Positions 1 to 64,000 of a stretch of 64,000 bases of DNA are shown here, in pieces. Source of the stretch: Streptomyces sp. NA04227 (GTDB lineage: Bacteria > Actinomycetota > Actinomycetes > Streptomycetales > Streptomycetaceae); the NCBI RefSeq assembly GCF_013364195.1, contig NZ_CP054918.1, forward strand, positions 3,957,001-4,021,000, written 5' to 3'. The translations under genes were made by a program, and so were the position numbers. Numbering within the stretch: position 1 is the stretch's first letter; each line of letters begins with the position of its first letter. The notes beneath the pieces are model-generated. The model searched no databases and was not told where the DNA came from. It saw only the letters and a list, made by a program, of their open reading frames with translations.

Positions 1-261
1 ACGGACCCGCACGCACCGGGGGAGGATGCCTCCCCCACGCGTGCGGGTTTCGTCGTGAGCAAGGCCGTGGGCGGAGCGGTCGTACGCACCAAGGTGAAGC
101 GTCGGCTTCGCCACCTGATGCGGGACCGAGTCGAACGTCTGCCCCCCGGTAGCCTGGTAGTCGTACGAGCGCTTCCCGGTGCGGGTGACGCCGATCACGC
201 ACAACTGGCCCGAGACCTGGACGCCGCTCTGGAGCGGCTACTGGGAAGGGGCACGCGATGA
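1..261 (+). CDS. rnpA: Ribonuclease P protein component (5' end missing)
   Basis: This is the C-terminal part of the RNase P protein, which helps the RNA subunit cleave 5' leaders from pre-tRNAs. Frame 1 is open from base 1, so the start codon lies off the left edge. The visible part holds the family core, with a run of basic residues around [13 protein letters not shown]. That matches the conserved RNR-type helix that binds the P RNA. The stop overlaps the start of yidD (ATGA), so the two are probably translationally coupled. The order rnpA-yidD-yidC-jag is the standard arrangement beside dnaA. Confidence 0.93.
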
Positions 262-614
262 AGTACCCACTGCTGGCACTGATCAAGATCTATCAGTGGA
301 CCATCAGCCCGCTCCTCGGGCCGGTGTGCAAGTACTACCCGTCGTGTTCTCACTACGGCTACCAGGCCATCGACCGGCATGGTGCGATCAAGGGCACGGC
401 GCTCACCGGCTGGCGCATTCTGCGGTGCAATCCGTGGTCGGCCGGCGGTGTCGATCACGTACCGCCGCGCAAGCGACCGCGGTGGCACGAAACGCTGCGT
501 AATGCCTGGCGCGAACGCAAGGGCGGGCCATCCGCCGCCGGCGCGCCTTCCGGGAGCCGTCAGGAGCTCTCGAGTCCCGCCGCCGAGACCCCGTCCCATG
601 CTCAAGGAGCCTGA
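258..614 (+). CDS. yidD: Membrane protein insertion efficiency factor YidD
   Basis: YidD is a small membrane-associated protein that assists YidC-dependent insertion of inner-membrane proteins. The predicted protein has 118 residues. It shows the family signature of an amphipathic N-terminal helix followed by [15 protein letters not shown] and, further on, [10 protein letters not shown] with GGVDHVP. The C-terminal 40 residues are a variable basic tail. The ATG overlaps the rnpA stop, and the yidC start follows the stop by 3 bp, so the three genes form one operon. Confidence 0.95.
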
Positions 615-617
615 TTA

Positions 618-1934
618 GTGGACACGATTGCCAGTCTCTTCAGCTTCATCACCACACCTGTCTCCTGGATCATCGTCCAGTTCCACAGCGTGTTCGGTGC
701 GATCTTCGGCGAGGACTCGGGCTGGGCCTGGGGCCTGTCCATCGTCTCCCTGGTGATCCTGATCCGTATCTGCCTGATCCCGCTCTTCGTGAAGCAGATC
801 AAGGCGACGCGGGCCATGCAGACCCTGCAGCCCGAGATGAAGAAGATCCAGGAGCGCTACAAGAACGACAAGCAGCGCCAGTCCGAGGAAATGATGAAGC
901 TGTACAAGGAGACGGGTACCAACCCGCTCTCCTCGTGCCTTCCGATCCTCGCGCAGTCGCCGTTCTTCTTCGCCCTGTACCACGTGCTCAGCAAGATCGC
1001 CTCGGGTGACGAGGTCGGCGTTCTCACCCAGTCGCAGGTCGACAGTGCGCGGACGGCACACATCTTCGGCGCCCCGATCGCGGCGAAGTTCATGGATAGC
1101 GCCGACAAGGTCGAGGCGCTCGGTTCCTCGCTGACGGACGTCCGCGTCGTCACCGCGATCATGATCGTCCTGATGTCGCTGTCGCAGTTCTACACGCAGC
1201 GTCAGCTGATGACGAAGAACGTCGACACCACGGTGAAGACGCCGTTCATGCAGCAGCAGAAGATGCTGATGTACGTCTTCCCCGTCATCTTCGCCATCTT
1301 CGGTATCAACTTCCCCGTCGGTGTGCTCGTCTACTGGCTGACCACCAACGTCTGGACCATGGGTCAGCAGATGTTCGTCATCCGCCAGAACCCGACCCCG
1401 GGCAGCAAGGCCCAGGCCGCCTACCTGGAGCGGAAGCTCAAGCACATCACGCACTCCGGCAAGGTCAGCGGCCGCGGCAACCGCAACGCCATCAAGGCCA
1501 TCGTCGCCAAGGGCCGCGACCGCAACGAGTTCGAGCGCAAGTTCATCAACGGTCTGAGCAAGGCCGGGTTCGCGGCTCAGACCGACGGCTCGGTGGCGCG
1601 GAGCGAGACCGCCGCGGTCGCCACGGAGACGGCGGAGGGCGGCTCCGGCGCCGGTGCCCCGAAGCGCCAGCAGCCCAAGCGGCAGTCCAAGGCCCAGCGT
1701 CATGCCGGTGGTGCGCAGAGCACCGCGAAGGCCGCTGGGGAGAAGACCTCGCTGTCCAAGAATGACGAGAACGCCGAGGACACCGCTGGGTCGCAGGACG
1801 AGCCTCCCGCCAAGGGGTCCACGGCACAGCCCAAGCCCGCAGGCGGCAAGTCCGCTTCCGGCACTGCCCGAGCCAAAGCCAAATCCGGACAGCGCAAGGG
1901 ACCGCAGCGGCCCAAGCACCCGTCCAAGAAGTAA
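618..1934 (+). CDS. yidC: Membrane protein insertase YidC (Oxa1 family)
   Basis: YidC inserts and folds cytoplasmic-membrane proteins, alone or with SecYEG. The 438-residue protein starts at a GTG behind an AAGGAG site. It has the short Gram-positive layout: one N-terminal membrane segment, a cytoplasmic loop rich in charged residues ([10 protein letters not shown] region), then further membrane segments around residues 105-125, 175-190 and 215-250. From about residue 265 to the end the protein is a long basic, Ala/Lys-rich cytoplasmic tail, as in other streptomycete YidC proteins. It lies in an operon with yidD upstream and khpB 14 bp downstream. Confidence 0.96.
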
Positions 1935-1948
1935 GAAGGAGTCCATCC

Positions 1949-2455
1949 GTGTCGGAAGGAACCATCTCTCCCGCCGAGGGCGACACCCTGACCCGCCTGG
2001 AGCAGGAGGGTGAGATCGCGGCGGACTACCTCGAGGGTCTGCTGGACATCGCCGACCTCGACGGCGACATCGACATGGACGTCGAGGCGGATCGCGCCGC
2101 CGTGTCCATCATCAGCGATGCGAGCGGCCGCGACCTGCAGAAGCTGGTCGGCCGCGACGGCGAGGTACTCGAAGCCCTGCAGGAGCTGACCCGGCTCGCC
2201 GTGCACCGCGAGACCGGTGACCGTAGCCGTCTGATGCTCGACATCGCGGGTTTCCGGGCCAAGAAGCGCAGCGAGCTCTCCGAGCTGGGCGCCAAGGCCG
2301 CCGCCGACGTGAAGAGCTCCGGCGAGCCCGTGAAGCTCAACCCGATGACCCCGTTCGAGCGGAAGGTCGTGCACGACGCGGTCAAGGCCGCCGGACTGCG
2401 CAGCGAGTCCGAGGGTGAGGAACCGCAGCGCTTCGTTGTCGTGCTGCCCGCCTGA
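1949..2455 (+). CDS. khpB: KhpB/Jag RNA-binding protein (KH + R3H domains)
   Basis: This is a cytoplasmic single-strand RNA-binding protein of the Jag/SpoIIIJ-associated family. The 168-residue protein starts at GTG behind AAGGAG. It has a KH domain at roughly residues 50-95 (SGRDLQKLVGRDGEVLEALQ, with a GRDG loop) and an R3H-type domain near the C-terminus (R-x3-H style helix around FERKVVHDAVK). It lacks the separate N-terminal Jag domain found in many Firmicutes. It follows yidC in the same operon, as in most bacteria. An intrinsic terminator lies just after the stop. Confidence 0.93.
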   Translation: MSEGTISPAEGDTLTRLEQEGEIAADYLEGLLDIADLDGDIDMDVEADRAAVSIISDASGRDLQKLVGRDGEVLEALQELTRLAVHRETGDRSRLMLDIAGFRAKKRSELSELGAKAAADVKSSGEPVKLNPMTPFERKVVHDAVKAAGLRSESEGEEPQRFVVVLPA

Positions 2456-2469
2456 GCAGCCTCGTCAAC

Positions 2470-2498
2470 CGGCCCCGTCTGTTCAGCAGGCGGGGCCG
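2470..2498 (+). terminator. Intrinsic terminator after khpB
   Basis: An 8-bp GC stem (cggccccg pairing with cggggccg) with a 13-nt loop is followed by ctcttt. It begins 15 bp after the khpB stop and 64 bp before rsmG, so it should end or attenuate the rnpA-khpB transcript. Confidence 0.7.
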
Positions 2499-2561
2499 CT
2501 CTTTGTCAGCCTGATAGCCAGCACGCCAGAGCGCGGTGGCTTGGTACGGAAGGACGGTCCC

Positions 2562-3278
2562 GTGACGGAGGAAGCGGAGCTTCCCCCGGCGCCTCAGGAG
2601 GCCCGGGAGGTTTTCGGTGAGCGGTATCAGGACGCTGTCCGCTATGCGGAACTGCTGGCGGAGGCGGGTGTACAGCGAGGTCTGATCGGCCCGCGCGAGG
2701 TCCCCCGCCTGTGGGAGCGGCACCTGCTGAACTGCGCCGTTCTCTCGGAGGTCGTACCGGAAGGTGTGACGGTGTGCGATGTGGGCTCTGGCGCCGGTCT
2801 GCCGGGCATCCCGCTCGCCCTCGTCCGGCCCGACCTCAAGATCACGCTCCTTGAGCCCCTGCTGCGGCGGACCAACTTCCTCTCCGAGGTCGTGGAACTG
2901 CTCGGCCTGGACCATGTGAGCGTGGTGCGCGGCCGCGCCGAGGAGGTCCTCGGCAATCTCACCCCCGTCCATGTGGTCACCGCCCGCGCGGTGGCGCCCC
3001 TGGACCGGCTGGCCGCCTGGGGTGTTCCGCTGCTCCGCCCGTACGGCGAGATGCTGGCGCTCAAGGGCGATACGGCCGAGGAAGAGGTCAAGGCCGCCGG
3101 TGCCGCGCTCAGCAAGCTCGGGGCGAAGGAAGTCTCGATCGTCCAGGTCGGCCATGGCATCGTCGATCCGTTGTCCACGGTCGTGCGGGTCGAGGTGGGC
3201 GAGAGCCCGGGTGGCGTCCGCTTCGCAGCCAAGCGTGCGAAGGCGGCCCGTACGGGGCGTGCTCGCCGTCGGCGGTGA
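2562..3278 (+). CDS. rsmG: 16S rRNA (guanine-527-N7)-methyltransferase RsmG
   Basis: RsmG (GidB) methylates G527 of 16S rRNA with S-adenosylmethionine. Its loss gives low-level streptomycin resistance. The frame is open further upstream, but the GTG at 2562 was chosen because upstream starts would run back through the terminator and give no family-like N-terminus. The resulting 238-residue protein is normal length. The SAM motif VCDVGSGAGLPGIPLAL lies near residues 75-91, and the C-terminus is basic. It sits between khpB and parA, its usual place near oriC. Confidence 0.94.
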   Translation: MTEEAELPPAPQEAREVFGERYQDAVRYAELLAEAGVQRGLIGPREVPRLWERHLLNCAVLSEVVPEGVTVCDVGSGAGLPGIPLALVRPDLKITLLEPLLRRTNFLSEVVELLGLDHVSVVRGRAEEVLGNLTPVHVVTARAVAPLDRLAAWGVPLLRPYGEMLALKGDTAEEEVKAAGAALSKLGAKEVSIVQVGHGIVDPLSTVVRVEVGESPGGVRFAAKRAKAARTGRARRRR

Positions 3279-3607
3279 CGATCTGAGGATCCTGGGCTGT
3301 TCGTACGTTAGGCATACGCATAGGTCGCGGACTGGTCTGTACTGACGATCCCCCTACTCCAGAGAGGCTTTGAGTCCCGGGAACCCGGGTGTCGCTGGGG
3401 TAGGGGCCGTGGGTGCTCGGCACTCTGTTTCACGTGAAACGTCGTTCGCTCTTGCATGGCATCATCAGTCGCGGTCGTACTGCGGCTGATCCACGTGACC
3501 GCAAGCCCCTGGGAGCCCTCAGATCCCCCGAAAGGGGTGCGGAGTTTTCCACAACGGTGGAGTTCTCCACAGAAGACAGGGGCTCGCTGGTTCCCGACCC
3601 CGAAGAC
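3279..3607. other. rsmG-parA intergenic region
   Basis: No gene is supported in this 329-bp stretch. It holds a parS site (3427-3440) and two DnaA-box-like nonamers in tandem, TTTTCCACA at 3545-3553 and TTCTCCACA at 3563-3571, before the parA start. The parAB promoters are expected here. The parA frame stays open back to 3413, so a longer ParA cannot be excluded. Confidence 0.6.
3427..3440. promoter_or_regulatory. parS: parS site 1
   Basis: Exact 14-bp palindrome GTTTCACGTGAAAC, the streptomycete ParB-binding site, in the parA upstream region. Confidence 0.95.
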
Positions 3608-4684
3608 ATGGGAGGCTCTGTTCATTGCGAGCCTGTAGCCGAGGAGAGTGAATCCTTGCGGTCCGACGCCAACTTCGCGGGACCGATGACCGATCCGGTC
3701 CCCGGCCCCCGTACCGAGACGACGGGGGAGGATGTTTCACGTGAAACACCGAGCCCGATGGACGACAGCCCCATCGGTCGTGCTGCCCAGGTTGCTGTGG
3801 AGGCCTTGGGGCGGGCGGGCGAAGGACTCCCTCGCCCGGAAGAGACCCGGGTCATGGTGGTCGCCAACCAGAAGGGCGGCGTCGGGAAGACCACGACAAC
3901 GGTCAATCTGGCAGCCTCACTTGCGCTGCACGGTGGCCGGGTGCTGGTGATCGACCTCGACCCGCAGGGCAACGCCTCGACGGCGCTGGGGATCGACCAC
4001 CACGCTGAAGTGCCCTCCATTTACGACGTCCTGGTGGAGAGCAAGCCGCTGTCCGAAGTGGTGCAGCCGGTACCGGATGTTGAGGGTCTCTTCTGTGCCC
4101 CCGCCACGATCGATCTCGCCGGTGCGGAGATCGAGCTGGTGTCGCTGGTGGCCCGCGAGAGTCGTCTTGAGAAGGCGATCGCCGCCTATGAGCAGCCGTT
4201 GGACTATGTGCTCATCGACTGCCCGCCTTCCCTCGGACTGCTGACCGTCAACGCCTTGGTTGCGGGGGCCGAGGTCCTCATCCCGATTCAGTGCGAGTAC
4301 TACGCACTTGAGGGACTGGGTCAGCTTCTGCGGAACGTCGAGTTGGTCCGCGGACACCTCAACCCCACGCTGCATGTCTCCACGATCCTGCTCACGATGT
4401 ACGACGGCCGGACCCGGCTCGCCTCGCAGGTGGCCGAGGAAGTGCGCAGCCACTTCGGTGAAGAGGTCCTGCGGACGAGCATTCCGCGCTCGGTCCGTAT
4501 CTCCGAGGCGCCCAGCTACGGGCAGACGGTCCTGACATACGATCCGGGCTCCAGTGGCGCGCTCTCCTATCTGGAGGCAGCCCGCGAGATCGCTCTGCGC
4601 GGTGTAGGCATCCGGTACGACGAGCATCAGGGCTATGTGGGCCCGCAGAATGAGCAGCAGAACACGGCGGAGGGGATCCAATGA
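3608..4684 (+). CDS. parA: Chromosome partitioning ATPase ParA
   Basis: ParA is a Walker-type ATPase that polymerises with ParB to separate chromosomes during sporulation septation in streptomycetes. The ATG at 3608 gives 358 residues, beginning with an acidic, probably disordered leader of about 80 residues. The deviant Walker A motif [10 protein letters not shown] lies near residues 89-98, followed by [11 protein letters not shown] (Walker A') and [11 protein letters not shown] (Walker B). Codons for VSRET near residue 43 are a parS site read in frame. The stop overlaps the parB start (ATGA), so the two are co-translated. The leader differs in length among species, leaving the exact start slightly uncertain. 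Confidence 0.95.
3734..3747. promoter_or_regulatory. parS: parS site 2 (inside parA)
   Basis: Exact GTTTCACGTGAAAC inside the parA coding region, extended to 16 bp by flanking T and A. It encodes part of VSRET in the ParA leader. Confidence 0.95.
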
Positions 4685-5811
4685 GCGAGCGTAGGAGAGG
4701 GCTGGGTCGTGGCCTGGGCGCGCTGATTCCCGCGGCCCCGACTCCGGAGAGGTCCGTACCGGCAACGCAGGAGGAGAGCGTCTCGGCGTCGTCCGGGGGT
4801 GTTCCCCTGCTCACCGCCGAACGCGGAGTGGCGGCAGCCAAGGTGGCCACGCTCCCCCAGAGCACGGTCTCCCCGGAGAACGACGAGCCGCCGGTGACCG
4901 AGGCCGACGAGGTGAGCTCCCCGGCGGGTGCCCACTTCGCGGAGATCCCGCTCGACGCGATCACGCCGAACCCGCGCCAGCCGCGTGAGGTCTTCGACGA
5001 GGACGCGCTCGCCGAGCTCGTCACCTCCATCCAGGAAGTGGGCCTTCTCCAGCCCGTTGTCGTACGGCAGTTGGGCCCGGGGCGCTATGAGCTCATCATG
5101 GGTGAGCGCCGCTGGCGGGCCTGCCGCGAAGCGGGGCTGGACAACATCCCCGCCATCGTGCGGGCGACGGACGACGAGAAGCTGCTTCTCGACGCCCTGC
5201 TGGAGAACCTGCACCGAGCGCAGCTCAACCCGCTGGAAGAGGCCGCGGCCTACGACCAGCTCCTGAAGGACTTCAGCTGTACACACGACCAGTTGGCCGA
5301 CCGCATCGGGCGCTCCCGCCCGCAGGTCTCCAACACCCTGCGTCTGCTGAAGCTCTCGCCCGCCGTGCAGCGGCGTGTGGCCGCAGGGGTGCTCTCGGCA
5401 GGTCATGCGCGTGCGCTGCTCTCCGTCGAGGACTCGGAGGAGCAGGACCGCCTCGCCCACCGGATCGTGGCGGAGGGTCTCTCCGTACGGGCGGTGGAGG
5501 AGATCGTGACGCTGATGGGCTCGCGCCCGCAGAGCGCTCCTCGGGCCAAGGGGCCGCGTGCGGGTGCCCGAGTCTCCCCGGCGCTCAGCAATCTCGCCTC
5601 TCGACTGTCCGACCGCTTCGAGACCCGGGTGAAGGTCGACCTCGGTCAGAAGAAGGGCAAGATCGTCGTCGAGTTCGCCTCGATAGAGGATCTGGAGCGC
5701 ATTCTCGGCACCCTGGCTCCCGGCGAGGGGCCGGTCATGCAGTCGGGGGAGCCGCAGGAGGAAGCCGAAGGCGAAGTCGTAGCCGAAGCTGAGGACGAGA
5801 ACGAGAGCTGA
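4681..5811 (+). CDS. parB: Chromosome partitioning protein ParB (Spo0J/Noc family CTPase)
   Basis: ParB loads at parS, slides as a CTP-dependent clamp and, with ParA, segregates origins. The 376-residue protein has a basic start ([17 protein letters not shown], the usual ParA-contact region). A ParB/Srx domain starts near residue 80 ([14 protein letters not shown]), with the [11 protein letters not shown] nucleotide motif around residues 141-151. A helix-turn-helix follows ([19 protein letters not shown]) near residues 203-221, then a C-terminal dimerisation region ([16 protein letters not shown]). An acidic tail closes the protein. It is the second gene of parAB and is followed by a strong terminator. 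Confidence 0.97.
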
Positions 5812-5846
5812 TCCCCGGGACCAGGTCCCGAGGTGACGAGACGGGA

Positions 5847-5885
5847 AGCGGGTCGTGTCCGGTGTGTACCGGAACACGACCCGCT
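5847..5885 (+). terminator. Terminator after parB
   Basis: A 12-bp perfect stem (5847-5858 with 5874-5885) is followed by cttt, 36 bp after the parB stop. Confidence 0.75.
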
Positions 5886-5980
5886 CTTTGCTTTCACACG
5901 GTTTCGAGGCAATCCGTTCGTCGATACGATGCCGACAGGTATGGCACAACCGATCGTCGGCATCTCCCGAGGAGTGGGCC

Positions 5981-6238
5981 ATGCGCACCGTCAGCCGTGC
6001 TGGACTGGTGACCGCGGGCCTGGGCCTGGGGGTGGTCGGAGGCTTCGTCGGCAGCCTGCTCAGGGAGCGTGGCGCCCTGAGTGCTGTACGGAGCGCGGTC
6101 GGTGAAGGAAGCGAGGAACAGCCTTCATGGGGCGTCGGCTCGTACCGCTCACACTGGACAACCTCTCGGACCTGCCCAGCCGATGCCGCGCCTGCGTCTT
6201 CTGGGAGCTCGACGCCGTCAGTGGACGGGACGCCGTAA
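5981..6238 (+). CDS. Small hypothetical protein overlapping the next gene
   Basis: A possible 85-residue protein starts at an ATG with a good GAGGAG site 7 nt upstream. Residues 5-28 are hydrophobic and glycine-rich (LVTAGLGLGVVGGFVGSLL), like a membrane or signal segment. The second half overlaps the GNAT gene by 112 bp and becomes low-complexity, as expected of a frame imposed by the other gene. It may be a real short membrane peptide or a leader whose translation helps the GNAT gene. No family is recognised. Confidence 0.35.
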   Translation: MRTVSRAGLVTAGLGLGVVGGFVGSLLRERGALSAVRSAVGEGSEEQPSWGVGSYRSHWTTSRTCPADAAPASSGSSTPSVDGTP

Positions 6239-6744
6239 AGGCCGGAACTCCCGAGCTGGAGAAGGAAGCCTGGATCTCCGCCGTCCTCCTGGACTGGGGC
6301 TCCTGCGGCCGGGTCGTCTACGTCGACGACTGTCCCGTGGGGTTCGTGCTCTACGCCCCACCTGCCTATGTGCCGCGAGCGACGGCCTTCCCCACAAGCC
6401 CCGTCTCCCCCGACACCGTACAGCTGATGACTGCCTGGATCACGCCTGAGTTCCAAGGGCAGGGGCTGGGACGGGTCATGGTGCAGACCGTTGCCAAGGA
6501 TCTGCTGCGCCGGGGCTTCAAGGCCATCGAGGCGTTCGGCGACGCTCGCTGGAAAGAGCCCGCCTGTCTCCTCCCGGCGGATCATCTGCTGGCCGTCGGC
6601 TTCAAGACCGTCCGCCCCCACCCCGCCTACCCGCGGCTGCGGCTGGAGTTGCGCTCCACGCTGTCGTGGAAGGAGGACGTGGAGTTGGCGATCGACCGCC
6701 TCCTGGGAGCCGTACAGAAGGATCCGGTGCTACGGCCGTTGTGA
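6127..6744 (+). CDS. GNAT family N-acetyltransferase
   Basis: A 205-residue cytoplasmic acetyl-CoA-dependent transferase of unknown substrate. The acetyl-CoA-binding motif is FQGQGLGRVM near residues 108-117, preceded by a beta strand (TVQLMTAWITPE) as in GNAT proteins. The N-terminus (RCRACVFWELD) contains two cysteines, common in this actinobacterial subgroup. It stands alone on the plus strand between parB and the convergent thioredoxin genes, a position conserved in streptomycetes. The ATG at 6127 is fixed by a moderate GAGGA site. Confidence 0.8.
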   Translation: MGRRLVPLTLDNLSDLPSRCRACVFWELDAVSGRDAVKAGTPELEKEAWISAVLLDWGSCGRVVYVDDCPVGFVLYAPPAYVPRATAFPTSPVSPDTVQLMTAWITPEFQGQGLGRVMVQTVAKDLLRRGFKAIEAFGDARWKEPACLLPADHLLAVGFKTVRPHPAYPRLRLELRSTLSWKEDVELAIDRLLGAVQKDPVLRPL

Positions 6745-6782
6745 GATAAGGGCGTTGGCACGCCAGGGCAGCACAGAGAGAA

Positions 6783-6822
6783 CATGCGGCGGGCCGGCCC
6801 CGAAGGGCCGGCCCGCCGCATG
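6783..6822. terminator. Bidirectional terminator touching parS 3
   Basis: A perfect 18-bp stem (6783-6800 with 6805-6822) with loop CGAA lies between the GNAT gene and the convergent trxA. Its last base is the first base of a parS site. Confidence 0.85.
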
Positions 6823-6835
6823 TTTCACGTGAAAC
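6822..6835. promoter_or_regulatory. parS: parS site 3
   Basis: Exact GTTTCACGTGAAAC, 12 bp downstream of the trxA stop on the minus strand and abutting a terminator hairpin. Confidence 0.95.
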
Positions 6836-6847
6836 AGTGCCCCGTTG

Positions 6848-7174
6848 TCACTCGGCGATGAAGTCGGCGAGGTCGCGTTCCAGGGCCACCTTCGGCTTCG
6901 CGCCGACGATGGTCTTCGCGACCTCTCCGCCCTTGTAGACGTTCAGGGTCGGGATCGACATGACGCCGTACTTGGCGGCGGTCTCCGGGTTCTCGTCAAT
7001 GTTCAGCTTGACGATCTCGATCTTCTCCGAGTGCTCGGCGGCGATGGCTTCGAGGGACGGAGCGATCTGGCGGCACGGGCCGCACCACTCGGCCCAGAAG
7101 TCCACGAGCACGGGCTTGTCGCTCTGGAGCACGTCCTTGTCGAAGGTAGCGTCGGTCACTTTCTTGAGGGCCAC
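6848..7174 (-). CDS. trxA: Thioredoxin
   Basis: A 108-residue thioredoxin that reduces disulfides in cytoplasmic proteins with electrons from TrxB. The active site WCGPC is at residues 30-34, preceded by VDFWAEW. The cis-proline loop [12 protein letters not shown] follows, so the fold is complete. It lies 39 bp downstream of trxB on the same strand and should be co-transcribed from the SigR-type promoter upstream of trxB. Confidence 0.97.
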
Positions 7175-7213
7175 GGCGGGCTCCTTACTGATCTCGGGGG
7201 AGGGAGGGGGTGG

Positions 7214-8173
7214 TCAGACGGCTGCTGCCGCGGCTTCGCCGTCGGCGAGGGCGGCGAGGAAACGCTCCGAGTCCAGGGCGGCGGAACAACCGGTGCCGGC
7301 GGCGGTGATGGCCTGACGGTAGGTGTGGTCCACCACGTCACCGGCACCGAAGACACCGGCGATGTTGGTGCGCGTCGACGGGGACTGGACCATCAGGTAG
7401 CCCTCGTCGTCGAGGTCGAGCTGGCCCTTGAAGAGCTCGGTGCGCGGGTCGTGGCCGATCGCGATGAAGAGGCCGGTCACGGGAAGCTCGGAGGTCTCAC
7501 CGTTCTTGACGTTGCGGAGGGTCAGGCCCGAGAGCTTCTGGTCTCCGTGGATCTCCGCCACTTCGCTGTCCCAGACGAAGGAGATCTTCGGGTCCGCGAA
7601 GGCGCGCTCCTGCATGGCCTTGGAGGCGCGGAGCGAGTCGCGGCGGTGTACGACGGTCACCGACTTCGCGAAGCGCGAGAGGAACGTCGCTTCCTCCATG
7701 GCCGTGTCGCCGCCGCCGATCACAGCGATGTCCTGGTCGCGGAAGAAGAAGCCGTCACAGGTCGCGCACCAGGAGACGCCACGTCCGGAGAGGGCGTCCT
7801 CCTTCGGCAGCCCGAGCTTGCGGTGCTGGCTTCCGGTCGTCACGATCACGGACTTCGCCTTGTGGACGGTGCCCACCGTGTCGGTGACGGTCTTGATCTC
7901 GCCGGAGAGATCGACCGAGACGATGTCGTCCGGGACCAGCTCGGCACCGAAGCGCTCGGCCTGGGCACGCATGCCTTCCATGAGCTCGGGGCCCATGATC
8001 CCGTCCTGGAAACCAGGGAAGTTCTCCACCTCGGTGGTGTTCATGAGTGCGCCACCGGCGGTGACGGCGCCCTCGAACACCAGCGGCTTGAGCGACGCGC
8101 GCGCGGTGTAGAGCGCTGCCGTGTAGCCGGCAGGCCCGGAGCCGATGATGATCACGTTACGGACGTCGGTCAC
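7214..8173 (-). CDS. trxB: Thioredoxin-disulfide reductase
   Basis: An NADPH-dependent FAD enzyme that reduces thioredoxin. The GTG at 8173 was chosen because it gives the canonical N-terminus ([21 protein letters not shown]) and the usual length of 319 residues; the frame upstream is not conserved-looking. The FAD motif GSGPAG is at residues 11-16, the redox pair CATC at 136-139, and an NADPH motif [11 protein letters not shown] follows. The C-terminal FAD motif GVFGAGDV is present. It is first in a trxB-trxA operon. Confidence 0.96.
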
Positions 8174-8519
8174 GGCTTGATTCCTTGTCTTCGGCGACTG
8201 CGTTCTCCCGGGGGGACCCTGAGCGCTCCCACCCCACCCAACGGATCCTAAGGGGCGTGCATTCCCGAGGGGACCGCGTGTCCCCGCTCTACTTCCGTGC
8301 CTCGACAGCTGTGCCGAGCGCCACGCATACGTACGCACGCCGTTACCGCGGCAGCCCGTACCGGTGAGGCATCACGTGCCTAGGGAAGAGAGACGCCGAG
8401 CGGGATCCGAACGCGGACGGGACGGACCTCGGAGAGGAGTAGAGGGGACGCACGGACCGAGCACAGAGGCGGAGCCTCTTACGGCCGGGAGCGTGTGCCC
8501 GCCGGTGCTGTGCCCGGTC
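8174..8519. other. trxB-rsmA intergenic region
   Basis: A gene-less stretch of 346 bp that carries the trxBA promoter region. On the minus strand it contains a perfect SigR-type promoter (8240-8265). Nothing else was recognised apart from GC-rich sequence. Confidence 0.6.
8240..8265 (-). promoter_or_regulatory. SigR-type promoter of trxBA
   Basis: Read on the minus strand, the sequence is GGAAT (8265-8261), an 18-bp spacer, then GTT (8242-8240). This matches the known SigR -35/-10 consensus exactly. It lies 67 bp upstream of the trxB GTG, facing it. SigR control of trxBA is established in S. coelicolor. Confidence 0.8.
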
Positions 8520-9494
8520 TCAGCGGCGCGCGTACGAGTGCGTCGAGAGGAGCTTGCCCGCGTCGGAGCCGCGCTGCTCCGCACAGGAAGCGTCGACCAC
8601 GTACGCCGAGACCTGCTTCGCGTCCGTGGCATGCGGCAGCACGACGAGGAAGGCGCTCTTGCCGTTGAAAGTGCCCTTCTCCGCGGCCAGCGGCAGATTC
8701 TTCCGGCCGGTCCCCTCCTGAATACAGGACGGGATCTTCACGGACGGGACGTCCTCCTTGCGCAGAGGCGCCTGGGAGTCCGAGCCGTCGGGGCTCGACC
8801 TCACGTCGAAGGAGGGCTTGTCCGTACGTGACTCGGTGGAGGGCTGACCCTTGCGCTGGGCCATGAGCTCACCGACGCGCGATTCGAGGTTCTTCTCCGA
8901 GAGACTGACCCCGCCACCGCCGGCGGTCGTCGAGCCGTTGCCGGTCGTGCCTCCGTCGCCGGTCACCTGGACGATGATCCCGCCCAGGCCGAGCGCGGCG
9001 AGGGTGAAGACGGCGCCGAGACCGACCATGCGACGGCGGCCTCGTGTCCGCTGTCCCCGGCCGGGACCGGAGGCGCTGCGCCGAGCATGTCCCGCCGGGC
9101 GGTCCGTCCGGGGAGCCGTCGACGTTTCACGTGAAACATGCGCACCGCCGTGCGGAGCGTCGTCCTCGGCTGAGTCCTCGGCCGAAGCTTCGGTGAGGGA
9201 AGCCGAAGAGCTGGAGGCCGACGCGGTGGACGAACATTCCGGCGCCGTCGCGGCCAGAAGTGCCTCCGCGGCGAGGGCCGCGTCGATCCGCTCGGCCACA
9301 TCGACCGGCATCGGGGTGGACGGGGGAAGCGTGCCCAAGAGCCCGCGGATCTCCTCCAGGGACTCGTACACCTCCCGGCAGTCGACGCAGAGCTCCAGAT
9401 GCCGCCGGATCTCCTCGCTGCGGGCGGGTGTCAGCAGAGTCTCGGTGAGATCGGAGATCTCGTCGACATCGGGATGCTCGGCCGCCTCGGTCAC
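8520..9494 (-). CDS. rsmA: Anti-sigma factor (RsmA-like, zf-HC2)
   Basis: A 324-residue single-pass membrane anti-sigma factor, the probable partner of the adjacent SigM. The N-terminus holds a ZAS-type motif HLELCVDC (His32, Cys36, Cys39). A Ser/Ala-rich linker follows, then one membrane segment around residues 155-178 (MVGLGAVFTLAALGLGGI) and an extracytoplasmic domain ending in a Cys-containing region. The GTG start overlaps the sigM stop (GTGA), so the pair is translationally coupled. A parS site is read in frame as VSRET. The symbol follows the syntenic mycobacterial sigM-rsmA pair. Confidence 0.88.
   Translation of the reverse strand: MTEAAEHPDVDEISDLTETLLTPARSEEIRRHLELCVDCREVYESLEEIRGLLGTLPPSTPMPVDVAERIDAALAAEALLAATAPECSSTASASSSSASLTEASAEDSAEDDAPHGGAHVSRETSTAPRTDRPAGHARRSASGPGRGQRTRGRRRMVGLGAVFTLAALGLGGIIVQVTGDGGTTGNGSTTAGGGGVSLSEKNLESRVGELMAQRKGQPSTESRTDKPSFDVRSSPDGSDSQAPLRKEDVPSVKIPSCIQEGTGRKNLPLAAEKGTFNGKSAFLVVLPHATDAKQVSAYVVDASCAEQRGSDAGKLLSTHSYARR
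9124..9137. promoter_or_regulatory. parS: parS site 4 (inside rsmA)
   Basis: Exact GTTTCACGTGAAAC within the linker-coding part of the anti-sigma gene. Confidence 0.95.
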
Positions 9495-10204
9495 GCTCGT
9501 CCACCTCCACCCTTCACTTCCGCGGGGCCACCCGGGCCACCGTTCTCAGACTTGTCTGCGGATGGGACGGACGAACCGGCCACCTGGTTCCGTTCCCCCG
9601 AGGAAGACTTCTTCCCCGTGGCGGAAGCCACCTCACTTCGGAGGTGGGAGAGCAGAGGAAGGAGTCGTGCCCTGCCCCGGGCGCACCGGCTCTTCACCGT
9701 GCCGACCGGCACTCCGAGCGTCCCCGCCGCCTCGGCGACGGGGTAGCCCTGCATATCAACGAGTACGAGAGCAGCGCGCTGGTCGGCGGGCAGCGTGCTC
9801 AGTGCCTCGACGAGTTGGCGCTGCAGGTCGTTGCGCTCGGCGGGGGCGGCGGCGGACTCGTGCGGTTCGAGGAGTTGCTCCAGGCGCGCGTCGTCGTCGA
9901 TGGGGGACGTCTTGCGGGAGGAGGCCTTGCGTACCCGGTCGAGGCAGGCGTTCACCGTGATGCGGTGCAGCCAGGTGGTCACCGCGGACTGGCCACGGAA
10001 GGTGTGAGCGGCGCGGTAGGCGGAGACCAGGGCGTCCTGGACGGCGTCGGCGGCTTCCTCGCGGTCCCCGAGGGTGCGCAGGGCCACCGCCCAGAGCCGG
10101 TCGCGGTGGCGCCGTACGAGCTCACCGAAGGCCTCACTGTCCCCAGCGACATGGCGGGACAGGAGTTCTTGATCGGTGACGCCGGGGTCCAGGCCCTCGT
10201 CCAC
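9491..10204 (-). CDS. sigM: ECF sigma factor SigM
   Basis: A 237-residue extracytoplasmic-function RNA polymerase sigma factor. Region 2 is clear: FGELVRRHRDRLWAVALR with DREEAADAVQDALVSAYR. Region 4 follows (LPADQRAALVLVDMQGYPVAEAA, then GVPVGTVKSRCARGRARL). The frame is open far upstream, but that part is the antisense shadow of the neighbouring gene. The GTG at 10204 sits behind a GGAGGGG site and gives the usual ECF length. A Ser/Gly-rich tail of about 45 residues follows region 4. The rsmA gene overlaps its stop. Confidence 0.92.
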   Translation of the reverse strand: MDEGLDPGVTDQELLSRHVAGDSEAFGELVRRHRDRLWAVALRTLGDREEAADAVQDALVSAYRAAHTFRGQSAVTTWLHRITVNACLDRVRKASSRKTSPIDDDARLEQLLEPHESAAAPAERNDLQRQLVEALSTLPADQRAALVLVDMQGYPVAEAAGTLGVPVGTVKSRCARGRARLLPLLSHLRSEVASATGKKSSSGERNQVAGSSVPSADKSENGGPGGPAEVKGGGGRA

Positions 10205-10227
10205 CCTCCCCCTCCCCTCCGTACGTC

Positions 10228-11952
10228 TCAGCCGGTGAACGTCACTTCGGTGACGCCCTGCTTGTACCCGGCCTTGCTGAACTCGTCTCCTTCGGAGTAC
10301 GGCGCGGCGGTCATCCACACCAGTACGTACCGCGTCTTGACGGGCTCGGCTGCGGAAACCTTGAGTTCCTTGCCGTCCGTCGTGCCGTCGGCGATCTTCC
10401 GGAGAGAGTCGAGCGGGGTCGAGGACGAGAGCGATTGGGCCGCGTACAGGGACACGTCGGTGCGTGGTCCGAGGTAGTGCAGTCCGATTGAGGCACCCGT
10501 CACTTCCCGCTCGCCGCCGAGATCGTAGACGATCCCGACGCCCTTCTTGTAGGGGGCGAGGGTGGGACCGTCGGTATAGGAGTACGTGCGCCAGTACGTA
10601 CCGGGGTCGTCGTCGTGCGTGAGGGCGACGTCGCTCGGGTGCTGGGGCTTGCCGTCGGGGTAGTACTCGGCGGCGTCCTGCACCGTGAGCGGGAGCACCG
10701 GGCGCTTCCCGCCGTCCTTCTTGTCGCCGTCCTCGCTCCGCGAATTGCCGGAGTCGTCGCCCCGGCGGTCCATGAGGGCGTCCGCGAGCTGCCAGCTGCC
10801 GAGGCCGAGCGCGGCGATGAGGAGTGCGGCGACGCCCCACTTCAGTGCCCTGCCCGTTCGGCTCTCCAGCGGGGCGGGCGGCGGCGCGACGGGACGGCCG
10901 ACACCGGGCCGCGGGGCGGGGCGTCCGTAGGCGCCCTGCTGGTAGGTGGTGCGCTGGTACTCCGGGGGCGGTGTGAAGGTGGGTTCCGGCTTGCGGATGC
11001 GCGGCAGCTCCGCGACCGCCTTCACCAGGTCGTCCGGGGTCGTGCACGGCTGTTCCTGACGGGAGGCCGTGGCACCGTCGTTGACGAGCGCGCGCATGGC
11101 CAGCTCGGACAATCCGCGGTGCACGCCCGCCCGTACCTGGTCGGGCGCGATGAGGCCGACGCCCTTGGGCAGGCCGGAGAGGCCGAAGGCGTCGTCCTCG
11201 TAGGGCCAGCGCTGGGTGAGCGCGGCGTAGAGCAGAGCGCCGATGGCTTCCGTGTCGGTGCGCTGGGGGGTGTCCGAACTGACGCCGCGCAGCGCTGCGT
11301 TGACGGCGAGCCCGCGGATGCGCCACTGGCCCGAGGAGGTGCGCAGCACGGAGTTGGGCGTCAGGCGCAGGTGCGCGAGTCCCTCACGGTGCGCGGCGGC
11401 CATCGCCCAGGAGACATGGCTGACCATCTGGTAGGCGTCGTGCGGCTCCAGCGGGCCCGACGCGAGCAGCGAGGTGAGGTCCGTGGCGTCCGGCAGCCAT
11501 TCGTGGACCACGTAGACGACGTCGTTCTCTTCCACCGCGTCGAGGACCTGGACGAAGCGCGGGTCACCGAGCAGGGCGGAGGAACGGGCCGCGGCGAGCA
11601 CCGAACGGGCGCGGGAATGGTCGGCGGGAAGCACATGGACACCGACCGCGCGGCGCAGCTTCTCGTCCATGGCACGCCAACTGCTGAAACCGTCCAGACG
11701 GGTGACGCACTCCTCGAGCCGATAGCGTCTGGCGAGCTTGTGACCGCTGTGCAGTTCGGGTGGGACCCGTTTCGTGGCCTCTTCCGCCGAGTCCTTTTCC
11801 GACTCGTTCAGGGGCGCTTCCGCGTCCGTGGATGTGTCCTTGTCCCGGGTGCTGGCCACCCCGTCGGCCGTGGTTTCCTCCGCCTTGGCGGCCAGCGGCT
11901 CGTCACCGCTGTTGTCTGCCACGTCGACGGCAGCTGTGCTCCGTTCCGCCAC
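10228..11952 (-). CDS. Pseudokinase with extracytoplasmic domain (MviN partner)
   Basis: A 574-residue membrane protein from the GTG at 11952 (site AGGAA; the frame continues to a GTG at 12030). After an acidic Ala/Thr-rich leader comes a protein-kinase-like domain (about residues 65-300). Its catalytic residues are gone: the HRD loop reads HLRLTPNSVL and the DFG position reads RGL. A membrane segment lies near residues 365-385 (WGVAALLIAALGLGSWQLA). A periplasmic discoidin/F5-8C-like domain ends the protein. In Mycobacterium the equivalent domains are fused to MviN, where the pseudokinase is phosphorylated by PknB and recruits FhaA. Here they follow murJ as a separate gene. Confidence 0.82.
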   Translation of the reverse strand: MAERSTAAVDVADNSGDEPLAAKAEETTADGVASTRDKDTSTDAEAPLNESEKDSAEEATKRVPPELHSGHKLARRYRLEECVTRLDGFSSWRAMDEKLRRAVGVHVLPADHSRARSVLAAARSSALLGDPRFVQVLDAVEENDVVYVVHEWLPDATDLTSLLASGPLEPHDAYQMVSHVSWAMAAAHREGLAHLRLTPNSVLRTSSGQWRIRGLAVNAALRGVSSDTPQRTDTEAIGALLYAALTQRWPYEDDAFGLSGLPKGVGLIAPDQVRAGVHRGLSELAMRALVNDGATASRQEQPCTTPDDLVKAVAELPRIRKPEPTFTPPPEYQRTTYQQGAYGRPAPRPGVGRPVAPPPAPLESRTGRALKWGVAALLIAALGLGSWQLADALMDRRGDDSGNSRSEDGDKKDGGKRPVLPLTVQDAAEYYPDGKPQHPSDVALTHDDDPGTYWRTYSYTDGPTLAPYKKGVGIVYDLGGEREVTGASIGLHYLGPRTDVSLYAAQSLSSSTPLDSLRKIADGTTDGKELKVSAAEPVKTRYVLVWMTAAPYSEGDEFSKAGYKQGVTEVTFTG

Positions 11953-12071
11953 CGTCGTTCCTGCCTCCCCATCCGTTGCGCTCTGGTCGGACGCCAAAGC
12001 CAATTGTGCCCACACTCTGCCTCTATGCACGACACGCGGAGGTCGATGATGGTTGTGCGGCTACCCGGCTC

Positions 12072-14792
12072 TCAGCGGCCCAAGCGTCCGCGCACCATGG
12101 CAACCATCGAGTTCAGCTCCTGGATACGCATTTTCCGGGCCGCCACGTAGAACACCGCCAGCAGAGCGACCCCGCCGACCACCAGTGCGGCGATCGAACC
12201 GAGGACGCTCTGGCCCATGGTCTTGAGGACGAAGTAGCCGAGCGCACCGGAGACGAGGGCCGCGGGCACCGAGGCCATGCACAGCCTGGCGTACGTCCGC
12301 AGCACCTGTGGGCCGTCGAGGTCCCCGCCGAGCCGCACCTTGAGCCGCTTCCAGGCGACGCCGACACCGACCGCGTACGCGAGGCCGTAGGAGGCGGCCA
12401 TGCCGATCACGGCGTAGTCCGGGGGCAGGGCGAGGTAGCAGAGCGCCGAGGCGGCGGCGTTGACCGCGGCGACGATGACCGTGTTGTAGAAGGGCGTGCG
12501 GGTGTCCTCGTAGGCGTAGAAGCCGCGGAGCACGACGTACTGCACGGAGTACGGGATGAGGCCGACGCCGAAGGCCATGAGGATGTAGCCCATGGAGCGC
12601 GCGTCGTCCAGCCCGGTGGAAGAGTAGAGCAGCGTGCAGATGGGGATGCCGAGGGCGATGAAGGAGAACGACACCGGGACGATGGCCACGGCGGAGCTCC
12701 GCAGCCCCTGGGAGATGTCGTCGCGAACCGCGCCCGGGTCGTTGTCGGCGGCCGCCCGCGAGATGCGGGGCAGGATCGCCGCCATCACGGAGACGGTGAT
12801 GATCGCCTGCGGCATGGCCCAGATGAGCTGGGCGTTGGTGTAGGCGAGGAAGCCCTTGCCGCCCTCGGGGAACGCGTCCTTGCCCGCGGCGGTGGCCAAC
12901 TGGGTGACGACGATGAGACCGGCCTGGTTGGCGAGGACGAAGAGGACGGTCCACTTGGCGAGCTTTATCGTCTTGCCGAGCCCGTGGCCGCGCCAGTCGA
13001 ACCGGGGCCGGAACCGGAAACCCGCCTCACGCAGATACGGGATCATCGCCAGCGCCTGGACGACGAGGCCCAGGAGCGTGCCGATGCCGAGCAGGCGGAC
13101 ACCCTCCGGCGGGATGGTCTCGGGCCGCATACCGGTGGTGTCCGCGGTCCCGTACACGTAGATGAACAGGCCGAAGGTGAAGATCATGACGATGTTGTTG
13201 AGGACCGGAGTCCACATCATCGCGCCGAACCTGCCCCGGGCATTGAGGATCTGACCCATCACCACGTGGACGCCCATGAAGAAGATCGTGGGCAGGCAGT
13301 ACCGGGCGAAGGTCACGGCGACATTGTTCGCTGCCGCGTCGTTGGCCACCGGAATGGACTGGAGCCGGATCAGCAGCGGAGCGGCGAAGACCACGATCAC
13401 CGTGATCACACCGAGCACCACCATGACCATCGTCAGCAGCCGGTTCGCGAATGCCTCTCCGCCATCCTCGTCCTCCTTCATCGACCGCACGAGCTGCGGA
13501 ACGAAGACCGAGTTGAGGCCACCGCCGACGGTCAGGATGTAGATCATCGTCGGGAGGGTGTACGCGATGGTGTACGCGTCGCCGAGCAGCATCGCGCCCA
13601 GCGCCGCGGTGATGACCACGGTCCGTACGAAGCCGGTGAGCCGCGAGACCATCGTGCCCGCGGCCATGATGGCGCTCGACTTGAGGATGCTCGAGGCGCG
13701 CCCGCCGCCGGAGGCCCGCGCGGCGGCCGGCGGTGGCGGTACGGGCTCCGGGGAGGGCGGCGGCACCGCACCGGGATCCAGTGGCCGCTGGGGTCCGTCG
13801 TGCTGCTGGTCCCGGAAGAGGTGGGCGAAGGCGTCGTGGTCGGGGCTGCCCGCACCCGCCCGGCTCACCAGGTCGTCCACGCCGACGTACTGACTCGCCT
13901 GCTCCGCCTGCTCCTGCCCGCCGTACGGAGGGTGCCCGCCCTGGCCCTCGGCGGGCGGGGCGGCCTGTGCCCAGGCGCGGGGGTCCTGCTGCTGCGTCCG
14001 GGGATCCTGGCCGTACGCGGCGGGGGGCTGCTGCTGCGCGTACTGCGGATGCTGCGGCTGGGCCGGGCCGGGAGCCTGGTGCTGGGCGTACGCCCCGTGC
14101 TGCGGTTCGTACGCGCCGACGGGCGCCGCGGGCTGCTGGTCGGCGGGTCCCGGCTGCGGATACGGGCCGTGCTCGTAGTTCCCGTGCCCGCCCTGTGGCG
14201 ACTGCGGGGAGTGGGCGTTCTGCGGGTGCGCGCCGTACGCACCGGCGGCGTACGGGTCCGGGCCGTACTGTTCTGAGCCGTACTGGTCCGCGCCGTACTG
14301 GTCCTGGCGGTACTGATCCTGGGCGTAGTGACCCTGCTGGTACGGGTCCTGGCTGTACTGGTTCTGCGCGTAGGCGTCCTGGGCCTGCGGCTGGGCGTAC
14401 TGGTCCGGCGGGTACTGGCCTTGCGCGTTCTGCGGCTGGGCGTGCGGGTGCTGAGGTTGAGGCCGGCCGTACTGGTCCTGCGGGTACTGCTGCTGCGGGT
14501 ACTGGCCCTGGTGGCCCTGGCCGGGAGCGGGCGCGTAGGGATCGTGCGGCTGGCCGCCCTGGCCGCCCTGGGCGTAGCCGTCGGCCGGGTACGGGTTCTG
14601 GACGTATCCGTTGTTCTGGTCGTAGCCCTGCTGCGGGTAGCCGTTCTGGTCGTAGCCGTTGCCCGGGACGTGGCCCTGGGCGTACGCGTCGGGGTTCTGC
14701 TGGGGCGGCACCTGACCGGGCTCCGGTGGGCCCGAGGGGGACGCGGGCGGGCGCGCGTCCTGCCCGCGGTCACCGTCGTACGGCGCGTTCAT
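12072..14792 (-). CDS. murJ: Lipid II flippase MurJ (MviN) with Q/Y-rich N-terminus
   Basis: MurJ translocates lipid II for peptidoglycan synthesis. The 906-residue protein has an unusually long N-terminus (about residues 1-340) built of Gln, Tyr, Pro, Gly and Asp repeats such as QDQYGADQYG. The MurJ membrane domain starts near residue 367 (SSAIMAAGTMVSRLTGFVRT, the family signature) with about 14 segments to residue 890. The ATG is fixed by a GAGGTGGGG site. It lies 43 bp downstream of the DUF6049 gene and upstream of the pseudokinase gene, so the three are probably one operon. The N-terminal region is likely disordered and cytoplasmic. Confidence 0.93.
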   Translation of the reverse strand: MNAPYDGDRGQDARPPASPSGPPEPGQVPPQQNPDAYAQGHVPGNGYDQNGYPQQGYDQNNGYVQNPYPADGYAQGGQGGQPHDPYAPAPGQGHQGQYPQQQYPQDQYGRPQPQHPHAQPQNAQGQYPPDQYAQPQAQDAYAQNQYSQDPYQQGHYAQDQYRQDQYGADQYGSEQYGPDPYAAGAYGAHPQNAHSPQSPQGGHGNYEHGPYPQPGPADQQPAAPVGAYEPQHGAYAQHQAPGPAQPQHPQYAQQQPPAAYGQDPRTQQQDPRAWAQAAPPAEGQGGHPPYGGQEQAEQASQYVGVDDLVSRAGAGSPDHDAFAHLFRDQQHDGPQRPLDPGAVPPPSPEPVPPPPAAARASGGGRASSILKSSAIMAAGTMVSRLTGFVRTVVITAALGAMLLGDAYTIAYTLPTMIYILTVGGGLNSVFVPQLVRSMKEDEDGGEAFANRLLTMVMVVLGVITVIVVFAAPLLIRLQSIPVANDAAANNVAVTFARYCLPTIFFMGVHVVMGQILNARGRFGAMMWTPVLNNIVMIFTFGLFIYVYGTADTTGMRPETIPPEGVRLLGIGTLLGLVVQALAMIPYLREAGFRFRPRFDWRGHGLGKTIKLAKWTVLFVLANQAGLIVVTQLATAAGKDAFPEGGKGFLAYTNAQLIWAMPQAIITVSVMAAILPRISRAAADNDPGAVRDDISQGLRSSAVAIVPVSFSFIALGIPICTLLYSSTGLDDARSMGYILMAFGVGLIPYSVQYVVLRGFYAYEDTRTPFYNTVIVAAVNAAASALCYLALPPDYAVIGMAASYGLAYAVGVGVAWKRLKVRLGGDLDGPQVLRTYARLCMASVPAALVSGALGYFVLKTMGQSVLGSIAALVVGGVALLAVFYVAARKMRIQELNSMVAMVRGRLGR

Positions 14793-14835
14793 GGTTACCC
14801 CACCTCAGTCCCCGGCCGGACGGCCACGACATCGT

Positions 14836-17241
14836 TCAACGGTCCACTCTCTCACCCGGGGCGGAGGCGTCCACGTTTTCCGCTGCGGTGTCCGGATCCG
14901 GGTCACTCGGGTGCTCCGGGGTGTCTCCGGTGGGGTCGGAGCCCGGCGGGGAGGCCGGATTCCCGTCCGATTCGTCCTGGGGGCCGTTACCGGAGGACCT
15001 CGCGGCGCGCTTGCGCTGCGTGTACATCCGGAATCCGGCAAGGACCAGAAGCAGCACGCCGCCCGCGATGACGAGCATCACGGTGGGCGTGATCTCGGTG
15101 ACGTTCACGTTGAACCGCACCTCGGGGCCGTAGGGCTGGCCGTCGAGGGTGTAGAGCTGTGCGATCACCTCGACCGGGCCGTTGGCCTCGGCGGTGGTGG
15201 TGAACTTCACCGACTGGGCGTGGCCCTCGGAGATGCGGATCGGCTTCTCCATGTAGGGGCCGCCGCCCACCTTGAGGCGGGTCGGCTTCGTCGAGGTCAG
15301 GCGAAGGACGAGATGGTCCACGTCCTGGAAGAGGTTGTTCTGCACCGTCACCGGGATCGTGGCGCTGCGCCCGGAGAGCTTGGCCTCGGACTTCTGGATC
15401 AGCGAGACGCTGTGGGTGAGCCGGTTCAGATAGCCGGAGACGCCGCCGCGGAAGCGCTCCGCCTCCTTGGTACGGCCCCGCCAGGAGCTCGACATCTCAC
15501 GGTCTATGGCCCGCCCGAAGGGGGTGACCACGCGGGAGGCGTCCGAGAGGATCACCTGGAAGCCGTTCAGCCGCCCCTGGGTGCTCCGGATCGCCTCGAA
15601 CGCGGACAGCGGGAGTTCCTGGCGGCGCAGCGAGGAGGGGTAGGCCCGGCTCGACGGCACCGCGGTGACGGCATCGGGGTCGGGCGTGGCCTTGGCCGCC
15701 TCGGTGAGGTCCTGGGACTCGGACCAGTTGCCGTCCTGGGTCAGGCGGATCACCTGGGCCATGGCCTGGGCCTGTCCCACCGTGGGCATCCGCTGCGGGG
15801 CGACGACCACCGAGCGCTGCTTGTCCGGGGCCTGGAGCATGAGCATCAGGCTCTGGGCCAGGTACTCCTGCACCGCGAGGGTGGAGGCGTCCGCGTTCAT
15901 GAGGTCGCCGCGGAACGCGGTGGAGAGCCGGGCGTCCGAGACCACCGCGGTGACGCCGCCGCCGATGGGGCGCGGGGCGCTCGGGGTGTAGAGGAGGCCG
16001 CTGGTGTCCTTGAGGCTGTCCGCGCGGGTGATGACGTTCCGGGCGCCCGCCGAGGTGGCCACGTCGACGATGGACGGGTCGATGGCGCCCTCGACCGGCC
16101 AGGCGAAGTCCGTGCTCGGTTTCACGTGGAGGATCGTCTGCACGGTGCTGGACGCCACATCCGTCGCGTCCTTGAGGTGGCTCAGCGAGCCGGAGACGCG
16201 CTTGCCGGTGTGTGCCAGGGACGCCAGATCGGGGTCGGCGAAGGGCAGCGCCACGATCTTCTCGCCCTTGACCGCGGTCTCCAGATCGTTGAGCCACTGC
16301 TTGGCCACCGCCTGGTTCTTCCCCGGGACGGTGGTGTTGTCCTCGCCGCGCACGTTGTAGCGCTTGGTCATCGCGTCGACGGAGGCGAGCAGATCGGGGT
16401 CGATCACCCAGGTCACGTCGAGCTCACTGCCCAGCGCGAGCATCTGCTGGAGACGGCCGCCGGGACCGATTTCCTTGGCCAGTGCGTCACTCTCGAAGAC
16501 CGGGGTCTGCTGCTCGTCCGCCTTCGTCTCGGCCGTCAGATGGGAGTCGGAGATGAGCGGCCACATGAAGGCCGTACGCGTGCGGGTCTCCGCCTTCTCC
16601 GGCTGCCAGGGCAGGAAGCTGTGCTGGATCCCGAACACCTGGGGATAGGGCGCGACATCGGTCTGCCCGGTGAACGCGACCCCCAGCTGGTAGACGCCGT
16701 CCGGGCCGAGGTCGAGGGCGTCGACCGGCACCGAGAGACGGAACTGCCCGCGGTCCCCGGGCGCCAGGGTCGGGATCTCGTCGGTGTACTTGTCGTCGAT
16801 CGCCGCGCCTTCGAGGCCGGGTACGTAGCCCTTGCGCTGCGCGATGTTGTCGATCGCCGAGCGGCCGCCGAGCGGGGAGCCGATCCGCAGGCCGACGCCA
16901 CCGCTCTTCATCGTCCGCTTGCTGCGGTTGGTGACACTGCCGGTCACGGTGAGGGTGTCGCCGTCCTTGGGCACGGCGGGTGTGAGCGAGTCCACCGAGA
17001 CTGCCACGCTGCGGGAGCCGGTACCCGGCCCCTTCGACGGGGCGGCCGGTGCGCCGGAGGTGGTGGCGCTCTCCGTGACGGTCGCCGCCTTCTTCGGCGC
17101 GGCCGCTTCGGCGCCGTGGGCGGCCGGCGCCTGGAGCGCTCCGACGAGAAGCGGCACGGCGGCCAGAAAAGCGCCTGAACGCTGGAGCCATCGGCGGGCA
17201 GGTGAGGGAGTCGTCCCCTGGATGTCTGCCGCCTCGGCCAC
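14836..17241 (-). CDS. DUF6049 family secreted/membrane-anchored protein
   Basis: An 801-residue envelope protein of unknown biochemical function. It has a signal peptide (about residues 16-43, arginines then SGAFLAAVPLLVGALQAP with AHG-type cleavage). An N-terminal immunoglobulin-like region follows (VDSLTPAVPKDGDTLTVTGSV). The large central domain has alpha/beta character, then comes another beta domain. A C-terminal membrane segment lies near residues 719-735, followed by a basic stop-transfer and an acidic cytoplasmic tail. Its size and place between pcnA and murJ match mycobacterial Rv3909. Position and topology suggest a role in envelope assembly with MurJ; this is inference. Confidence 0.85.
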   Translation of the reverse strand: MAEAADIQGTTPSPARRWLQRSGAFLAAVPLLVGALQAPAAHGAEAAAPKKAATVTESATTSGAPAAPSKGPGTGSRSVAVSVDSLTPAVPKDGDTLTVTGSVTNRSKRTMKSGGVGLRIGSPLGGRSAIDNIAQRKGYVPGLEGAAIDDKYTDEIPTLAPGDRGQFRLSVPVDALDLGPDGVYQLGVAFTGQTDVAPYPQVFGIQHSFLPWQPEKAETRTRTAFMWPLISDSHLTAETKADEQQTPVFESDALAKEIGPGGRLQQMLALGSELDVTWVIDPDLLASVDAMTKRYNVRGEDNTTVPGKNQAVAKQWLNDLETAVKGEKIVALPFADPDLASLAHTGKRVSGSLSHLKDATDVASSTVQTILHVKPSTDFAWPVEGAIDPSIVDVATSAGARNVITRADSLKDTSGLLYTPSAPRPIGGGVTAVVSDARLSTAFRGDLMNADASTLAVQEYLAQSLMLMLQAPDKQRSVVVAPQRMPTVGQAQAMAQVIRLTQDGNWSESQDLTEAAKATPDPDAVTAVPSSRAYPSSLRRQELPLSAFEAIRSTQGRLNGFQVILSDASRVVTPFGRAIDREMSSSWRGRTKEAERFRGGVSGYLNRLTHSVSLIQKSEAKLSGRSATIPVTVQNNLFQDVDHLVLRLTSTKPTRLKVGGGPYMEKPIRISEGHAQSVKFTTTAEANGPVEVIAQLYTLDGQPYGPEVRFNVNVTEITPTVMLVIAGGVLLLVLAGFRMYTQRKRAARSSGNGPQDESDGNPASPPGSDPTGDTPEHPSDPDPDTAAENVDASAPGERVDR

Positions 17242-17419
17242 GCGCTCGCCCGTCCCTCGTTCGTCGTCAGTGGTCGTCGGAATGTGCGTCCAGGCATCGT
17301 AACGAGGAGTGGAGGGCCGACGTGCCCGGGACCGGGCTTGCGACCGGCGCCGACGGGGCTTTCCCGGGTCCGTTTACCGGGGAGACCCGGGCGGTGACCG
17401 CCACGTACCCTTTCCTGTT

Positions 17420-18892
17420 GTGCCGAATGCCTACGAAGACACCCCCAGCGCCCTCAGCCAGGTACAGCATCGTGCTGTCAGCGAGCTTCTGAGGGTGTCC
17501 CCTGTCGCCGACGATCTTGCCCGACGATTCCAGCAGGCGGGCTTCACGCTCGCGCTGGTCGGCGGATCGGTACGGGACGCTCTGCTGGGGCGGCTCGGCA
17601 ACGACCTGGACTTCACCACCGACGCTCGCCCCGAGGACGTACTGAAGATCGTCCGGCCCTGGGCGGACGCCGTCTGGGAGGTCGGGATCGCCTTCGGCAC
17701 CGTCGGCGCGCAGAAGGAGGCCACGGTCGGGGACGCGCGGCAGCGCTTCGAGATCGAGATCACCACCTACCGCTCGGAGTCCTACGACCGCACCTCTCGC
17801 AAGCCCGAGGTCTCCTACGGCGACTCGATCGAGGAAGATCTGGTCCGCCGTGACTTCACCGTCAACGCCATGGCGGTGGCACTCCCCGAGAAGGAGTTCA
17901 TCGACCCGCATGGTGGTCTGCGCGACCTGGCGGAGCGCGTACTGCGGACCCCGGCCGCGCCCGAGGACTCCTTCTCCGACGATCCGCTGCGCATGATGCG
18001 CGCGGCCCGCTTCGCGGCTCAGCTCGACTTCGATGTCGCCCCGGACGTGGTGGCGGCGATGTCGGCCATGTCCGGCCGTATCGAGATCGTCTCGGCGGAG
18101 CGCGTCCGGGACGAACTCAACAAGCTGATCCTCTCCGCGCACCCCCGCAAGGGCCTCGGCCTCCTCGTCGAGAGCGGGCTCGCCGCGCACGTCCTGCCCG
18201 AGCTGCCCGCGCTCAGCCTGGAGCGTGACGAGCACCACCGTCACAAGGACGTCTACGAGCACTCGTTGATCGTCCTGGAGCAGGCGATCGACCTGGAGAC
18301 GGACGGCCCCGATCTGACGCTGCGCCTCGCCGCCCTGCTCCACGACATCGGCAAGCCGCGTACCCGTCGCTTCGAGAAGGACGGCCGGGTCTCCTTCCAC
18401 CACCACGAGGTGGTCGGCGCGAAGATGACGAAGAAGCGCATGACCCAGCTCAAGTACTCCAACGAGCTGGTGAAGGAGGTCTCCCGGCTCGTCGAACTCC
18501 ACCTGCGCTTCCACGGCTACGGCGAGGGCGAGTGGACGGACTCGGCGGTGCGCCGCTACGTACGCGATGCCGGGCCCCTGCTCGACCGTCTGCACAAGCT
18601 GACCCGCTCGGACTGCACCACGCGCAACAAGCGCAAGGCCAACGCCCTCGCGCGCACCTATGACGGCCTCGAAGAGCGCATCGCCCGTCTCCAGGAACAG
18701 GAGGAGCTGGATGCGATCCGCCCCGACCTGGACGGCAACCAGATCATGGAGACGCTCGGTGTGGGTCCGGGTCCGGCCATCGGCAAGGCGTACAAGTTTC
18801 TGCTGGAACTGCGGCTGGAGAACGGGCCGATGGAGCAGGACGCCGCTGTGAAGGCGCTCAAGGAGTGGTGGGCGGAGCAGCCTCAGGACTGA
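17420..18892 (+). CDS. pcnA: CCA tRNA nucleotidyltransferase
   Basis: This enzyme adds or repairs the 3' CCA end of tRNAs. The GTG at 17420 was chosen because it gives the conserved actinobacterial start (PNAYEDTPSALSQVQHRAV) and 490 residues; upstream codons are not family-like. The class II polymerase motif LVGGSVRDALLG with NDLDFTTDA lies near residues 45-68. An HD hydrolase domain follows (HSLIVLEQA, then LLHDIGKP near residue 306). It is divergent from the DUF6049 gene and ends just before two palindromic parS sites. Confidence 0.95.
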   Translation: MPNAYEDTPSALSQVQHRAVSELLRVSPVADDLARRFQQAGFTLALVGGSVRDALLGRLGNDLDFTTDARPEDVLKIVRPWADAVWEVGIAFGTVGAQKEATVGDARQRFEIEITTYRSESYDRTSRKPEVSYGDSIEEDLVRRDFTVNAMAVALPEKEFIDPHGGLRDLAERVLRTPAAPEDSFSDDPLRMMRAARFAAQLDFDVAPDVVAAMSAMSGRIEIVSAERVRDELNKLILSAHPRKGLGLLVESGLAAHVLPELPALSLERDEHHRHKDVYEHSLIVLEQAIDLETDGPDLTLRLAALLHDIGKPRTRRFEKDGRVSFHHHEVVGAKMTKKRMTQLKYSNELVKEVSRLVELHLRFHGYGEGEWTDSAVRRYVRDAGPLLDRLHKLTRSDCTTRNKRKANALARTYDGLEERIARLQEQEELDAIRPDLDGNQIMETLGVGPGPAIGKAYKFLLELRLENGPMEQDAAVKALKEWWAEQPQD

Positions 18893-18913
18893 GGCCGGCA
18901 GGTGACGGAGAGA

Positions 18914-18955
18914 CGAAGCGGCGCCATGTTTCACGTGAAACATGGCGCCGCTTCG
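18914..18955 (+). terminator. Perfect 42-bp palindrome containing parS 5
   Basis: A perfect 42-bp palindrome is centred exactly on parS (18928-18941). It starts 21 bp after the pcnA stop and can form a hairpin that may act as terminator. No T-run follows. Confidence 0.7.
18928..18941. promoter_or_regulatory. parS: parS site 5
   Basis: Exact GTTTCACGTGAAAC at the centre of a 42-bp perfect palindrome. Confidence 0.95.
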
Positions 18956-18961
18956 GGTTGC

Positions 18962-18995
18962 ACTGGTGGGTGTTTCACGTGAAACACCCACCAGT
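18962..18995. repeat. Perfect 34-bp palindrome containing parS 6
   Basis: A second perfect palindrome, 34 bp, is centred on parS 6. Its arms differ in sequence from those of the first palindrome, and it starts 6 bp after that one ends. Confidence 0.8.
18972..18985. promoter_or_regulatory. parS: parS site 6
   Basis: Exact GTTTCACGTGAAAC, 44 bp centre-to-centre from parS 5. Confidence 0.95.
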
Positions 18996-19057
18996 TACCC
19001 AGTACACCCGGAAGCTCAGCGCGGAGAACCCGAGGTTGGACGAGTTGTCGTTGGTGC

Positions 19058-19561
19058 TCAGAGCTTCTTCAGGCAGAGGAGGAAGTCCTCGCCGTCGCCG
19101 CGCTCGCTGTAGAAGTTCTCGAAGTCCTTGGTCTCCTTGGCGCACGCCTCGCTCGCCGCAATCGACGTGAGGTAGGTGCCCTTGACGCGGGCGGTCACCT
19201 TGTACTGTGCCTCGCTGCCCTCGCAGTCCACGACCTCGAGGTCCGGGTCGGTGTCGCTCTGGTTTCCACGGTGCATGCAGTCGCCGACCTTCGCGGTCTT
19301 CGCGTCATCCTTGCCGGCCACGTACCCGACGATCATCATGCCGCCCACCACGACAACGCCGACGATGCCGAGGATCATCTTGATCTTCTTCTTGTTGTTC
19401 GCCGGCGGCGGCACCGGAGCCCCCGGGAACGGGCTGCCCGGCTGCTGCGGGTAGGGAGCGGCGCCCATCGGAGCCGTCTGCCCGTAGGGGTTGCCGCCCT
19501 GCGGCTGGCCCGGGGGCGGGGTCTGGGCGAACGGGTTCTGGCCCTGGGGCGGAGTAGTCAC
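19058..19561 (-). CDS. Single-pass membrane protein with Cys-containing extracellular domain
   Basis: A 167-residue protein from the GTG at 19561. The longer open frame upstream is the shadow of the MFS gene. The N-terminal 65 residues are Pro/Gln/Gly-rich (NPFAQTPPPGQP type). One membrane segment lies around residues 70-92 (KKIKMILGIVGVVVVGGMMIVG) with a basic cytoplasmic flank. The external domain has four cysteines (GDCMH, VDCEG, EACAK, LLCLKK), suggesting two disulfides. It resembles actinobacterial LppU/SCO3897-type proteins of unknown function. It ends 63 bp from parS 6. Confidence 0.8.
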   Translation of the reverse strand: MTTPPQGQNPFAQTPPPGQPQGGNPYGQTAPMGAAPYPQQPGSPFPGAPVPPPANNKKKIKMILGIVGVVVVGGMMIVGYVAGKDDAKTAKVGDCMHRGNQSDTDPDLEVVDCEGSEAQYKVTARVKGTYLTSIAASEACAKETKDFENFYSERGDGEDFLLCLKKL

Positions 19562-19698
19562 GGGGGTCCCCCTCGAACGAGTGGCGCGATGGCGCGGAAG
19601 AACTCGCTTAGTGCTGCGCGGATAAGACTCGCGTAAAGCTAGCGGCCGCCTGTGCGAGGGTTCCAACCGAGGGGTGGTCTGTGGCACCGATGTGACAG

Positions 19699-20991
19699 TT
19701 ACCTGGAGGCAAAGCGGGCCATAGTCGCCGCAATGGACAGGTAGAGCAGTGCCACCACGAGGACGAGCGGTACGGAGCGTCCGTCCGGCGGGAGTATCAG
19801 GGCGGCGACTCCGGCGGCGGCGACGAAGCCGACGTTGAAGAGGACGTCGTAGACGGAGAAGACGCGGCCGCGGAACGTGTCGTCCACGACGGACTGCACC
19901 ACGGTGTCCGAGGCGATCTTGGAGCCCTGGGTGACCAGCCCGAGGACGAAGGCGGCGACGAGCAGCGGCAGGGGGGCGAAGGTCAGGCCGAGCGCGGGTT
20001 CGAGGAGGGCGGCCGCCGCGGCACAGGCCACGATCCAGCCGAGGGGCCCCAGCCTCCGTACGCCGCTGGGTGTCACGAGGGCCGCCGCGAAGAAGCCCGC
20101 GCCCGACACGGCCACCGCGAGGCCCAGCATCGCGAGCCCCCGGTCGGCACCGTTCTCGTCGGCGCCGACCGGCGGATCGGTCCAGGCGTACCGGCATAAC
20201 ATGAGCACCATGACGGTCAGCGCGCCGTAGCAGAACCGCATGACCGTCATCGCACCGAGGACCTGGGCGGCGACGCGTCGTTCGCGCAGATGGCGTACTC
20301 CGGCGAGCAGCCCGCGCGCCGTGTCCGCCAGCGCGGGCGCGAGCCCGGTGGGCCCCAACTCCCGTTCCGGACCGAGGAGTCCGCGTGCCATGCGCAACGA
20401 GGCGAGCGCGGCGCAGAGGTAGAGGGCCGCCCCGATGAGGACGAGGACGGAGTCGGAGTCGGAGAGGGTCAGCCGGACGAGGAAGGCCAGCGCGCCGCCG
20501 AGGATGGCCGCGAGCGTTCCGGCCGTGGGCGAGAGGGAGTTGGCGAGGACGAGGTGTTCCCGGTCGACGACGCGCGGCAGGGCGGCCGAGAGGCCGGCGA
20601 GGACGAAGCGGTTGACGCCGGTGACGGTCAGGGCCGAGGCGTAGAACAGCCAGTCCGGGGCCCGGTGCAGCATCAGTGCCGCCGTGGCACAGGCCAGTGC
20701 CGCCCGGAGCAGATTGCCGTACAGGAAGACCTGACGGCGCTGCCACCGGTCCAGGAGGACTCCGGCGAAGGGCCCGACGAGGGAGTACGGAAGGAGCAGG
20801 ACCGCCATGGCGGAGGCGATGGCGCCCGGCGAGGCCTGTTCCTCGGGGGAGAAGACGACATAGGTGGCGAGTGCCACCTGGTAGACGCCGTCCGCGCCCT
20901 GGGAGAGCAGGCGTACGGCGAGCAGACGCCGGAAGTTCCGCAGACGGAGCAGGGTGCGCAGATCGCCCACGACGGATCCCACAGCGGCCAT
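19699..20991 (-). CDS. MFS transporter
   Basis: A 430-residue major facilitator with about 12 hydrophobic segments. It carries the loop 2-3 signature in the form VGPFAGVLLDRWQRRQVFLYGN. The start at 20991 (MAAVGSVVGDLRTLL) is favoured because residues upstream of it are not family-like. The sequence resembles the MFS_3/enterobactin-exporter-like group, so the substrate is unknown. It is on the same strand as the gene downstream of it (137 bp away) and is separated from ino1 by a hairpin region. Confidence 0.88.
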   Translation of the reverse strand: MAAVGSVVGDLRTLLRLRNFRRLLAVRLLSQGADGVYQVALATYVVFSPEEQASPGAIASAMAVLLLPYSLVGPFAGVLLDRWQRRQVFLYGNLLRAALACATAALMLHRAPDWLFYASALTVTGVNRFVLAGLSAALPRVVDREHLVLANSLSPTAGTLAAILGGALAFLVRLTLSDSDSVLVLIGAALYLCAALASLRMARGLLGPERELGPTGLAPALADTARGLLAGVRHLRERRVAAQVLGAMTVMRFCYGALTVMVLMLCRYAWTDPPVGADENGADRGLAMLGLAVAVSGAGFFAAALVTPSGVRRLGPLGWIVACAAAAALLEPALGLTFAPLPLLVAAFVLGLVTQGSKIASDTVVQSVVDDTFRGRVFSVYDVLFNVGFVAAAGVAALILPPDGRSVPLVLVVALLYLSIAATMARFASR

Positions 20992-21090
20992 GGGGCTCAG
21001 CCTCACATATGGGGCCGTCCAAAGTGCCGAAGGCGGTCGCACACTTCCCAGTTGGAGGTTCCCAGTTGAACGATTTCGGCGGCAGGACGG

Positions 21091-21139
21091 CCCGGGAACG
21101 CACGAGGTCCCCGGGCGTCGTGCGTTCCCGGGGACCTCG
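21091..21139 (-). terminator. Overlapping hairpins downstream of ino1
   Basis: Two overlapping stems are possible. A 15-bp stem pairs 21091-21105 with 21118-21132, and a 13-bp stem pairs 21103-21115 with 21127-21139. They cannot both form. The region follows the ino1 stop on the minus strand and probably terminates that transcript. Confidence 0.65.
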
Positions 21140-21183
21140 GTGTGCTCAGGAGCGGCGGAACCGGTGGTCCGCCCGAGCTTTGG

Positions 21184-22266
21184 TCAGCGCTCGACCTCGC
21201 CCTTGATGAACTTCTCGACGTTCTCGTAGGCCTCGTCGTCGAAGTACTGCACCGGCGGGGACTTCATGAAGTACGAGGACGCGGAGAGGATCGGGCCGCC
21301 GATGCCGCGGTCCTTGGCGATCTTCGCGGCGCGCAGGGCGTCGATGATGACACCGGCCGAGTTCGGGGAGTCCCAGACCTCGAGCTTGTACTCAAGGTTC
21401 AGCGGGACGTCACCGAAGGCGCGGCCCTCGAGGCGGACGTAGGCCCACTTGCGGTCGTCGAGCCAGGCCACGTAGTCCGAGGGACCGATGTGGACGTTCT
21501 TCTCGCCCAGGTCGCGGTCGGGGATCTGCGAGGTGACGGCCTGCGTCTTCGAGATCTTCTTGGACTCCAGGCGCTCGCGCTCGAGCATGTTCTTGAAGTC
21601 CATGTTGCCGCCGACGTTCAGCTGCATGGTGCGCTCGAGGCGGACACCGCGGTCCTCGAACAGCTTCGCCATGACGCGGTGCGTGATGGTGGCGCCGACC
21701 TGCGACTTGATGTCGTCACCGACGATCGGGACACCGGCCTCGGTGAACTTGTCGGCCCACTCCTTGGTGCCGGCGATGAAGACCGGGAGGGCGTTGACGA
21801 AGGCGACCTTGGCGTCGATGGCGGCCTGGGCGTAGAACTTCGCCGCGTCCTCGGAGCCGACGGGCAGGTAGCAGACGAGGACGTCGACCTGCCTGTCCTT
21901 GAGGACCTGGACGACGTCGACCGGGGTCTCGGCGGACTCCTCGATGGTCTGCTGGTAGTACTTGCCCAGACCGTCGAGGGTGTGGCCACGCTGCACGGTC
22001 ACACCGGTGCTCGGCACGTCGCAGATCTTGATGGTGTTGTTCTCGCTGGCACCGATCGCGTCGGCCAGGTCGAGTCCGACCTTCTTGGCGTCCACGTCGA
22101 AGGCGGCGACGAAGTCCACGTCCTTGACGTGGTACTCACCGAACTGCACGTGCATGAGGCCCGGGACCTTGCTGTCCGGGTCGGCGTCCTTGTAGTACTC
22201 GACGCCCTGCACCAGCGAGGCGGCGCAGTTGCCCACGCCGACGATGGCTACACGAACCGATCCCAT
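21184..22266 (-). CDS. ino1: myo-Inositol-1-phosphate synthase
   Basis: Converts glucose-6-phosphate to inositol-1-phosphate with NAD, feeding phosphatidylinositol and mycothiol synthesis. The 360-residue protein starts at the ATG at 22266 ([21 protein letters not shown], with the NAD motif GxGxxA-like GVGNCA). It carries the actinobacterial family signatures [15 protein letters not shown] and [11 protein letters not shown]. It lies 59 bp downstream of the PadR gene on the same strand, so the regulator probably controls it, as in other streptomycetes. Confidence 0.95.
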
Positions 22267-22325
22267 TCCGGTTGCTCCCTGTGTTCTAGGTGTTCCTGGT
22301 TTGAGGCTCTGCGGGACGCAGACCC

Positions 22326-23006
22326 TCAAGTGGCGGTGCCGTCGGACGGATCCGGCCGGGAGCTGTCGCCCCGGTGCCCGGGCCGACCGCCCGTTGCCTG
22401 TGTGTCGTCCTGCCGGTCCGGGGCTGCCCCCGTACGGCGCTGGTCGCGTCCCGCCCGCTCGCTCTCGATCAGCTCGTTGAGCCAGCGCACTTCACGCTCC
22501 ACGGACTCCATGCCATGGCGCTGGAGTTCCAGCGTGTAGTCGTCGAGCCGCTCCCGGGTGCGGGCCAGCGAGGTCCGCATCTTCTCCAGCCGCTCCTCGA
22601 GCCGGCTGCGCCTGCCCTCCAGTACGCGCATCCGCACGTCCCGCGAGGTCTGACCGAAGAACGCGAAGCGTGCGGCGAAGGTCTCGTCCTCGTACGCGTC
22701 CGGTCCGGTCTGCGCGAGCAGTTCCTCGAAGTGCTCTTTGCCACTCGCGGTGAGCCGGTAGACGATCTTGGCGCGCCGCCCGGCGAGCGGTGCGGCGAGA
22801 GCGTCTTCCGTGGAGTTCCCGGGTTCCTCTGTCAACCAGCCGTTGGCCACCAGAGTCTTCAGACACGGATACAGCGAACCGTAGCTGAACGCGCGGAAGA
22901 CTCCGAGCGAGGTGTTGAGCCGTTTACGCAGCTCATAGCCGTGCATGGGGGACTCTCGCAGCAGGCCGAGCACCGCGAACTCGAGGATGCCGGACCGCCT
23001 GCTCAC
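22326..23006 (-). CDS. PadR family transcriptional regulator
   Basis: A 226-residue regulator with an N-terminal winged helix of PadR type ([24 protein letters not shown], then [16 protein letters not shown]). A C-terminal helical dimerisation domain follows ([22 protein letters not shown]). The GTG at 23006 gives the conserved start [11 protein letters not shown] 23-bp palindrome of PadR-operator type lies 71-93 bp upstream, suggesting autoregulation. It is probably co-transcribed with ino1, so it may sense a lipid or inositol-pathway signal; that is inference. Confidence 0.9.
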
Positions 23007-23393
23007 TGGGCCTCCCCTCCGCGTTGCACCGCACTTCACCGACTCGTCGCCCATCGCGCTGCTACTTATCTCGCGCTGATGTATCGACTCGATACATCAC
23101 GACGATAGAACGGACCGAGGCATGCGACAAGAGGGGGGTTGGTGAACGGCGTCACATCTGGATTCGTCCCAAGCAACTTGCCTGGTTTGGTGCGAAGTTC
23201 AACGTTAGGGGGGTTTTGGCGGTGCGTAGTCTGGGCGCCATGCAGACCACTGGGAACCGTGTGACGCCAGACGGCGTCCTCGTCCTGGGTGCTGTGCGGG
23301 ACGTGACCACCGAGGCAGCACCCGCACTTCGGGGGAAGCCGCACATCCGCAGCCGTTCCAGGCGTACGCGCCTGCCCGAGGAGTAATCGTTCG
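23007..23393. other. PadR-PBP divergent intergenic region
   Basis: A 387-bp divergent control region. It contains the 23-bp operator at 23077-23099. The stretch 23100-23230 is less GC-rich than its surroundings and is where promoters for both genes are expected. A 48-codon frame (23240-23386) ends 7 bp before the PBP start but has no clear ribosome site. Confidence 0.55.
23077..23099. promoter_or_regulatory. PadR-type operator
   Basis: A perfect 11-bp inverted repeat, TGATGTATCGA and TCGATACATCA, separated by one base. It contains the ATGT...ACAT core known for PadR operators and sits between the padR-like gene and the divergent PBP gene. Confidence 0.75.
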
Positions 23394-26081
23394 ATGAGCG
23401 AGCACCGTCGCAAACCGCCGCAGCCGCACGGCGGCGGACGTGCCGCGGCCAGGCGTGGCACCTCCGGCACACCGTCAGGACATCGCGCGGAACCGCGCGG
23501 ACCCGAGCCCTCGGGTACCGCCGGAGCTGCGGCGACGCCGTACGGATCCGGAGCGCAAGGCAGCCCGCAGGAGCCCTACCAGGGGCGAGCCGCGGCACGC
23601 AAAGCAGCCAAGAACGCCGGGCGTGGCAAGAGGCGTGGGGCCGAGGCCGGTGGCGGAGCTGCCGGCGGCGCCGCGGGCGGCGCGGGACGTGGTGGCCCGG
23701 GAGGTCCGTCCGGACCTGGTGGGCCCGGACGCGGCAGGGGCCGTGGCGGCCCCCCGCCCAAGAAGCGCTTCATCGACTACCCGCGAGCGGGCAAGCAGGG
23801 CTACAAGCGCTGGGTGCCCTCGTGGAAGCTGGTCACCGGTACCTTCCTCGGCTTCATGGCCGGGCTGATGACGGCCGCGGGCATCGCGTACTCGATGGTG
23901 GAGATCCCGAAGGCCAAGGACGCGGCGCAGGCCGAGAACAACGTCTTCTACTGGGACGACAACACGCAGATGGCCGCGACCGGCGGTGAGACGAACCGCC
24001 AGATCGTCGGGTTCGAGGAGATCCCGGAGTCCATGCGGAACGCCGTGATCGCGGCCGAGAACGCCTCGTTCTACAGCGACAAGGGCGTCGACCCGATGGG
24101 TGTGGCGCGCGCCGTCGTCAACATGGCGAAGGGCGGGGAGACGCAGGGTGGTTCGACCATCACCCAGCAGTACGTGAAGAACACGTACCTGGACCAGAGC
24201 CAGACCCTCTCCCGCAAGACCAAGGAACTCTTCATCTCCATCAAGGTCGGCGCCAAGATGGACAAGGACGAGATCCTCGCCGGCTACCTCAACAGCGCCT
24301 ACTACGGGCGCAACGCCTATGGGATCCAGGCCGCCGCGCAGGCGTACTTCAAGGTTGACGCCAAGGACCTCTCCGAGGAGCAGAGCGTCTTCCTGGCCTG
24401 CATGCTGAAGGGTCCGAACCTCTACAACCCGGACGGCGGGGTCGGCAATGCGGCCAATCCGGACGACAACAGGAAGCGGGCCGAGGCGCGCTGGAAGTGG
24501 ATCCTCGACCGCGAGGTCGAGGTCGGCCGGATGAAGCCGCAGGAGCGGGCGAAGATCGTCAAGTTCCCCAAGCTGGAGAAGCAGGGCTCCACGCTGTCCG
24601 GCCAGACCGGCTATCTGATCGATGTCGCCAAGGACTACGTCATCAAGACGAGCGACATCACCGCCGAGCAGCTCGAACGCGGCGGCTATCGCATCTACAC
24701 CACCTTCAACAAGAAGAGGGTGGCGCAGATGGAGAAGGCGGTCCAGGCCACGAAGAAGGACTTCCTCGATCCCAAGAAGCGGCCGAAGACCGACGATCTG
24801 GTGCAGTTCGGCGGCGCCTCCGTCGACCCCAAGACCGGAGCGATCGTCTCGCTCTACGGTGGCGACGGTTACGACAAGGGCCACTACATCAACAACGCCA
24901 ACACCAAGGGCGTGCCGGTCGGGTCGACCTGGAAGCCGCTGGTCCTGGCCGCGGCCATGGAGCACGGCACGGTCCAGAGCGGCGAGGAGGGCATCTCGCC
25001 GAAGAGCCGGTACAACGGCAATGACCTGATCGTGATCAAGGACCGTAACGGCGATCCGATCAAGGGACCGGACGGCGAGCCCTTCCGGCAGAAGAACGAG
25101 AGCGCGGAGCCCTTCGGCAACGTCACCTTGACGAAGGCGATGGAGAAATCCATCAACACTCCCTTCGTCCAGCTCGGCATCGACGTCGGCCTGGACAAAA
25201 CACGGGACCTCGCGAAGAAGACGGGCATCCTCGAGGAGAGCTTCGACAAGGGCAACCTCAACAACGCCTCGTTCTCGCTGGGTACGTCGACGCCGAGCGC
25301 GATCCGGATGGCCGACTCGTACGCGACCTTCGCCAATTCGGGTGTGCACTACGAGCCCTACTCGGTCACCAAGGTCATCAAGGACAGCAAGCCGCTGCCG
25401 GAGTTCGACAAGCCGAAGTCGGAACTCGCGATGGACCCGAACACCGCGGACACCGTGACCGAGGTACTGGAGAACGTGGTCCAGAACGGCACCGGTAAGA
25501 AGGTCAAGGACATCGGCTTCCCGGTGGCGGGCAAGACCGGTACGACGGACAAGAACAAGTCCGCGTGGTTCGTCGGATACACCCGGGAACTGTCCACGGC
25601 CGTCACGCTGTTCCGTACCGACCCCAAGGAGGGCAAGCTCCTCTCCATGAACGGCACCGGTGGTGTCCCCTCCATCCATGGTGGTGACATTCCGGCGGTG
25701 ATCTGGAAGGAGTTCATGGCCCAGGCCATGAAGGACGTGGACGTCCCGGAGGAATTCCCGGAAGCCACGGACACGGGTGAGGTCGTGGGCCCGGTGCCCT
25801 CACCGACACCCACTCCCACGCCGAGTGACACCGCGACCGAGTCGCCAAGTCCCACCGAGGAAGAACCGAGCCCCTCGGAGACACCCGATCCCACGCCGAC
25901 GGAGACCTGTGATCCGTTCGACTGGAACTGCGGTGAGGACGGCGGAACCGATACCGGCGGCGGTGGTGATCCCGGCGGTGCCGATGGCGGAGTGACGCCG
26001 ACGCCCTCGGACACCGAGACAGATCCAGGCAACGGCAATGGGAACGGCAACGGTGGCCTCTTCGGAGGCAACGGCGGCTGA
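23394..26081 (+). CDS. Class A penicillin-binding protein (transglycosylase/transpeptidase)
   Basis: An 895-residue bifunctional peptidoglycan synthase. A basic Gly/Arg/Pro-rich cytoplasmic leader precedes a membrane anchor near residues 150-170. The GT51 domain has the catalytic region ENASFYSDKG near residue 222, then QGGSTITQQYVKN. The transpeptidase domain has STWK (Ser511), SIN near residue 586 and KTG near residue 714. A long acidic Pro/Thr/Ser tail follows with two cysteines (CDPFDWNC) and ends in Gly/Asn repeats. The ATG has a GAGGAG site. It is probably monocistronic, as a terminator hairpin follows. Confidence 0.95.
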   Translation: MSEHRRKPPQPHGGGRAAARRGTSGTPSGHRAEPRGPEPSGTAGAAATPYGSGAQGSPQEPYQGRAAARKAAKNAGRGKRRGAEAGGGAAGGAAGGAGRGGPGGPSGPGGPGRGRGRGGPPPKKRFIDYPRAGKQGYKRWVPSWKLVTGTFLGFMAGLMTAAGIAYSMVEIPKAKDAAQAENNVFYWDDNTQMAATGGETNRQIVGFEEIPESMRNAVIAAENASFYSDKGVDPMGVARAVVNMAKGGETQGGSTITQQYVKNTYLDQSQTLSRKTKELFISIKVGAKMDKDEILAGYLNSAYYGRNAYGIQAAAQAYFKVDAKDLSEEQSVFLACMLKGPNLYNPDGGVGNAANPDDNRKRAEARWKWILDREVEVGRMKPQERAKIVKFPKLEKQGSTLSGQTGYLIDVAKDYVIKTSDITAEQLERGGYRIYTTFNKKRVAQMEKAVQATKKDFLDPKKRPKTDDLVQFGGASVDPKTGAIVSLYGGDGYDKGHYINNANTKGVPVGSTWKPLVLAAAMEHGTVQSGEEGISPKSRYNGNDLIVIKDRNGDPIKGPDGEPFRQKNESAEPFGNVTLTKAMEKSINTPFVQLGIDVGLDKTRDLAKKTGILEESFDKGNLNNASFSLGTSTPSAIRMADSYATFANSGVHYEPYSVTKVIKDSKPLPEFDKPKSELAMDPNTADTVTEVLENVVQNGTGKKVKDIGFPVAGKTGTTDKNKSAWFVGYTRELSTAVTLFRTDPKEGKLLSMNGTGGVPSIHGGDIPAVIWKEFMAQAMKDVDVPEEFPEATDTGEVVGPVPSPTPTPTPSDTATESPSPTEEEPSPSETPDPTPTETCDPFDWNCGEDGGTDTGGGGDPGGADGGVTPTPSDTETDPGNGNGNGNGGLFGGNGG

Positions 26082-26125
26082 TCCTCACGGGGCAGGTCGC
26101 CACGGGCCGCCGCCTCACCGGTCGT

Positions 26126-26139
26126 GTTTCACGTGAAAC
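26126..26139. promoter_or_regulatory. parS: parS site 7
   Basis: Exact GTTTCACGTGAAAC between the PBP gene and the following terminator. Confidence 0.95.
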
Positions 26140-26173
26140 GAGGGCTGTCACACCAGGTGTGTGACGGCCCTCG
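26139..26173 (+). terminator. Terminator after the PBP gene
   Basis: A 15-bp stem with one G-U pair (26139-26153 with 26159-26173) and a 5-nt loop. It shares one base with parS 7 and lies before the GT87 start. Confidence 0.75.
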
Positions 26174-26208
26174 TGGCATGCCGGGGGCCGTACGGCAGGA
26201 TGGGCGCC

Positions 26209-27711
26209 ATGTCCCGTGCAGAGATGACTCCTTCCAGCGGCACCGAGGCCCCGAGCGAGCCCGTGCGGCCGACCCGCGAGGACGGGATCGCGGCGGCGGG
26301 CAGCGAGGTGATCGGCGGACCGCTGGGACTGCGCGCGCTGACCGGCACGTCCTGGTGGCAGCCGGTGCGGGTGATCGCCCTGGTGATGATCGGGATGTTC
26401 GCCCTGGGCATGGTGCAGAAGGCGCCCTGCTACGACGGTGGCTGGTTCTTCGGCGCGGGGACGCAGTACACCAAGGCCTGCTACTCCGACATTCCGCACC
26501 TCTACCAGGCCCGTGGCTTCGACGACGGCAAGGTGCCGTACTTCGACAAGTTCGAGGGCGACATGGAGTACCTCGAATACCCGGTGCTCACCGGTGTGTT
26601 CATGGAGGTGGCCTCCTGGCTGACCCCGGACGACGGCAGCATTCAGTACCAGGAACGCTGGTACTGGATGGTCAACGCCGGGATGCTGATGGCCTGCGCG
26701 GTGATCCTGGTGGTCTGCGTGAGCCGGATCCACCGACGCCGCCCCTGGGATGCGCTACTCGTGGCTCTGGCCCCGGCGCTCGCGCTCACCGCCACCATCA
26801 ACTGGGACCTGCTGGCCGTCGCTCTGACGGCCGCGGCGATGCTGATGTGGTCCCGCGGCCGGGCGCTGGCCTTCGGGGTCTTGCTCGGCCTCGCCACGGC
26901 GGCGAAGCTGTACCCCGTCTTCCTTCTCGGGCCCCTGGCCGTGCTGTGTCTGCGGGCGGGAATGCGCAGACAGTACGTGACCGCCCTGCTCGGGACCGCC
27001 GGGTCCTGGCTCGTCGTCAACCTGCCGGTGATGCTGCTCGCCCCGGAAGGGTGGTCGAAGTTCTACACCTTCAGCCAGGAACGCGGCGTCGACTTCGGCT
27101 CGTTCTGGCTGATCCTCTCGCACAACATGGACAAGCCGTTCAGTACGGAGACCGTAAACAACCTGGCGATGGCCCTCAATCTGCTCGGGGCACTCGGTAT
27201 CGCGGCACTGACGCTGATGGCACCGCGCCGACCGCGCTTCGCGCAGCTGGCCTTCCTGATCGTCGCGGTCTTCATCCTCACCAACAAGGTCTACTCCCCG
27301 CAGTACGTGCTCTGGCTCATCCCGCTCGCCGTACTGGCCCGCCCCCGCTGGCGCGACTTCCTGGTCTGGCAGGCCTGTGAGGTCGCGTACTTCCTCGGGA
27401 TCTGGATGTACCTCGCCTACACGACCAGCGGCGACAAGCAGCGGGGACTCCCGACCGACGGCTACCACTTCGTCATCGTGGTCCACCTGCTCGGCACGCT
27501 CTACCTGTGCGCCCTCGTCGTACGGGACATCCTGTGGCCGGAGCGGGACCCGGTACGGCGCGCGGGCGACGACGACCCCTCTGGCGGCGTCCTGGACGGC
27601 GCCGAGGACGTCGTCGTACTCGGCCCTGCCGCACGCGCCCGCAAGGCCGCACACGGTCAGGAGACGCCGTACGGACAGGTGAGTTGGGGCTCCGACGCGT
27701 CCTGGCGCTGA
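26209..27711 (+). CDS. GT87/DUF2029-type membrane glycosyltransferase
   Basis: A 500-residue polytopic membrane protein resembling the GT87 (DUF2029) polyprenol-phosphate-mannose-dependent mannosyltransferases. About nine to eleven hydrophobic segments run between residues 50 and 445. A large first external loop (CYDGGWFFGAGTQYTKACYSD) contains the acidic residues expected near the active site. The ATG at 26209 is chosen because the frame upstream lies inside the terminator. The function is probably glycosylation of an envelope component; the acceptor is unknown. It stands next to a class A PBP and ends in a charged cytoplasmic tail. Confidence 0.8.
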   Translation: MSRAEMTPSSGTEAPSEPVRPTREDGIAAAGSEVIGGPLGLRALTGTSWWQPVRVIALVMIGMFALGMVQKAPCYDGGWFFGAGTQYTKACYSDIPHLYQARGFDDGKVPYFDKFEGDMEYLEYPVLTGVFMEVASWLTPDDGSIQYQERWYWMVNAGMLMACAVILVVCVSRIHRRRPWDALLVALAPALALTATINWDLLAVALTAAAMLMWSRGRALAFGVLLGLATAAKLYPVFLLGPLAVLCLRAGMRRQYVTALLGTAGSWLVVNLPVMLLAPEGWSKFYTFSQERGVDFGSFWLILSHNMDKPFSTETVNNLAMALNLLGALGIAALTLMAPRRPRFAQLAFLIVAVFILTNKVYSPQYVLWLIPLAVLARPRWRDFLVWQACEVAYFLGIWMYLAYTTSGDKQRGLPTDGYHFVIVVHLLGTLYLCALVVRDILWPERDPVRRAGDDDPSGGVLDGAEDVVVLGPAARARKAAHGQETPYGQVSWGSDASWR

Positions 27712-27749
27712 CCTTCGGCGCTGCCCCGTGGCACCCCACCGCATGCGAA

Positions 27750-27781
27750 GGGCCTGCCGCACGGTTCCGTGCGGCAGGCCC
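27750..27781. terminator. Bidirectional terminator
   Basis: A strong stem (gggcctgccgcacgg with its complement, loop about 2-3 nt) between the convergent GT87 and alanine-racemase-like genes. Confidence 0.85.
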
Positions 27782-27825
27782 GATGCCTTTGTGCGGCCGC
27801 CCGGTGGGAGCGGCACGCGGCCCGT

Positions 27826-28857
27826 CTAGCGGTCGACCACCCGGTCGACCGTGGTGGTGGTGTGCCGCAGATGGGCCACCAGTTCGTCGCCCACGGTGGG
27901 CTCCGAGGCGTCGGAGGGCACGAACAGGATGGACACCTGCATGTGCGGGGGCTCGGCGAACCAGCGCTGCTTCGCGCTCCACACGAACGGCGAGAGGTTG
28001 CGGTTGACGGTCGCGAGTCCGGCGCGGGCCACGCCCTTGGCGCGCGGCATCACACCGCCCAGCGCCTTCGGCGCCTCCAGACCCACGCCGTGCGAAGTGC
28101 CGCCTGCCACGACCACCAGGTAGCCGTCCGCGGGCACCTTCTGCTGGCGGTAGCCGAAGCGGTCACCCTTGGCGACCCGGGTCACGTCGAGGACCGCACC
28201 GCGGTACTCGGTGGCGTCGTGGTCGCCCAGCCACAGCTGGGTGCCGATGCGCGCACGGAACCGGGTCTGCGGGAACTGCTGCTGGAGCCGGGCGAGTTCG
28301 GGCGACTTGAGGTGGCTCACGAACATGGTGTGCAGCGGCAGCCGGGCGGCGCGCAGCCGGTCCATCCAGCCGATGACCTCCTCCACCCCGTCCGAACCGT
28401 CGGTGCGGTCTAGCGGCAGATGGATGGCGAAGCCCTCCAGGCGCACGTCCTCGATGGCGGCGTGCAGATGCGGCAGCTCCTGCTCGCTCACCCCGTGCCG
28501 CTTCATCGAGGACATCACCTCGATGACCACACGGGCCCCCACCAGGCCGTGCACCCCGTCCACCGACGAGACTGAGCGGATCACCCGGTCCGGCAGCGGA
28601 ACGGGCTCCTCGCCGCGCCTGAACGGCGTCAGCACCATCAGGTCGCCGCTGAAGTAATCCTTTATCCGGGCGGCCTCGTAGGTGGTGCCCACCGCCAGCA
28701 CATCCGCGCCGAAACGGGTGGCCTCCTCGGCCAGCCGTTCGTGCCCGAAGCCATAGCCGTTGCCCTTGCAGACCGGAACAATGCCCGGGAACTGCTCCAG
28801 CACGTGCTTGTGGTGTGCCCGCCAGCGCGCGGTGTCGACATACAGCGTGAGCGCCAT
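27826..28857 (-). CDS. Alanine-racemase-like PLP enzyme
   Basis: A 343-residue protein with the N-terminal TIM-barrel of fold-type III PLP enzymes. The PLP lysine sits in CKGNGYGFG (Lys31), matching the VKADAYGHG motif of alanine racemase. The barrel region with EVMSSMKRHGVSE resembles the substrate face. The C-terminal beta domain looks short and divergent, and the usual Tyr-containing motif is not obvious, so the substrate may differ from alanine. It lies downstream of femX on the same strand and is probably co-transcribed, pointing to peptidoglycan amino-acid metabolism. Streptomycetes have a separate canonical alr. Confidence 0.75.
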   Translation of the reverse strand: MALTLYVDTARWRAHHKHVLEQFPGIVPVCKGNGYGFGHERLAEEATRFGADVLAVGTTYEAARIKDYFSGDLMVLTPFRRGEEPVPLPDRVIRSVSSVDGVHGLVGARVVIEVMSSMKRHGVSEQELPHLHAAIEDVRLEGFAIHLPLDRTDGSDGVEEVIGWMDRLRAARLPLHTMFVSHLKSPELARLQQQFPQTRFRARIGTQLWLGDHDATEYRGAVLDVTRVAKGDRFGYRQQKVPADGYLVVVAGGTSHGVGLEAPKALGGVMPRAKGVARAGLATVNRNLSPFVWSAKQRWFAEPPHMQVSILFVPSDASEPTVGDELVAHLRHTTTTVDRVVDR

Positions 28858-28889
28858 GGCCGGTCCCGGAACCTTTCTGGTCTGCGTGC

Positions 28890-28922
28890 AGTACGAGGTC
28901 TCAGCTAGTACGAGGTCTCAGC
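28890..28922. repeat. 16-bp direct repeat
   Basis: Two copies of agtacgaggtctcagc (28890-28905 and 28907-28922), one base apart, lie between femX and the racemase-like gene. The second copy continues into a gtctc-agc-gagac mini-hairpin. Confidence 0.8.
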
Positions 28923-28970
28923 GAGACATTGTGCCCCCGACGTGTGAACACGCCGTAGGCAGCGACGGGT

Positions 28971-30092
28971 TCAGCGACGGGACATGTAGATGTCGAGCGC
29001 CTTGTGGAGCAACTTGTTGAGCGGGAAGTCCCACTCACCGAGATACTCGGCCGCCTCACCACCCGTACCCACCTTGAACTGGATCAGGCCGAAGAGATGG
29101 TCCTGTTCGTCCAGGGAGTCCGAGATGCCGCGCAGGTCGTACACGGAGGCGCCCAGCGCGTAGGCGTCGCGCAGCATCCGCCACTGCATCGCGTTCGACG
29201 GACGCACCTCACGGCCGATGTTGTCGGAGGCCCCGTAGGAGTACCAGACATGGCCGCCGACCACGAGCATCGTCGCCGCGGACAGGTTCACGCCGTTGTG
29301 CCGCGCGAAGTACAGCCGCATCCGGTTGGGGTCCTCGGTGTTCAGGGTGCGCCACATCTGCTGGAAGTAACCCAGCGGGCGCGGCCGGAACTTGTCCCGG
29401 ATCGCGGTGATCTCGTAGAGGCGCTGCCACTCCTCCAGGTCCTGGTAGCCGCCCTGGACCACCTCGACACCGGCCTTCTCGGCCTTCTTGATGTTGCGGC
29501 GCCAGAGCTGGTTGAAGCCCTTCTGGACGTCCTCGAGCGAGCGGTCGGCCAGCGGCACCTGGAACACGTAACGCGGCTGGACGTCGCCGAAACCGGCGCC
29601 GCCGTCCTCGCCCTGCTGCCAGCCCATGCGCCGCAGCCGGTCCGCGACCTCGAAGGCGCGCGGCTCGATCAGGTCGGCCTCGATGTCGCGCAGCCGCTTG
29701 ACGTCCGGGTCCTGGATGCCCTTCTTGATCGTCGGCGCCTGCCAGCGCCGGATGACCACCGGCGGGCCCATCTTCACGGAGAACGCGCCCTGCTTCTTGA
29801 GGTGCGCGAGCATCGGGCGCAGCCACTCGTCCAGGTTGGGCGCGTACCAGTTGATCACCGGGCCCTCGGGCAGATACGCGAGGTACCGCTTGACCTTCGG
29901 CAGCTGCCGGTACAGCACCAGACCCACACCGACGAGCTGGCCGGTGCGCTCGTCGAACCACCCGAGGTTCTCCGCACGCCATTCGCTCTTGACGTCCGCC
30001 CACGCCGGAACCTGGCAGTGGCTTGCCGACGGCAGGCTCTGGATGTAGGCCAGATGCTGCTCTCGGCTGATGGTCCGCAGGGTCAGGCTCAT
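28971..30092 (-). CDS. femX: FemX-type lipid II:glycine transferase
   Basis: A 373-residue FemABX-family peptidyltransferase that adds the first glycine of the peptidoglycan cross-bridge from Gly-tRNA onto lipid II. Streptomycete peptidoglycan has a single glycine bridge, which fits. Two GNAT-like halves are visible: an N-terminal fold with RYLAYLPEGPVINW, and a second with FNQLWRRNIKKAEKAGV, MRLYFARHNG and YDLRGISDSLDEQDHLFGLIQFKVGTGG, a typical Fem C-terminal signature. It is on the same strand as the racemase-like gene. The ATG is preceded by a GAGGAG site. Confidence 0.9.
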   Translation of the reverse strand: MSLTLRTISREQHLAYIQSLPSASHCQVPAWADVKSEWRAENLGWFDERTGQLVGVGLVLYRQLPKVKRYLAYLPEGPVINWYAPNLDEWLRPMLAHLKKQGAFSVKMGPPVVIRRWQAPTIKKGIQDPDVKRLRDIEADLIEPRAFEVADRLRRMGWQQGEDGGAGFGDVQPRYVFQVPLADRSLEDVQKGFNQLWRRNIKKAEKAGVEVVQGGYQDLEEWQRLYEITAIRDKFRPRPLGYFQQMWRTLNTEDPNRMRLYFARHNGVNLSAATMLVVGGHVWYSYGASDNIGREVRPSNAMQWRMLRDAYALGASVYDLRGISDSLDEQDHLFGLIQFKVGTGGEAAEYLGEWDFPLNKLLHKALDIYMSRR

Positions 30093-30266
30093 TCGGGGTG
30101 CTCCTCGGCTGGTGTGTCCCCCGGGCAGGGGCTCCGGCTCTCGCGCGAAGCCTACTGCGCCGCCCCACAGCTCGGTCCGGCCGCACGGGACTTGCCCCGG
30201 TCCCCACGCGCAAGTCGCGGGGAACCGGGGCGGGCCGGGAACGCCGCAGGGCGCCCCGGGACGTGC

Positions 30267-30581
30267 TCAGCCGAGTACGCCGCCGAAGAGTCCGCCGTGT
30301 GCCATGCCGATGTAGAACCCCACCGCCGAGGCGACGAGCCCGACGATGAGCCCGAACCGCTCCCTGGTGGTCACCGAGACGAACTGGCCGTACGCGGCCG
30401 TCAGGATCCCGATCAGACCGGTCCACGAGCTGAGCAGGTGGAGGCTGTCGAAGATCGACGAGATGATCGCGATCGCGCCGAGGACCAGAGTCGCCGCGAG
30501 GAGCGTGTCCTGGAGTGGATGCGGACGATGATCGGTGTTCAGGAGCGAGGCTGAGGGGTTGCGTCGCACTGCGTGTGCCAT
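30267..30581 (-). CDS. Small membrane protein (four-helix type, unknown)
   Basis: A 104-residue protein with three or four hydrophobic segments ([51 protein letters not shown]). A basic start (MAHAVRRNP) follows a GGAGGTG-like site. Homologues sit upstream of rpsF in other streptomycetes (SCO3905-like), but no function is known. The frame runs further upstream without family-like sequence, so the ATG at 30581 is preferred. It is divergent from rpsF. Confidence 0.7.
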
Positions 30582-30877
30582 GGCACCTCCCGACGGAAGC
30601 GGCGCATCGTAGCGCCGGTCACATCCGATGCGTACAGACTGCGGCCGGATGCGGCCGGATTTCAACCGGAACCGTGGCTGCGGGTAGTCTTTACCGTCTG
30701 CACCGGTGTCTGCCGGGAGCCCGCGCACGGGAAACCTCCGCGGGAACCCCTCCCCGTGCTGCTCACAGCGTCCTTTCGGGCCGTTTGTCAGTGGCGGCCG
30801 ATACCGTTGCGAACGCATCACGACCCTCCTGCCACGGAACGACCGTGGCCGCTGAGTCCAAAGGAGGTGGGTTCCAC

Positions 30878-31168
30878 ATGCGTCACTACGAAGTGATGGT
30901 CATCCTCGACCCCGATCTCGAGGAGCGCGCTGTCTCCCCGCTGATCGAGAACTTCCTCTCCGTCGTCCGTGAGGGCAACGGAAAGGTCGAGAAGGTCGAC
31001 ACCTGGGGCCGTCGTCGTCTCTCGTACGAGATCAAGAAGAAGCCCGAGGGCATCTACTCGGTCATCGACCTGCAGGCCGAGCCCGCGATCGTCAAGGAGC
31101 TCGACCGTCAGATGAACCTGAACGAGTCGGTCCTCCGGACCAAGGTCCTCCGTCCCGAGACCCACTGA
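30878..31168 (+). CDS. rpsF: 30S ribosomal protein S6
   Basis: A 96-residue S6 protein that binds the central domain of 16S rRNA together with S18. It starts [19 protein letters not shown] and contains [18 protein letters not shown], both family signatures. The ATG is fixed by a perfect AAAGGAGGTG site; the open frame upstream is not coding. It is first in the rpsF-ssb-rpsR-rplI operon, the conserved bacterial order. Confidence 0.98.
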
Positions 31169-31241
31169 GCTCCGGCTCAGTCGCTCGGGAACCGAGTAGC
31201 AGCACAAGCAGCCAGCAGCAACCCCGCCGAGAGGTTCCCCC

Positions 31242-31835
31242 ATGGCAGGCGAGACCGTCATCACGGTCGTCGGCAATCTTGTCGACGACCCCGAGCTGCG
31301 CTTCACCCCTTCCGGTGCGGCGGTCGCGAAGTTCCGTGTCGCGTCCACTCCTCGCACCTTCGACCGCCAGACCAATGAGTGGAAGGACGGCGAAAGCCTG
31401 TTCCTGACCTGCTCGGTGTGGCGGCAGGCGGCGGAGAACGTCGCCGAGTCGCTCCAGCGCGGCATGCGCGTCATCGTGCAGGGCCGTCTGAAGCAGCGGT
31501 CGTACGAGGACCGCGAGGGAGTCAAGCGCACGGTCTACGAGCTCGACGTCGAGGAAGTCGGCGCCAGCTTGAAGAACGCCACGGCCAAGGTCACCAAGAC
31601 CACGGGCCGCGGTGGCCAGGGCCAGGGCGGATACGGCGGCGGTGGCGGCCAGCAGGGCGGCGGCTGGGGCAACGGCCCCGGTGGCGGTCAGCAGCAGGGC
31701 GGCGGCGCTCCCGCCGACGACCCCTGGGCGACCAGCGCGCCGGCCGGTGGCGGTCAGCAGCAGCAGGGCGGCGGCGGTGGCTGGGGCGGCGGCTCCGGCT
31801 CCGGTGGCGGCTACTCGGACGAGCCCCCCTTCTAA
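31242..31835 (+). CDS. ssb: Single-stranded DNA-binding protein
   Basis: A 197-residue SSB that coats single-stranded DNA in replication. The OB fold covers residues 1-112 ([41 protein letters not shown]). A Gly/Gln-rich disordered linker follows. The acidic tip DEPPF recruits partner proteins. It lies between rpsF and rpsR in the operon, with 73 bp upstream. Confidence 0.97.
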
Positions 31836-31880
31836 GGGCGGGCACGTACCCACACTTCTTGATCACACAGGAGAAACACC

Positions 31881-32117
31881 ATGGCGAAGCCGCCTGTGCG
31901 CAAGCCTAAGAAGAAGGTCTGCGCATTCTGCAAGGACAAGGTCACGTACGTGGACTACAAGGACACGAACATGCTGCGGAAGTTCATTTCCGACCGCGGC
32001 AAGATCCGTGCCCGCCGCGTGACCGGCAACTGCACGCAGCACCAGCGTGACGTCGCCACGGCCGTCAAGAACAGCCGTGAGATGGCGCTGCTGCCCTACA
32101 CCTCCACCGCGCGATAA
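31881..32117 (+). CDS. rpsR: 30S ribosomal protein S18 (cysteine-containing form)
   Basis: A 78-residue S18 protein. It keeps cysteines in VCAFCKDK and NCTQH, so it is the zinc-binding (C+) type. Streptomycetes often carry a second zinc-free copy used under zinc limitation. Basic residues (RKPKKK at the start, DRGKIRARR) contact rRNA. Good GGAGAAA ribosome site. Third gene in the operon. Confidence 0.97.
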
Positions 32118-32135
32118 GGGAAGGGTGACCGACTC

Positions 32136-32582
32136 ATGAAGATCATCCTCACCCACGAGGTCTCCGGCCTCGGTGCCGCCGGCGAAGTTGTCGACGTCAA
32201 GGACGGGTACGCCCGTAACTACCTGATCCCGCGGAACTTCGCGATCCGCTGGACCAAGGGTGGCGAGAAGGACGTCGAGCAGATCCGTCGCGCTCGTAAG
32301 ATCCACGAGATCGCGACGATCGAGCAGGCCAACGAGATCAAGGCACAGCTCGAGGGCGTCAAGGTCCGTCTGGCCGTGCGCTCCGGCGACGCCGGTCGTC
32401 TCTTCGGTTCCGTCACCCCGGCCGATATCGCCTCGGCGATCAAGGCTTCCGGTGGCCCCGACGTCGACAAGCGCCGCATCGAGCTGGGCTCGCCCGTCAA
32501 GACCCTGGGCACCCACGCCACGTCCGTGCGTCTGCACCCCGAGGTGGCCGCCAAGGTCAACATCGAGGTCGTGGCTGCCTGA
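32136..32582 (+). CDS. rplI: 50S ribosomal protein L9
   Basis: A 148-residue L9 protein with the N-terminal RNA-binding domain ([33 protein letters not shown]), the long connecting helix ([17 protein letters not shown]) and the C-terminal domain ([16 protein letters not shown]). Last gene of the rpsF-ssb-rpsR-rplI operon, followed by a strong terminator. Confidence 0.98.
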
Positions 32583-32622
32583 TCCGGCTGCTGAGCCTTG
32601 TGCTCGGCGCAGGTGAAACGCA

Positions 32623-32661
32623 CACAGAGGCCGCATCCCCACTGGGGGTGCGGCCTCTGTG
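32623..32661 (+). terminator. Terminator after rplI
   Basis: A 17-18-bp near-perfect stem (cacagaggccgcatcccc and its complement) with a 4-nt loop, 40 bp after the rplI stop. Confidence 0.9.
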
Positions 32662-32720
32662 CTTGTCGTGGCGGGTGCTGAGCGGCGGTGGCGGGCGCCC
32701 GAGCCGCGTGCGGCGATGCC

Positions 32721-32734
32721 GTTTCACGTGAAAC
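32721..32734. promoter_or_regulatory. parS: parS site 8
   Basis: Exact GTTTCACGTGAAAC between rplI and the MATE gene, flanked by GGCGAT-like and ATCGCC arms offset by 3 bp. Confidence 0.95.
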
Positions 32735-32783
32735 ATCGCCCGTCTTCGCCCGTCTTCGCTCGCCCTCGCCTTCGCCCGAGCGG

Positions 32784-34127
32784 TCAGCGGGTGGCGCCGG
32801 TGACGATCCACCGGCCGGAGCGACTGCGGAGCCAGAGGGTCAGCATCCGTATCACCATCGTCAGGATCAGTGCGGCCCACAGGGCGGTGAGTCCGCCGCC
32901 GAATCCCGGTATCAGCAGGGCGAGCGGGGTGAAGAGCGCCAGCGTCGGGACCATGGCCCAGGCCAGATAGCGGCCGTCGCCCGCACCCATCAGCACACCG
33001 TCGAGTACGTAGACCACACCGCAGACCGGCTGGGCGAAGGCGACCAGCAGCAGCGCGGGCAAGGCGGTGTCCTCGACCGCGGAGTCACCGGTGAACAGCG
33101 GGATGTAGAGGGGCCGGGCGAGCAGTACGAGCACACCCAGTACCGCTCCCGAGGCGATGCCCCACTGGATCATGCGGCGGCAGGCCTCGCGCGCGCCCTT
33201 GGCGTCGCCCGCGCCGAGATAACGGCCGATGATGGCCTGCCCGGCTATCGCGATGGCATCGAGGGCGAAGGCCAGCAGGCTCCACAGGGCGAGGACGATC
33301 TGGTGGGCGGCGACATCCGCGTCGCCGAGGCGGGCCGCCACCGTGGTCGTGATGATCAGGATGCCGCGCAGGGAGAGCGTACGGATCAGCAGTGGCGTGC
33401 CCGCCTGGGCGCAGGCGCGGATTCCGGCGGCGTCCGGGCGCAGCGAGGCACCGTGCCGCCGGGCGCCGCGCACCACAACGGCGAGGTAGACCGCCGCCAT
33501 CCCCCACTGCGCGAGAACGGTTCCCCAGGCCGAGCCCGCGATACCGAGATCGGCGCCGTAGACCAGGACGACATTGAGTACCCCGTTGGCCACGAAACCG
33601 GCGACGGCGACGTACAGCGGCGTCCTGGTGTCCTGGAGTCCGCGCAGTACACCGGTCGCGGCGAGGACGACGAGCATCGCGGGGATGCCGAGAGCCGAGA
33701 TGCGCAGATAGGTGGTCGCATGCGGGGCGGCGGTGGACGAGGCGCCGAAGAGGTCCACCAGTGCCGAGGCCGTGCACAGCAGGAACAGCAGGACCGCCGC
33801 GCCGAGCAGCAGGGCGAGCCAGATGCCGTCCATGCCCTGGCGGATGGCCGCCCGCAGATCTCCGGCGCCGACCCGGCGGGCGACGGCGGCGGTGGTGGCG
33901 TAGGCGAGGAAGACGAAGATGCTGACGCCGGTGGTGAGCAGGCTCGCGGCGATGCCGAGTCCGGCGAGTTGGGCGGTGCCCAGATGGCCGACGATCGCGC
34001 TGTCGACCATCACGAAGAGGGGCTCGGCGACCAGCGCTCCGAAGGCCGGGACGGCCAGCGCGATGATCTCTCGGTCGTGCCGTTTCGGGCCGGCCTCGGC
34101 CGCCGCGGGAGCCTGTGTCATGGGCAT
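32784..34127 (-). CDS. MATE family efflux transporter (DinF-like)
   Basis: A polytopic multidrug/toxin exporter with about 12 membrane segments, 447 residues from the ATG at 34127 (GGAAG site 9 nt upstream; a second ATG lies 6 bp further in). Typical MATE features are ALAVPAFGALVAEPLFVMVDSAIVGHLGTAQLAGLGIA at the start and the repeat of this pattern in the second half (LALWSLLAFALDAIAIAGQAIIG). Position between rplI and dnaB is conserved in streptomycetes. Substrate unknown. Faces away from the dnaB upstream region. Confidence 0.9.
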   Translation of the reverse strand: MPMTQAPAAAEAGPKRHDREIIALAVPAFGALVAEPLFVMVDSAIVGHLGTAQLAGLGIAASLLTTGVSIFVFLAYATTAAVARRVGAGDLRAAIRQGMDGIWLALLLGAAVLLFLLCTASALVDLFGASSTAAPHATTYLRISALGIPAMLVVLAATGVLRGLQDTRTPLYVAVAGFVANGVLNVVLVYGADLGIAGSAWGTVLAQWGMAAVYLAVVVRGARRHGASLRPDAAGIRACAQAGTPLLIRTLSLRGILIITTTVAARLGDADVAAHQIVLALWSLLAFALDAIAIAGQAIIGRYLGAGDAKGAREACRRMIQWGIASGAVLGVLVLLARPLYIPLFTGDSAVEDTALPALLLVAFAQPVCGVVYVLDGVLMGAGDGRYLAWAMVPTLALFTPLALLIPGFGGGLTALWAALILTMVIRMLTLWLRSRSGRWIVTGATR

Positions 34128-34582
34128 CAATGTAATCTTCCACAGGTAAGAGACGCAATGCCGCAGTGGTCATTACCACTGTGCGGTGCGCGCGGCCGCT
34201 CGGGTGGCCACCAAAACGATCTCGCCCAGCGCGGAAAACTTTCTTCTCTGCACAGCCGGTGGATGGTGAATGAGCAGGTCAGAGGCCGTTCTCTGGATGA
34301 CCTTGAACATTGTTCACAAGGCTGTCCACCGGCTCGTGCACAGGTTTCGCGGGGTTCTCCACAGAGTAAGGCCGTTCATCCACACCACCTGTGGATAACC
34401 AGATTGGCTGACGGTGCCGAGGGGCCTACCGTGGAGCGGCACCCGTTCCCCGGAGCCGCTCGGAAAGCGCACAAAACCGACGCGGTCCGCTGTGGAGTCG
34501 GGTGCCCTGTGTGTCAGTGCCGTGCCGTAAGAAAGATGGGGCACGGAGGTCCAGCCGGCGGCCGAGAGAAAGGGGGCGGGCG
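34128..34582. other. dnaB upstream region
   Basis: A 455-bp divergent region without genes. It contains several DnaA-box-like nonamers: TTGTTCACA (34310-34318), TTCTCCACA (34355-34363), TCATCCACA (34376-34384), and the reverse complement of the perfect box TTATCCACA at 34390-34398. Promoters for the MATE gene and dnaB are expected here. Confidence 0.6.
34390..34398 (-). promoter_or_regulatory. Perfect DnaA box (TTATCCACA)
   Basis: TGTGGATAA on the plus strand, equal to TTATCCACA on the minus strand, the consensus DnaA box. It lies 185 bp upstream of the dnaB start with three imperfect boxes nearby. Confidence 0.6.
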
Positions 34583-37057
34583 GTGAGCATTTCCGAACCC
34601 CCCGTCCAGGGCCCCTGGGCCGACAGCGACGGCGAACGGCTGCCCGGCTCCCGGCGCCGCGACACCGACCAACGCGGCCGCGACAACGGCCGGCGCGGGC
34701 GCGACAACGGGCAGCGCGGGCGCGAGGACCAACACGACCGGGGTCAGGACGACTCCGGCTGGGACAGCGGCGGCCCGGCCGCCTTCGAACGCGTTCCCCC
34801 GCAGGACCTGGACGCCGAGCAGTCCGTCCTCGGCGGCATGCTCCTGTCCAAGGACGCCATCGCCGACGTCGTCGAGGTCATCAAGGGCCACGACTTCTAC
34901 CGGCCCGCGCACGAGACGATCTTCCAGGCCGTCCTCGACCTGTACGCGAAGGGCGAGCCCGCCGACCCGATCACGGTCGCCGCCGAACTCACCAAACGCG
35001 GCGAGATCACCCGCGTCGGCGGCGCCTCCTACCTGCACACCCTGGTGCAGACCGTCCCCACAGCCGCCAACGCCGAGTACTACGCCGAGATCGTCCACGA
35101 ACGCGCCGTACTGCGCCGCCTCGTGGAGGCCGGCACCCGTATCACGCAGATGGGATACGCGGCCGACGGCGACGTCGACGAGATCGTCAACAGCGCCCAG
35201 GCCGAGATCTACGCCGTCACCGAGCAGCGCACCAGCGAGGACTACCTGCCGCTCGGCGACATCATGGAGGGCGCCCTCGACGAGATCGAGGCGATCGGCT
35301 CCCGCAGCGGCGAGATGACCGGAGTCCCCACCGGCTTCACGGACTTCGACTCCCTGACCAACGGCCTGCACCCCGGGCAGATGATCGTGATCGCGGCGCG
35401 GCCGGCCATGGGCAAGGCCCTCGCCCTCGACACCCCGCTGCCGACACCGACCGGGTGGACGACCATGGGTGAGGTCACGGTGGGAGACCACCTGATCGAC
35501 GCCCAGGGCAGGCCCACCCGCGTCGTCGCGGCCACCGACATCATGGTCGGGCGACCCTGCTACCGCCTCACCTTCGACGACGGCACCACTGTGATCGCCG
35601 ACGCGGAGCACCAGTGGCTCACGGACACCCGGGCGTCCCGCCGGGCCGCGTCGGAGAGTGGTCCCGGCCGACGTGCGTACCCCTCGGTGAAAACCACGAA
35701 GGAGATCGCCGAGACCGTCCGTCACCTCACCGACGGCCGGATCAACCACTCGGTCCGCAACGCGGCACCCGTGGACCTGCCCGAGCGCGAACTGCCTGTG
35801 GCGCCTTACACGCTGGGTGCATGGCTGGGCGACGGTCACAGCGCGGCCGCCCGGATCACTTCCGCGGATGCCGAGGTCCTGGAGCGGGTGGCGCGGGATG
35901 GCATGGGCGTGCTGGGCGACAAGCACATCCCGCAGGACTATCTGCGTGCCTCCCGCGCCCAGCGGCGTGCGCTGCTCGCCGGTCTGCTCGACACGGACGG
36001 GACCGTCACGAACGCCGGCTCCGTCCAGTTCACCTCCACCAGCCGGGCCCTCGCCGAAGGGGTCCGTGAGCTCATCGTCAGCCTCGGCTATCGCTGCGGC
36101 ATGGCCACCAGGCAGGTCAAGGGGCGCTCCGCGGAGTCCTCCACCGCCTACAACCTCAACTTCACGCCTTCCGACTCTGACGTCGTCTTCGGTCTGGAAC
36201 GCAAGCAGCGCGTACACGAGGAGCGTCGGCGGAAGGCCACACCGCGGCTGACGCAGCGGTACATCGAGCAGGTGGAGCTGATCGAGAGCGTTCCGGTCCG
36301 CTGCGTCCAGGTCGACAACGACGACCACATGTACCTGGCCACGCGCTCGATGGTGCCCACGCACAACTCGACGCTCGCCCTGGACTTCGCCCGCGCCGCG
36401 TCCATCAAGAACAACCTGCCGAGCGTGATCTTCTCGCTGGAAATGGGCCGCAACGAGATCGCGATGCGGCTGTTGTCCGCCGAGGCGCGGGTCGCGTTGC
36501 ACCACATGCGCTCGGGCACGATGACCGACGAGGACTGGACACGTCTGGCCCGACGGATGCCGGACGTCTCCGCCGCGCCGCTCTACATCGACGACTCCCC
36601 GAACCTGTCGATGATGGAGATCCGGGCCAAGTGCCGCCGCCTCAAGCAGCGCAACGAACTCAAGCTCGTCGTGATCGACTATCTCCAGCTGATGCAGTCC
36701 GGCGGCTCCAAGCGGGCCGAGAGCCGTCAGCAGGAAGTCTCCGACATGTCCCGTAACCTCAAGCTCCTCGCCAAGGAGCTGGAGCTCCCGGTCATCGCCC
36801 TGTCGCAGCTGAACCGTGGCCCGGAACAGCGCACCGACAAGAAGCCGATGGTCTCCGACCTCCGTGAGAGTGGCTCCATCGAGCAGGACGCCGACATGGT
36901 CATCCTGCTCCACCGCGAGGACGCCTACGAGAAGGAGTCCCCGCGCGCGGGCGAGGCGGACCTGATCGTGGCCAAGCACCGTAACGGCCCGACAGCGACG
37001 ATCACGGTGGCGTTCCAGGGGCACTACTCGCGGTTTGTGGATATGGCGCAGACGTAG
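34583..37057 (+). CDS. dnaB: Replicative DNA helicase DnaB with intein
   Basis: The 824-residue precursor consists of a 507-residue DnaB hexameric helicase interrupted by a 317-residue intein. The GTG at 34583 follows an AAGGGGGCG site. A charged, disordered leader precedes the N-terminal DnaB domain (VPPQDLDAEQSVLGGML). The RecA-like domain follows (GVPTGFTDFDSLTNGLHPGQ), with the Walker A written GRPAMGK / STLALD and split by the intein between Lys278 and the following Ser. After the intein come VIFSLEMG, LVVIDYLQLMQ (Walker B) and SDLRESGSIEQDADMV. It loads at the origin with DnaA and unwinds DNA. A terminator lies about 100 bp downstream. Confidence 0.97.
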   Translation: MSISEPPVQGPWADSDGERLPGSRRRDTDQRGRDNGRRGRDNGQRGREDQHDRGQDDSGWDSGGPAAFERVPPQDLDAEQSVLGGMLLSKDAIADVVEVIKGHDFYRPAHETIFQAVLDLYAKGEPADPITVAAELTKRGEITRVGGASYLHTLVQTVPTAANAEYYAEIVHERAVLRRLVEAGTRITQMGYAADGDVDEIVNSAQAEIYAVTEQRTSEDYLPLGDIMEGALDEIEAIGSRSGEMTGVPTGFTDFDSLTNGLHPGQMIVIAARPAMGKALALDTPLPTPTGWTTMGEVTVGDHLIDAQGRPTRVVAATDIMVGRPCYRLTFDDGTTVIADAEHQWLTDTRASRRAASESGPGRRAYPSVKTTKEIAETVRHLTDGRINHSVRNAAPVDLPERELPVAPYTLGAWLGDGHSAAARITSADAEVLERVARDGMGVLGDKHIPQDYLRASRAQRRALLAGLLDTDGTVTNAGSVQFTSTSRALAEGVRELIVSLGYRCGMATRQVKGRSAESSTAYNLNFTPSDSDVVFGLERKQRVHEERRRKATPRLTQRYIEQVELIESVPVRCVQVDNDDHMYLATRSMVPTHNSTLALDFARAASIKNNLPSVIFSLEMGRNEIAMRLLSAEARVALHHMRSGTMTDEDWTRLARRMPDVSAAPLYIDDSPNLSMMEIRAKCRRLKQRNELKLVVIDYLQLMQSGGSKRAESRQQEVSDMSRNLKLLAKELELPVIALSQLNRGPEQRTDKKPMVSDLRESGSIEQDADMVILLHREDAYEKESPRAGEADLIVAKHRNGPTATITVAFQGHYSRFVDMAQT
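35417..36367 (+). mobile_element. Class 3 intein with LAGLIDADG homing endonuclease
   Basis: A 317-residue intein inserted in the Walker A loop of DnaB. The first residue is Ala instead of Cys/Ser. The last residues are His316-Asn317, followed by extein Ser+1. The WCT triad of class 3 inteins is present: Trp67 two residues after the block B His, Cys296 at block F position 4 (VRCVQVD), and Thr315 before His316. A two-motif LAGLIDADG endonuclease is visible (LGAWLGDGH near residues 133-141; LLAGLLDTDGTV near 186-197), so the element may still be mobile. Class assignment rests on these residues and was not confirmed by alignment. Confidence 0.92.
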
Positions 37058-37158
37058 GGCTTGTCCGGTGTAAGGTCTCAAATTTCGTGTCGGAATCTCA
37101 CGGCCGATGTCGGATCGAAGTCGGATCCGACACTGAGTTGAGATTCGCGTTGCTGGTG

Positions 37159-37187
37159 TGCTCCCGTCAGCGTGTTGGACGGGAGCA
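37159..37187 (+). terminator. Terminator downstream of dnaB
   Basis: A 10-bp perfect stem (tgctcccgtc and its complement) with a 9-nt loop, 101 bp after the dnaB stop. Confidence 0.65.
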
Positions 37188-37350
37188 TCGTGCTGCCGAG
37201 GGCAACTCCAACTCGGGAGTGGGGATGGAAGCGACGGTCAGCTTTCGTGGGCACGGTGGTGGGGTTGAAAGGTGTTCCTGCGTCTGTAACACCGGCGTCG
37301 CTGCAGCCGTGCCATGACGCTGACCCCCTTAGGACGGAGGGTGCTCAGAG

Positions 37351-37761
37351 CTATTCGTCGGAAAGGCGATGAAAGGCTCCGTCGAACTCTCCCGACGCAA
37401 GCAGCTTGGCGATCACGCCCACCATGCCTTGGATGCCAGGTTCGCGAACGATCAGCCCGTCCGAGCACCAGAAGCACCGGCCCCCTGCCGCTTCTCCGGT
37501 CCCCTCCCACCTCATCATCAGCCGGTCCACCTCGGCGAGGGTGAAGATCGTCGCACTCCAGCGGGAGTCATCGGGGAGGTGAACCTCGACATCCACATTG
37601 CAGACCTCATCGAGCACCTCGTCGGGACTCGGGAGGAACAGTGCCTCGAATCCTTCGGCGAGGACACGGTAATAGGGGCCGTCCCATCCGGCGTCGGTCC
37701 GCAGTTTGCTCGTCGTGGTGGTCACAGCAGGAGCATCCCAGTAGTCCAGATGACCATCCAC
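37351..37761 (-). CDS. Hypothetical protein, small block beside dnaB
   Basis: An acidic 136-residue soluble protein; no family recognised. The GTG at 37761 is the longest start, and a GTG at 37725 would remove 12 residues. The middle region has alternating hydrophobic strands (VDVEVHLPDDSRWSATIFTL), then a Cys-Xaa-Xaa-Cys pair (CFWC) and an amphipathic C-terminus. The architecture recalls small immunity-type proteins, but no toxin gene is present. It is convergent with the dnaB terminator region and divergent from the next two genes. Confidence 0.6.
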   Translation of the reverse strand: MDGHLDYWDAPAVTTTTSKLRTDAGWDGPYYRVLAEGFEALFLPSPDEVLDEVCNVDVEVHLPDDSRWSATIFTLAEVDRLMMRWEGTGEAAGGRCFWCSDGLIVREPGIQGMVGVIAKLLASGEFDGAFHRLSDE

Positions 37762-37813
37762 AGGAATTGGGCACCACAGCGGCTGGCGCGCAGACCGCCG
37801 CCATCATGGGCGC

Positions 37814-38167
37814 GTGAAGACATGGATGCGCTGCTACTGGGACGAGGAAGATGTCTGGTTCTACTTTGAGGTCGACGCCGAAGGCTGGGTGATCCGGCAG
37901 GTCGAACTCCAAGGGCCTGAGCTGACCCCGATCGCAGCTACCTCCGTCGTCGAGTGGCAGCGGGCCCGCGACGCAGGCCACCTCGATGAGTACGACAGCA
38001 GGTTCGGGATCACAGCCGAGCTGCCCGTCTCGGAATGGGAAGGCCACCACCCCGAACAACTCACCTCCGAGGAGTTCGAGGAAGTCTGGGGTCCTGCCCG
38101 TCAGCAGCATCCCGGCTCATCTGACGTCTCGGCGCCGCACAGGCTTCTTGGCATCATCGCGACATGA
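37814..38167 (+). CDS. Hypothetical protein, small block beside dnaB
   Basis: A 117-residue acidic protein from a GTG, unrecognised. It is rich in Trp and aromatic residues at the start (WMRCYWDEEDVWFYFEVDAEGW), with beta-strand character, then an acidic helical part (LTSEEFEEVWGPAR). The stop overlaps the ATG of the next gene (ATGA), so the two are a translationally coupled pair. It is divergent from the 37351-37761 gene across 52 bp. No function can be assigned. Confidence 0.6.
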   Translation: MKTWMRCYWDEEDVWFYFEVDAEGWVIRQVELQGPELTPIAATSVVEWQRARDAGHLDEYDSRFGITAELPVSEWEGHHPEQLTSEEFEEVWGPARQQHPGSSDVSAPHRLLGIIAT

Positions 38168-38559
38168 CCCCGACACTTCCGCGCACCATCCGAGCCGTGG
38201 ACACCGCTCAGCTCCTTGATCTGGCCCAGGAGGCCGCCATGCACGGCTTCAGTCAGCGCCTTCCGGTCGACTGGCTCCAAGAGCACCTCGCCCCAATGGC
38301 GACGCACTACCTGTTCCCGACGCTCGTGCAGCGGCTCACGCACCGTCCCGAAATGCCGCTGCAGTGGAGGTGCCAGCAACTGCTGACTGTCAGCACCGGC
38401 GAACAGATCTGGGGTCTCCTCGACGTTCTTCCCGACACCTTCGACAAGATCCCGGAGACCTTGGACACGGCGTCCAAGAAGGACATCGTCAGCCGCATCG
38501 AGCGAGCAGTGAAGGTGCGTGGGTGGATGGAACGGATGGCTGCCGATGCAGGTTCGTGA
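38164..38559 (+). CDS. Hypothetical protein, second of coupled pair
   Basis: A 131-residue mostly helical soluble protein, unrecognised. It starts at an ATG overlapping the previous stop. The sequence pattern (LLDLAQEAAMHGFSQRL; LPDTFDKIPETLDTASKKD) suggests amphipathic helices and no membrane segment. With its partner it forms the plus-strand half of a small divergent block that looks inserted between dnaB and the PIG-L gene. Function unknown. Confidence 0.6.
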   Translation: MTPTLPRTIRAVDTAQLLDLAQEAAMHGFSQRLPVDWLQEHLAPMATHYLFPTLVQRLTHRPEMPLQWRCQQLLTVSTGEQIWGLLDVLPDTFDKIPETLDTASKKDIVSRIERAVKVRGWMERMAADAGS

Positions 38560-39019
38560 CGCCCTGGACAGTGGTGGAGGCGGCTGGACAGCCTGAGGAA
38601 ATGACACCGCTCTGAGACAGCCGCCTGCCGACATGTCGTGAGACTGAGGGGGAACGTCCAGGTCACAGCGTCGGCGCATGACACCGAAAGCGAGAACCTA
38701 CATCCGGGGCGCGAGTGCCGTAGTGCCTCAGAGTTCCGTGTTCCGTATTGGCGTTGCAAGGCCGACGTCCGGAAGACCGGGCGGCCGCACCGGGAACAGC
38801 CGGTCCGGTCGGCACAGTTGCACCGACCGGGGGACCTGCGCCGCACGGGCGGGTAACACGGGCAGCTGGCACGGAGACCACAAGGTCGCACGGAGACCAC
38901 GAGGTCGTCCGTCCCGGAGGGATCCGGGCCCCAGGACGGACCCCAGGACGCGGTACGCCCGCCGCGCACTCGGACCGAGACGTATTTCCGCTATCCGCTT
39001 TCCGCAGGAGGACTGTTTC
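38560..39019. other. Gene-less region before the PIG-L gene
   Basis: A 460-bp stretch with no supported gene. It contains a 19-bp tandem direct repeat (38869-38906). The rest is GC-rich without recognised structure. Frames that cross it lack convincing starts or protein-like composition. Confidence 0.5.
38869..38906. repeat. 19-bp tandem direct repeat
   Basis: Two abutting copies, 38869-38887 and 38888-38906, of gcacggagaccacRaggtc (R is a in the first, g in the second), 114 bp upstream of the PIG-L gene. Confidence 0.8.
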
Positions 39020-39853
39020 ATGACTGACCGGCCTTTGACGCTCATGGCAGTGCACGCCCACCCCGACGACGAGGCCAGCGGAACCGGAGGGGTCCTCGCG
39101 CGGTACGCGGCGGAGGGGATCCGCACGGTTCTCGTGACGTGTACGGACGGCGGTTGCGGTGACGGACCGGGGGGTGTCAAGCCGGACGATCCCGGTCACG
39201 ATCCGGCGGCGGTCGCCTTGATGCGCCGTCGGGAACTCGAGGCGAGCTGTGAGGTCCTGAAGGTCAGTGATCTGGAGATGCTGGGCTATGCCGACTCCGG
39301 GATGATGGGCTGGCCGAGCAACGACGCCCCCGGATCCTTCTGGCGGACCCCCGTGGCGGAAGGCGCGGCCCGGCTCGCGGAACTCATGCGGCACTACCGG
39401 CCCGATGTGGTCGTCACGTACGACGAGAACGGCTTCTACGGCCACCCCGACCACATCCAGGCCCACCGCATCACGATGGCGGCGCTGGAGATGACCGAGC
39501 TGACGCCGAAGGTGTACTGGACCACGGCGCCCCACTCGATGGTGCGGCGGTTCGGCGAGCTCATGAGCGAGTTTCACGAGGACATGCCGGAGCCGGATCC
39601 GGCCGAGGCCGCCGCGCTGGCCGAGATTGGCCTCCCCGACGACGAGATCAGCACGTGGGTGGACACCACCGCGTTCAGCGGTCAGAAGTTCGACGCGTTG
39701 GCCGCGCACGCCAGTCAGGGCGAGAACATCTTCTTCCTCAGGATGGGCAAGGAGAAGTTCGGCGAGCTGATGGGCATGGAGACCTTCGTACGTGTCCAGG
39801 ACGCCACCGGCGCGGCCGTACCGGAGAACGATCTCTTCGCCGGACTGCGCTGA
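39020..39853 (+). CDS. PIG-L/LmbE family deacetylase
   Basis: A 277-residue zinc-dependent N-deacetylase or amidase. The zinc motif AHPDDE is at residues 12-17 and the second metal histidine lies in YGHPDHI. The family includes MshB and Mca of mycothiol metabolism as well as antibiotic and lipid deacetylases. The sequence between these motifs differs from the usual Mca, so the substrate is uncertain. The ATG is fixed by a GCAGGAGG site. It appears monocistronic. Confidence 0.85.
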   Translation: MTDRPLTLMAVHAHPDDEASGTGGVLARYAAEGIRTVLVTCTDGGCGDGPGGVKPDDPGHDPAAVALMRRRELEASCEVLKVSDLEMLGYADSGMMGWPSNDAPGSFWRTPVAEGAARLAELMRHYRPDVVVTYDENGFYGHPDHIQAHRITMAALEMTELTPKVYWTTAPHSMVRRFGELMSEFHEDMPEPDPAEAAALAEIGLPDDEISTWVDTTAFSGQKFDALAAHASQGENIFFLRMGKEKFGELMGMETFVRVQDATGAAVPENDLFAGLR

Positions 39854-39917
39854 TCCGCCCGCCTGCCCGCCTGCCCGACCGACCGACCGTAGGGAGCGGG
39901 TCCGCCACGCCCGCTCC

Positions 39918-41021
39918 CTACGGGTGCAGTTCCACCGTGATGTGCGGCGACAGCGCGCGGAGGAAGTCGGGTGCGTCGAAGAGTGCGCCCGCCGAGGTGA
40001 CGCCGAGCCCTGTGGCCCGCCCGGCGGCCTGACCGGCGGCCTCCCCGGTCGTCCGTACGGCGGCCTCTCCGGTCGTCCGCACGGCGGTCCGCCCGGTCAG
40101 GATGCGGTGGACCGCTTCCACGGCGAGGGGCGCGGTGACGGCGTAGATGTCCTGGCCGTGGGCGACGGCGCGGCGTTCGGTGTCGCCGGAGCGTACGACG
40201 ACCTCGACGAGGAAGGTCTGTGCGGAGCGCCCGTGGGCGTCGACGGCGGTGGGGGTCGGTGAGTCCGCGGCCACCACGCCGTCGGCCGCCTCGGTCGTCA
40301 TGTAGGTGCGCACCTCGGGGATGGGCAGGTGGCTGGGGATGGTGACGACGTCGGCCATCGTGAACTCGCCGATGACCGGCCGGGGGCCCACCGGGTCGGG
40401 GAAGTGCCACTGAAGGGTGGGCAGGTCGTCGGTGTGGTACTCCAACTGCCCCTTGGTGAAGCGGACTCGGCGGCCGCCGCGCCGTTCGACGGAGACCTTG
40501 CCCGCGAGGCGCGTCCCCTCCGTGGGGTGCCAGCCGTTCAGCCCGTAGGCGATGTGGGCTTCGTCGGCCTTGGTCCAGTCGCCCATCGCGGCGGTGGCGA
40601 GCAGGTCGCCGAGGCCGCCGTAGAAGGCCATCGCGGGGACGATCACCGCGCCCCGCTCGCGGGCGCGGTCCGTGAAGTGCGCGAAGGTGTCGGCGTTGGC
40701 CTCGATCTCGGCCGCCACGTCGACGTAGGGGATGGTGGCGCGCAGTGCGGCTTCGATCAGGGGTGCGGCCGTGGTGGCGAAGGGGCCCGCGCAGTTGATG
40801 ACGGCCGCCGAGCCGGTCAGCGCGTGGTCCAGTGCCGCCGGGTCGTCGACGGATGCGGGGCGGACGTCGAGTCCGGGGTGCCGGTCCGCGAGTGTGCGGA
40901 GCTTGTGGGCGTCGCGCCCGGCCAGGACCGGGACGAATCCACGCTCGCGCAGGTGTGCCACCACGAAGCGGCCGGTGTGCCCGTAGGCGCCGTAGACCGT
41001 GACTGTCTGTCCTGCTGCCAT
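39918..41021 (-). CDS. Saccharopine dehydrogenase-like NAD(P)-binding protein
   Basis: A 367-residue putative oxidoreductase. The N-terminus has a Rossmann fold with GAYGHTGRFVVAHL near residues 10-23 and the saccharopine-dehydrogenase-family pattern AVINCAGPFATTAAPLIEAAL. The catalytic domain is of the short trans-acting type, with unknown substrate. Near the C-terminus a duplicated octapeptide AVRTTGEA reflects a 24-bp DNA repeat. The ATG at 41021 follows an AAGGAGA site. It is divergent from a GlxA-type regulator gene 202 bp away, which probably controls it. Confidence 0.82.
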   Translation of the reverse strand: MAAGQTVTVYGAYGHTGRFVVAHLRERGFVPVLAGRDAHKLRTLADRHPGLDVRPASVDDPAALDHALTGSAAVINCAGPFATTAAPLIEAALRATIPYVDVAAEIEANADTFAHFTDRARERGAVIVPAMAFYGGLGDLLATAAMGDWTKADEAHIAYGLNGWHPTEGTRLAGKVSVERRGGRRVRFTKGQLEYHTDDLPTLQWHFPDPVGPRPVIGEFTMADVVTIPSHLPIPEVRTYMTTEAADGVVAADSPTPTAVDAHGRSAQTFLVEVVVRSGDTERRAVAHGQDIYAVTAPLAVEAVHRILTGRTAVRTTGEAAVRTTGEAAGQAAGRATGLGVTSAGALFDAPDFLRALSPHITVELHP

Positions 41022-41111
41022 GACGTCGTCTCCTTGAGTGCTGTGCTTCAACCGACAGGTGATTGCCGGTTGTTGACCGCCGACCGACCACCTCCGACCG
41101 GCAATCGCCGC

Positions 41112-41146
41112 TTGCCGATTGCCGATTGCCGATGGCTGATGGCTGA
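41112..41146. repeat. Heptamer tandem repeat between divergent genes
   Basis: Three copies of ttgccga followed by two of tggctga (41112-41146) between the saccharopine-dehydrogenase-like gene and the GlxA-type regulator gene. Confidence 0.8.
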
Positions 41147-41223
41147 TCAACTGGAACCATCCTGATCTGGTTGAACAGGCAACAGTGAGTGTCCGGAACG
41201 ACATGCCTCGTACAATTACGGAC

Positions 41224-42219
41224 ATGAGATCTGTCGCGCTGGCCGTCACCGACGGGATGCTGCACTTCGAGTTGTCGGTGGCCTACGAGGTCTTCGGCTC
41301 CGCGCCGGACGCGGTCACCGTCCCCTGGTACGACCTCATGGTCTGCGGGCCGGACACCGTGTCCTTCGGCCCTTTTCAACTGGCGCCCGACCACGGCCTC
41401 GACCGCCTCCCGAGCGCCGACACGGTGATCGTCCCCGGCTGGGCCGACGTCGACGTGGCCCCGCCCGCCGATCTGGTCGACGCGCTGCGCGCGGCCCGGG
41501 AACGCGGTGCGCGCGTGGTCTCCCTCTGCACGGGCGCGTTCGTACTGGCCGCGGCCGGTGTCCTGGACGGCGGGCGTGCCACCACGCACTGGGCGCACAC
41601 CGACGTCCTGGCCGCCCGCCATCCCGAGGTGGAGGTCGACCCGGACGTGCTCTACGTGGACAACGGCAGCGTGCTCACCTCGGCGGGCAAGGCCGCGGCC
41701 CTGGACCTGTGCCTGCACCTCGTCCGGCTCGACTACGGCTCGGCGATCGCCAACACCGTCGCCCGCCGCCTGGTCGTGCCACCGCACCGGTCCGGCGGCC
41801 AGGCCCAGTTCGTCACCGCCCCCGTGCCCGACGAGGACGGCCACCCCCTGACCTCCCTGTTCCCCTGGATCATCGAACGCCTCGACCAGCCGCTGACCGT
41901 GGAGGACCTAGCCCGCCGGGCCGGTATGAGCTCACGCCACCTGGGCCGCCACTTCCGCGCGGCCACCGGCACCACGCCGCTGCAATGGCTCCTCGCGCAG
42001 CGCATCCGGCACGCCCAGGAACTCCTGGAGAAGACCGACGACAGCGTCGACACCATCGCCACGGCCACAGGTATGGGCACCGCCACCACCCTGCGCCGCC
42101 ACTTCAACCGCACCCTCGGCGTCCCGCCGGACACTTACCGCCGGACCTTCCGCACGGGAGCGGGCCGCACGGCGGAGCCGGAGGCGGCCCGCGTGGCGCC
42201 GGGGGCGAAGACCCGGTGA
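41224..42219 (+). CDS. GlxA-type AraC family regulator (DJ-1/PfpI domain + HTH)
   Basis: A 331-residue transcription factor. Residues 1-180 form a DJ-1/PfpI-like domain (VSLCTGAFVLAAAGVLDGGRATTHW, with the elbow cysteine in SLCTG). The C-terminus carries two AraC helix-turn-helices (EDLARRAGMSSRHLGRHFRAATG; DTIATATGMGTATTLRRHFNRTLG). The ATG at 41224 is preferred; a TACAAT -10-like element at 41211-41216 would make the mRNA almost leaderless. It probably regulates the divergent dehydrogenase gene. Confidence 0.88.
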   Translation: MRSVALAVTDGMLHFELSVAYEVFGSAPDAVTVPWYDLMVCGPDTVSFGPFQLAPDHGLDRLPSADTVIVPGWADVDVAPPADLVDALRAARERGARVVSLCTGAFVLAAAGVLDGGRATTHWAHTDVLAARHPEVEVDPDVLYVDNGSVLTSAGKAAALDLCLHLVRLDYGSAIANTVARRLVVPPHRSGGQAQFVTAPVPDEDGHPLTSLFPWIIERLDQPLTVEDLARRAGMSSRHLGRHFRAATGTTPLQWLLAQRIRHAQELLEKTDDSVDTIATATGMGTATTLRRHFNRTLGVPPDTYRRTFRTGAGRTAEPEAARVAPGAKTR

Positions 42220-42273
42220 GCGGACTGAGCGGACTGAACGGACGGAGTGGGCTGAGTGGGCTGAGTGGGCTGA
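42220..42273. repeat. Nonamer minisatellite
   Basis: Six 9-bp units directly after the GlxA stop: two gcggactga, one acggacgga, then three gtgggctga. Confidence 0.85.
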
Positions 42274-42306
42274 GCGGACCCGGCGAAGGCACCCGCGATT
42301 GGCTCT

Positions 42307-42363
42307 TCCTAATACCCCTAGGATATATCTAGAGCTATTAGGAACTAGTAGGGACTAGTGGGG
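42307..42363. promoter_or_regulatory. Candidate TetR operator/promoter
   Basis: An AT-rich patch upstream of the TetR gene. It has an 8-bp inverted repeat TCCTAATA (42307-42314) and TATTAGGA (42336-42343), then a 10-bp direct repeat actagtRggg (42344-42363). A -10-like TATATC lies inside the loop. Confidence 0.55.
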
Positions 42364-42393
42364 ACGCCAGAAGGGCGGGAGGGCAGGGGACAC

Positions 42394-42984
42394 ATGGTGC
42401 GAGCGGGGCTGACAGCGGAGCGGGTAACGGCCATGGGTGCCGAGCTGGCCGACGAGGTCGGGCTCGACAAGGTGACCATGTCGCAGGTGGCGCGGCGGCT
42501 GGGCGTGAAGGACGCGAGTCTCTACGCGCACGTCCGCGGTCTGGAAGACCTGCGCGGCCGGATCGCGCTGCAGGCGGCGGACGAGAAGACCGTCCGGATC
42601 GCGATGGCGATGGCCGGGCGCTCGGGCAAGGACGCGCTGGTCGCCTACGCGAACGCCTGGCGGGAGTACGCGCAGCAGCACCCGGGGCGCTACACGGCCA
42701 CCCAGACTCCGATCGAGATCGACCCGGAGCTGGTCGCGCGAGCGCCCGGACCGCGCCGCGCGGTCGAGCTGACGTACGGCATGCTGCGCGGCTACGGGCT
42801 GGCCGAGCCCGATCTGACCGACGCGGTCCGGCTGTTGCGCAGTACGTTCCACGGGTTCGTTGCCCTGGAAGCGGCCGGCGGCTTCGCGCACGAGCGTGCC
42901 CCGCGGGAGTCGTGGGTCCGGGCCCTGGACGCTCTGCACGCCCTCCTGGAGAACTGGCCCGCCGCCGAAGGGGATCGCACATGA
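42394..42984 (+). CDS. TetR family transcriptional regulator
   Basis: A 196-residue repressor with an N-terminal HTH (AMGAELADEVGLDKVTMSQVARRLGVKDASLYAHVRG, around residues 12-50). The C-terminal domain is of the TetR_C_33 type (ESWVRALDALHALLENW at the end). The ATG at 42394 follows an AGGGGA-like site. The stop overlaps the start of the alpha/beta hydrolase (ATGA), so the hydrolase is the likely regulated partner and possibly modifies the ligand. The upstream inverted repeat suggests autoregulation. Confidence 0.88.
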   Translation: MVRAGLTAERVTAMGAELADEVGLDKVTMSQVARRLGVKDASLYAHVRGLEDLRGRIALQAADEKTVRIAMAMAGRSGKDALVAYANAWREYAQQHPGRYTATQTPIEIDPELVARAPGPRRAVELTYGMLRGYGLAEPDLTDAVRLLRSTFHGFVALEAAGGFAHERAPRESWVRALDALHALLENWPAAEGDRT

Positions 42985-43907
42985 CCGAGCCGACCACCGG
43001 GAGCCTGCGCGTCAGCGGCGCGCTCCTGCACTACGAAGTACGCGGCCGGGGCCCGCTCCTGCTGCTGATCCCCGGCGGAACGGGCGGGGCGGCCGCCTTC
43101 GACGGCGTCGCCGACGCCTTGGCCGCCGAACACACCGTCGCGACCTACGACCCGCGCGGCATGTCCCGCAGCGCACTGGACGACCCCGAGGCCGAGCAGT
43201 CCGTGTCCGCGCACGCCGAGGACGCGCTGTGCGTGCTGGAACGGCTGTCGCCCGGTGAGCCCGCCCGGGTGTTCGGCGCCAGTTCGGGCGGGATCGCCGC
43301 TCTGCATCTGCTCACCACCCATCCCGAACGCGTCGCACGCGTGGTGGTGCACGAGCCGCCGGTGGTGGAGGTTCTGCCGGACGCCGCCGCGCATCGCGCC
43401 CTCCTCGCCCGCGTGCGGGAGACGTTCCACAGCCAGGGACTCGGCCCGGCGATGACCGTGTTCGCCGCGGGGCTGAGGAGGGACGGCGACAGCGGCGACA
43501 AAGGGGATAACAAGGATAAAGGTGACAGCGTTGAGCAGAGGGCCGAGAGCAGGCTTCCGCCACAAGCGGCGGGGCGGGCCGAGCGGACGCTGGCCGATCT
43601 GCCGTACTTCGTCGGCCGTATCGTTCCCGCCTTCATGGCCTACCGCCCGGACATCCGGCGGCTGGAGGCCCTGTCGGACCGGCTGGTCCTCGCCTGCGGC
43701 CGGGACTCGCGCGGCGAACTCCCCTACCGTGCGGCCGCGTTCCTGGCCGAGCGTCTCGGCAACGAGCTGCGGCACTTCCCCGGCGGGCACATCGGCCTGA
43801 CCACGCACCCCGCCGCATTCGGAGAACACCTGAGGGAGGCGTTCGGCGTCCGGGGCCGACAGCCGGGCCGCGAAGCCGCGGGCGTCCCTCACACCAGCTC
43901 GGGCTGA
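42981..43907 (+). CDS. Alpha/beta hydrolase
   Basis: A 308-residue serine hydrolase. The oxyanion strand is LLLLIPGGTGGAAAF, the nucleophile elbow GASSGG lies near residues 98-103, and the catalytic His is probably in FPGGHIGL near the end. An inserted lysine/aspartate-rich stretch (SGDKGDNKDKGDS) between core and cap is encoded by locally A-rich DNA. Translationally coupled to the TetR gene. The substrate is unknown. The last 19 bp overlap the convergent PAP2 gene. Confidence 0.85.
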   Translation: MTEPTTGSLRVSGALLHYEVRGRGPLLLLIPGGTGGAAAFDGVADALAAEHTVATYDPRGMSRSALDDPEAEQSVSAHAEDALCVLERLSPGEPARVFGASSGGIAALHLLTTHPERVARVVVHEPPVVEVLPDAAAHRALLARVRETFHSQGLGPAMTVFAAGLRRDGDSGDKGDNKDKGDSVEQRAESRLPPQAAGRAERTLADLPYFVGRIVPAFMAYRPDIRRLEALSDRLVLACGRDSRGELPYRAAAFLAERLGNELRHFPGGHIGLTTHPAAFGEHLREAFGVRGRQPGREAAGVPHTSSG

Positions 43908-45253
43908 GGCTCCCGCCGCGGTACGGGTGCGGCCTTCGGTTCCCATGCCTTCGTCGTCCGTACGTAGCCGTAGATCACCGAGCCCATCGCCAGCAGGAGC
44001 AGCGGGCCGGACGTCCAGGGGTGGGCGGCCATCTCGGTCGGCAGGTAGCGGTACGAGAGCAGAAGGGCGGCGAAGACGACGGTGCCGTAGGCGACGAGGC
44101 GGAGGGCGGTGTGGTCCCAGCCGCGGGCCTGGGCGCGCAGGGCCGCCTCGATGGTGAGGGCGAACACCACGCCGGCGATGAGGTCCACGCCGTAGTGGTA
44201 GCCGAAGCCGAGGGTGGCGCCGAGGGTGGCGACCAGCCAGAACGTGCCGGCGTAGCGCAGGAGCCGGGGGCCGGTGCGGGAGTGGACGAAGAGCACGGTG
44301 GCCCATGCCGTGTGCAGGCTGGGCATGCAGTTGCGGGGGGTTATCCCGTCGTACGTGAACGGCTGCGGGTCGGTGAGCGGTGGTGGTGTGTCCGGCCAGA
44401 TGTTGGCCAGGGCCCAGTGCTCACCGCCGGTGCCGAAGGCGCCGGTGCCGTAGGTGAAGATCGGTCCGACCACCGGGAAGATCATGTAGATGCTCGGCCC
44501 GACGAGGCCTATCACCAGGAAGGTGCGTACCAGGTGATGGCGCGGGAAGCGGCGATCGGCGGCGACATGGCGCAGCTGGTACAGCGCGACGACGACCGCG
44601 GCGACCGCGAGCTGTATGTAGACCCAGTCGAGAAGGTGGGTGCCGACCGGGCCGCTGGCCCGGACGATCCGGCCCACCAGCCAGGACGGGTTGCCCAGGG
44701 CGTTGTCGGCGACCGCGACGTACTGGTCGAGCACCATCGGGCGGGTCTTGGAGGTGATGAGCAGCCAGGTGTCACCGGTCTTGCGGCCGGTGACGAGCAG
44801 CAGGCCGAGTCCGACGCCCTTCAGCAGCAGGACGCGTTCCGGGCCGGTGCGGCGTGTGACGGCGATCACCGCGTAGCCCAGGATCACCCACAACGCACCG
44901 TTGCCGAACATCATCTCGGCGTCGAGCGCCCATCGCACCAGGGCGAAGACGATGTCGATACCGATCGCCACCCCGGCCGCGACCAGGCGCTCCCGCCAGG
45001 TGAGCACCACCATCATCAGCGCCATGCTCGCGTAGAGCAGCGGGCCCGATTTGGGGGCGAATATCACCTCTTGTGCCTGCGTTGTCATCGGCCCCGGCAG
45101 GCCGTAGCCGCGTGCGGCGATCTCCAGCGCGACGAGAAATCCGAGGGCTATCACACCGGCCGTGGCCCAAAGCGCCGCCCGTGGCTGGCGCCGCGCAACC
45201 AGGGCTATTTTGTCGCTTATTCGAGAAATGGTGCGTGATGGTGTGGATATCAA
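43889..45253 (-). CDS. PAP2-superfamily membrane phosphatase/transferase
   Basis: A 454-residue polytopic protein with about ten hydrophobic segments. The C-terminal half carries PAP2-type motifs RNCMPSLHTAW and GYHYGVDLIAGVV (the catalytic His pair). This matches the inositol-phosphorylceramide-synthase-like PAP2 subgroup that transfers or removes lipid phosphate groups. The first in-frame start is a TTG at 45253, and no ATG or GTG gives a complete first segment, so the start is uncertain. It overlaps the hydrolase gene tail to tail by 19 bp. Confidence 0.8.
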   Translation of the reverse strand: MISTPSRTISRISDKIALVARRQPRAALWATAGVIALGFLVALEIAARGYGLPGPMTTQAQEVIFAPKSGPLLYASMALMMVVLTWRERLVAAGVAIGIDIVFALVRWALDAEMMFGNGALWVILGYAVIAVTRRTGPERVLLLKGVGLGLLLVTGRKTGDTWLLITSKTRPMVLDQYVAVADNALGNPSWLVGRIVRASGPVGTHLLDWVYIQLAVAAVVVALYQLRHVAADRRFPRHHLVRTFLVIGLVGPSIYMIFPVVGPIFTYGTGAFGTGGEHWALANIWPDTPPPLTDPQPFTYDGITPRNCMPSLHTAWATVLFVHSRTGPRLLRYAGTFWLVATLGATLGFGYHYGVDLIAGVVFALTIEAALRAQARGWDHTALRLVAYGTVVFAALLLSYRYLPTEMAAHPWTSGPLLLLAMGSVIYGYVRTTKAWEPKAAPVPRREPQPELV

Positions 45254-45507
45254 TTGTCTGGCCGATTTGGTAGGTATGGGGTAACTCGGTTACTCGCGGT
45301 GCTTGTTGACACGGTTTTCCGTGAAAGGCAGGCGATGCGGGCGATCGTCGTGAGTTCGAACATGTTAACGGAGGGGTGCAAGCGGATTTCGTGGTACGGC
45401 GGATGCGGCGCCGATTGGTCGCTCCCGCGTTGCCTGTCGGTCGGCGCTTCGGAGCGGGGTGCGGGGGGCGGGGAGACGGCCAGGTCCTCATGACCCGCCC
45501 CCTGGGT

Positions 45508-45879
45508 TCAGCCTCTGATCACGACGCAGAAGGGATGTCCGGCCGGATCGGTGAGGACTCGCCATTTGTCCTCGTGCGGTTGCGCGGCCGGTTTGCCCGC
45601 GCCCAGTTCGCGCAAGCGGGCCTCGGCCTCGTCCAAGTCCTCGACCGCGAAACAGAGATGGAGCTGCTGGGGAACTTCCTGGTCGGGCCAGGTGGGAGCC
45701 CGGTGGTCGTCGACCCGCTGAAATCCGATGGCGAGTCCGTGCTCGCCATTCAGCGCGGCGAATTCTGCATCGGATTTCGGGTGGGGTGCCAGGCCCGTGG
45801 CCTGCCGGTAGAAGTCCGCGAGTGCCAGCGGGTCGGCGCAGTCGAGCGTTATCGCATCGAGCTTCATCAGCGGGGGCAT
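45508..45879 (-). CDS. VOC/glyoxalase-fold protein
   Basis: A 123-residue single-domain vicinal-oxygen-chelate protein with paired beta-alpha-beta modules (LDAITLDCADPLALADFYRQATGL; LHLCFAVEDLDEAEARLRELGA; VLTDPAGHPFCVVI). Such proteins are metal-dependent isomerases, dioxygenases or drug-binding proteins; the substrate is unknown. The ATG at 45879 has a GGAG site; a second ATG lies 12 bp in. It is divergent from the methyltransferase gene. Confidence 0.85.
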   Translation of the reverse strand: MPPLMKLDAITLDCADPLALADFYRQATGLAPHPKSDAEFAALNGEHGLAIGFQRVDDHRAPTWPDQEVPQQLHLCFAVEDLDEAEARLRELGAGKPAAQPHEDKWRVLTDPAGHPFCVVIRG

Positions 45880-46116
45880 GGCAACTCCGTACTTGTGTAC
45901 TTCCGTACTGGGGGCGGACTTCGCGGACTTGGGCGGAACCGGCGCGAAGTCACCAGCCTAGGGCGGTGCGAGGTGGGGAAATTCGGTGCGGTGGCCGAAA
46001 AGGCGCGCCGGGCTGCCTCTCGGCTCGCTCCGGGCCGCTCATCGGCGCGTTCTGCTGACAGCGAGGGTGCGCGTTCGAGGCTGTCCCGGTCCGCGGGCGC
46101 TCGGCATAGTGCCCGT

Positions 46117-46911
46117 ATGACCGTGGGGTTCAGTGGAGATGTGGCCGAGTACTACGCGAAGTTCCGGCGGGGCTATCCCGAGGAGGTTCTCGACTTTCTC
46201 CAGGACTACTTCGCCCTGACCCGCGACGATGACGTGCTCGACCTCGGATGCGGCACCGGACAACTCGCGCTCCCGCTCGCTCTCCGCGTCGGCAACGTGA
46301 TCGGTATGGATCCGGAACCCGACATGCTCCGGCTCGCCCGCCGGGCGGCCGGTGAGCGAGGGATCCGCAACACCACCTGGGTGCTCGGTGCGGACACCGA
46401 CGTGCCTGCCCTCGGCGCCCTCCTCGGGCGCGGGTCGCCCCTCGCGATGACGGTCATCGGGCAGGCCCTGCACTGGATGCGGCACGAGGAGTTGTTCCGG
46501 GACCTGCTGCCCTTGTTCCGTGCGGGCGGCGGCGTCGCCGTGATCGCGAACGGTACGCCGCTCTGGCTCCAGGAAACGGCCTGGTCACGAGTGCTGCGTG
46601 ACTGCCTGGAGCGCTACTTCGACACGGAACTCGCGGCGTCCTGCGGAACCGCCGACGAGGACCGGCTCCGGTACGCGCGGGCCCTCGACGGGACCGGTTT
46701 CTCGGACGTACGCAGCGAAGTGATCTCGTACGCCGATGAGTTGACGCTGTCTCGGCTCCTCGGGGGTCTCTACTCGGCCATCCCGGAGGAGGAACTGCCG
46801 ACGCCCGCTGAACGGCCGCGGTTCGAGGCGGAGATACGGCGGGCACTGCCGCACGACGGGCCGTTCGCCGAACGGGTCGACGTCTGCGTTGTCGTGGGCC
46901 GGAGCGTGTGA
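46117..46911 (+). CDS. Class I SAM-dependent methyltransferase
   Basis: A 264-residue methyltransferase with the N-terminal pattern FSGDVAEYYAKFRRGYP. The SAM-binding motif I is VLDLGCGTGQLALPLA (about residues 37-52), followed by the acidic motif II in GMDPEPDMLRLAR. The substrate is unknown; the fold is that of UbiE/Methyltransf_11-type enzymes. The open frame runs much further upstream but is non-coding there. The ATG at 46117 gives the family-like start and may be near-leaderless (tagtgc lies just upstream). Confidence 0.85.
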   Translation: MTVGFSGDVAEYYAKFRRGYPEEVLDFLQDYFALTRDDDVLDLGCGTGQLALPLALRVGNVIGMDPEPDMLRLARRAAGERGIRNTTWVLGADTDVPALGALLGRGSPLAMTVIGQALHWMRHEELFRDLLPLFRAGGGVAVIANGTPLWLQETAWSRVLRDCLERYFDTELAASCGTADEDRLRYARALDGTGFSDVRSEVISYADELTLSRLLGGLYSAIPEEELPTPAERPRFEAEIRRALPHDGPFAERVDVCVVVGRSV

Positions 46912-46985
46912 GCGGGGCACCCCGGGCGGCGCGGCGTCCGTGGCGGGCGTCAACTCCCCGCCAACCCCCCTGCCGACGCTACGCC

Positions 46986-48308
46986 TCAACTCCCCTGCCG
47001 GTGGTACGCCTTGTTGGCGATCCGCCACCCGCTGTCGACCCGTACCAGCAGAAAGACATCCGTGAAGGTGTCCGCGCCGTGCCGGAGCGTCATGGTCGCG
47101 GTCGCGACGGTGCCGTGCACCTCCACGGAGTCGACGCGGCGGGAGCGGGTGGGCTCGTCGGAGGCCGGGTGGCCGGGGAAGAGGCGGCAGTACTCGTCCA
47201 GGGGCCAGGAGACGAAGGCGCCGTCCCGGATTCCCTCGATGTGGGCGGTGGGCAGGAAGGCCTCGCGGAAGGGGGCGGGGTCGCCGGTGGCATGGCCGCG
47301 GAGGTAGGCGTGGAGGGGTGCCAGAACGGCCGTGAGTACGGAGGCGTCCACGGCGGGGACCGCGGCCGCGAGGGCGATGTCGGTGTCGGGGGTGACACGG
47401 CTGCCGCCGTCGACGTGCGTGGGGGCGGACGCGGCATTGGCGGCGGTGAGTTCGGCCGCGCTGCGCAGGGGGATGTTCGATGCGGCGGCCAGCAGTGTCA
47501 TGTCTTTGGCCAGTGCTCCGATGGTGAACTCGGCTGTGGGTGTCGCTGTCGCTGTCGTTGCGGTTGCGGTTGCGGTTGCCGGGGCGGCCGGTTGGCCACC
47601 TCGGTCGTCTCCGCCGCCCCGGCCGTCGAGGAAGCCCCGCTTGCGGGCCACGAGGCCGCCGAGCTGGCCGAGTTCGAGGACGTCGAGTACCTGGTCGCGG
47701 GGCAGGCCGAGGGCGTCGGCCTGCTGGAGACAGTCGCGCAGGGCGAGGACGGCTCCGGCGAGGCTGCTGTTGGCGACCAGCTTGAGCGCGGCGGCGGTGG
47801 CGGCGTCGTCGGCCCGGTGCACGGTGCCCAGTGCTTCGAGAACCGGCCGGACGCGAGCGAGTACGTCCTGGTCGGCGGCGGCGAGGATCTTCAGGGCGCC
47901 CGCGGCGGCGGTCGGTACGGAGCCGAGGACGGGCGCGTGGACGTAGCGCGGGCCGAGCTGCCCGGCGAGCGCGGCGGCCTCGGCGGGGGCGACGGTGCTC
48001 GTGTTCACGACGACCGTGTCGGTGCGCAGCGCGTCGCGTACCCGGTCGACGACTTCGCGGCAGGCCGGGCCGTCGAACAGGGCGAGGAGTACGACATCGG
48101 CCCGCGCCACGGCGTCGTTCGGGTCGGCGACCGTCTCGAACGCGCCCGCCGTGCGCCCGGAACGAGTCCAGCCGACAACGCGCCGGCCCTGTGCCGCCAG
48201 CCGGGCCGCCAACGCGGTGCCCATGCGGCCGAGACCCAGAACGGCGATCGTGATCGTGTGCGGTGTGGTCGTGGCTGTGGGCATCGCTGTGGCCGCGGCT
48301 GTCGTCAT
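46986..48308 (-). CDS. NAD(P)-dependent dehydrogenase fused to NTF2-like domain
   Basis: A 440-residue fusion. Residues 18-310 are a 3-hydroxyisobutyrate/imine-reductase-type dehydrogenase with nucleotide motif GLGRMG (25-30) and catalytic lysine in ALKLVANSSLAG. A linker rich in Ala-Thr repeats interrupts the C-terminal helical domain. Residues 315-440 form an NTF2-like/lumazine-binding-type domain (AYLRGHATGDPAPFREAFLPTAHIEG; DVFLLVRVDSGWRIANKAYHRQ). The two activities are usually separate. The ATG at 48308 is followed by short Ala/Thr repeats. It is divergent from the LysR gene 94 bp away. Confidence 0.83.
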   Translation of the reverse strand: MTTAAATAMPTATTTPHTITIAVLGLGRMGTALAARLAAQGRRVVGWTRSGRTAGAFETVADPNDAVARADVVLLALFDGPACREVVDRVRDALRTDTVVVNTSTVAPAEAAALAGQLGPRYVHAPVLGSVPTAAAGALKILAAADQDVLARVRPVLEALGTVHRADDAATAAALKLVANSSLAGAVLALRDCLQQADALGLPRDQVLDVLELGQLGGLVARKRGFLDGRGGGDDRGGQPAAPATATATATTATATPTAEFTIGALAKDMTLLAAASNIPLRSAAELTAANAASAPTHVDGGSRVTPDTDIALAAAVPAVDASVLTAVLAPLHAYLRGHATGDPAPFREAFLPTAHIEGIRDGAFVSWPLDEYCRLFPGHPASDEPTRSRRVDSVEVHGTVATATMTLRHGADTFTDVFLLVRVDSGWRIANKAYHRQGS

Positions 48309-48402
48309 GGCTCCCAGCGTGCGCGGGCGCCAGGCCTGCGACAAGCGCAAATCTCGCAGGTCCGCATTGCGTGCCGCGCATACCTGCTGGTCAACTGGAG
48401 CA

Positions 48403-49494
48403 ATGGAGCTGACGGTGTGGCGGACGTTCGTGACGGTGTGCCGACTCGGGTCGCTGTCGGCGGCGGCCGCCGAACTCGACCACACACAGTCGGCCGTCTC
48501 GCGGCAGATCGCCGGTCTGGAGCGCCAACTCGGCGTACCGCTGCTGCGGCGCCACGCGCGCGGGGTGCGCCCCACGGCGGCAGGTGAGGTGTTCCGTCGG
48601 CACGCGGTGGCGGCGCTCAACGAGGCCGACCGCGCTGTTAGGGCCGTACGCGACGTCCGTGACGGAACGGGCGGCCGCCCGCTGGCCGTTGGTGCGACGC
48701 CGTCACTGGCCGCCGGGATCGTGCCCGCCGCGATCCGAGACCTGCTGGAGACGGCCGGGCCGCTGCGGTGGAGCCTGCTGCCCGGGCTGAGCGCGCGACT
48801 GCACGAGCGCGTCGTCGCCGGTGAGCTCGACCTCGCGGTGGTCACCGACGCGCCGCCCGGCCTGCCCGACGACTCCCGCATCCAGCGGCGGTTCCTGGGC
48901 CTGGACGAGATGGTCGTCGTCGTGCCGGTCGGTCATCGGGTGGCGGGGCGCGGCAGGGTGCCCGTGAGCGAACTGGCCGACGAGACCTGGGCCGAGGACA
49001 ACGACGGCTCGGCCGCACTGCTGCGTCGGCACGCCGCCCGCGCAGGAGTCACCGCCCGTATCGACCTCGCCGCGGCCGACCTGCTCGGCAAGACGGCCCT
49101 GGTCGCCACCGGCCACGCCGTCGCCCTGATCCCGGGCGCACTGACGCCCGCGCTGCGCGCCGACGTCACCACAGTCCCCCTCGTCGACCCGCCGACCCGC
49201 GGCATCCACGCGCTCACCCCGCGCCGCGACCCCCATCCGTCCGCGGCACCCCTGCTCGACCACATCGCGGCGGCCTTCGGCTCTCAGCCCGAGGAACCGG
49301 GCGAGGGCCCATCCGAAGCCCCGTCCGAGGACCCCTCCGAAGCCCCGTCGGAGTCGCCGTATGAATCCCCGTGCCAGTCCTCGCCGTCCCAGTCCTCCCA
49401 GTCCTCGTCGGCCCCGTCGTCCCCGTCCTCCTCGTCCCCCGCCCGCAGCGGGTCCTCGCCGAGGCGTACGGGCGCGGCGAGGGCGGATTCGTAG
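48403..49494 (+). CDS. LysR family transcriptional regulator
   Basis: A 363-residue regulator. The HTH is in residues 4-40 (VCRLGSLSAAAAELDHTQSAVSRQIAGLERQLGV), followed by the usual effector domain to about residue 295. The last 65 residues are a Ser/Pro/Glu repeat tail (PSEAPSEDPSEAPSE type) that lies antisense to the next gene and is not typical of LysR. The true end may be shorter in ancestry, or the tail may be a by-product of the overlap. It is divergent from the dehydrogenase-NTF2 gene, the likely target. Confidence 0.85.
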   Translation: MELTVWRTFVTVCRLGSLSAAAAELDHTQSAVSRQIAGLERQLGVPLLRRHARGVRPTAAGEVFRRHAVAALNEADRAVRAVRDVRDGTGGRPLAVGATPSLAAGIVPAAIRDLLETAGPLRWSLLPGLSARLHERVVAGELDLAVVTDAPPGLPDDSRIQRRFLGLDEMVVVVPVGHRVAGRGRVPVSELADETWAEDNDGSAALLRRHAARAGVTARIDLAAADLLGKTALVATGHAVALIPGALTPALRADVTTVPLVDPPTRGIHALTPRRDPHPSAAPLLDHIAAAFGSQPEEPGEGPSEAPSEDPSEAPSESPYESPCQSSPSQSSQSSSAPSSPSSSSPARSGSSPRRTGAARADS

Positions 49495-49928
49495 GCGGTG
49501 CGGTCGAAGACATAGGGGCCCAGGGCCAGTTCTCCCCATTCCGCGCGGAAGGGCTGCCGGAACGACGACCAGGTGACGGTGTGCGGGGTGGCGGTGATGA
49601 CGGCGACGAGGGGCCAGCAGCCCCAGACGCCGCAGGAGCAGCCGAGTACGGGTGTCCTGCCGGTGGCGGCGTCCGCGAACTCGGGGCCGGGATCGCCGAG
49701 GAAGTGGCGTACGGGATCGCCGAGTTCGGAGGTGATCAGGCCGTTGTGCTGGCCGAGGAGGAACCGCTCCTGTTCGGCCGGGGTGTCCTCCTCGTGTTCC
49801 TGCCGCCAGAGTTCGCGGGTGGCCTCGGCGACGCTCGTGCGCAGGTCGGTGCCGTCGATACGGACGCCCCAGAGGGGATCGGAGACGTAGGCGCCGGTGC
49901 CGTAGTTCAGAAACTCGATGCGCTGCAT
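49284..49928 (-). CDS. Hypothetical protein with acidic repeat tail
   Basis: A 214-residue soluble protein of unknown function, from the ATG at 49928 (another ATG lies 9 bp upstream). The core (about residues 1-155) contains RIEFLNYGTGAYVSDPLWGVRIDG, a Cys-rich patch (LGCSCGVWGCW) and SSFRQPFRAEW. Similar proteins are common in streptomycetes. The C-terminal 60 residues are an acidic Asp/Ser/Gly repeat lying antisense to the LysR tail over 211 bp. The stop is inside the LysR gene. Confidence 0.7.
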   Translation of the reverse strand: MQRIEFLNYGTGAYVSDPLWGVRIDGTDLRTSVAEATRELWRQEHEEDTPAEQERFLLGQHNGLITSELGDPVRHFLGDPGPEFADAATGRTPVLGCSCGVWGCWPLVAVITATPHTVTWSSFRQPFRAEWGELALGPYVFDRTAYESALAAPVRLGEDPLRAGDEEDGDDGADEDWEDWDGEDWHGDSYGDSDGASEGSSDGASDGPSPGSSG

Positions 49929-50080
49929 GCCTGCCATCCTGCGGCGGGGCAGGGGCCCGGCGCGACCGCATTGCCGTACGGCTGCCCTCGGCCCAGCGGG
50001 CGAATCCCCTGGTCAGCACGGATTGTCAGTGGCACCTGGCACGGTGGGCCCATGACCTTGTGGACCCCGATGGATCCGTC

Positions 50081-50446
50081 ATGAACGACCTCCCCCGCAC
50101 CCTGCACACCTGGTTCACGGAGAACCGGGAACGGCTGCTGGCCCACGGCATCACCGGCGACATCCGACGCTCGCCCAACGGGCGTGACAAGTCCAGCAGT
50201 TGGCTGACCCTGGAGGCGGGCGACCGGATCGCCATGCTCATCGTCTGGAGCACCGGCGAGGCGGAGCTGGAGCTCGGCGACGCGACGACGGGAGAGGTGC
50301 GTCCGGAGCACCGCGATCTGCGCTCGATAGAGGAACTCCTCGAGGCCGTCGCGGTCGTACGGGACTGGACGCTGCCGGCCGGGACGGGGACCGGGAGCGG
50401 AACGGAAGGCGCGACGGCGGGGGCAGGGGTGGGGGTGGCCGAGTAG
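50081..50446 (+). CDS. Hypothetical protein (immunity-like size)
   Basis: A 121-residue protein from the ATG at 50081; a GTG at 50060 would add seven residues. The body is alpha plus beta (LHTWFTENRERLLAHGI, then WLTLEAGDRIAMLIVWSTGEAELELGD) with a Gly/Thr-rich C-terminal tail. No family is recognised with confidence; small single-domain streptomycete proteins of this type are common. It is divergent from the 49284-49928 gene and convergent with the YbjQ gene. Confidence 0.6.
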   Translation: MNDLPRTLHTWFTENRERLLAHGITGDIRRSPNGRDKSSSWLTLEAGDRIAMLIVWSTGEAELELGDATTGEVRPEHRDLRSIEELLEAVAVVRDWTLPAGTGTGSGTEGATAGAGVGVAE

Positions 50447-50472
50447 GGCTAGTGCCCCGGCCTGTTCGGGTA

Positions 50473-50496
50473 CTGGGCCTTGTCGTCAGGGCCCAG
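50473..50496. terminator. Bidirectional terminator
   Basis: A 7-bp stem, ctgggcc (50473-50479) pairing with ggcccag (50490-50496), between two convergent genes. Confidence 0.5.
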
Positions 50497-50552
50497 CCCA
50501 GCCCAGCCCCTGCCCGGCTCCTGTCCCCACGGCCCGGTCCGCCGACCGTCCC

Positions 50553-50882
50553 TCAGGCCCCCGCGAGCTTACGCACCTTGACCGCCGTTCCGTAGGCGCA
50601 GATCTCCTGGTAGCCCTCGCCGAGCTCGTTGGCGTCGAAGCGCATGGCGAGGATGGCGTCCGCGCCCTTGGCCCCGGCCGCCTCGACGAGGCGGGTCTGG
50701 GCCTCGACGCGGCTTTCCTGGAGCATCTTGGTCATGCCCTTCAGCTCGCCGCCCACCAGGGACTTGAAGGCGGCGCCGATCTGGGAGCCGATGTGACGGC
50801 TGCGCACGGTGATGCCGAAGGTCTCGCCGAGGACTTCGGTCACCTCGTAGCCGGGCAGGTCGTTCATGGTCGAGAGCAACAT
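50553..50882 (-). CDS. YbjQ/UPF0145 family protein
   Basis: A 109-residue protein of the YbjQ (heavy-metal-binding, UPF0145) family, a small homo-oligomeric cytoplasmic fold of unclear function. It shows the family pattern LPGYEVTEVLGETFGITVRSR, then GGELKGMTKMLQESRVEAQTRLVEAAGAKGADAILAMRFD and GYQEICAYGTAVKV. The ATG at 50882 or the internal ATG (MNDLPG) are both possible. The much longer open frame upstream is the shadow of the glycosidase-like gene. Confidence 0.9.
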   Translation of the reverse strand: MLLSTMNDLPGYEVTEVLGETFGITVRSRHIGSQIGAAFKSLVGGELKGMTKMLQESRVEAQTRLVEAAGAKGADAILAMRFDANELGEGYQEICAYGTAVKVRKLAGA

Positions 50883-51034
50883 GTCGCTGTCCTCCGGGGG
50901 TTGGGGGGAGTCGGGGTGGTGGGGAGTCGAGGTGGTGGGGCGGGACTGTCGGTGCGACCCGGCCGCCCGCCGTGCAGGATGCACCGGGCAGGGGCCGGGG
51001 AGGCGTTGCCACGCCCGGCCGGGGGCTGTCTGCC

Positions 51035-52339
51035 TCAGGGCCGTGCCCGCGCGTAGTGCCGGGCCACGGCGCCGAAGGCCTGCTTGGGTTCCCAGTGCCA
51101 GTCGCGGCCCGGTTCGGTGAGTTCGCGCCAGCGCGGCTTGACCAGGGCGTACGAGGCGAGGTCGAGGTCGTAGCGGGGCTCGGGCCAGTGCGGCGCGTCG
51201 GGGGACACGAAGTTGTAGACCAGGGCCGCGTACAGGTCCATCGACTCGAAGACGTCCAGCAGACCCGCCAGATGCCTCGCCTGGGTGCGTTCGCTGCGGA
51301 CGAGGTTGCCCTTGATCTGCTGCGGCACCTTCTCGTAGTCCACGACGTCCCAGCCCATGCCGCCCTGCTCCGGGGCGCCCCGGTACGTACAGGTGCCGAA
51401 CTCCGAGACCACGACCGGCTTTCCCCAGCGCCGGTACGTACGCAGCCTGCGGACGTGGTCCGCGCGGCGCGGGAACGAGGAGTAGTAGTTGACGCTGACG
51501 AGGTCGAAGAGCCGCCAGTCGACCGGGTCCTCCTCCGCGGCGCCGTAGGTCAGTTTCCCGTGGAACACGGACCGGCCGGTGCGCGCCGCCTTGGCGATGA
51601 ACTCGTTCAGGCGGCGCATCATCCGCTCTGGGTCGTAGTTGCCCTTGGACAGGTTCTCGATGCGTTCGAGGACGTTGTCGCCGGGCACGATCCCCGGCAC
51701 GAAGAGCAGGAACTCGCAGCCCACGCTGAGGTGAACGGCCGCGCCCTGCCTGCGCAGGCGCTCGGCCTGCCGCCCGGTCTCCGCGAGGTGGTCGAGGATC
51801 TCCCGCTGCGGCCGGTCCGAGAGGCGGGGCTGCAGCCAGACGTGCAGGCCGCGTTCCGCCGCCTCGTTGGCCGTGTCCCGCAGGCGTTCGACACCGTCGC
51901 CGAAGACGGACACCGAACTCGCGTGCAGGTCCTTGTCGATCGCGCGGAGGTCCGCCCGCATACGCGCCGCGGACCAGCCGGTGTGCGGCGTCTCCCCGCC
52001 GATGACCTCGTAGCAGACACCGCGGTACGTGAGCCCGCCGCGCCGCTTCGCCGCGGTACGTGCGGCGGCGTTGCCCTCCGCCTCCGCGGCCGCCTTGTCT
52101 GCGGTCCCGGTCCCGGTCCCGCTGCGGGTTCCGGTGCCGGTGGCCTCTGTGGCCTCGGCGCTGCCCGGGCCGTTGCCCGTCAGCAGCAGGCCGCCCGTCG
52201 TGCCCGCGACACCGGCCGCTGCCGCCGCCGTGAGGAACCGCGCCCGGCTGATCCTCCTGCCGCTGCTTCGGCTCCCGCCCCGGCCCCCGCTTCGGCTCCC
52301 GCTCCCGCTTCCGTCGCCGTCGTCGCTTCCGTCGCGCAT
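51035..52339 (-). CDS. Tat-exported glycoside-hydrolase-like protein
   Basis: A 434-residue secreted protein. After a Ser/Gly-rich leader the Tat signal has GRRISRARFLTAAAAAGVAG (residues about 28-47). The mature part resembles a TIM-barrel glycoside hydrolase, with barrel-strand patterns such as GLHVWLQPRLSD, LSVGCEFLLFVPG, LVSVNYYSSF and PVVVSEFGTCTY. These contain acidic residues at strand ends (for example E in CEFLL and E in SEFGT) that could be catalytic. Substrate unknown. The start at 52339 is the ATG nearest the signal; upstream residues are not needed. Confidence 0.72.
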   Translation of the reverse strand: MRDGSDDGDGSGSGSRSGGRGGSRSSGRRISRARFLTAAAAAGVAGTTGGLLLTGNGPGSAEATEATGTGTRSGTGTGTADKAAAEAEGNAAARTAAKRRGGLTYRGVCYEVIGGETPHTGWSAARMRADLRAIDKDLHASSVSVFGDGVERLRDTANEAAERGLHVWLQPRLSDRPQREILDHLAETGRQAERLRRQGAAVHLSVGCEFLLFVPGIVPGDNVLERIENLSKGNYDPERMMRRLNEFIAKAARTGRSVFHGKLTYGAAEEDPVDWRLFDLVSVNYYSSFPRRADHVRRLRTYRRWGKPVVVSEFGTCTYRGAPEQGGMGWDVVDYEKVPQQIKGNLVRSERTQARHLAGLLDVFESMDLYAALVYNFVSPDAPHWPEPRYDLDLASYALVKPRWRELTEPGRDWHWEPKQAFGAVARHYARARP

Positions 52340-52632
52340 GTGCCGCCTCCCGCCGTCGCGCCTGTCGGCCGTCGTCCCGTCGGCCGTCCTCGTCGCCCGC
52401 CGGGGCCGCGTCCACGCTGGTGAGGCTCGGCCCCGGCGGTACGCCACCAGCATGGGAGGGCCGTCCGGTCGCGGGCGTCGGCCGATGGTCTACGGGCCCG
52501 CGACCTTGGTAGGACCCGGCGAGGGGGTTGAGGTCCACAGGGTGGTGATCCAACGGAAAAGCGGGCGGAAGGCCGCCGGGGCCAGGGGAGTTGAACGTCC
52601 GACGGCACACCCCCCACCCGCTGCGGGACCCC

Positions 52633-53139
52633 TCAAGCCCCCACGCTGCCGTCGATCCCCTCGCGCAGGAAGTCCGCGTGACCGTTGTGGCGTGCGTACT
52701 CGTGGATCAGGTGCAGCATGACCAGGCGCAGCGAGACGTCCGCGCCCCAGCGGGGTTGATGGCCGACGACGTCGAGGGACTCGGCGGCCTCCTCGATGCG
52801 CCGGGCGTGCGCGACCTCGCGTTCCCAGGCCGCGAACGCCTCGGTGGCCGAGGCCTCGCGGGCGTCGTAGGCGACCTGGTAGTCGCCGTCCTCGGACCAG
52901 ACCAGGGGCACGTCCTCGCCGTTGATGACCCGGCGGAACCAGGTGCGTTCGACCTCCGCCATGTGCCGCACCAGGCCGAGCAGGGACAGGGTGGACGGCG
53001 GCATCGACCGCTGCCGCAGGTCCTCCTCGCTCAGGCCCTCGCACTTCATGGCAAGGGTGGCGCGGTGGAAGTCGAGATAGGCGCGCAGCGTCGCGCGTTC
53101 CCCCTCGCGCAGCGGTGGGTTGGTGCGTTCGACGGCCAT
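52633..53139 (-). CDS. DinB/DUF664 family protein
   Basis: A 168-residue four-helix-bundle protein of the DinB superfamily, which includes mycothiol- and bacillithiol-dependent metalloenzymes. The likely metal histidines are in VRHMAEVERTW and in LHLIHEYARHNGHAD near the C-terminus. The ATG at 53139 has a GGAG site. The upstream open frame is not protein-like. It is divergent from the beta-lactamase-family gene. The function may be thiol-dependent detoxification; this is inference from the family. Confidence 0.85.
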   Translation of the reverse strand: MAVERTNPPLREGERATLRAYLDFHRATLAMKCEGLSEEDLRQRSMPPSTLSLLGLVRHMAEVERTWFRRVINGEDVPLVWSEDGDYQVAYDAREASATEAFAAWEREVAHARRIEEAAESLDVVGHQPRWGADVSLRLVMLHLIHEYARHNGHADFLREGIDGSVGA

Positions 53140-53408
53140 GGTGCTCCGGTCCTCCCGTTCGGTCCCCGGCATCGGTACACGGGGGATTGCCAGCCGCGTC
53201 GCGCGTCGCGGAAGAGCGCCGCTCGCAGCAGAGTCCTCCGAACTCGTCCGAACCCCTCCGGACTCCTTCGAGCTCCTACGAAGTGGCCCGGGTCGCACCC
53301 CTCCGAACTCCCGCGTACGGCTGAGCCGTTGACGCTACCCCGGGACCCGCGGCCCGGTACGGCGAAATGGGCTCGACCTCGGCCCCCGCGGCGGGGTGCA
53401 CTGACCTC

Positions 53409-54797
53409 ATGACATCTCCCGTGGAAGAACTGCTTCCCGCCACCCGCCGTGCCCTGCTGCACCGCATCGCCGTCGCCCAGACGGAAGGCCGTACGCCGTC
53501 TCTCGTCGCCGCCGTGGTCCGGGGCGGGAAACCGGTCTGGAGTGAGGCCCGGACTTGCGTGGACGGGCACGCCCCGGACCTCGACGTCCAGTACCGCATC
53601 GGTTCGATCACCAAGACCTTCACGGCGGTCCTGGTGATGCGGCTGCGGGACGAGGGACTGCTCGACCTCGGCGATCCGCTGGACAAGCACCTCCCCGGCA
53701 CCGGGGCCGGAGAGGCCACCATCGCCGAACTGCTCGCCCACACCGGGGGACTCGCCGCCGAATCGCCCGGCCCCTGGTGGGAACGCACCCCCGGCAGCCT
53801 GCGCCCCGAACTCGCCGATGTGCTGGGCGAGCAGCCACTACGGCATCCGGTCGGCCGCCGCCACCACTACTCCAACCCCGGGTACACCCTGCTCGGCGCC
53901 CTGGTGGAACGCCTGCGCGGTGCACCCTGGGAAGAAGTGCTGCGGGCCGAGATCCTGGAGCCGCTGGATCTGCGCCGTACGAGCGGGGCGCCGCAGTCCC
54001 CGCACGCGGGCGGCTGGGCCGTCCACCCTTGGGCGGACGTGATGATGCCGGAGCCGCTGGAGGACCTGGGCCGGATGGCCGCGGCCGGTCAACTCTGGTC
54101 CACAGCGGGCGACCTGGCCCGCTTCGCGGCCTTCCTGACGCACGGCGACGAGCGGGTGCTCGGCTCCGAGTCGCTCCTGGAGATGCGGACGCCCGCCGCC
54201 CCCGCCGAGACCTCTGAGCTCGCCTCCGGCACGGGGTACGGCCTGGGTCTGCAACTCCAGCTCCGGGACGGGCGGGTGCTCGCCGGTCACTCCGGCTCGC
54301 TGCCGGGCTTCCTGGCGAACCTCGTCTTCAGCCCGGAGGAGGACCTCGGTGCCGTGGTCCTCACCAACTGCACCTCCGGCCCCGCCGTCTCCCTGGTGGC
54401 CGCGGACCTGCTCCGGATCGTCGCCGAGGCCGAGCCGCGCATCCCGGAGCCCTGGCGGCCGCTGACCGAACTCGACGACTCCCTGCTCGAGTTGGCCGGG
54501 CCCTGGTACTGGGGGACCGCGACCGTGGCGCTCCGTCCGTCGAGCGAGGGTGGTCTCTCCCTCGGACCGCTGGAAGGCGCCGGGCGGCGTTCCCGTTTCC
54601 GGGCCAACGGCGATGGGACGTGGACCGGCCTCGACGGCTACTACGCGGGCGAGTTGCTGCGTGCGGTCCGGCGCCCGGACGGCACGGTGAGCCATCTCGA
54701 CCTGGGCTCGTTCGTCTTCACCCGGGAGCCCTACGAGAAGGGGGCACCGGTCCCCGGCGGCGTAGACCCCGAGGGCTGGCGCCCGCTGCCCCGGTAA
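53409..54797 (+). CDS. Beta-lactamase family serine hydrolase
   Basis: A 462-residue class C beta-lactamase/DD-peptidase-fold protein. Catalytic motifs are SITK (Ser66, Lys69), YSN in HHYSNPGY, and HSG in GHSGSLPGF. A C-terminal domain follows (about residues 345-462). No signal peptide is seen, so it is probably a cytoplasmic esterase or peptidase and not a secreted resistance enzyme. The ATG at 53409 gives the family-like start (MTSPVEELLP). It is convergent with the GNAT gene, with a parS between them. Confidence 0.88.
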   Translation: MTSPVEELLPATRRALLHRIAVAQTEGRTPSLVAAVVRGGKPVWSEARTCVDGHAPDLDVQYRIGSITKTFTAVLVMRLRDEGLLDLGDPLDKHLPGTGAGEATIAELLAHTGGLAAESPGPWWERTPGSLRPELADVLGEQPLRHPVGRRHHYSNPGYTLLGALVERLRGAPWEEVLRAEILEPLDLRRTSGAPQSPHAGGWAVHPWADVMMPEPLEDLGRMAAAGQLWSTAGDLARFAAFLTHGDERVLGSESLLEMRTPAAPAETSELASGTGYGLGLQLQLRDGRVLAGHSGSLPGFLANLVFSPEEDLGAVVLTNCTSGPAVSLVAADLLRIVAEAEPRIPEPWRPLTELDDSLLELAGPWYWGTATVALRPSSEGGLSLGPLEGAGRRSRFRANGDGTWTGLDGYYAGELLRAVRRPDGTVSHLDLGSFVFTREPYEKGAPVPGGVDPEGWRPLPR

Positions 54798-54896
54798 CTC
54801 TCGTAACCCGACGAGGGCCATCACCGGACGGCCGCCCGCCCGGCGCCGGTCGGTGATCCAGTAGGTGAGTCACCAACTGCTGTGTCCCGGGCGGGT

Positions 54897-54910
54897 GTTT
54901 CACGTGAAAC
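54897..54910. promoter_or_regulatory. parS: parS site 9
   Basis: Exact GTTTCACGTGAAAC, extended to 16 bp by T and A, between convergent genes. Confidence 0.95.
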
Positions 54911-54960
54911 AACGTGCAGCGCCCGCCCGCGACGACGCCTCACTGCCGCTCACTGCCGCG

Positions 54961-55410
54961 TCAGAGGGCCAGCTTGAAGCCCACGTGGGAGCCGGTGAAC
55001 CCGAGGCGCTCGTAGAACCGGTGCGCATCGGTGCGGGTGGCGTCGGAGGTGAGCTGGACCAACTGGCAGTCCTGACGGCGGGATTCCTCGATGGCCCACT
55101 CGATGAGCTGTCCCCCGAGGCCGCTGCCGCGCGCATCGGCGTGGATCCGTACCGCCTCGATGAGCGAACGCGTCGCGCCCTTGCGGGACAGGCCCGGGAT
55201 GATCGTGAGCTGAAGGGTGCCGATGACCTTGCCGTCCCGTACGGCGACGACCAGATGCTGGTTCGGGTCCTCGGCGAGGCGGGTGAAGGCGTCACGGTAC
55301 GGGGTGAGATCGTCCGGCGACTCGCGCTGGGCGCCCAGTGGGTCGTCGGCGAGCATGTCCACGATCGCCTGAAGGTCACCCGGCGTCGCGGGCCTGATCT
55401 CGATGTCCAT
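54961..55410 (-). CDS. GNAT family N-acetyltransferase
   Basis: A 149-residue acetyltransferase. The acetyl-CoA motif ARGSGLGGQLIEWA lies near residues 92-105, and the C-terminal FYERLGFTGSHVGFK is typical of the family. It probably acetylates a small amine or amino acid; the substrate is unknown. It is 57 bp downstream of the MarR gene on the same strand and may be co-transcribed with it. Confidence 0.88.
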   Translation of the reverse strand: MDIEIRPATPGDLQAIVDMLADDPLGAQRESPDDLTPYRDAFTRLAEDPNQHLVVAVRDGKVIGTLQLTIIPGLSRKGATRSLIEAVRIHADARGSGLGGQLIEWAIEESRRQDCQLVQLTSDATRTDAHRFYERLGFTGSHVGFKLAL

Positions 55411-55467
55411 GAATCCGCAGCCTAAGCGGTGGCCGGGCAGTAGCTCCCGGCGGGCCGGGCGGCGGGG

Positions 55468-55947
55468 TCAGGAGCCCGTGGGTGCCGAGGCGAGCGGGAC
55501 TCCTGCTGTCTCCACGGCCCTTACCAGCGGCGCGAGTTGGGGGTCGCGCGCCGCCTCGTCGAGCGCTTCGCGCAGTGCGGCGTCGTTGGTGGGGCGGGCC
55601 TCGTCGAGCAGCTTGTGGCCCTCTTCGCTGACATCGGTGTAGATGCCGCGGCGGTCGGTGGGGCAGAGGTAGCGGCGCAGCAGGCCGCGGTCCTCCAGGC
55701 GTGTGACCAGGCGGGTCGTCGCGCTCTGGCTCAGTACGACGGCGTCGGCGACCTGCTTCATCTGCAGATGGCCGCCCTCGCCGTTGTGCTGGCGGCTCAG
55801 GGTGTTCAGGAGCGAGTACTCGCGGACGCTGAGCCCGTGTCCGGACTGGAGCGCCTTCTCGATGTGCGCCTCGATCCGCCCGTGCAGCAGCGAGAGCGCG
55901 CACCACCTCTGGGCCAGCGCGGTGAGTGCGGGATCCGTGGCAGCCAT
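55468..55947 (-). CDS. MarR family transcriptional regulator
   Basis: A 159-residue winged-helix regulator (VREYSLLNTLSRQHNGEGGHLQMKQVADAVVLSQSATTRLVTRLEDRGLL, with the wing residues CPTDRRGIYTDV). The ATG at 55947 is preferred; upstream frame residues are not family-like. It is divergent from the MFS exporter gene, and inverted repeats lie between them, a common arrangement in which MarR represses an exporter and responds to its substrates. Confidence 0.9.
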   Translation of the reverse strand: MAATDPALTALAQRWCALSLLHGRIEAHIEKALQSGHGLSVREYSLLNTLSRQHNGEGGHLQMKQVADAVVLSQSATTRLVTRLEDRGLLRRYLCPTDRRGIYTDVSEEGHKLLDEARPTNDAALREALDEAARDPQLAPLVRAVETAGVPLASAPTGS

Positions 55948-56043
55948 GGTCCGGAGCCTCCTCGCCGTTCGTCCCTCGCAGGTCGTCCTCTTCCGGACCG
56001 AGGATACGCCACCCGGGGCGATAGCCCGCGCTTGCAAATAAAG

Positions 56044-56068
56044 CGCGTCTGCAATTATTGTCGACGCG
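56044..56068. promoter_or_regulatory. Candidate MarR operator
   Basis: Inverted repeat CGCGTC (56044-56049) and GACGCG (56063-56068) around an AT-rich centre containing GCAATTATTG. A wider pair, CTTGCA at 56031-56036 and TGCAAG at 56082-56087, flanks it. Confidence 0.55.
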
Positions 56069-56108
56069 TTATATAGGCACGTGCAAGAAAAGTCTGGGAA
56101 GGTGGCAC

Positions 56109-57347
56109 ATGCCCCTCGCGCTCCTCGCCCTGGCGGTCGGGGCCTTCGGTATCGGCACCACGGAATTCGTGATCATGGGCCTGCTGCCCGAGGTCGCCGA
56201 CGACTACGGGGTCTCCATCCCCACCGCCGGTCTCCTGGTCACCGGCTATGCGCTCGGCGTCATGATCGGGGCGCCGATCATGACCGCGCTCGGCACCAAG
56301 GTCACCCGTAAACGGATGCTGATGGTCCTGATGGGGCTCTTCATCGCCGGGAACCTGCTCTCCGCGGTCGCCCCGAGCTTCGAGGTGATGCTCTCGGGCC
56401 GGATCCTCGCCTCCCTCGCCCACGGCGCCTTCTTCGGCATCGGCTCGGTCGTCGCCGCGGACCTGGTGGCCGCCGAGCGGAAGGCCGCGGCCATCGCGAT
56501 GATGTTCACCGGTCTGACGGTCGCCAATGTGGTGGGAGTGCCGCTCGGCACGCTGATCGGCCAGCACGCGGGCTGGCGGGTGACCTTCGCCCTGGTCGCG
56601 GGACTCGGTGTGCTCGGCCTGCTCGGGGTCGCCGCCCTGGTACCGGACACGGCCCGGCCCGAGGGCGTGCGCCTGCGCCACGAGGTCGCCGTCTTCCGCA
56701 ACGTCCAGGTCCTGCTCGCCATGGCGATGACGGTGCTCGGCTTCGGCGGGGTCTTCGCGGCGATCACCTACATCGCCCCGATGATGCGCGAGGAGGCGGG
56801 CTACGCCGACTCCTCCGTGACCTGGCTGCTCATCCTCTTCGGCCTCGGCATGGTCGGCGGCAACCTGGTCGGCGGGCGCTTCGCGGACCGCGCCCTGATG
56901 CCGATGCTCCACGTCTCGCTGAGCGGGCTGACCGTGGTCCTCGCCCTGTTCACGGTCACCGCACAGAACAAGATCACCGCCGCCGTGACGCTCTTCCTGA
57001 TCGGCGCCATGGGCTTCGCCTCGGTGCCCTCGCTCCAAAAGCGCGTACTCGACCAGGCCGCGGGCGCTCCGACGCTGGCCTCGGCGATGAACATCGGCGC
57101 CTTCAACCTGGGCAACGCCCTCTCCGCCTGGCTCGGCGGCCTGGTGATCTCGGCCGGCCTCGGCTACACCGCGCCGAACTGGGTCGGCGCCCTGCTCGCC
57201 GGTTCCGCGCTGCTGCTCGCCGTACTGTCCGCCGCGCTGGAGCGCCGTGCGAAGTCGGCGCCCAGCAGGATCGTGGCCGGCGCGGGACCGGCCCGGGAGC
57301 GCGCATCCGAGTCGCTGCGCCTCGGCGGGGACGGACCACGCGCCTGA
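56109..57347 (+). CDS. MFS drug-exporter-like transporter (DHA1 type)
   Basis: A 412-residue exporter with 12 hydrophobic segments. It starts MPLALLALAVGAFGIGTTEFVIMGLLPEV and has TKVTRKRMLM in the loop 2-3 motif and MFTGLTVANVVGVPLGTLIG in segment 5 (drug-proton antiporter motif C). These place it in the DHA1/Cmx-AraJ group. The ATG at 56109 follows GGGAAGG; codons upstream are not needed. It is controlled in all likelihood by the divergent MarR. Confidence 0.9.
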   Translation: MPLALLALAVGAFGIGTTEFVIMGLLPEVADDYGVSIPTAGLLVTGYALGVMIGAPIMTALGTKVTRKRMLMVLMGLFIAGNLLSAVAPSFEVMLSGRILASLAHGAFFGIGSVVAADLVAAERKAAAIAMMFTGLTVANVVGVPLGTLIGQHAGWRVTFALVAGLGVLGLLGVAALVPDTARPEGVRLRHEVAVFRNVQVLLAMAMTVLGFGGVFAAITYIAPMMREEAGYADSSVTWLLILFGLGMVGGNLVGGRFADRALMPMLHVSLSGLTVVLALFTVTAQNKITAAVTLFLIGAMGFASVPSLQKRVLDQAAGAPTLASAMNIGAFNLGNALSAWLGGLVISAGLGYTAPNWVGALLAGSALLLAVLSAALERRAKSAPSRIVAGAGPARERASESLRLGGDGPRA

Positions 57348-57387
57348 CAGGGCTCGCGTACAGCCGACCGGTGGGACGCGAAGCGGT

Positions 57388-58257
57388 TCAGGCGGCGGCG
57401 ACCGTGAGCGGAGCGAAACGGCGCCGCCAGTCGCCCGGCAGTACCGGCGCACCCGCGAGCATGACCGTGGTGAACTCGCCGCCGCGCAGGCCCTGTTCCC
57501 CGGCCCAGCCGAGCAACTCCTCGTGGCGTACGTCGATATCGGTACGCAGCTCGCGCGCGGTCCCGGCCGCGAGCGCGGCGAACAGGGCCCGGGCCGTGGC
57601 GGTGTCCTCGGCGATCAAGGGCCCGATCACATCGTGGTGCGTGTTCGGCCAGGAGGCCGCGAACCCGGTGAGGCGGCCCCGCGCCTCGGCCACCCGGAAC
57701 TGGTGGGCGAAGGCCGGGAGGCGGGTGATCAGGTGCGTGCGGTCCAGGCCGAAGATCTCCGCGTCCAGGCGCAGGATCGCGGGGAGGTCCTCGGCCGAGG
57801 CCGGACGCGTCGCGATGCCAAGCACGGGACCGGTGTCCGCGAGGCGGCCCACGAGCGTCTCCGCCCGCGTCACCTCGCGGAAGCCGAGACGCTCGTAGAG
57901 CGGACGCCCGGTGGAGGTGGCGTGCAGGGTCAGCGCACCGGCTCCGGACTCGGCGAGTACGTGCCGCATCAGCCGTAGCCCGAGCCCCCTGCGCTGGTGG
58001 TGCTCGGCGACCAACACCATGCCGATCGCGCCGAGTTCGGGCTTCTCGTACGTTCCGAACCGGGTGAGGGTGCAGACACAGGCCAGCCCCTCGCCCGACG
58101 GATCGTCGACCCCGAATCCGGCGCCCGCCGTGAGTAGGAACCCCCATTTGTGCTCCTCGCTCGACCACCCCCGCGACTGCGCCAGATCGGCACAGGCGAG
58201 CAGATCGCGTCGGCTGAGGCGGCGGATGGGGAGTTCCAAGAGGTCAGGTGTCGACAC
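57388..58257 (-). CDS. Double-GNAT acetyltransferase
   Basis: A 289-residue protein with two acetyltransferase domains. The first (about residues 10-140) has the acetyl-CoA loop HQRRGLGLRLMRHVL. The second (about 150-285) is degenerate there (TATARALFAALAAG). Such tandem proteins often have one active and one structural domain. The GTG at 58257 gives VSTPDLLELPIRRL; the frame upstream belongs to shadow sequence. It is 5 bp downstream of the membrane protein gene and so is probably co-transcribed. Confidence 0.82.
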   Translation of the reverse strand: MSTPDLLELPIRRLSRRDLLACADLAQSRGWSSEEHKWGFLLTAGAGFGVDDPSGEGLACVCTLTRFGTYEKPELGAIGMVLVAEHHQRRGLGLRLMRHVLAESGAGALTLHATSTGRPLYERLGFREVTRAETLVGRLADTGPVLGIATRPASAEDLPAILRLDAEIFGLDRTHLITRLPAFAHQFRVAEARGRLTGFAASWPNTHHDVIGPLIAEDTATARALFAALAAGTARELRTDIDVRHEELLGWAGEQGLRGGEFTTVMLAGAPVLPGDWRRRFAPLTVAAA

Positions 58258-58262
58258 GCAGG

Positions 58263-58826
58263 TCAGGCTGTCGGACGAAGACCTCCGGCGTCCACCGTTT
58301 TGCGGGCGGCAGGGTTCTCGCGGGCCTGGGACCGCTGCTTTCGGCCACGCCGGGTGAGCCCCCAGGGCTTGAGCAGGGAGACGGCCGTCAGGAAGACATA
58401 GGTGGCGAGTGCGACGGACGGGGCCACGACGAGATTGACCGTATCCGTGACGGGTTCTCCCGCCATGGCCTCGGCCGCGGCGGTGTTGATCCCCGGCCTG
58501 AGCGAGAAGACGGTCAGCCCCGTGGCGATCAACGACACCCAGAACTTGACCGAGACCCAACGGTGTTGGAGGAGCCCCCACTGCGTACCGAGCGACAGCA
58601 CCAGACCCGTCGCCAGCGTGGTGAAGGCCATCGGCAGCAGCAGCCAGTCGGCGAACATCTTCATCGAGCGGTACGAGGCCTCGGCGGCCTCCGGCGAGCC
58701 GGTGGCCGCCGCCGTGATCGCGAGCGCGAGCAACCCGAGCGAGAGCCCCAGCCAGCCGACCGAGGCACAGACATGGAGTACGAGAAAGGCCCTGCGTGAG
58801 GGGCGGCGAAGTTTCACGTGAAACAC
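58263..58826 (-). CDS. Four-segment membrane protein (DUF2269-like)
   Basis: A 187-residue integral membrane protein with about four segments (VLHVCASVGWLGLSLGLLALAITA; FADWLLLPMAFTTLATGLVL; FWVSLIATGLTVF; LVVAPSVALATYVFLTAVSLL). The pattern resembles DUF2269-type proteins, unknown in function. The start lies inside a parS site: a GTG at 58826 (reading MFHVKL) or one at 58817. It is followed after 5 bp by the double-GNAT gene. Confidence 0.75.
   Translation of the reverse strand: MFHVKLRRPSRRAFLVLHVCASVGWLGLSLGLLALAITAAATGSPEAAEASYRSMKMFADWLLLPMAFTTLATGLVLSLGTQWGLLQHRWVSVKFWVSLIATGLTVFSLRPGINTAAAEAMAGEPVTDTVNLVVAPSVALATYVFLTAVSLLKPWGLTRRGRKQRSQARENPAARKTVDAGGLRPTA
58811..58824. promoter_or_regulatory. 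parS: parS site 10 (over a start codon)
   Basis: Exact GTTTCACGTGAAAC overlapping the first codons of the membrane protein gene at 58826. Confidence 0.95.
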
Positions 58827-58926
58827 CGTGCCGCCGCGAGCGGGTGTGCCGCGTCTGACGGCGGGAGTAACCGGGGCTACTGGCCTGGGCGTAGGCGGGC
58901 GCCCGGACCGGGCCGAACGACCCGCC

Positions 58927-59409
58927 TTATCCCAGGTCGGCGGCGTGCATCGCGCGTACGCCTTCCACGTTGCCGTCGAGGTAGTGGCGCAGGGACAGCG
59001 GCACCAGATGCACGGAGGCGATGCCGACCCGGGTGAAGGGCACCCGCACGATCTCGTACTCGCCGCGTGGCTCGTCGACCTCGGGGCCGTGCCGCTGGCC
59101 GAGGTCCATCGATTCGAGGCGGCACACGAAGAAGTGCTGGACCTTCACCCCGGTCGCGCCGCCGTCCGCGCCGATGTGCTCGACGGTGTCCACGAAACAG
59201 GGCACGACATGGGAGATCTTGGCGCCGAGTTCCTCGTGGACCTCACGGTGGAGCGCGTCGACGACGGTGGCGTCCTCGGGCTCCACGCCGCCGCCGGGGG
59301 TGACCCAGTACGGATCGACTCCGGGCTTGGTCCGCTTGATCAGGATGAACTCGTCGCCGTCGAGAAGGACGGCACGTGCGGTGCGCTTGACCACGGGTCG
59401 GACGGTCAT
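58927..59409 (-). CDS. Nudix hydrolase
   Basis: A 160-residue Nudix-fold hydrolase acting on nucleoside diphosphates linked to a moiety X. The Nudix box region reads GGGVEPEDATVVDALHREVHEELG; compared with the canonical GX5EX7REUXEEXGU it has two extra residues before REVHEELG, common in streptomycete homologues. The ATG at 59409 is chosen; upstream open frame is a shadow. It is separated from the PLP enzyme gene by 94 bp on the same strand. Confidence 0.87.
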   Translation of the reverse strand: MTVRPVVKRTARAVLLDGDEFILIKRTKPGVDPYWVTPGGGVEPEDATVVDALHREVHEELGAKISHVVPCFVDTVEHIGADGGATGVKVQHFFVCRLESMDLGQRHGPEVDEPRGEYEIVRVPFTRVGIASVHLVPLSLRHYLDGNVEGVRAMHAADLG

Positions 59410-59503
59410 GGAAGAAATGTGGCCCCGGGCATTGGCCGTGAAACCTCTTGTGGCGCGGGTCGTTCGCACCGCCCCGGACCGCCGGACCCGTGGCTTGTAG
59501 TGC

Positions 59504-60667
59504 TCAGCCCCGCTGGTCGAGCGCCGTATCCAGGGCGCGCAGCACGTCCGCGACCAGGTCCTCGGTGTTCTCGGCGCCCGCCGAGAACCGGACGAAGCCC
59601 TCGGCGACGGCGTCCCCGCCCCAGCGGCCGCGCCGCTCGGCGGTGGACCGTACCCCGCCGAAACTCGTGGCGTCGTCGACCAGGTGCAGGGCGTCGAGGA
59701 AGCGCTCGGCGTGGGCGCGCGAGGGCAGCGTGAAGGAGACAACGCAGCCGAAGCGGTGCATCTGCCGCGCGGCCACCGCGTGCGAGGGGTCCTCGGGCAG
59801 ACCGGGGTAGCGCAGCCCGGACACCTCGGTGCGGGAGCGCAACGCCTGCGCGAGGGCGAGCGCGTTGGCGTTCTGGCGCTCGGCACGCAGCTCCAGGGTG
59901 GCCAGCGAGCGGTGGGCGAGCCACGCCTCCATCGGCCCCTGGATCGCGCCGACGACCTTGCGCCAGTTGCGTACGGACGCGGCCAGCGCGGCGTCCCGGC
60001 AGACCACGTACCCGAGCAGGACGTCCCCGTGGCCGGTGAGCTGCTTGGTGCCACTGGCCACCGCGAAGTCCGCGCCGAGTTCCAGCGGGCGCTGCCCGAG
60101 CGGGGTGGCCAGGGTGTTGTCGACGGCGACCAGGGCGCCGCCCGCGTGCGCGCGGTCGGCGAGGCGCCGTACGTCGCAGACGTCCAGGCCGGGGTTGGAC
60201 GGGGTCTCGATCCACAGCAGCCGTGCGCCGTCGAGCACTTCGAGCTGGGCGTCCCCACCGGTGGGAGCCGTACGGACCTCGATACCGAACGCGGTGAGCT
60301 GCTCCCGTACGAGCGGCAGTGCCTGGTAGCCGTCGTCGGGCAGGACGACCGCCTCCCCGGCGCGCAACTGGGAGAAGAGCACCGCCGAGATGGCGGCCAT
60401 GCCGGAGGCGAAGACGAGCGTCTCGGTCCCGTCGACGCCGGGCGCCTCCAGTTCGCCGATGGCGCGTTCCAGCTGGGTCCAGGTCGGATTGCCGTCCCGG
60501 CCGTAGGTGTACGCCCCGGTGGGCTCGCCCGGCAGGTGGTAGTGCGCGGCGAAGACGGGACCCGGCATGCTCGGCTCGTGCTTCACCGGTGCCGGAAGTC
60601 CGGCGCGCACCGCCCGGGTGCCCTCGCCCGTCGTGCCCGCCCCGGGCTCCGGCGTGTTCGCCGTCAT
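59504..60667 (-). CDS. Cys/Met metabolism PLP enzyme (cystathionine gamma-lyase/synthase type)
   Basis: A 387-residue fold-type I PLP enzyme. The PLP lysine is in SGTKQLTGHGD. AAHYHLPGEP and TYGRDGNPTWTQLE match the family's N-terminal signatures. VAVDNTLATPLGQRPLELGAD is the classical strand before the lysine. Streptomycetes use such enzymes in transsulfuration; the exact reaction (gamma-lyase or gamma-synthase) is not resolved from motifs alone. Its ATG overlaps the stop of the tyrosine phosphatase gene (ATGA). Confidence 0.88.
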   Translation of the reverse strand: MTANTPEPGAGTTGEGTRAVRAGLPAPVKHEPSMPGPVFAAHYHLPGEPTGAYTYGRDGNPTWTQLERAIGELEAPGVDGTETLVFASGMAAISAVLFSQLRAGEAVVLPDDGYQALPLVREQLTAFGIEVRTAPTGGDAQLEVLDGARLLWIETPSNPGLDVCDVRRLADRAHAGGALVAVDNTLATPLGQRPLELGADFAVASGTKQLTGHGDVLLGYVVCRDAALAASVRNWRKVVGAIQGPMEAWLAHRSLATLELRAERQNANALALAQALRSRTEVSGLRYPGLPEDPSHAVAARQMHRFGCVVSFTLPSRAHAERFLDALHLVDDATSFGGVRSTAERRGRWGGDAVAEGFVRFSAGAENTEDLVADVLRALDTALDQRG

Positions 60668-61152
60668 GACCGCTCCTTCACTTCCTCACGCACCGCCCCG
60701 AGGAGCCCGTCCACCGCCGACTCGACCTCGGCCAGGCAGGTCTCGAATCCCTCGAGGTCACCGTAGTAAGGGTCCGCCACCTCCGCTTCGGTGCCCGCGG
60801 CGGGGTCGTAGGAGCGCAGCAGGCGCACCTTGGCGGCGTCCTCGGGGCCGGGGGCCAGGCGCCGCAGCTCCCGCAGGTGTTCGCGGTCGAGAGCGATCAC
60901 CAGGTCGAGGCGGGAGAACCACTCGGCACGGAACTGCCGGGCGACGTGGTGGCCCGGATATCCGGCCGCCTCAAGCACGGACACGGTCCGCGGATCGGCT
61001 CCGTCGCCCTCGTGCCAGCCGCCCGTTCCGGCGCTGTCGGTCTCCACGAGCGCGTCCAGGCCCGCCTCCTGAAGCCGTGCGCGGAAGACGATCTCGGCCA
61101 TCGGCGAGCGGCAAATGTTGCCCGTGCAGACGAAGCAGACGCGGTAGGCCAA
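60664..61152 (-). CDS. Low-molecular-weight protein-tyrosine phosphatase
   Basis: A 162-residue phosphatase with the P-loop CTGNICRS (catalytic Cys near residue 9) and the general-acid region DPYYGDLEGFE (catalytic Asp). The start is a TTG at 61152; no ATG or GTG is placed better before the P-loop, so it is slightly uncertain. The stop overlaps the PLP enzyme start, giving translational coupling. In streptomycetes the PtpA-type phosphatase affects secondary metabolism, but whether this is PtpA is not settled. Confidence 0.9.
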   Translation of the reverse strand: MAYRVCFVCTGNICRSPMAEIVFRARLQEAGLDALVETDSAGTGGWHEGDGADPRTVSVLEAAGYPGHHVARQFRAEWFSRLDLVIALDREHLRELRRLAPGPEDAAKVRLLRSYDPAAGTEAEVADPYYGDLEGFETCLAEVESAVDGLLGAVREEVKERS

Positions 61153-61157
61153 GGTGC

Positions 61158-61535
61158 TCAGTCCTCGTCCGGCAGGGCCAGGTGCAGCGCCCAGGAGACG
61201 ATCGAGATGATCAGGCCGCCGAGTACCGCCGTCCAGAAGCCCTCGACGTGGAAGCTCACGTCCAGCTTGTCCGCCAGCCACGAGGTCAGCAGCAGCATGA
61301 GCGCGTTGACCACCAGTGTGATCAGGCCCAGCGTCAGGATGAACAGCGGGAAGGTCAGCACCTTGACCACCGGCTTCACCAGGAAGTTCACCAGACCGAA
61401 GAGCAGCGCCACGACGATCAGGGTGAGCGCCTTGTTCGCGGTGCTGTCCCCGGTCAGCGTGATCTTGTCGAGCACCCAGACCGCGACCAGGAGCGCTCCC
61501 GCATTGGCCAGCGTCTTGACTACGAAATTCTTCAT
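61158..61535 (-). CDS. Phage-holin-family (DUF1469-like/PF04020) membrane protein
   Basis: A 125-residue protein with four hydrophobic segments (FVVKTLANAGALLVAVWVL; LTLIVVALLFGLVNFLVKP; FPLFILTLGLITLVVNALMLLL; FWTAVLGGLIISIVSWALHLAL). The pattern of VKP and FPLFILTLGL matches the actinobacterial four-TM superfamily called phage holin family. No phage genes are nearby, so it is a chromosomal membrane protein of unknown role. ATG at 61535; it lies 5 bp upstream of the phosphatase gene in the same operon. Confidence 0.87.
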   Translation of the reverse strand: MKNFVVKTLANAGALLVAVWVLDKITLTGDSTANKALTLIVVALLFGLVNFLVKPVVKVLTFPLFILTLGLITLVVNALMLLLTSWLADKLDVSFHVEGFWTAVLGGLIISIVSWALHLALPDED

Positions 61536-61644
61536 GGGTCTGATCGTGGCAGACACGGCGGATCAATGGACCTGCCCGTCCGGAAGAAGGACGGACCGCA
61601 CCGCCGCGGCACGGCAGGCGCACGGCGAGGAGCACAGCACCGCG

Positions 61645-61962
61645 ATGAAGGCTTTCCGGCTGGAAGAACTCGAAGTGGAGCGCGCCGCGAACGACGGCGC
61701 GTATCTGCAGTTCCTGCGGGAGCGGAACATGTCGGTCGGCCTGTACGCGCTCGACGCCGGACAGACCGACCCTCAGCAGCCGCACCGCCAGGACGAGGTC
61801 TACTTCGTCGTCAGCGGCCGGGCGGCCATCACCGTCGGCGAGGAGACCACACCGGTGGCGCGCGGCAGCGTCGTCTACGTGCCCGCCGGTGTCCCGCACA
61901 AGTTCCACCACATCAGCGAGGACCTGCGTGTGATGGTCGTCTTCTCGCCGCCCGAGAGCTGA
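61645..61962 (+). CDS. Cupin-domain protein
   Basis: A 105-residue single-cupin protein. The two metal-binding motifs are HRQDEVYFVVSGRAAITVG (motif 1, with His-Xn-Glu) and VYVPAGVPHKFHHI (motif 2, with the second His). The function may be isomerase, dioxygenase or sensor; the substrate is unknown. ATG at 61645 with a GAGGAG-like site upstream. It is divergent from the phage-holin-family gene. Confidence 0.88.
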   Translation: MKAFRLEELEVERAANDGAYLQFLRERNMSVGLYALDAGQTDPQQPHRQDEVYFVVSGRAAITVGEETTPVARGSVVYVPAGVPHKFHHISEDLRVMVVFSPPES

Positions 61963-62135
61963 ACCCGGCGGGCGCGTGTCCCCGGGTCGTACGCGGACCC
62001 GGGATTCCCTAGGGGGAGGTTCAGGGATCGGCGAGGGGTGCGAGGGCTCCTTTCGTGCGGCGCGCCGCCTAGCATCGACAGCGAGGACGACAAGGTGCCG
62101 AGGTGCCCCGAGCGGCTGGACGAGAGGCAAGGACG

Positions 62136-62354
62136 ATGGCTGGGCGAGGATTCTTCGCGGGTTTGCCCGGGTGGGTGAAGTGGGTCGCGGTGCCCCTGCT
62201 GGCCCTGGTCGTCTTCGGCGGTGTGCTGGGCGGCATCCTCTCCTTCCTGTTCGGACTGCTGTTCAAGGTGCTGCTCCTGGTGGCCCTGGTGGCGGGCCTG
62301 ATCTACGTCGTACGGAAGGTCACCCGCTCCGGGGCGGGGCGCGGGGACTTGTAG
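62136..62354 (+). CDS. DUF5326-type small membrane protein
   Basis: A 72-residue protein with two hydrophobic segments (VAVPLLALVVFGGVLGGILSF and LFKVLLLVALVAGLIYVV) and a basic tail (RKVTRSG). It matches the short streptomycete family of unknown function. ATG at 62136 follows an AAGGA site. It may be co-transcribed with the cupin gene upstream, though the spacing is 173 bp. Confidence 0.75.
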   Translation: MAGRGFFAGLPGWVKWVAVPLLALVVFGGVLGGILSFLFGLLFKVLLLVALVAGLIYVVRKVTRSGAGRGDL

Positions 62355-62698
62355 GCGCGCTACGGCGCGCGAGGCGCAGGGCGGGGCGGTGCGGGGCGGG
62401 GGCCCGTGCCGCCCCGCGGCCTTGGTGGGTAGTGCGGGTCAACGGGGCGTACGGGCAAGGGCGTTGCGAGGCCGGGCCGGGCGGTGTCCGGTGCTGTCGG
62501 TCCGGCCGGGGGCGGGAGAGCGTGTTCGGGCGCCTGTAGCAGGCGTTCCCTCGCCAGGGGGAAGTTTTTCCACAGGCGGCCGGTGGTCAACGGTCAGCCG
62601 TTAAAGTCCAGAACTCCCAGCACAGGGCGAGGCCACGGGCCGAGCCCCTCCCGTTTTCCTCTCCGACCCCCTCCGGAGCCCCACCTTCGGGAGTCACC
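62355..62698. other. Gene-less region upstream of ssgR
   Basis: A 344-bp GC-rich stretch with no supported gene. It contains one DnaA-box-like TTTTCCACA (62566-62574). The ssgR promoter is expected in its last 100 bp; a poor -10-like gttaaa is seen near 62600. Confidence 0.5.
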
Positions 62699-63532
62699 TT
62701 GGCCAGGACCGACGCAGGCCCCGCGAAGTCCCCGCCCGCCCAGCCGACCGCCGCCCGCCGCCCGTCCGCCGGACCTCCGCCCGGCGCCCCGACCCTCATC
62801 TCCTCGGTGCAGCGCGCGATGCGTCTGCTCGAAAGCGCGGCCCTGCACCGGGACGGCGCCCCCGCCAAACAGCTCGCGCGGGAGGCCGGGCTCGCCCTGC
62901 CCACCGCGTACCACCTGCTGCGGACCCTGGTGCACGAGGGATATCTCCGGCGCGAGCAGGGGGTGTTCGTCCTCGGCTCGGCCGCCGAGCGACTGAGCAG
63001 TGGCGCGGCGGCGCACAACCGTCGCGCCAAGATCGACGAGACCCTGCACACCTGTAGTGAACTCCTCGGTGTTCCGCTCTACTTCGCGGTCTACCAGGAG
63101 GGCGAGATCGAGGTGGTCACGGTCGCGGACCGGGCCGCCTACCCGGCCGTGGAGGAGTGGGCGGACTTCCGGGCCACGGCGCACGCCCACGCGATCGGCC
63201 AGTGTCTGCTCTCCCAGCTCGACCCGCAGGCCCGCCGCGAACACCTGACGCGTCACCCCGTACGCCCGCTGACGCCCTACACGGTGCGTGACGGGCGGGA
63301 GTTGTTGGCGCGACTCGAAAGAGTGCCGCGCATGCAACCGGTGACGGAGCGTCAAGAATACGCACTCGGAACGGTTTGCGCCGCGGTCCCCATCACAGCG
63401 GGCACCACGGCCGCCGCCGTGGCCCTCTCCCTCCCCGCTCACCAGGCACGACGCCTGTTGCCCGTGGCGCACAGACTCCAGGCCGAGATCAGTCGAGTGG
63501 TGGGTTCACTGGCGTTCTCTATCAGCATCTGA
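62699..63532 (+). CDS. ssgR: IclR-family regulator SsgR
   Basis: A 277-residue IclR-type regulator. An N-terminal Ala/Pro-rich leader precedes the winged helix (AMRLLESAALHRDGAPAKQLAREAGLALPTAYHLLRTL). A C-terminal effector domain follows (FAVYQEGEIEVVTVADRAAYP). It stands directly upstream of ssgA, and SsgR is the known activator of ssgA in S. coelicolor. The start is a TTG at 62699 with a GGGAG site; an internal start about 35 residues in would also be possible. Confidence 0.9.
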   Translation: MARTDAGPAKSPPAQPTAARRPSAGPPPGAPTLISSVQRAMRLLESAALHRDGAPAKQLAREAGLALPTAYHLLRTLVHEGYLRREQGVFVLGSAAERLSSGAAAHNRRAKIDETLHTCSELLGVPLYFAVYQEGEIEVVTVADRAAYPAVEEWADFRATAHAHAIGQCLLSQLDPQARREHLTRHPVRPLTPYTVRDGRELLARLERVPRMQPVTERQEYALGTVCAAVPITAGTTAAAVALSLPAHQARRLLPVAHRLQAEISRVVGSLAFSISI

Positions 63533-63672
63533 AAACTCACTCCTTGTGATCTCTCGTATACGTAGAGCAAGATTCTCTTCAGTCGGACAGAGTGCGGATC
63601 ACGGCGTGAGCCAGGACCGCGTTCTGGCTCCGGCGTCCGGACACGACGGCACACGACGCGACGGGGTAGGCA

Positions 63673-64000
63673 TGCGCGAGTCGGTACAAGCAGAGGTCAT
63701 GATGAGCTTCCTCGTGTCGGAGGAGCTCTCGTTCCGCATTCCGGTGGAACTGCGGTACGAGACCGCCGACCCCTATGCGGTACGGCTGACCTTTCACTTG
63801 CCCGGGGACGCACCCGTCACCTGGGCCTTCGGCAGGGAACTGCTGATCGACGGAGTGGGCGGACCGTGCGGCGACGGAGACGTACGCATCGCACCCGCCG
63901 ACTCCGAACAGCTCCACGAGGTGCTGATCAAACTCCAAGTGGGCAGCGACCAGGCGGTGTTCAGGGCCTCCGTGGCCCCGCTGGTCGCCTTCCTGGACCG
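63673..64000 (+). CDS. ssgA: Sporulation and septation protein SsgA (3' end missing)
   Basis: The N-terminal 109 residues of SsgA, an activator of sporulation septation and cell division in streptomycetes. It starts MRESVQAEVMMSFLVSEEL and has the SALP-family signatures PVELRYETADPYAVRLTFHLPGD and VTWAFGRELL. The window ends inside the gene, at VAPLVAFLD. The protein is normally about 136 residues, so roughly 27 residues are missing. It is 140 bp downstream of ssgR; a near-palindrome ctctcgtatacgtagag lies about 107 bp upstream and could be an SsgR site. Confidence 0.95.

Follow-up and report, generated by a model that had tools for sequence, protein, structure and literature searches.

A class 3 intein with a shortened homing endonuclease in the Walker A loop of the replicative helicase DnaB of Streptomyces sp. 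NA04227

The dnaB gene and its class 3 intein

The window, by which we mean the whole stretch of 64,000 nucleotides from Streptomyces sp. NA04227 that was analysed, carries the gene of the replicative helicase DnaB, which is interrupted by an intein (Table 1). The reading frame containing the gene covers 34502-37057 (+), and in our reading, from comparison with the S. bluensis protein P0004, translation would start at the GTG at 34583. The product matches the Pfam profiles DnaB N (1e-36) and DnaB_C (1.9e-100) and scores 540 bits against TIGR00665, for which the cut-off is 385. The genome is one contig of 7.89 Mb, in which a search with the C-extein gave a single dnaB match and no second, uninterrupted dnaB.

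Table 1. Features of the dnaB locus in the window
Feature	Position	Strand	Remarks
MATE-type transporter gene	32784..34130	-	upstream of dnaB, opposite strand
dnaB, replicative helicase precursor	34583..37057	+	GTG start; 824 aa = 507 extein + 317 intein; Pfam/NCBIfam profiles
N-extein	34583..35416	+	ends ...ARPAMGK (Walker A Lys)
Class 3 intein	35417..36367	+	317 aa, A1...HN317
N-terminal half of HINT splicing domain	35417..35791	+	about residues 1-125; H65 35609-35611, W67 35615-35617; borders approximate
Cys48 codon	35558..35560	+	equivalent to Cys48, the redox partner in M. smegmatis DnaBi1
Remnant homing endonuclease	35792..36265	+	about residues 126-283; borders approximate
First LAGLIDADG motif, LGAWLGDG	35813..35836	+	residues 133-140, Asp139
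Deletion junction (inferred)	35902..35903	+	residues 162/163; full-length relatives carry about 97 more here
Second LAGLIDADG motif, LLAGLLDTDG	35972..36001	+	residues 186-195, Asp194; inside complete second domain (180-270)
C-terminal half of HINT domain	36266..36367	+	Cys296 (36302-36304), Thr315, His316, Asn317
C-extein	36368..37057	+	opens with Ser+1 (Walker A Ser), STLALDF

As the original prediction had it, the Walker A Lys and Ser directly flank the insertion, here in the contexts ...IAARPAMGK and STLALDF..., and translation between the predicted borders yields 317 residues from A1 to N317. Class 3 inteins are defined by Trp B:12, Cys F:4 and Thr G:5 (PMC3196547). Alignment to the solved structures 6BS8 and 6RIX gives a complete WCT motif of W67, C296 and T315, which bears out the class and the residue numbers predicted earlier: W67 stands two residues downstream of the block B H65, T315 directly precedes the penultimate H316, and in both structures the residue opposite C296 is the block F Cys, at F:4. 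Position 1 is Ala and not a nucleophile, class 3 being marked by the lack of Cys, Ser and Thr there, and H65, H316, the terminal N317 and the Ser+1 nucleophile are all in place. The best sequence match among solved structures reaches E = 1.4e-41; the nearest of them, the DnaB inteins of M. smegmatis and M. chimaera, are 57-58% identical over the splicing domain, about 130 residues in the case of M. chimaera. Together with the GK/S junction and the grouping with other DnaB inteins in the tree, this places the intein, as judged by sequence and fold, in the known DnaB-b (Walker A) family of class 3, and it is very likely, on the same grounds, still self-splicing.

Relatives and the question of origin

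Homologous proteins were collected with intein residues 34-317 plus 34 C-extein residues as the query, which gave 7567 protein matches; these may include intein-free DnaB and served only as the source of the 120 homologues listed among them. In species-representative genomes, 483 of the 528 stretches found by pattern encode a relative, and the best 80 of the 483 come from Streptomyces, Kitasatospora, Arthrobacter, Rothia, Nocardia, Nocardioides, Mycolicibacterium, Cellulomonas and others. Some match exists in 122 of 392 Streptomyces genomes; among 30 loci fetched there as the strongest matches, 18 (the window included) hold this intein at dnaB and 12 are not at dnaB. The pattern by which inteins were cut out requires A1, D5 and PTHN, and for loci also H.W, while C48, D62 and C296 are not required. 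Under it, 2 of the 120 homologues (P0011 and P0025) and 16 of the 110 loci (L001-L030 and L061-L140) gave no intein, the 16 being L019-L030, which are not at dnaB, and L106, L107, L133 and L138, which matched a looser dnaB pattern. Three of the 212 inteins obtained sit in another gene, and the remaining 209 reduce to 194 distinct sequences. Since the match to solved structures, the 483 encoded relatives and the uninterrupted sites in 29 of 29 same-genus relatives all point the same way, the identification is not a matter of chance. A published survey counts 1701 class 3 inteins, of which 82.5% have LAGLIDADG motifs (PMC7891396); with so many relatives the element is therefore ordinary in kind, and what is added here is its degenerate endonuclease and Cys48 as a family trait. 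Our literature search, at listing level, found no description of Streptomyces DnaB class 3 inteins; the Streptomyces inteins discussed in PMC5050341 are TdS inteins, not DnaB ones.

Related inteins were also met in other ATPases. Those of L128, L130 and L136 (Pseudonocardia and Saccharopolyspora) are of the same class 3 type, with Cys48 and a greater length (395-400 aa); they sit in the Walker A loop of a different ATPase and share up to 84% identity with DnaB-b inteins over the first 69 residues. The host genes of L128 and L130 show matches to AAA_10 and, well under the cut-off, to the conjugal-transfer ATPase TcpF. A conjugative element could be a vehicle of intein spread. A separate class 3 intein, with Ala1, Trp, Cys and Thr and no Cys48, occupies a Walker A loop in Streptomyces loci L019-L024, L027 and L028, where NCBIfam identifies the host gene as RecG in L019 and L027, and the flanking motif shared with these two does so in the others.

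As to how the intein came to this dnaB, the original prediction spoke of a recent gain, and horizontal transfer into this lineage in recent time is a possibility to which we would give somewhat less than even weight. The site is empty, with an uninterrupted Walker A, in all 29 fetched same-genus relatives (of 36 found), and likewise in 28 of the 29 nearest by N-extein DNA, a set sharing a few genomes with the former. A careful intein tree was built from 73 of the 194 sequences, its bootstrap being not fully settled; the window intein, the full-length P0003 and the short P0004 of S. bluensis form one clade (100/95), within which P0003 and P0004 are sisters (100/97). Locus L002, the closest kin with DNA available, carries an intein identical to the S. 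bluensis copy; its extein and that of the window stand apart in the free extein tree although the two inteins group together. Over its 47 rows, this tree requires that intein presence changed at least 5 times, and forcing all 18 carriers into one extein group is weakly rejected (p 0.035). On the other side, the grouping of window and L002 exteins, when enforced, is not rejected (p 0.408), and synonymous divergence between the two is alike in intein (pS 0.459) and extein (0.417). Base composition was considered as a sign of recent entry and set aside, for the figures are not decisive: the intein has a GC content of 69.6%, which resembles the 69.3% of the window and so speaks rather against recent entry, and a GC3 of 88.6% against 92.6-94.8% in the exteins. 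The nearest sampled relatives are empty, but the gain is not called recent here, because the data do not reject common ancestry with the S. bluensis copy and the synonymous differences are similar. The sample holds no close sister species, its best N-extein matches being 87-92% identical, so that gain and repeated loss look the same in it.

The endonuclease remnant

An active LAGLIDADG homing endonuclease has two complete alpha-beta-beta-alpha-beta-beta-alpha domains. Both LAGLIDADG motifs of the original prediction are found in the intein, with their acidic residues D139 and D194, and on this basis it had been thought that the element may still be mobile, which does not hold against the domain structure. 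In the predicted model of the window intein, the second domain is complete, and the first retains the motif helix 130-139 and a helix at 152-159 and shows no strand longer than two residues ahead of residue 173; two complete domains are thus not seen. The two catalytic Asp are 54 residues apart, while the top class of spacing, 145-153, holds 65 of the 194 distinct DnaB-b inteins and the tail reaches down to 31. Compared with its nearest full-length relative, P0003, the window intein is missing about 97 residues in a single block following Gly162. The counterpart in P0003, in a predicted model that is poor overall (mean pLDDT 59.3, ten-residue blocks 61-95 across 391-620), contains strands 426-431 and 436-441, a Cys-rich part and helices 507-512 and 516-522. 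At least two CxxC between the motifs occur in 65 of 65 full-length inteins, in 21 of 60 with spacing 75-139 and in 0 of 69 under 75. The Cys-rich stretch itself, at residues 453-509 of P0003 and present in the 64 further full-length DnaB-b inteins, matched no Pfam family when the proteins P0003 and P0014, both full-length, were scanned. An in-frame deletion of this extent rules out a mobile endonuclease as the leading reading, and the endonuclease of the window intein is probably dead.

Shortening is frequent in the family. In 129 of the 194 inteins, a sample which favours short forms as the query was short, the distance between the motifs is less than in the full-length form; likewise the best 80 loci were ranked by match to the short window intein, and those passing the pattern all lack a full-length endonuclease, so that the proportions of the two forms are skewed. 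The deletions of the window and S. bluensis inteins differ, which means that the two were shortened independently. The full and short states require at least 41 changes, with 25 independent pairs on starred branches alone, in a quick 194-row tree built without the columns in question, where the quick method makes starred branches less sure. On supported branches the two forms changed into each other 25 times or more, presumably through deletion; the change counts themselves give no direction. A cut-off of 140 or more for "full-length" proved too strict, since viral class 3 relatives have spacings of 75-108 and keep Asp139 in 77 of 80 and Asp194 in 80 of 80, so that inteins spaced 75-139 may be intact; the 25 changes include such inteins, and the window intein lies below both limits. 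Both Asp are retained by 61 of the 65 full-length inteins and 75 of the 129 shortened ones (Fisher p 5e-8, the rows not being independent), or, by spacing, in 38/69 (<75), 20/38 (75-99), 17/22 (100-139) and 61/65 (>=140). A sign test pairing shortening with Asp loss has a median p of 0.02 with a range of 0.001-0.375 and is suggestive only.

The dN/dS between the window intein and that of L002 is 0.11 in the splicing domain, 0.66 in the first-motif remnant and 0.23 in the second domain. These values were not accepted as proof of decay, for the contrast is unclean: the full-length pair L009/L011 has a second-domain value of 0.80, noisy at a dS of only 0.046. They agree, as does the pattern of shortening, with the homing-cycle model as described in PMC8966425. 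The reading of a dead endonuclease has its counterpoint in that both catalytic Asp are retained and the second domain is only moderately relaxed (0.23). It also has to face the superposition of the window model on PI-SceI over 297-304 of 317 residues; PI-SceI, the VMA intein with a LAGLIDADG endonuclease, is of class 1 and has both LAGLIDADG domains complete.

It may be asked whether the shortened endonuclease has been kept as a scaffold now needed by the splicing fold, the remnant having a structural role. A mutualism of HINT domain and endonuclease is described (PMC8966425), and Rothia inteins, with a spacing of 45, have a clearly constrained second domain, its dN/dS being 0.05-0.37 (5 usable of 6 pairs), yet in five shortened Streptomyces pairs (L005/L006, L005/L015, L006/L015, L007/L013 and L004/L016) the second domain is looser, at 0.51-0.73; a further such pair, L017/L018, is unlike these five with 0.37. 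As M. smegmatis DnaBi1 splices without any endonuclease domain (PMC6195587), we regard a scaffold role as rather unlikely. That the intein still functions as a homing element, either because two intact motifs suffice or because the second domain homodimerises in the manner of single-motif LAGLIDADG enzymes, is very improbable in spite of the retained Asp139 and Asp194 and the complete second domain in the model, for the two Asp, 54 residues apart, stand closer than in any viral relative seen (at least 75), the first-domain strands and the CxxC-rich stretch are missing, and homodimers, in which the second Asp should outlast the first, are rejected by the nearly equal losses in the two motifs (22 and 21 of the 69 inteins spaced under 75). 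The presence of two LAGLIDADG motifs is hence a poor indicator of mobility in class 3 inteins.

Splicing, Cys48 and known systems

Taken together, the sequence marks, the predicted fold, the deletion, the single dnaB copy and the empty sites in relatives make it highly probable that this is a class 3 DnaB-b intein which still splices but no longer homes; we infer the splicing chemistry, from homology, and the loss of nuclease activity. Cys296, with the help of His65 and Thr315, would attack the peptide bond preceding Ala1, the N-extein would then be transferred to Ser+1, and Asn317 would cyclise. Lys and Ser would be joined and the Walker A loop restored, so that a working DnaB in the cell would depend on splicing. 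The in-frame deletion would have stripped the first endonuclease domain of its beta strands and CxxC-rich stretch, and with that domain damaged the element would now be vertically inherited, its present state corresponding to the degeneration stage of the homing cycle. With the shortened forms and changes of form counted above, that stage becomes countable within one essential gene.

Under oxidation, Cys48 of M. smegmatis DnaBi1 becomes linked to Cys118, the catalytic residue, and splicing is blocked; seven Cys48 substitutions abolished splicing, while Cys48 is termed "non-conserved" by the authors (PMC6195587); beyond this remark no discussion of Cys48 conservation was found in the parts of the intein literature covered. 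Position 48 is Cys in 193 of the 194 DnaB-b inteins and in 75 of 80 viral relatives, and in none of the 12 weaker Streptomyces matches outside dnaB, counts in which Cys48 is favoured, the relatives having been found with a Cys48-bearing query. The sole exception of the 194, L079 of Cellulomonas sp. PhB150, has Thr there and offers a natural test case for the need of Cys48. As a universal mark of class 3, Cys48 had to be abandoned, for only 5 of 10 named phages have an aligned Cys, one of them via a gapped and doubtful stretch. The window intein has both Cys48 and Cys296, whose counterparts in DnaBi1 form a disulfide (PMC6195587). On these grounds we suggest, as a speculation with the odds against it, that one large class 3 lineage might have Cys48 as a conserved feature of ancestral origin rather than as a redox accident of a single species, that P-loop splicing controlled by oxidation or zinc might be a widespread brake on actinobacterial replication, and that this DnaB might stall under oxidative stress until the Cys48-Cys296 pair is reduced; the near-invariant Cys48 offers a simple test of how general the mycobacterial oxidation switch is.

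Among known systems, M. smegmatis DnaBi1 (6BS8, 6OWN; PMC6195587, PMC7360933) is, as described there, like the window intein in its DnaB-b Walker A site, Ala1, Trp67, block F Cys, Thr, Cys48 and DxxH, and its zinc ligands C118/V119/Y128 match C296/V297/Y306 by offset; it differs in being 139 aa long without an endonuclease domain, whereas the window intein has 317 aa with a truncated one. The M. chimaera DnaB1 intein (6RIX/6RIY; PMC7664689) is likewise of class 3 and in DnaB, but is reported as a mini-intein of 145 residues with no endonuclease (PMC7664689). Closest of all are the S. bluensis DnaB intein (P0004, L061) and P0003, at the same site: P0003, unlike the window intein, keeps a full-length endonuclease, and the S. 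bluensis intein, with its other deletion, has changed Asp139 to Gly and the second-motif Gly195 to Ala.
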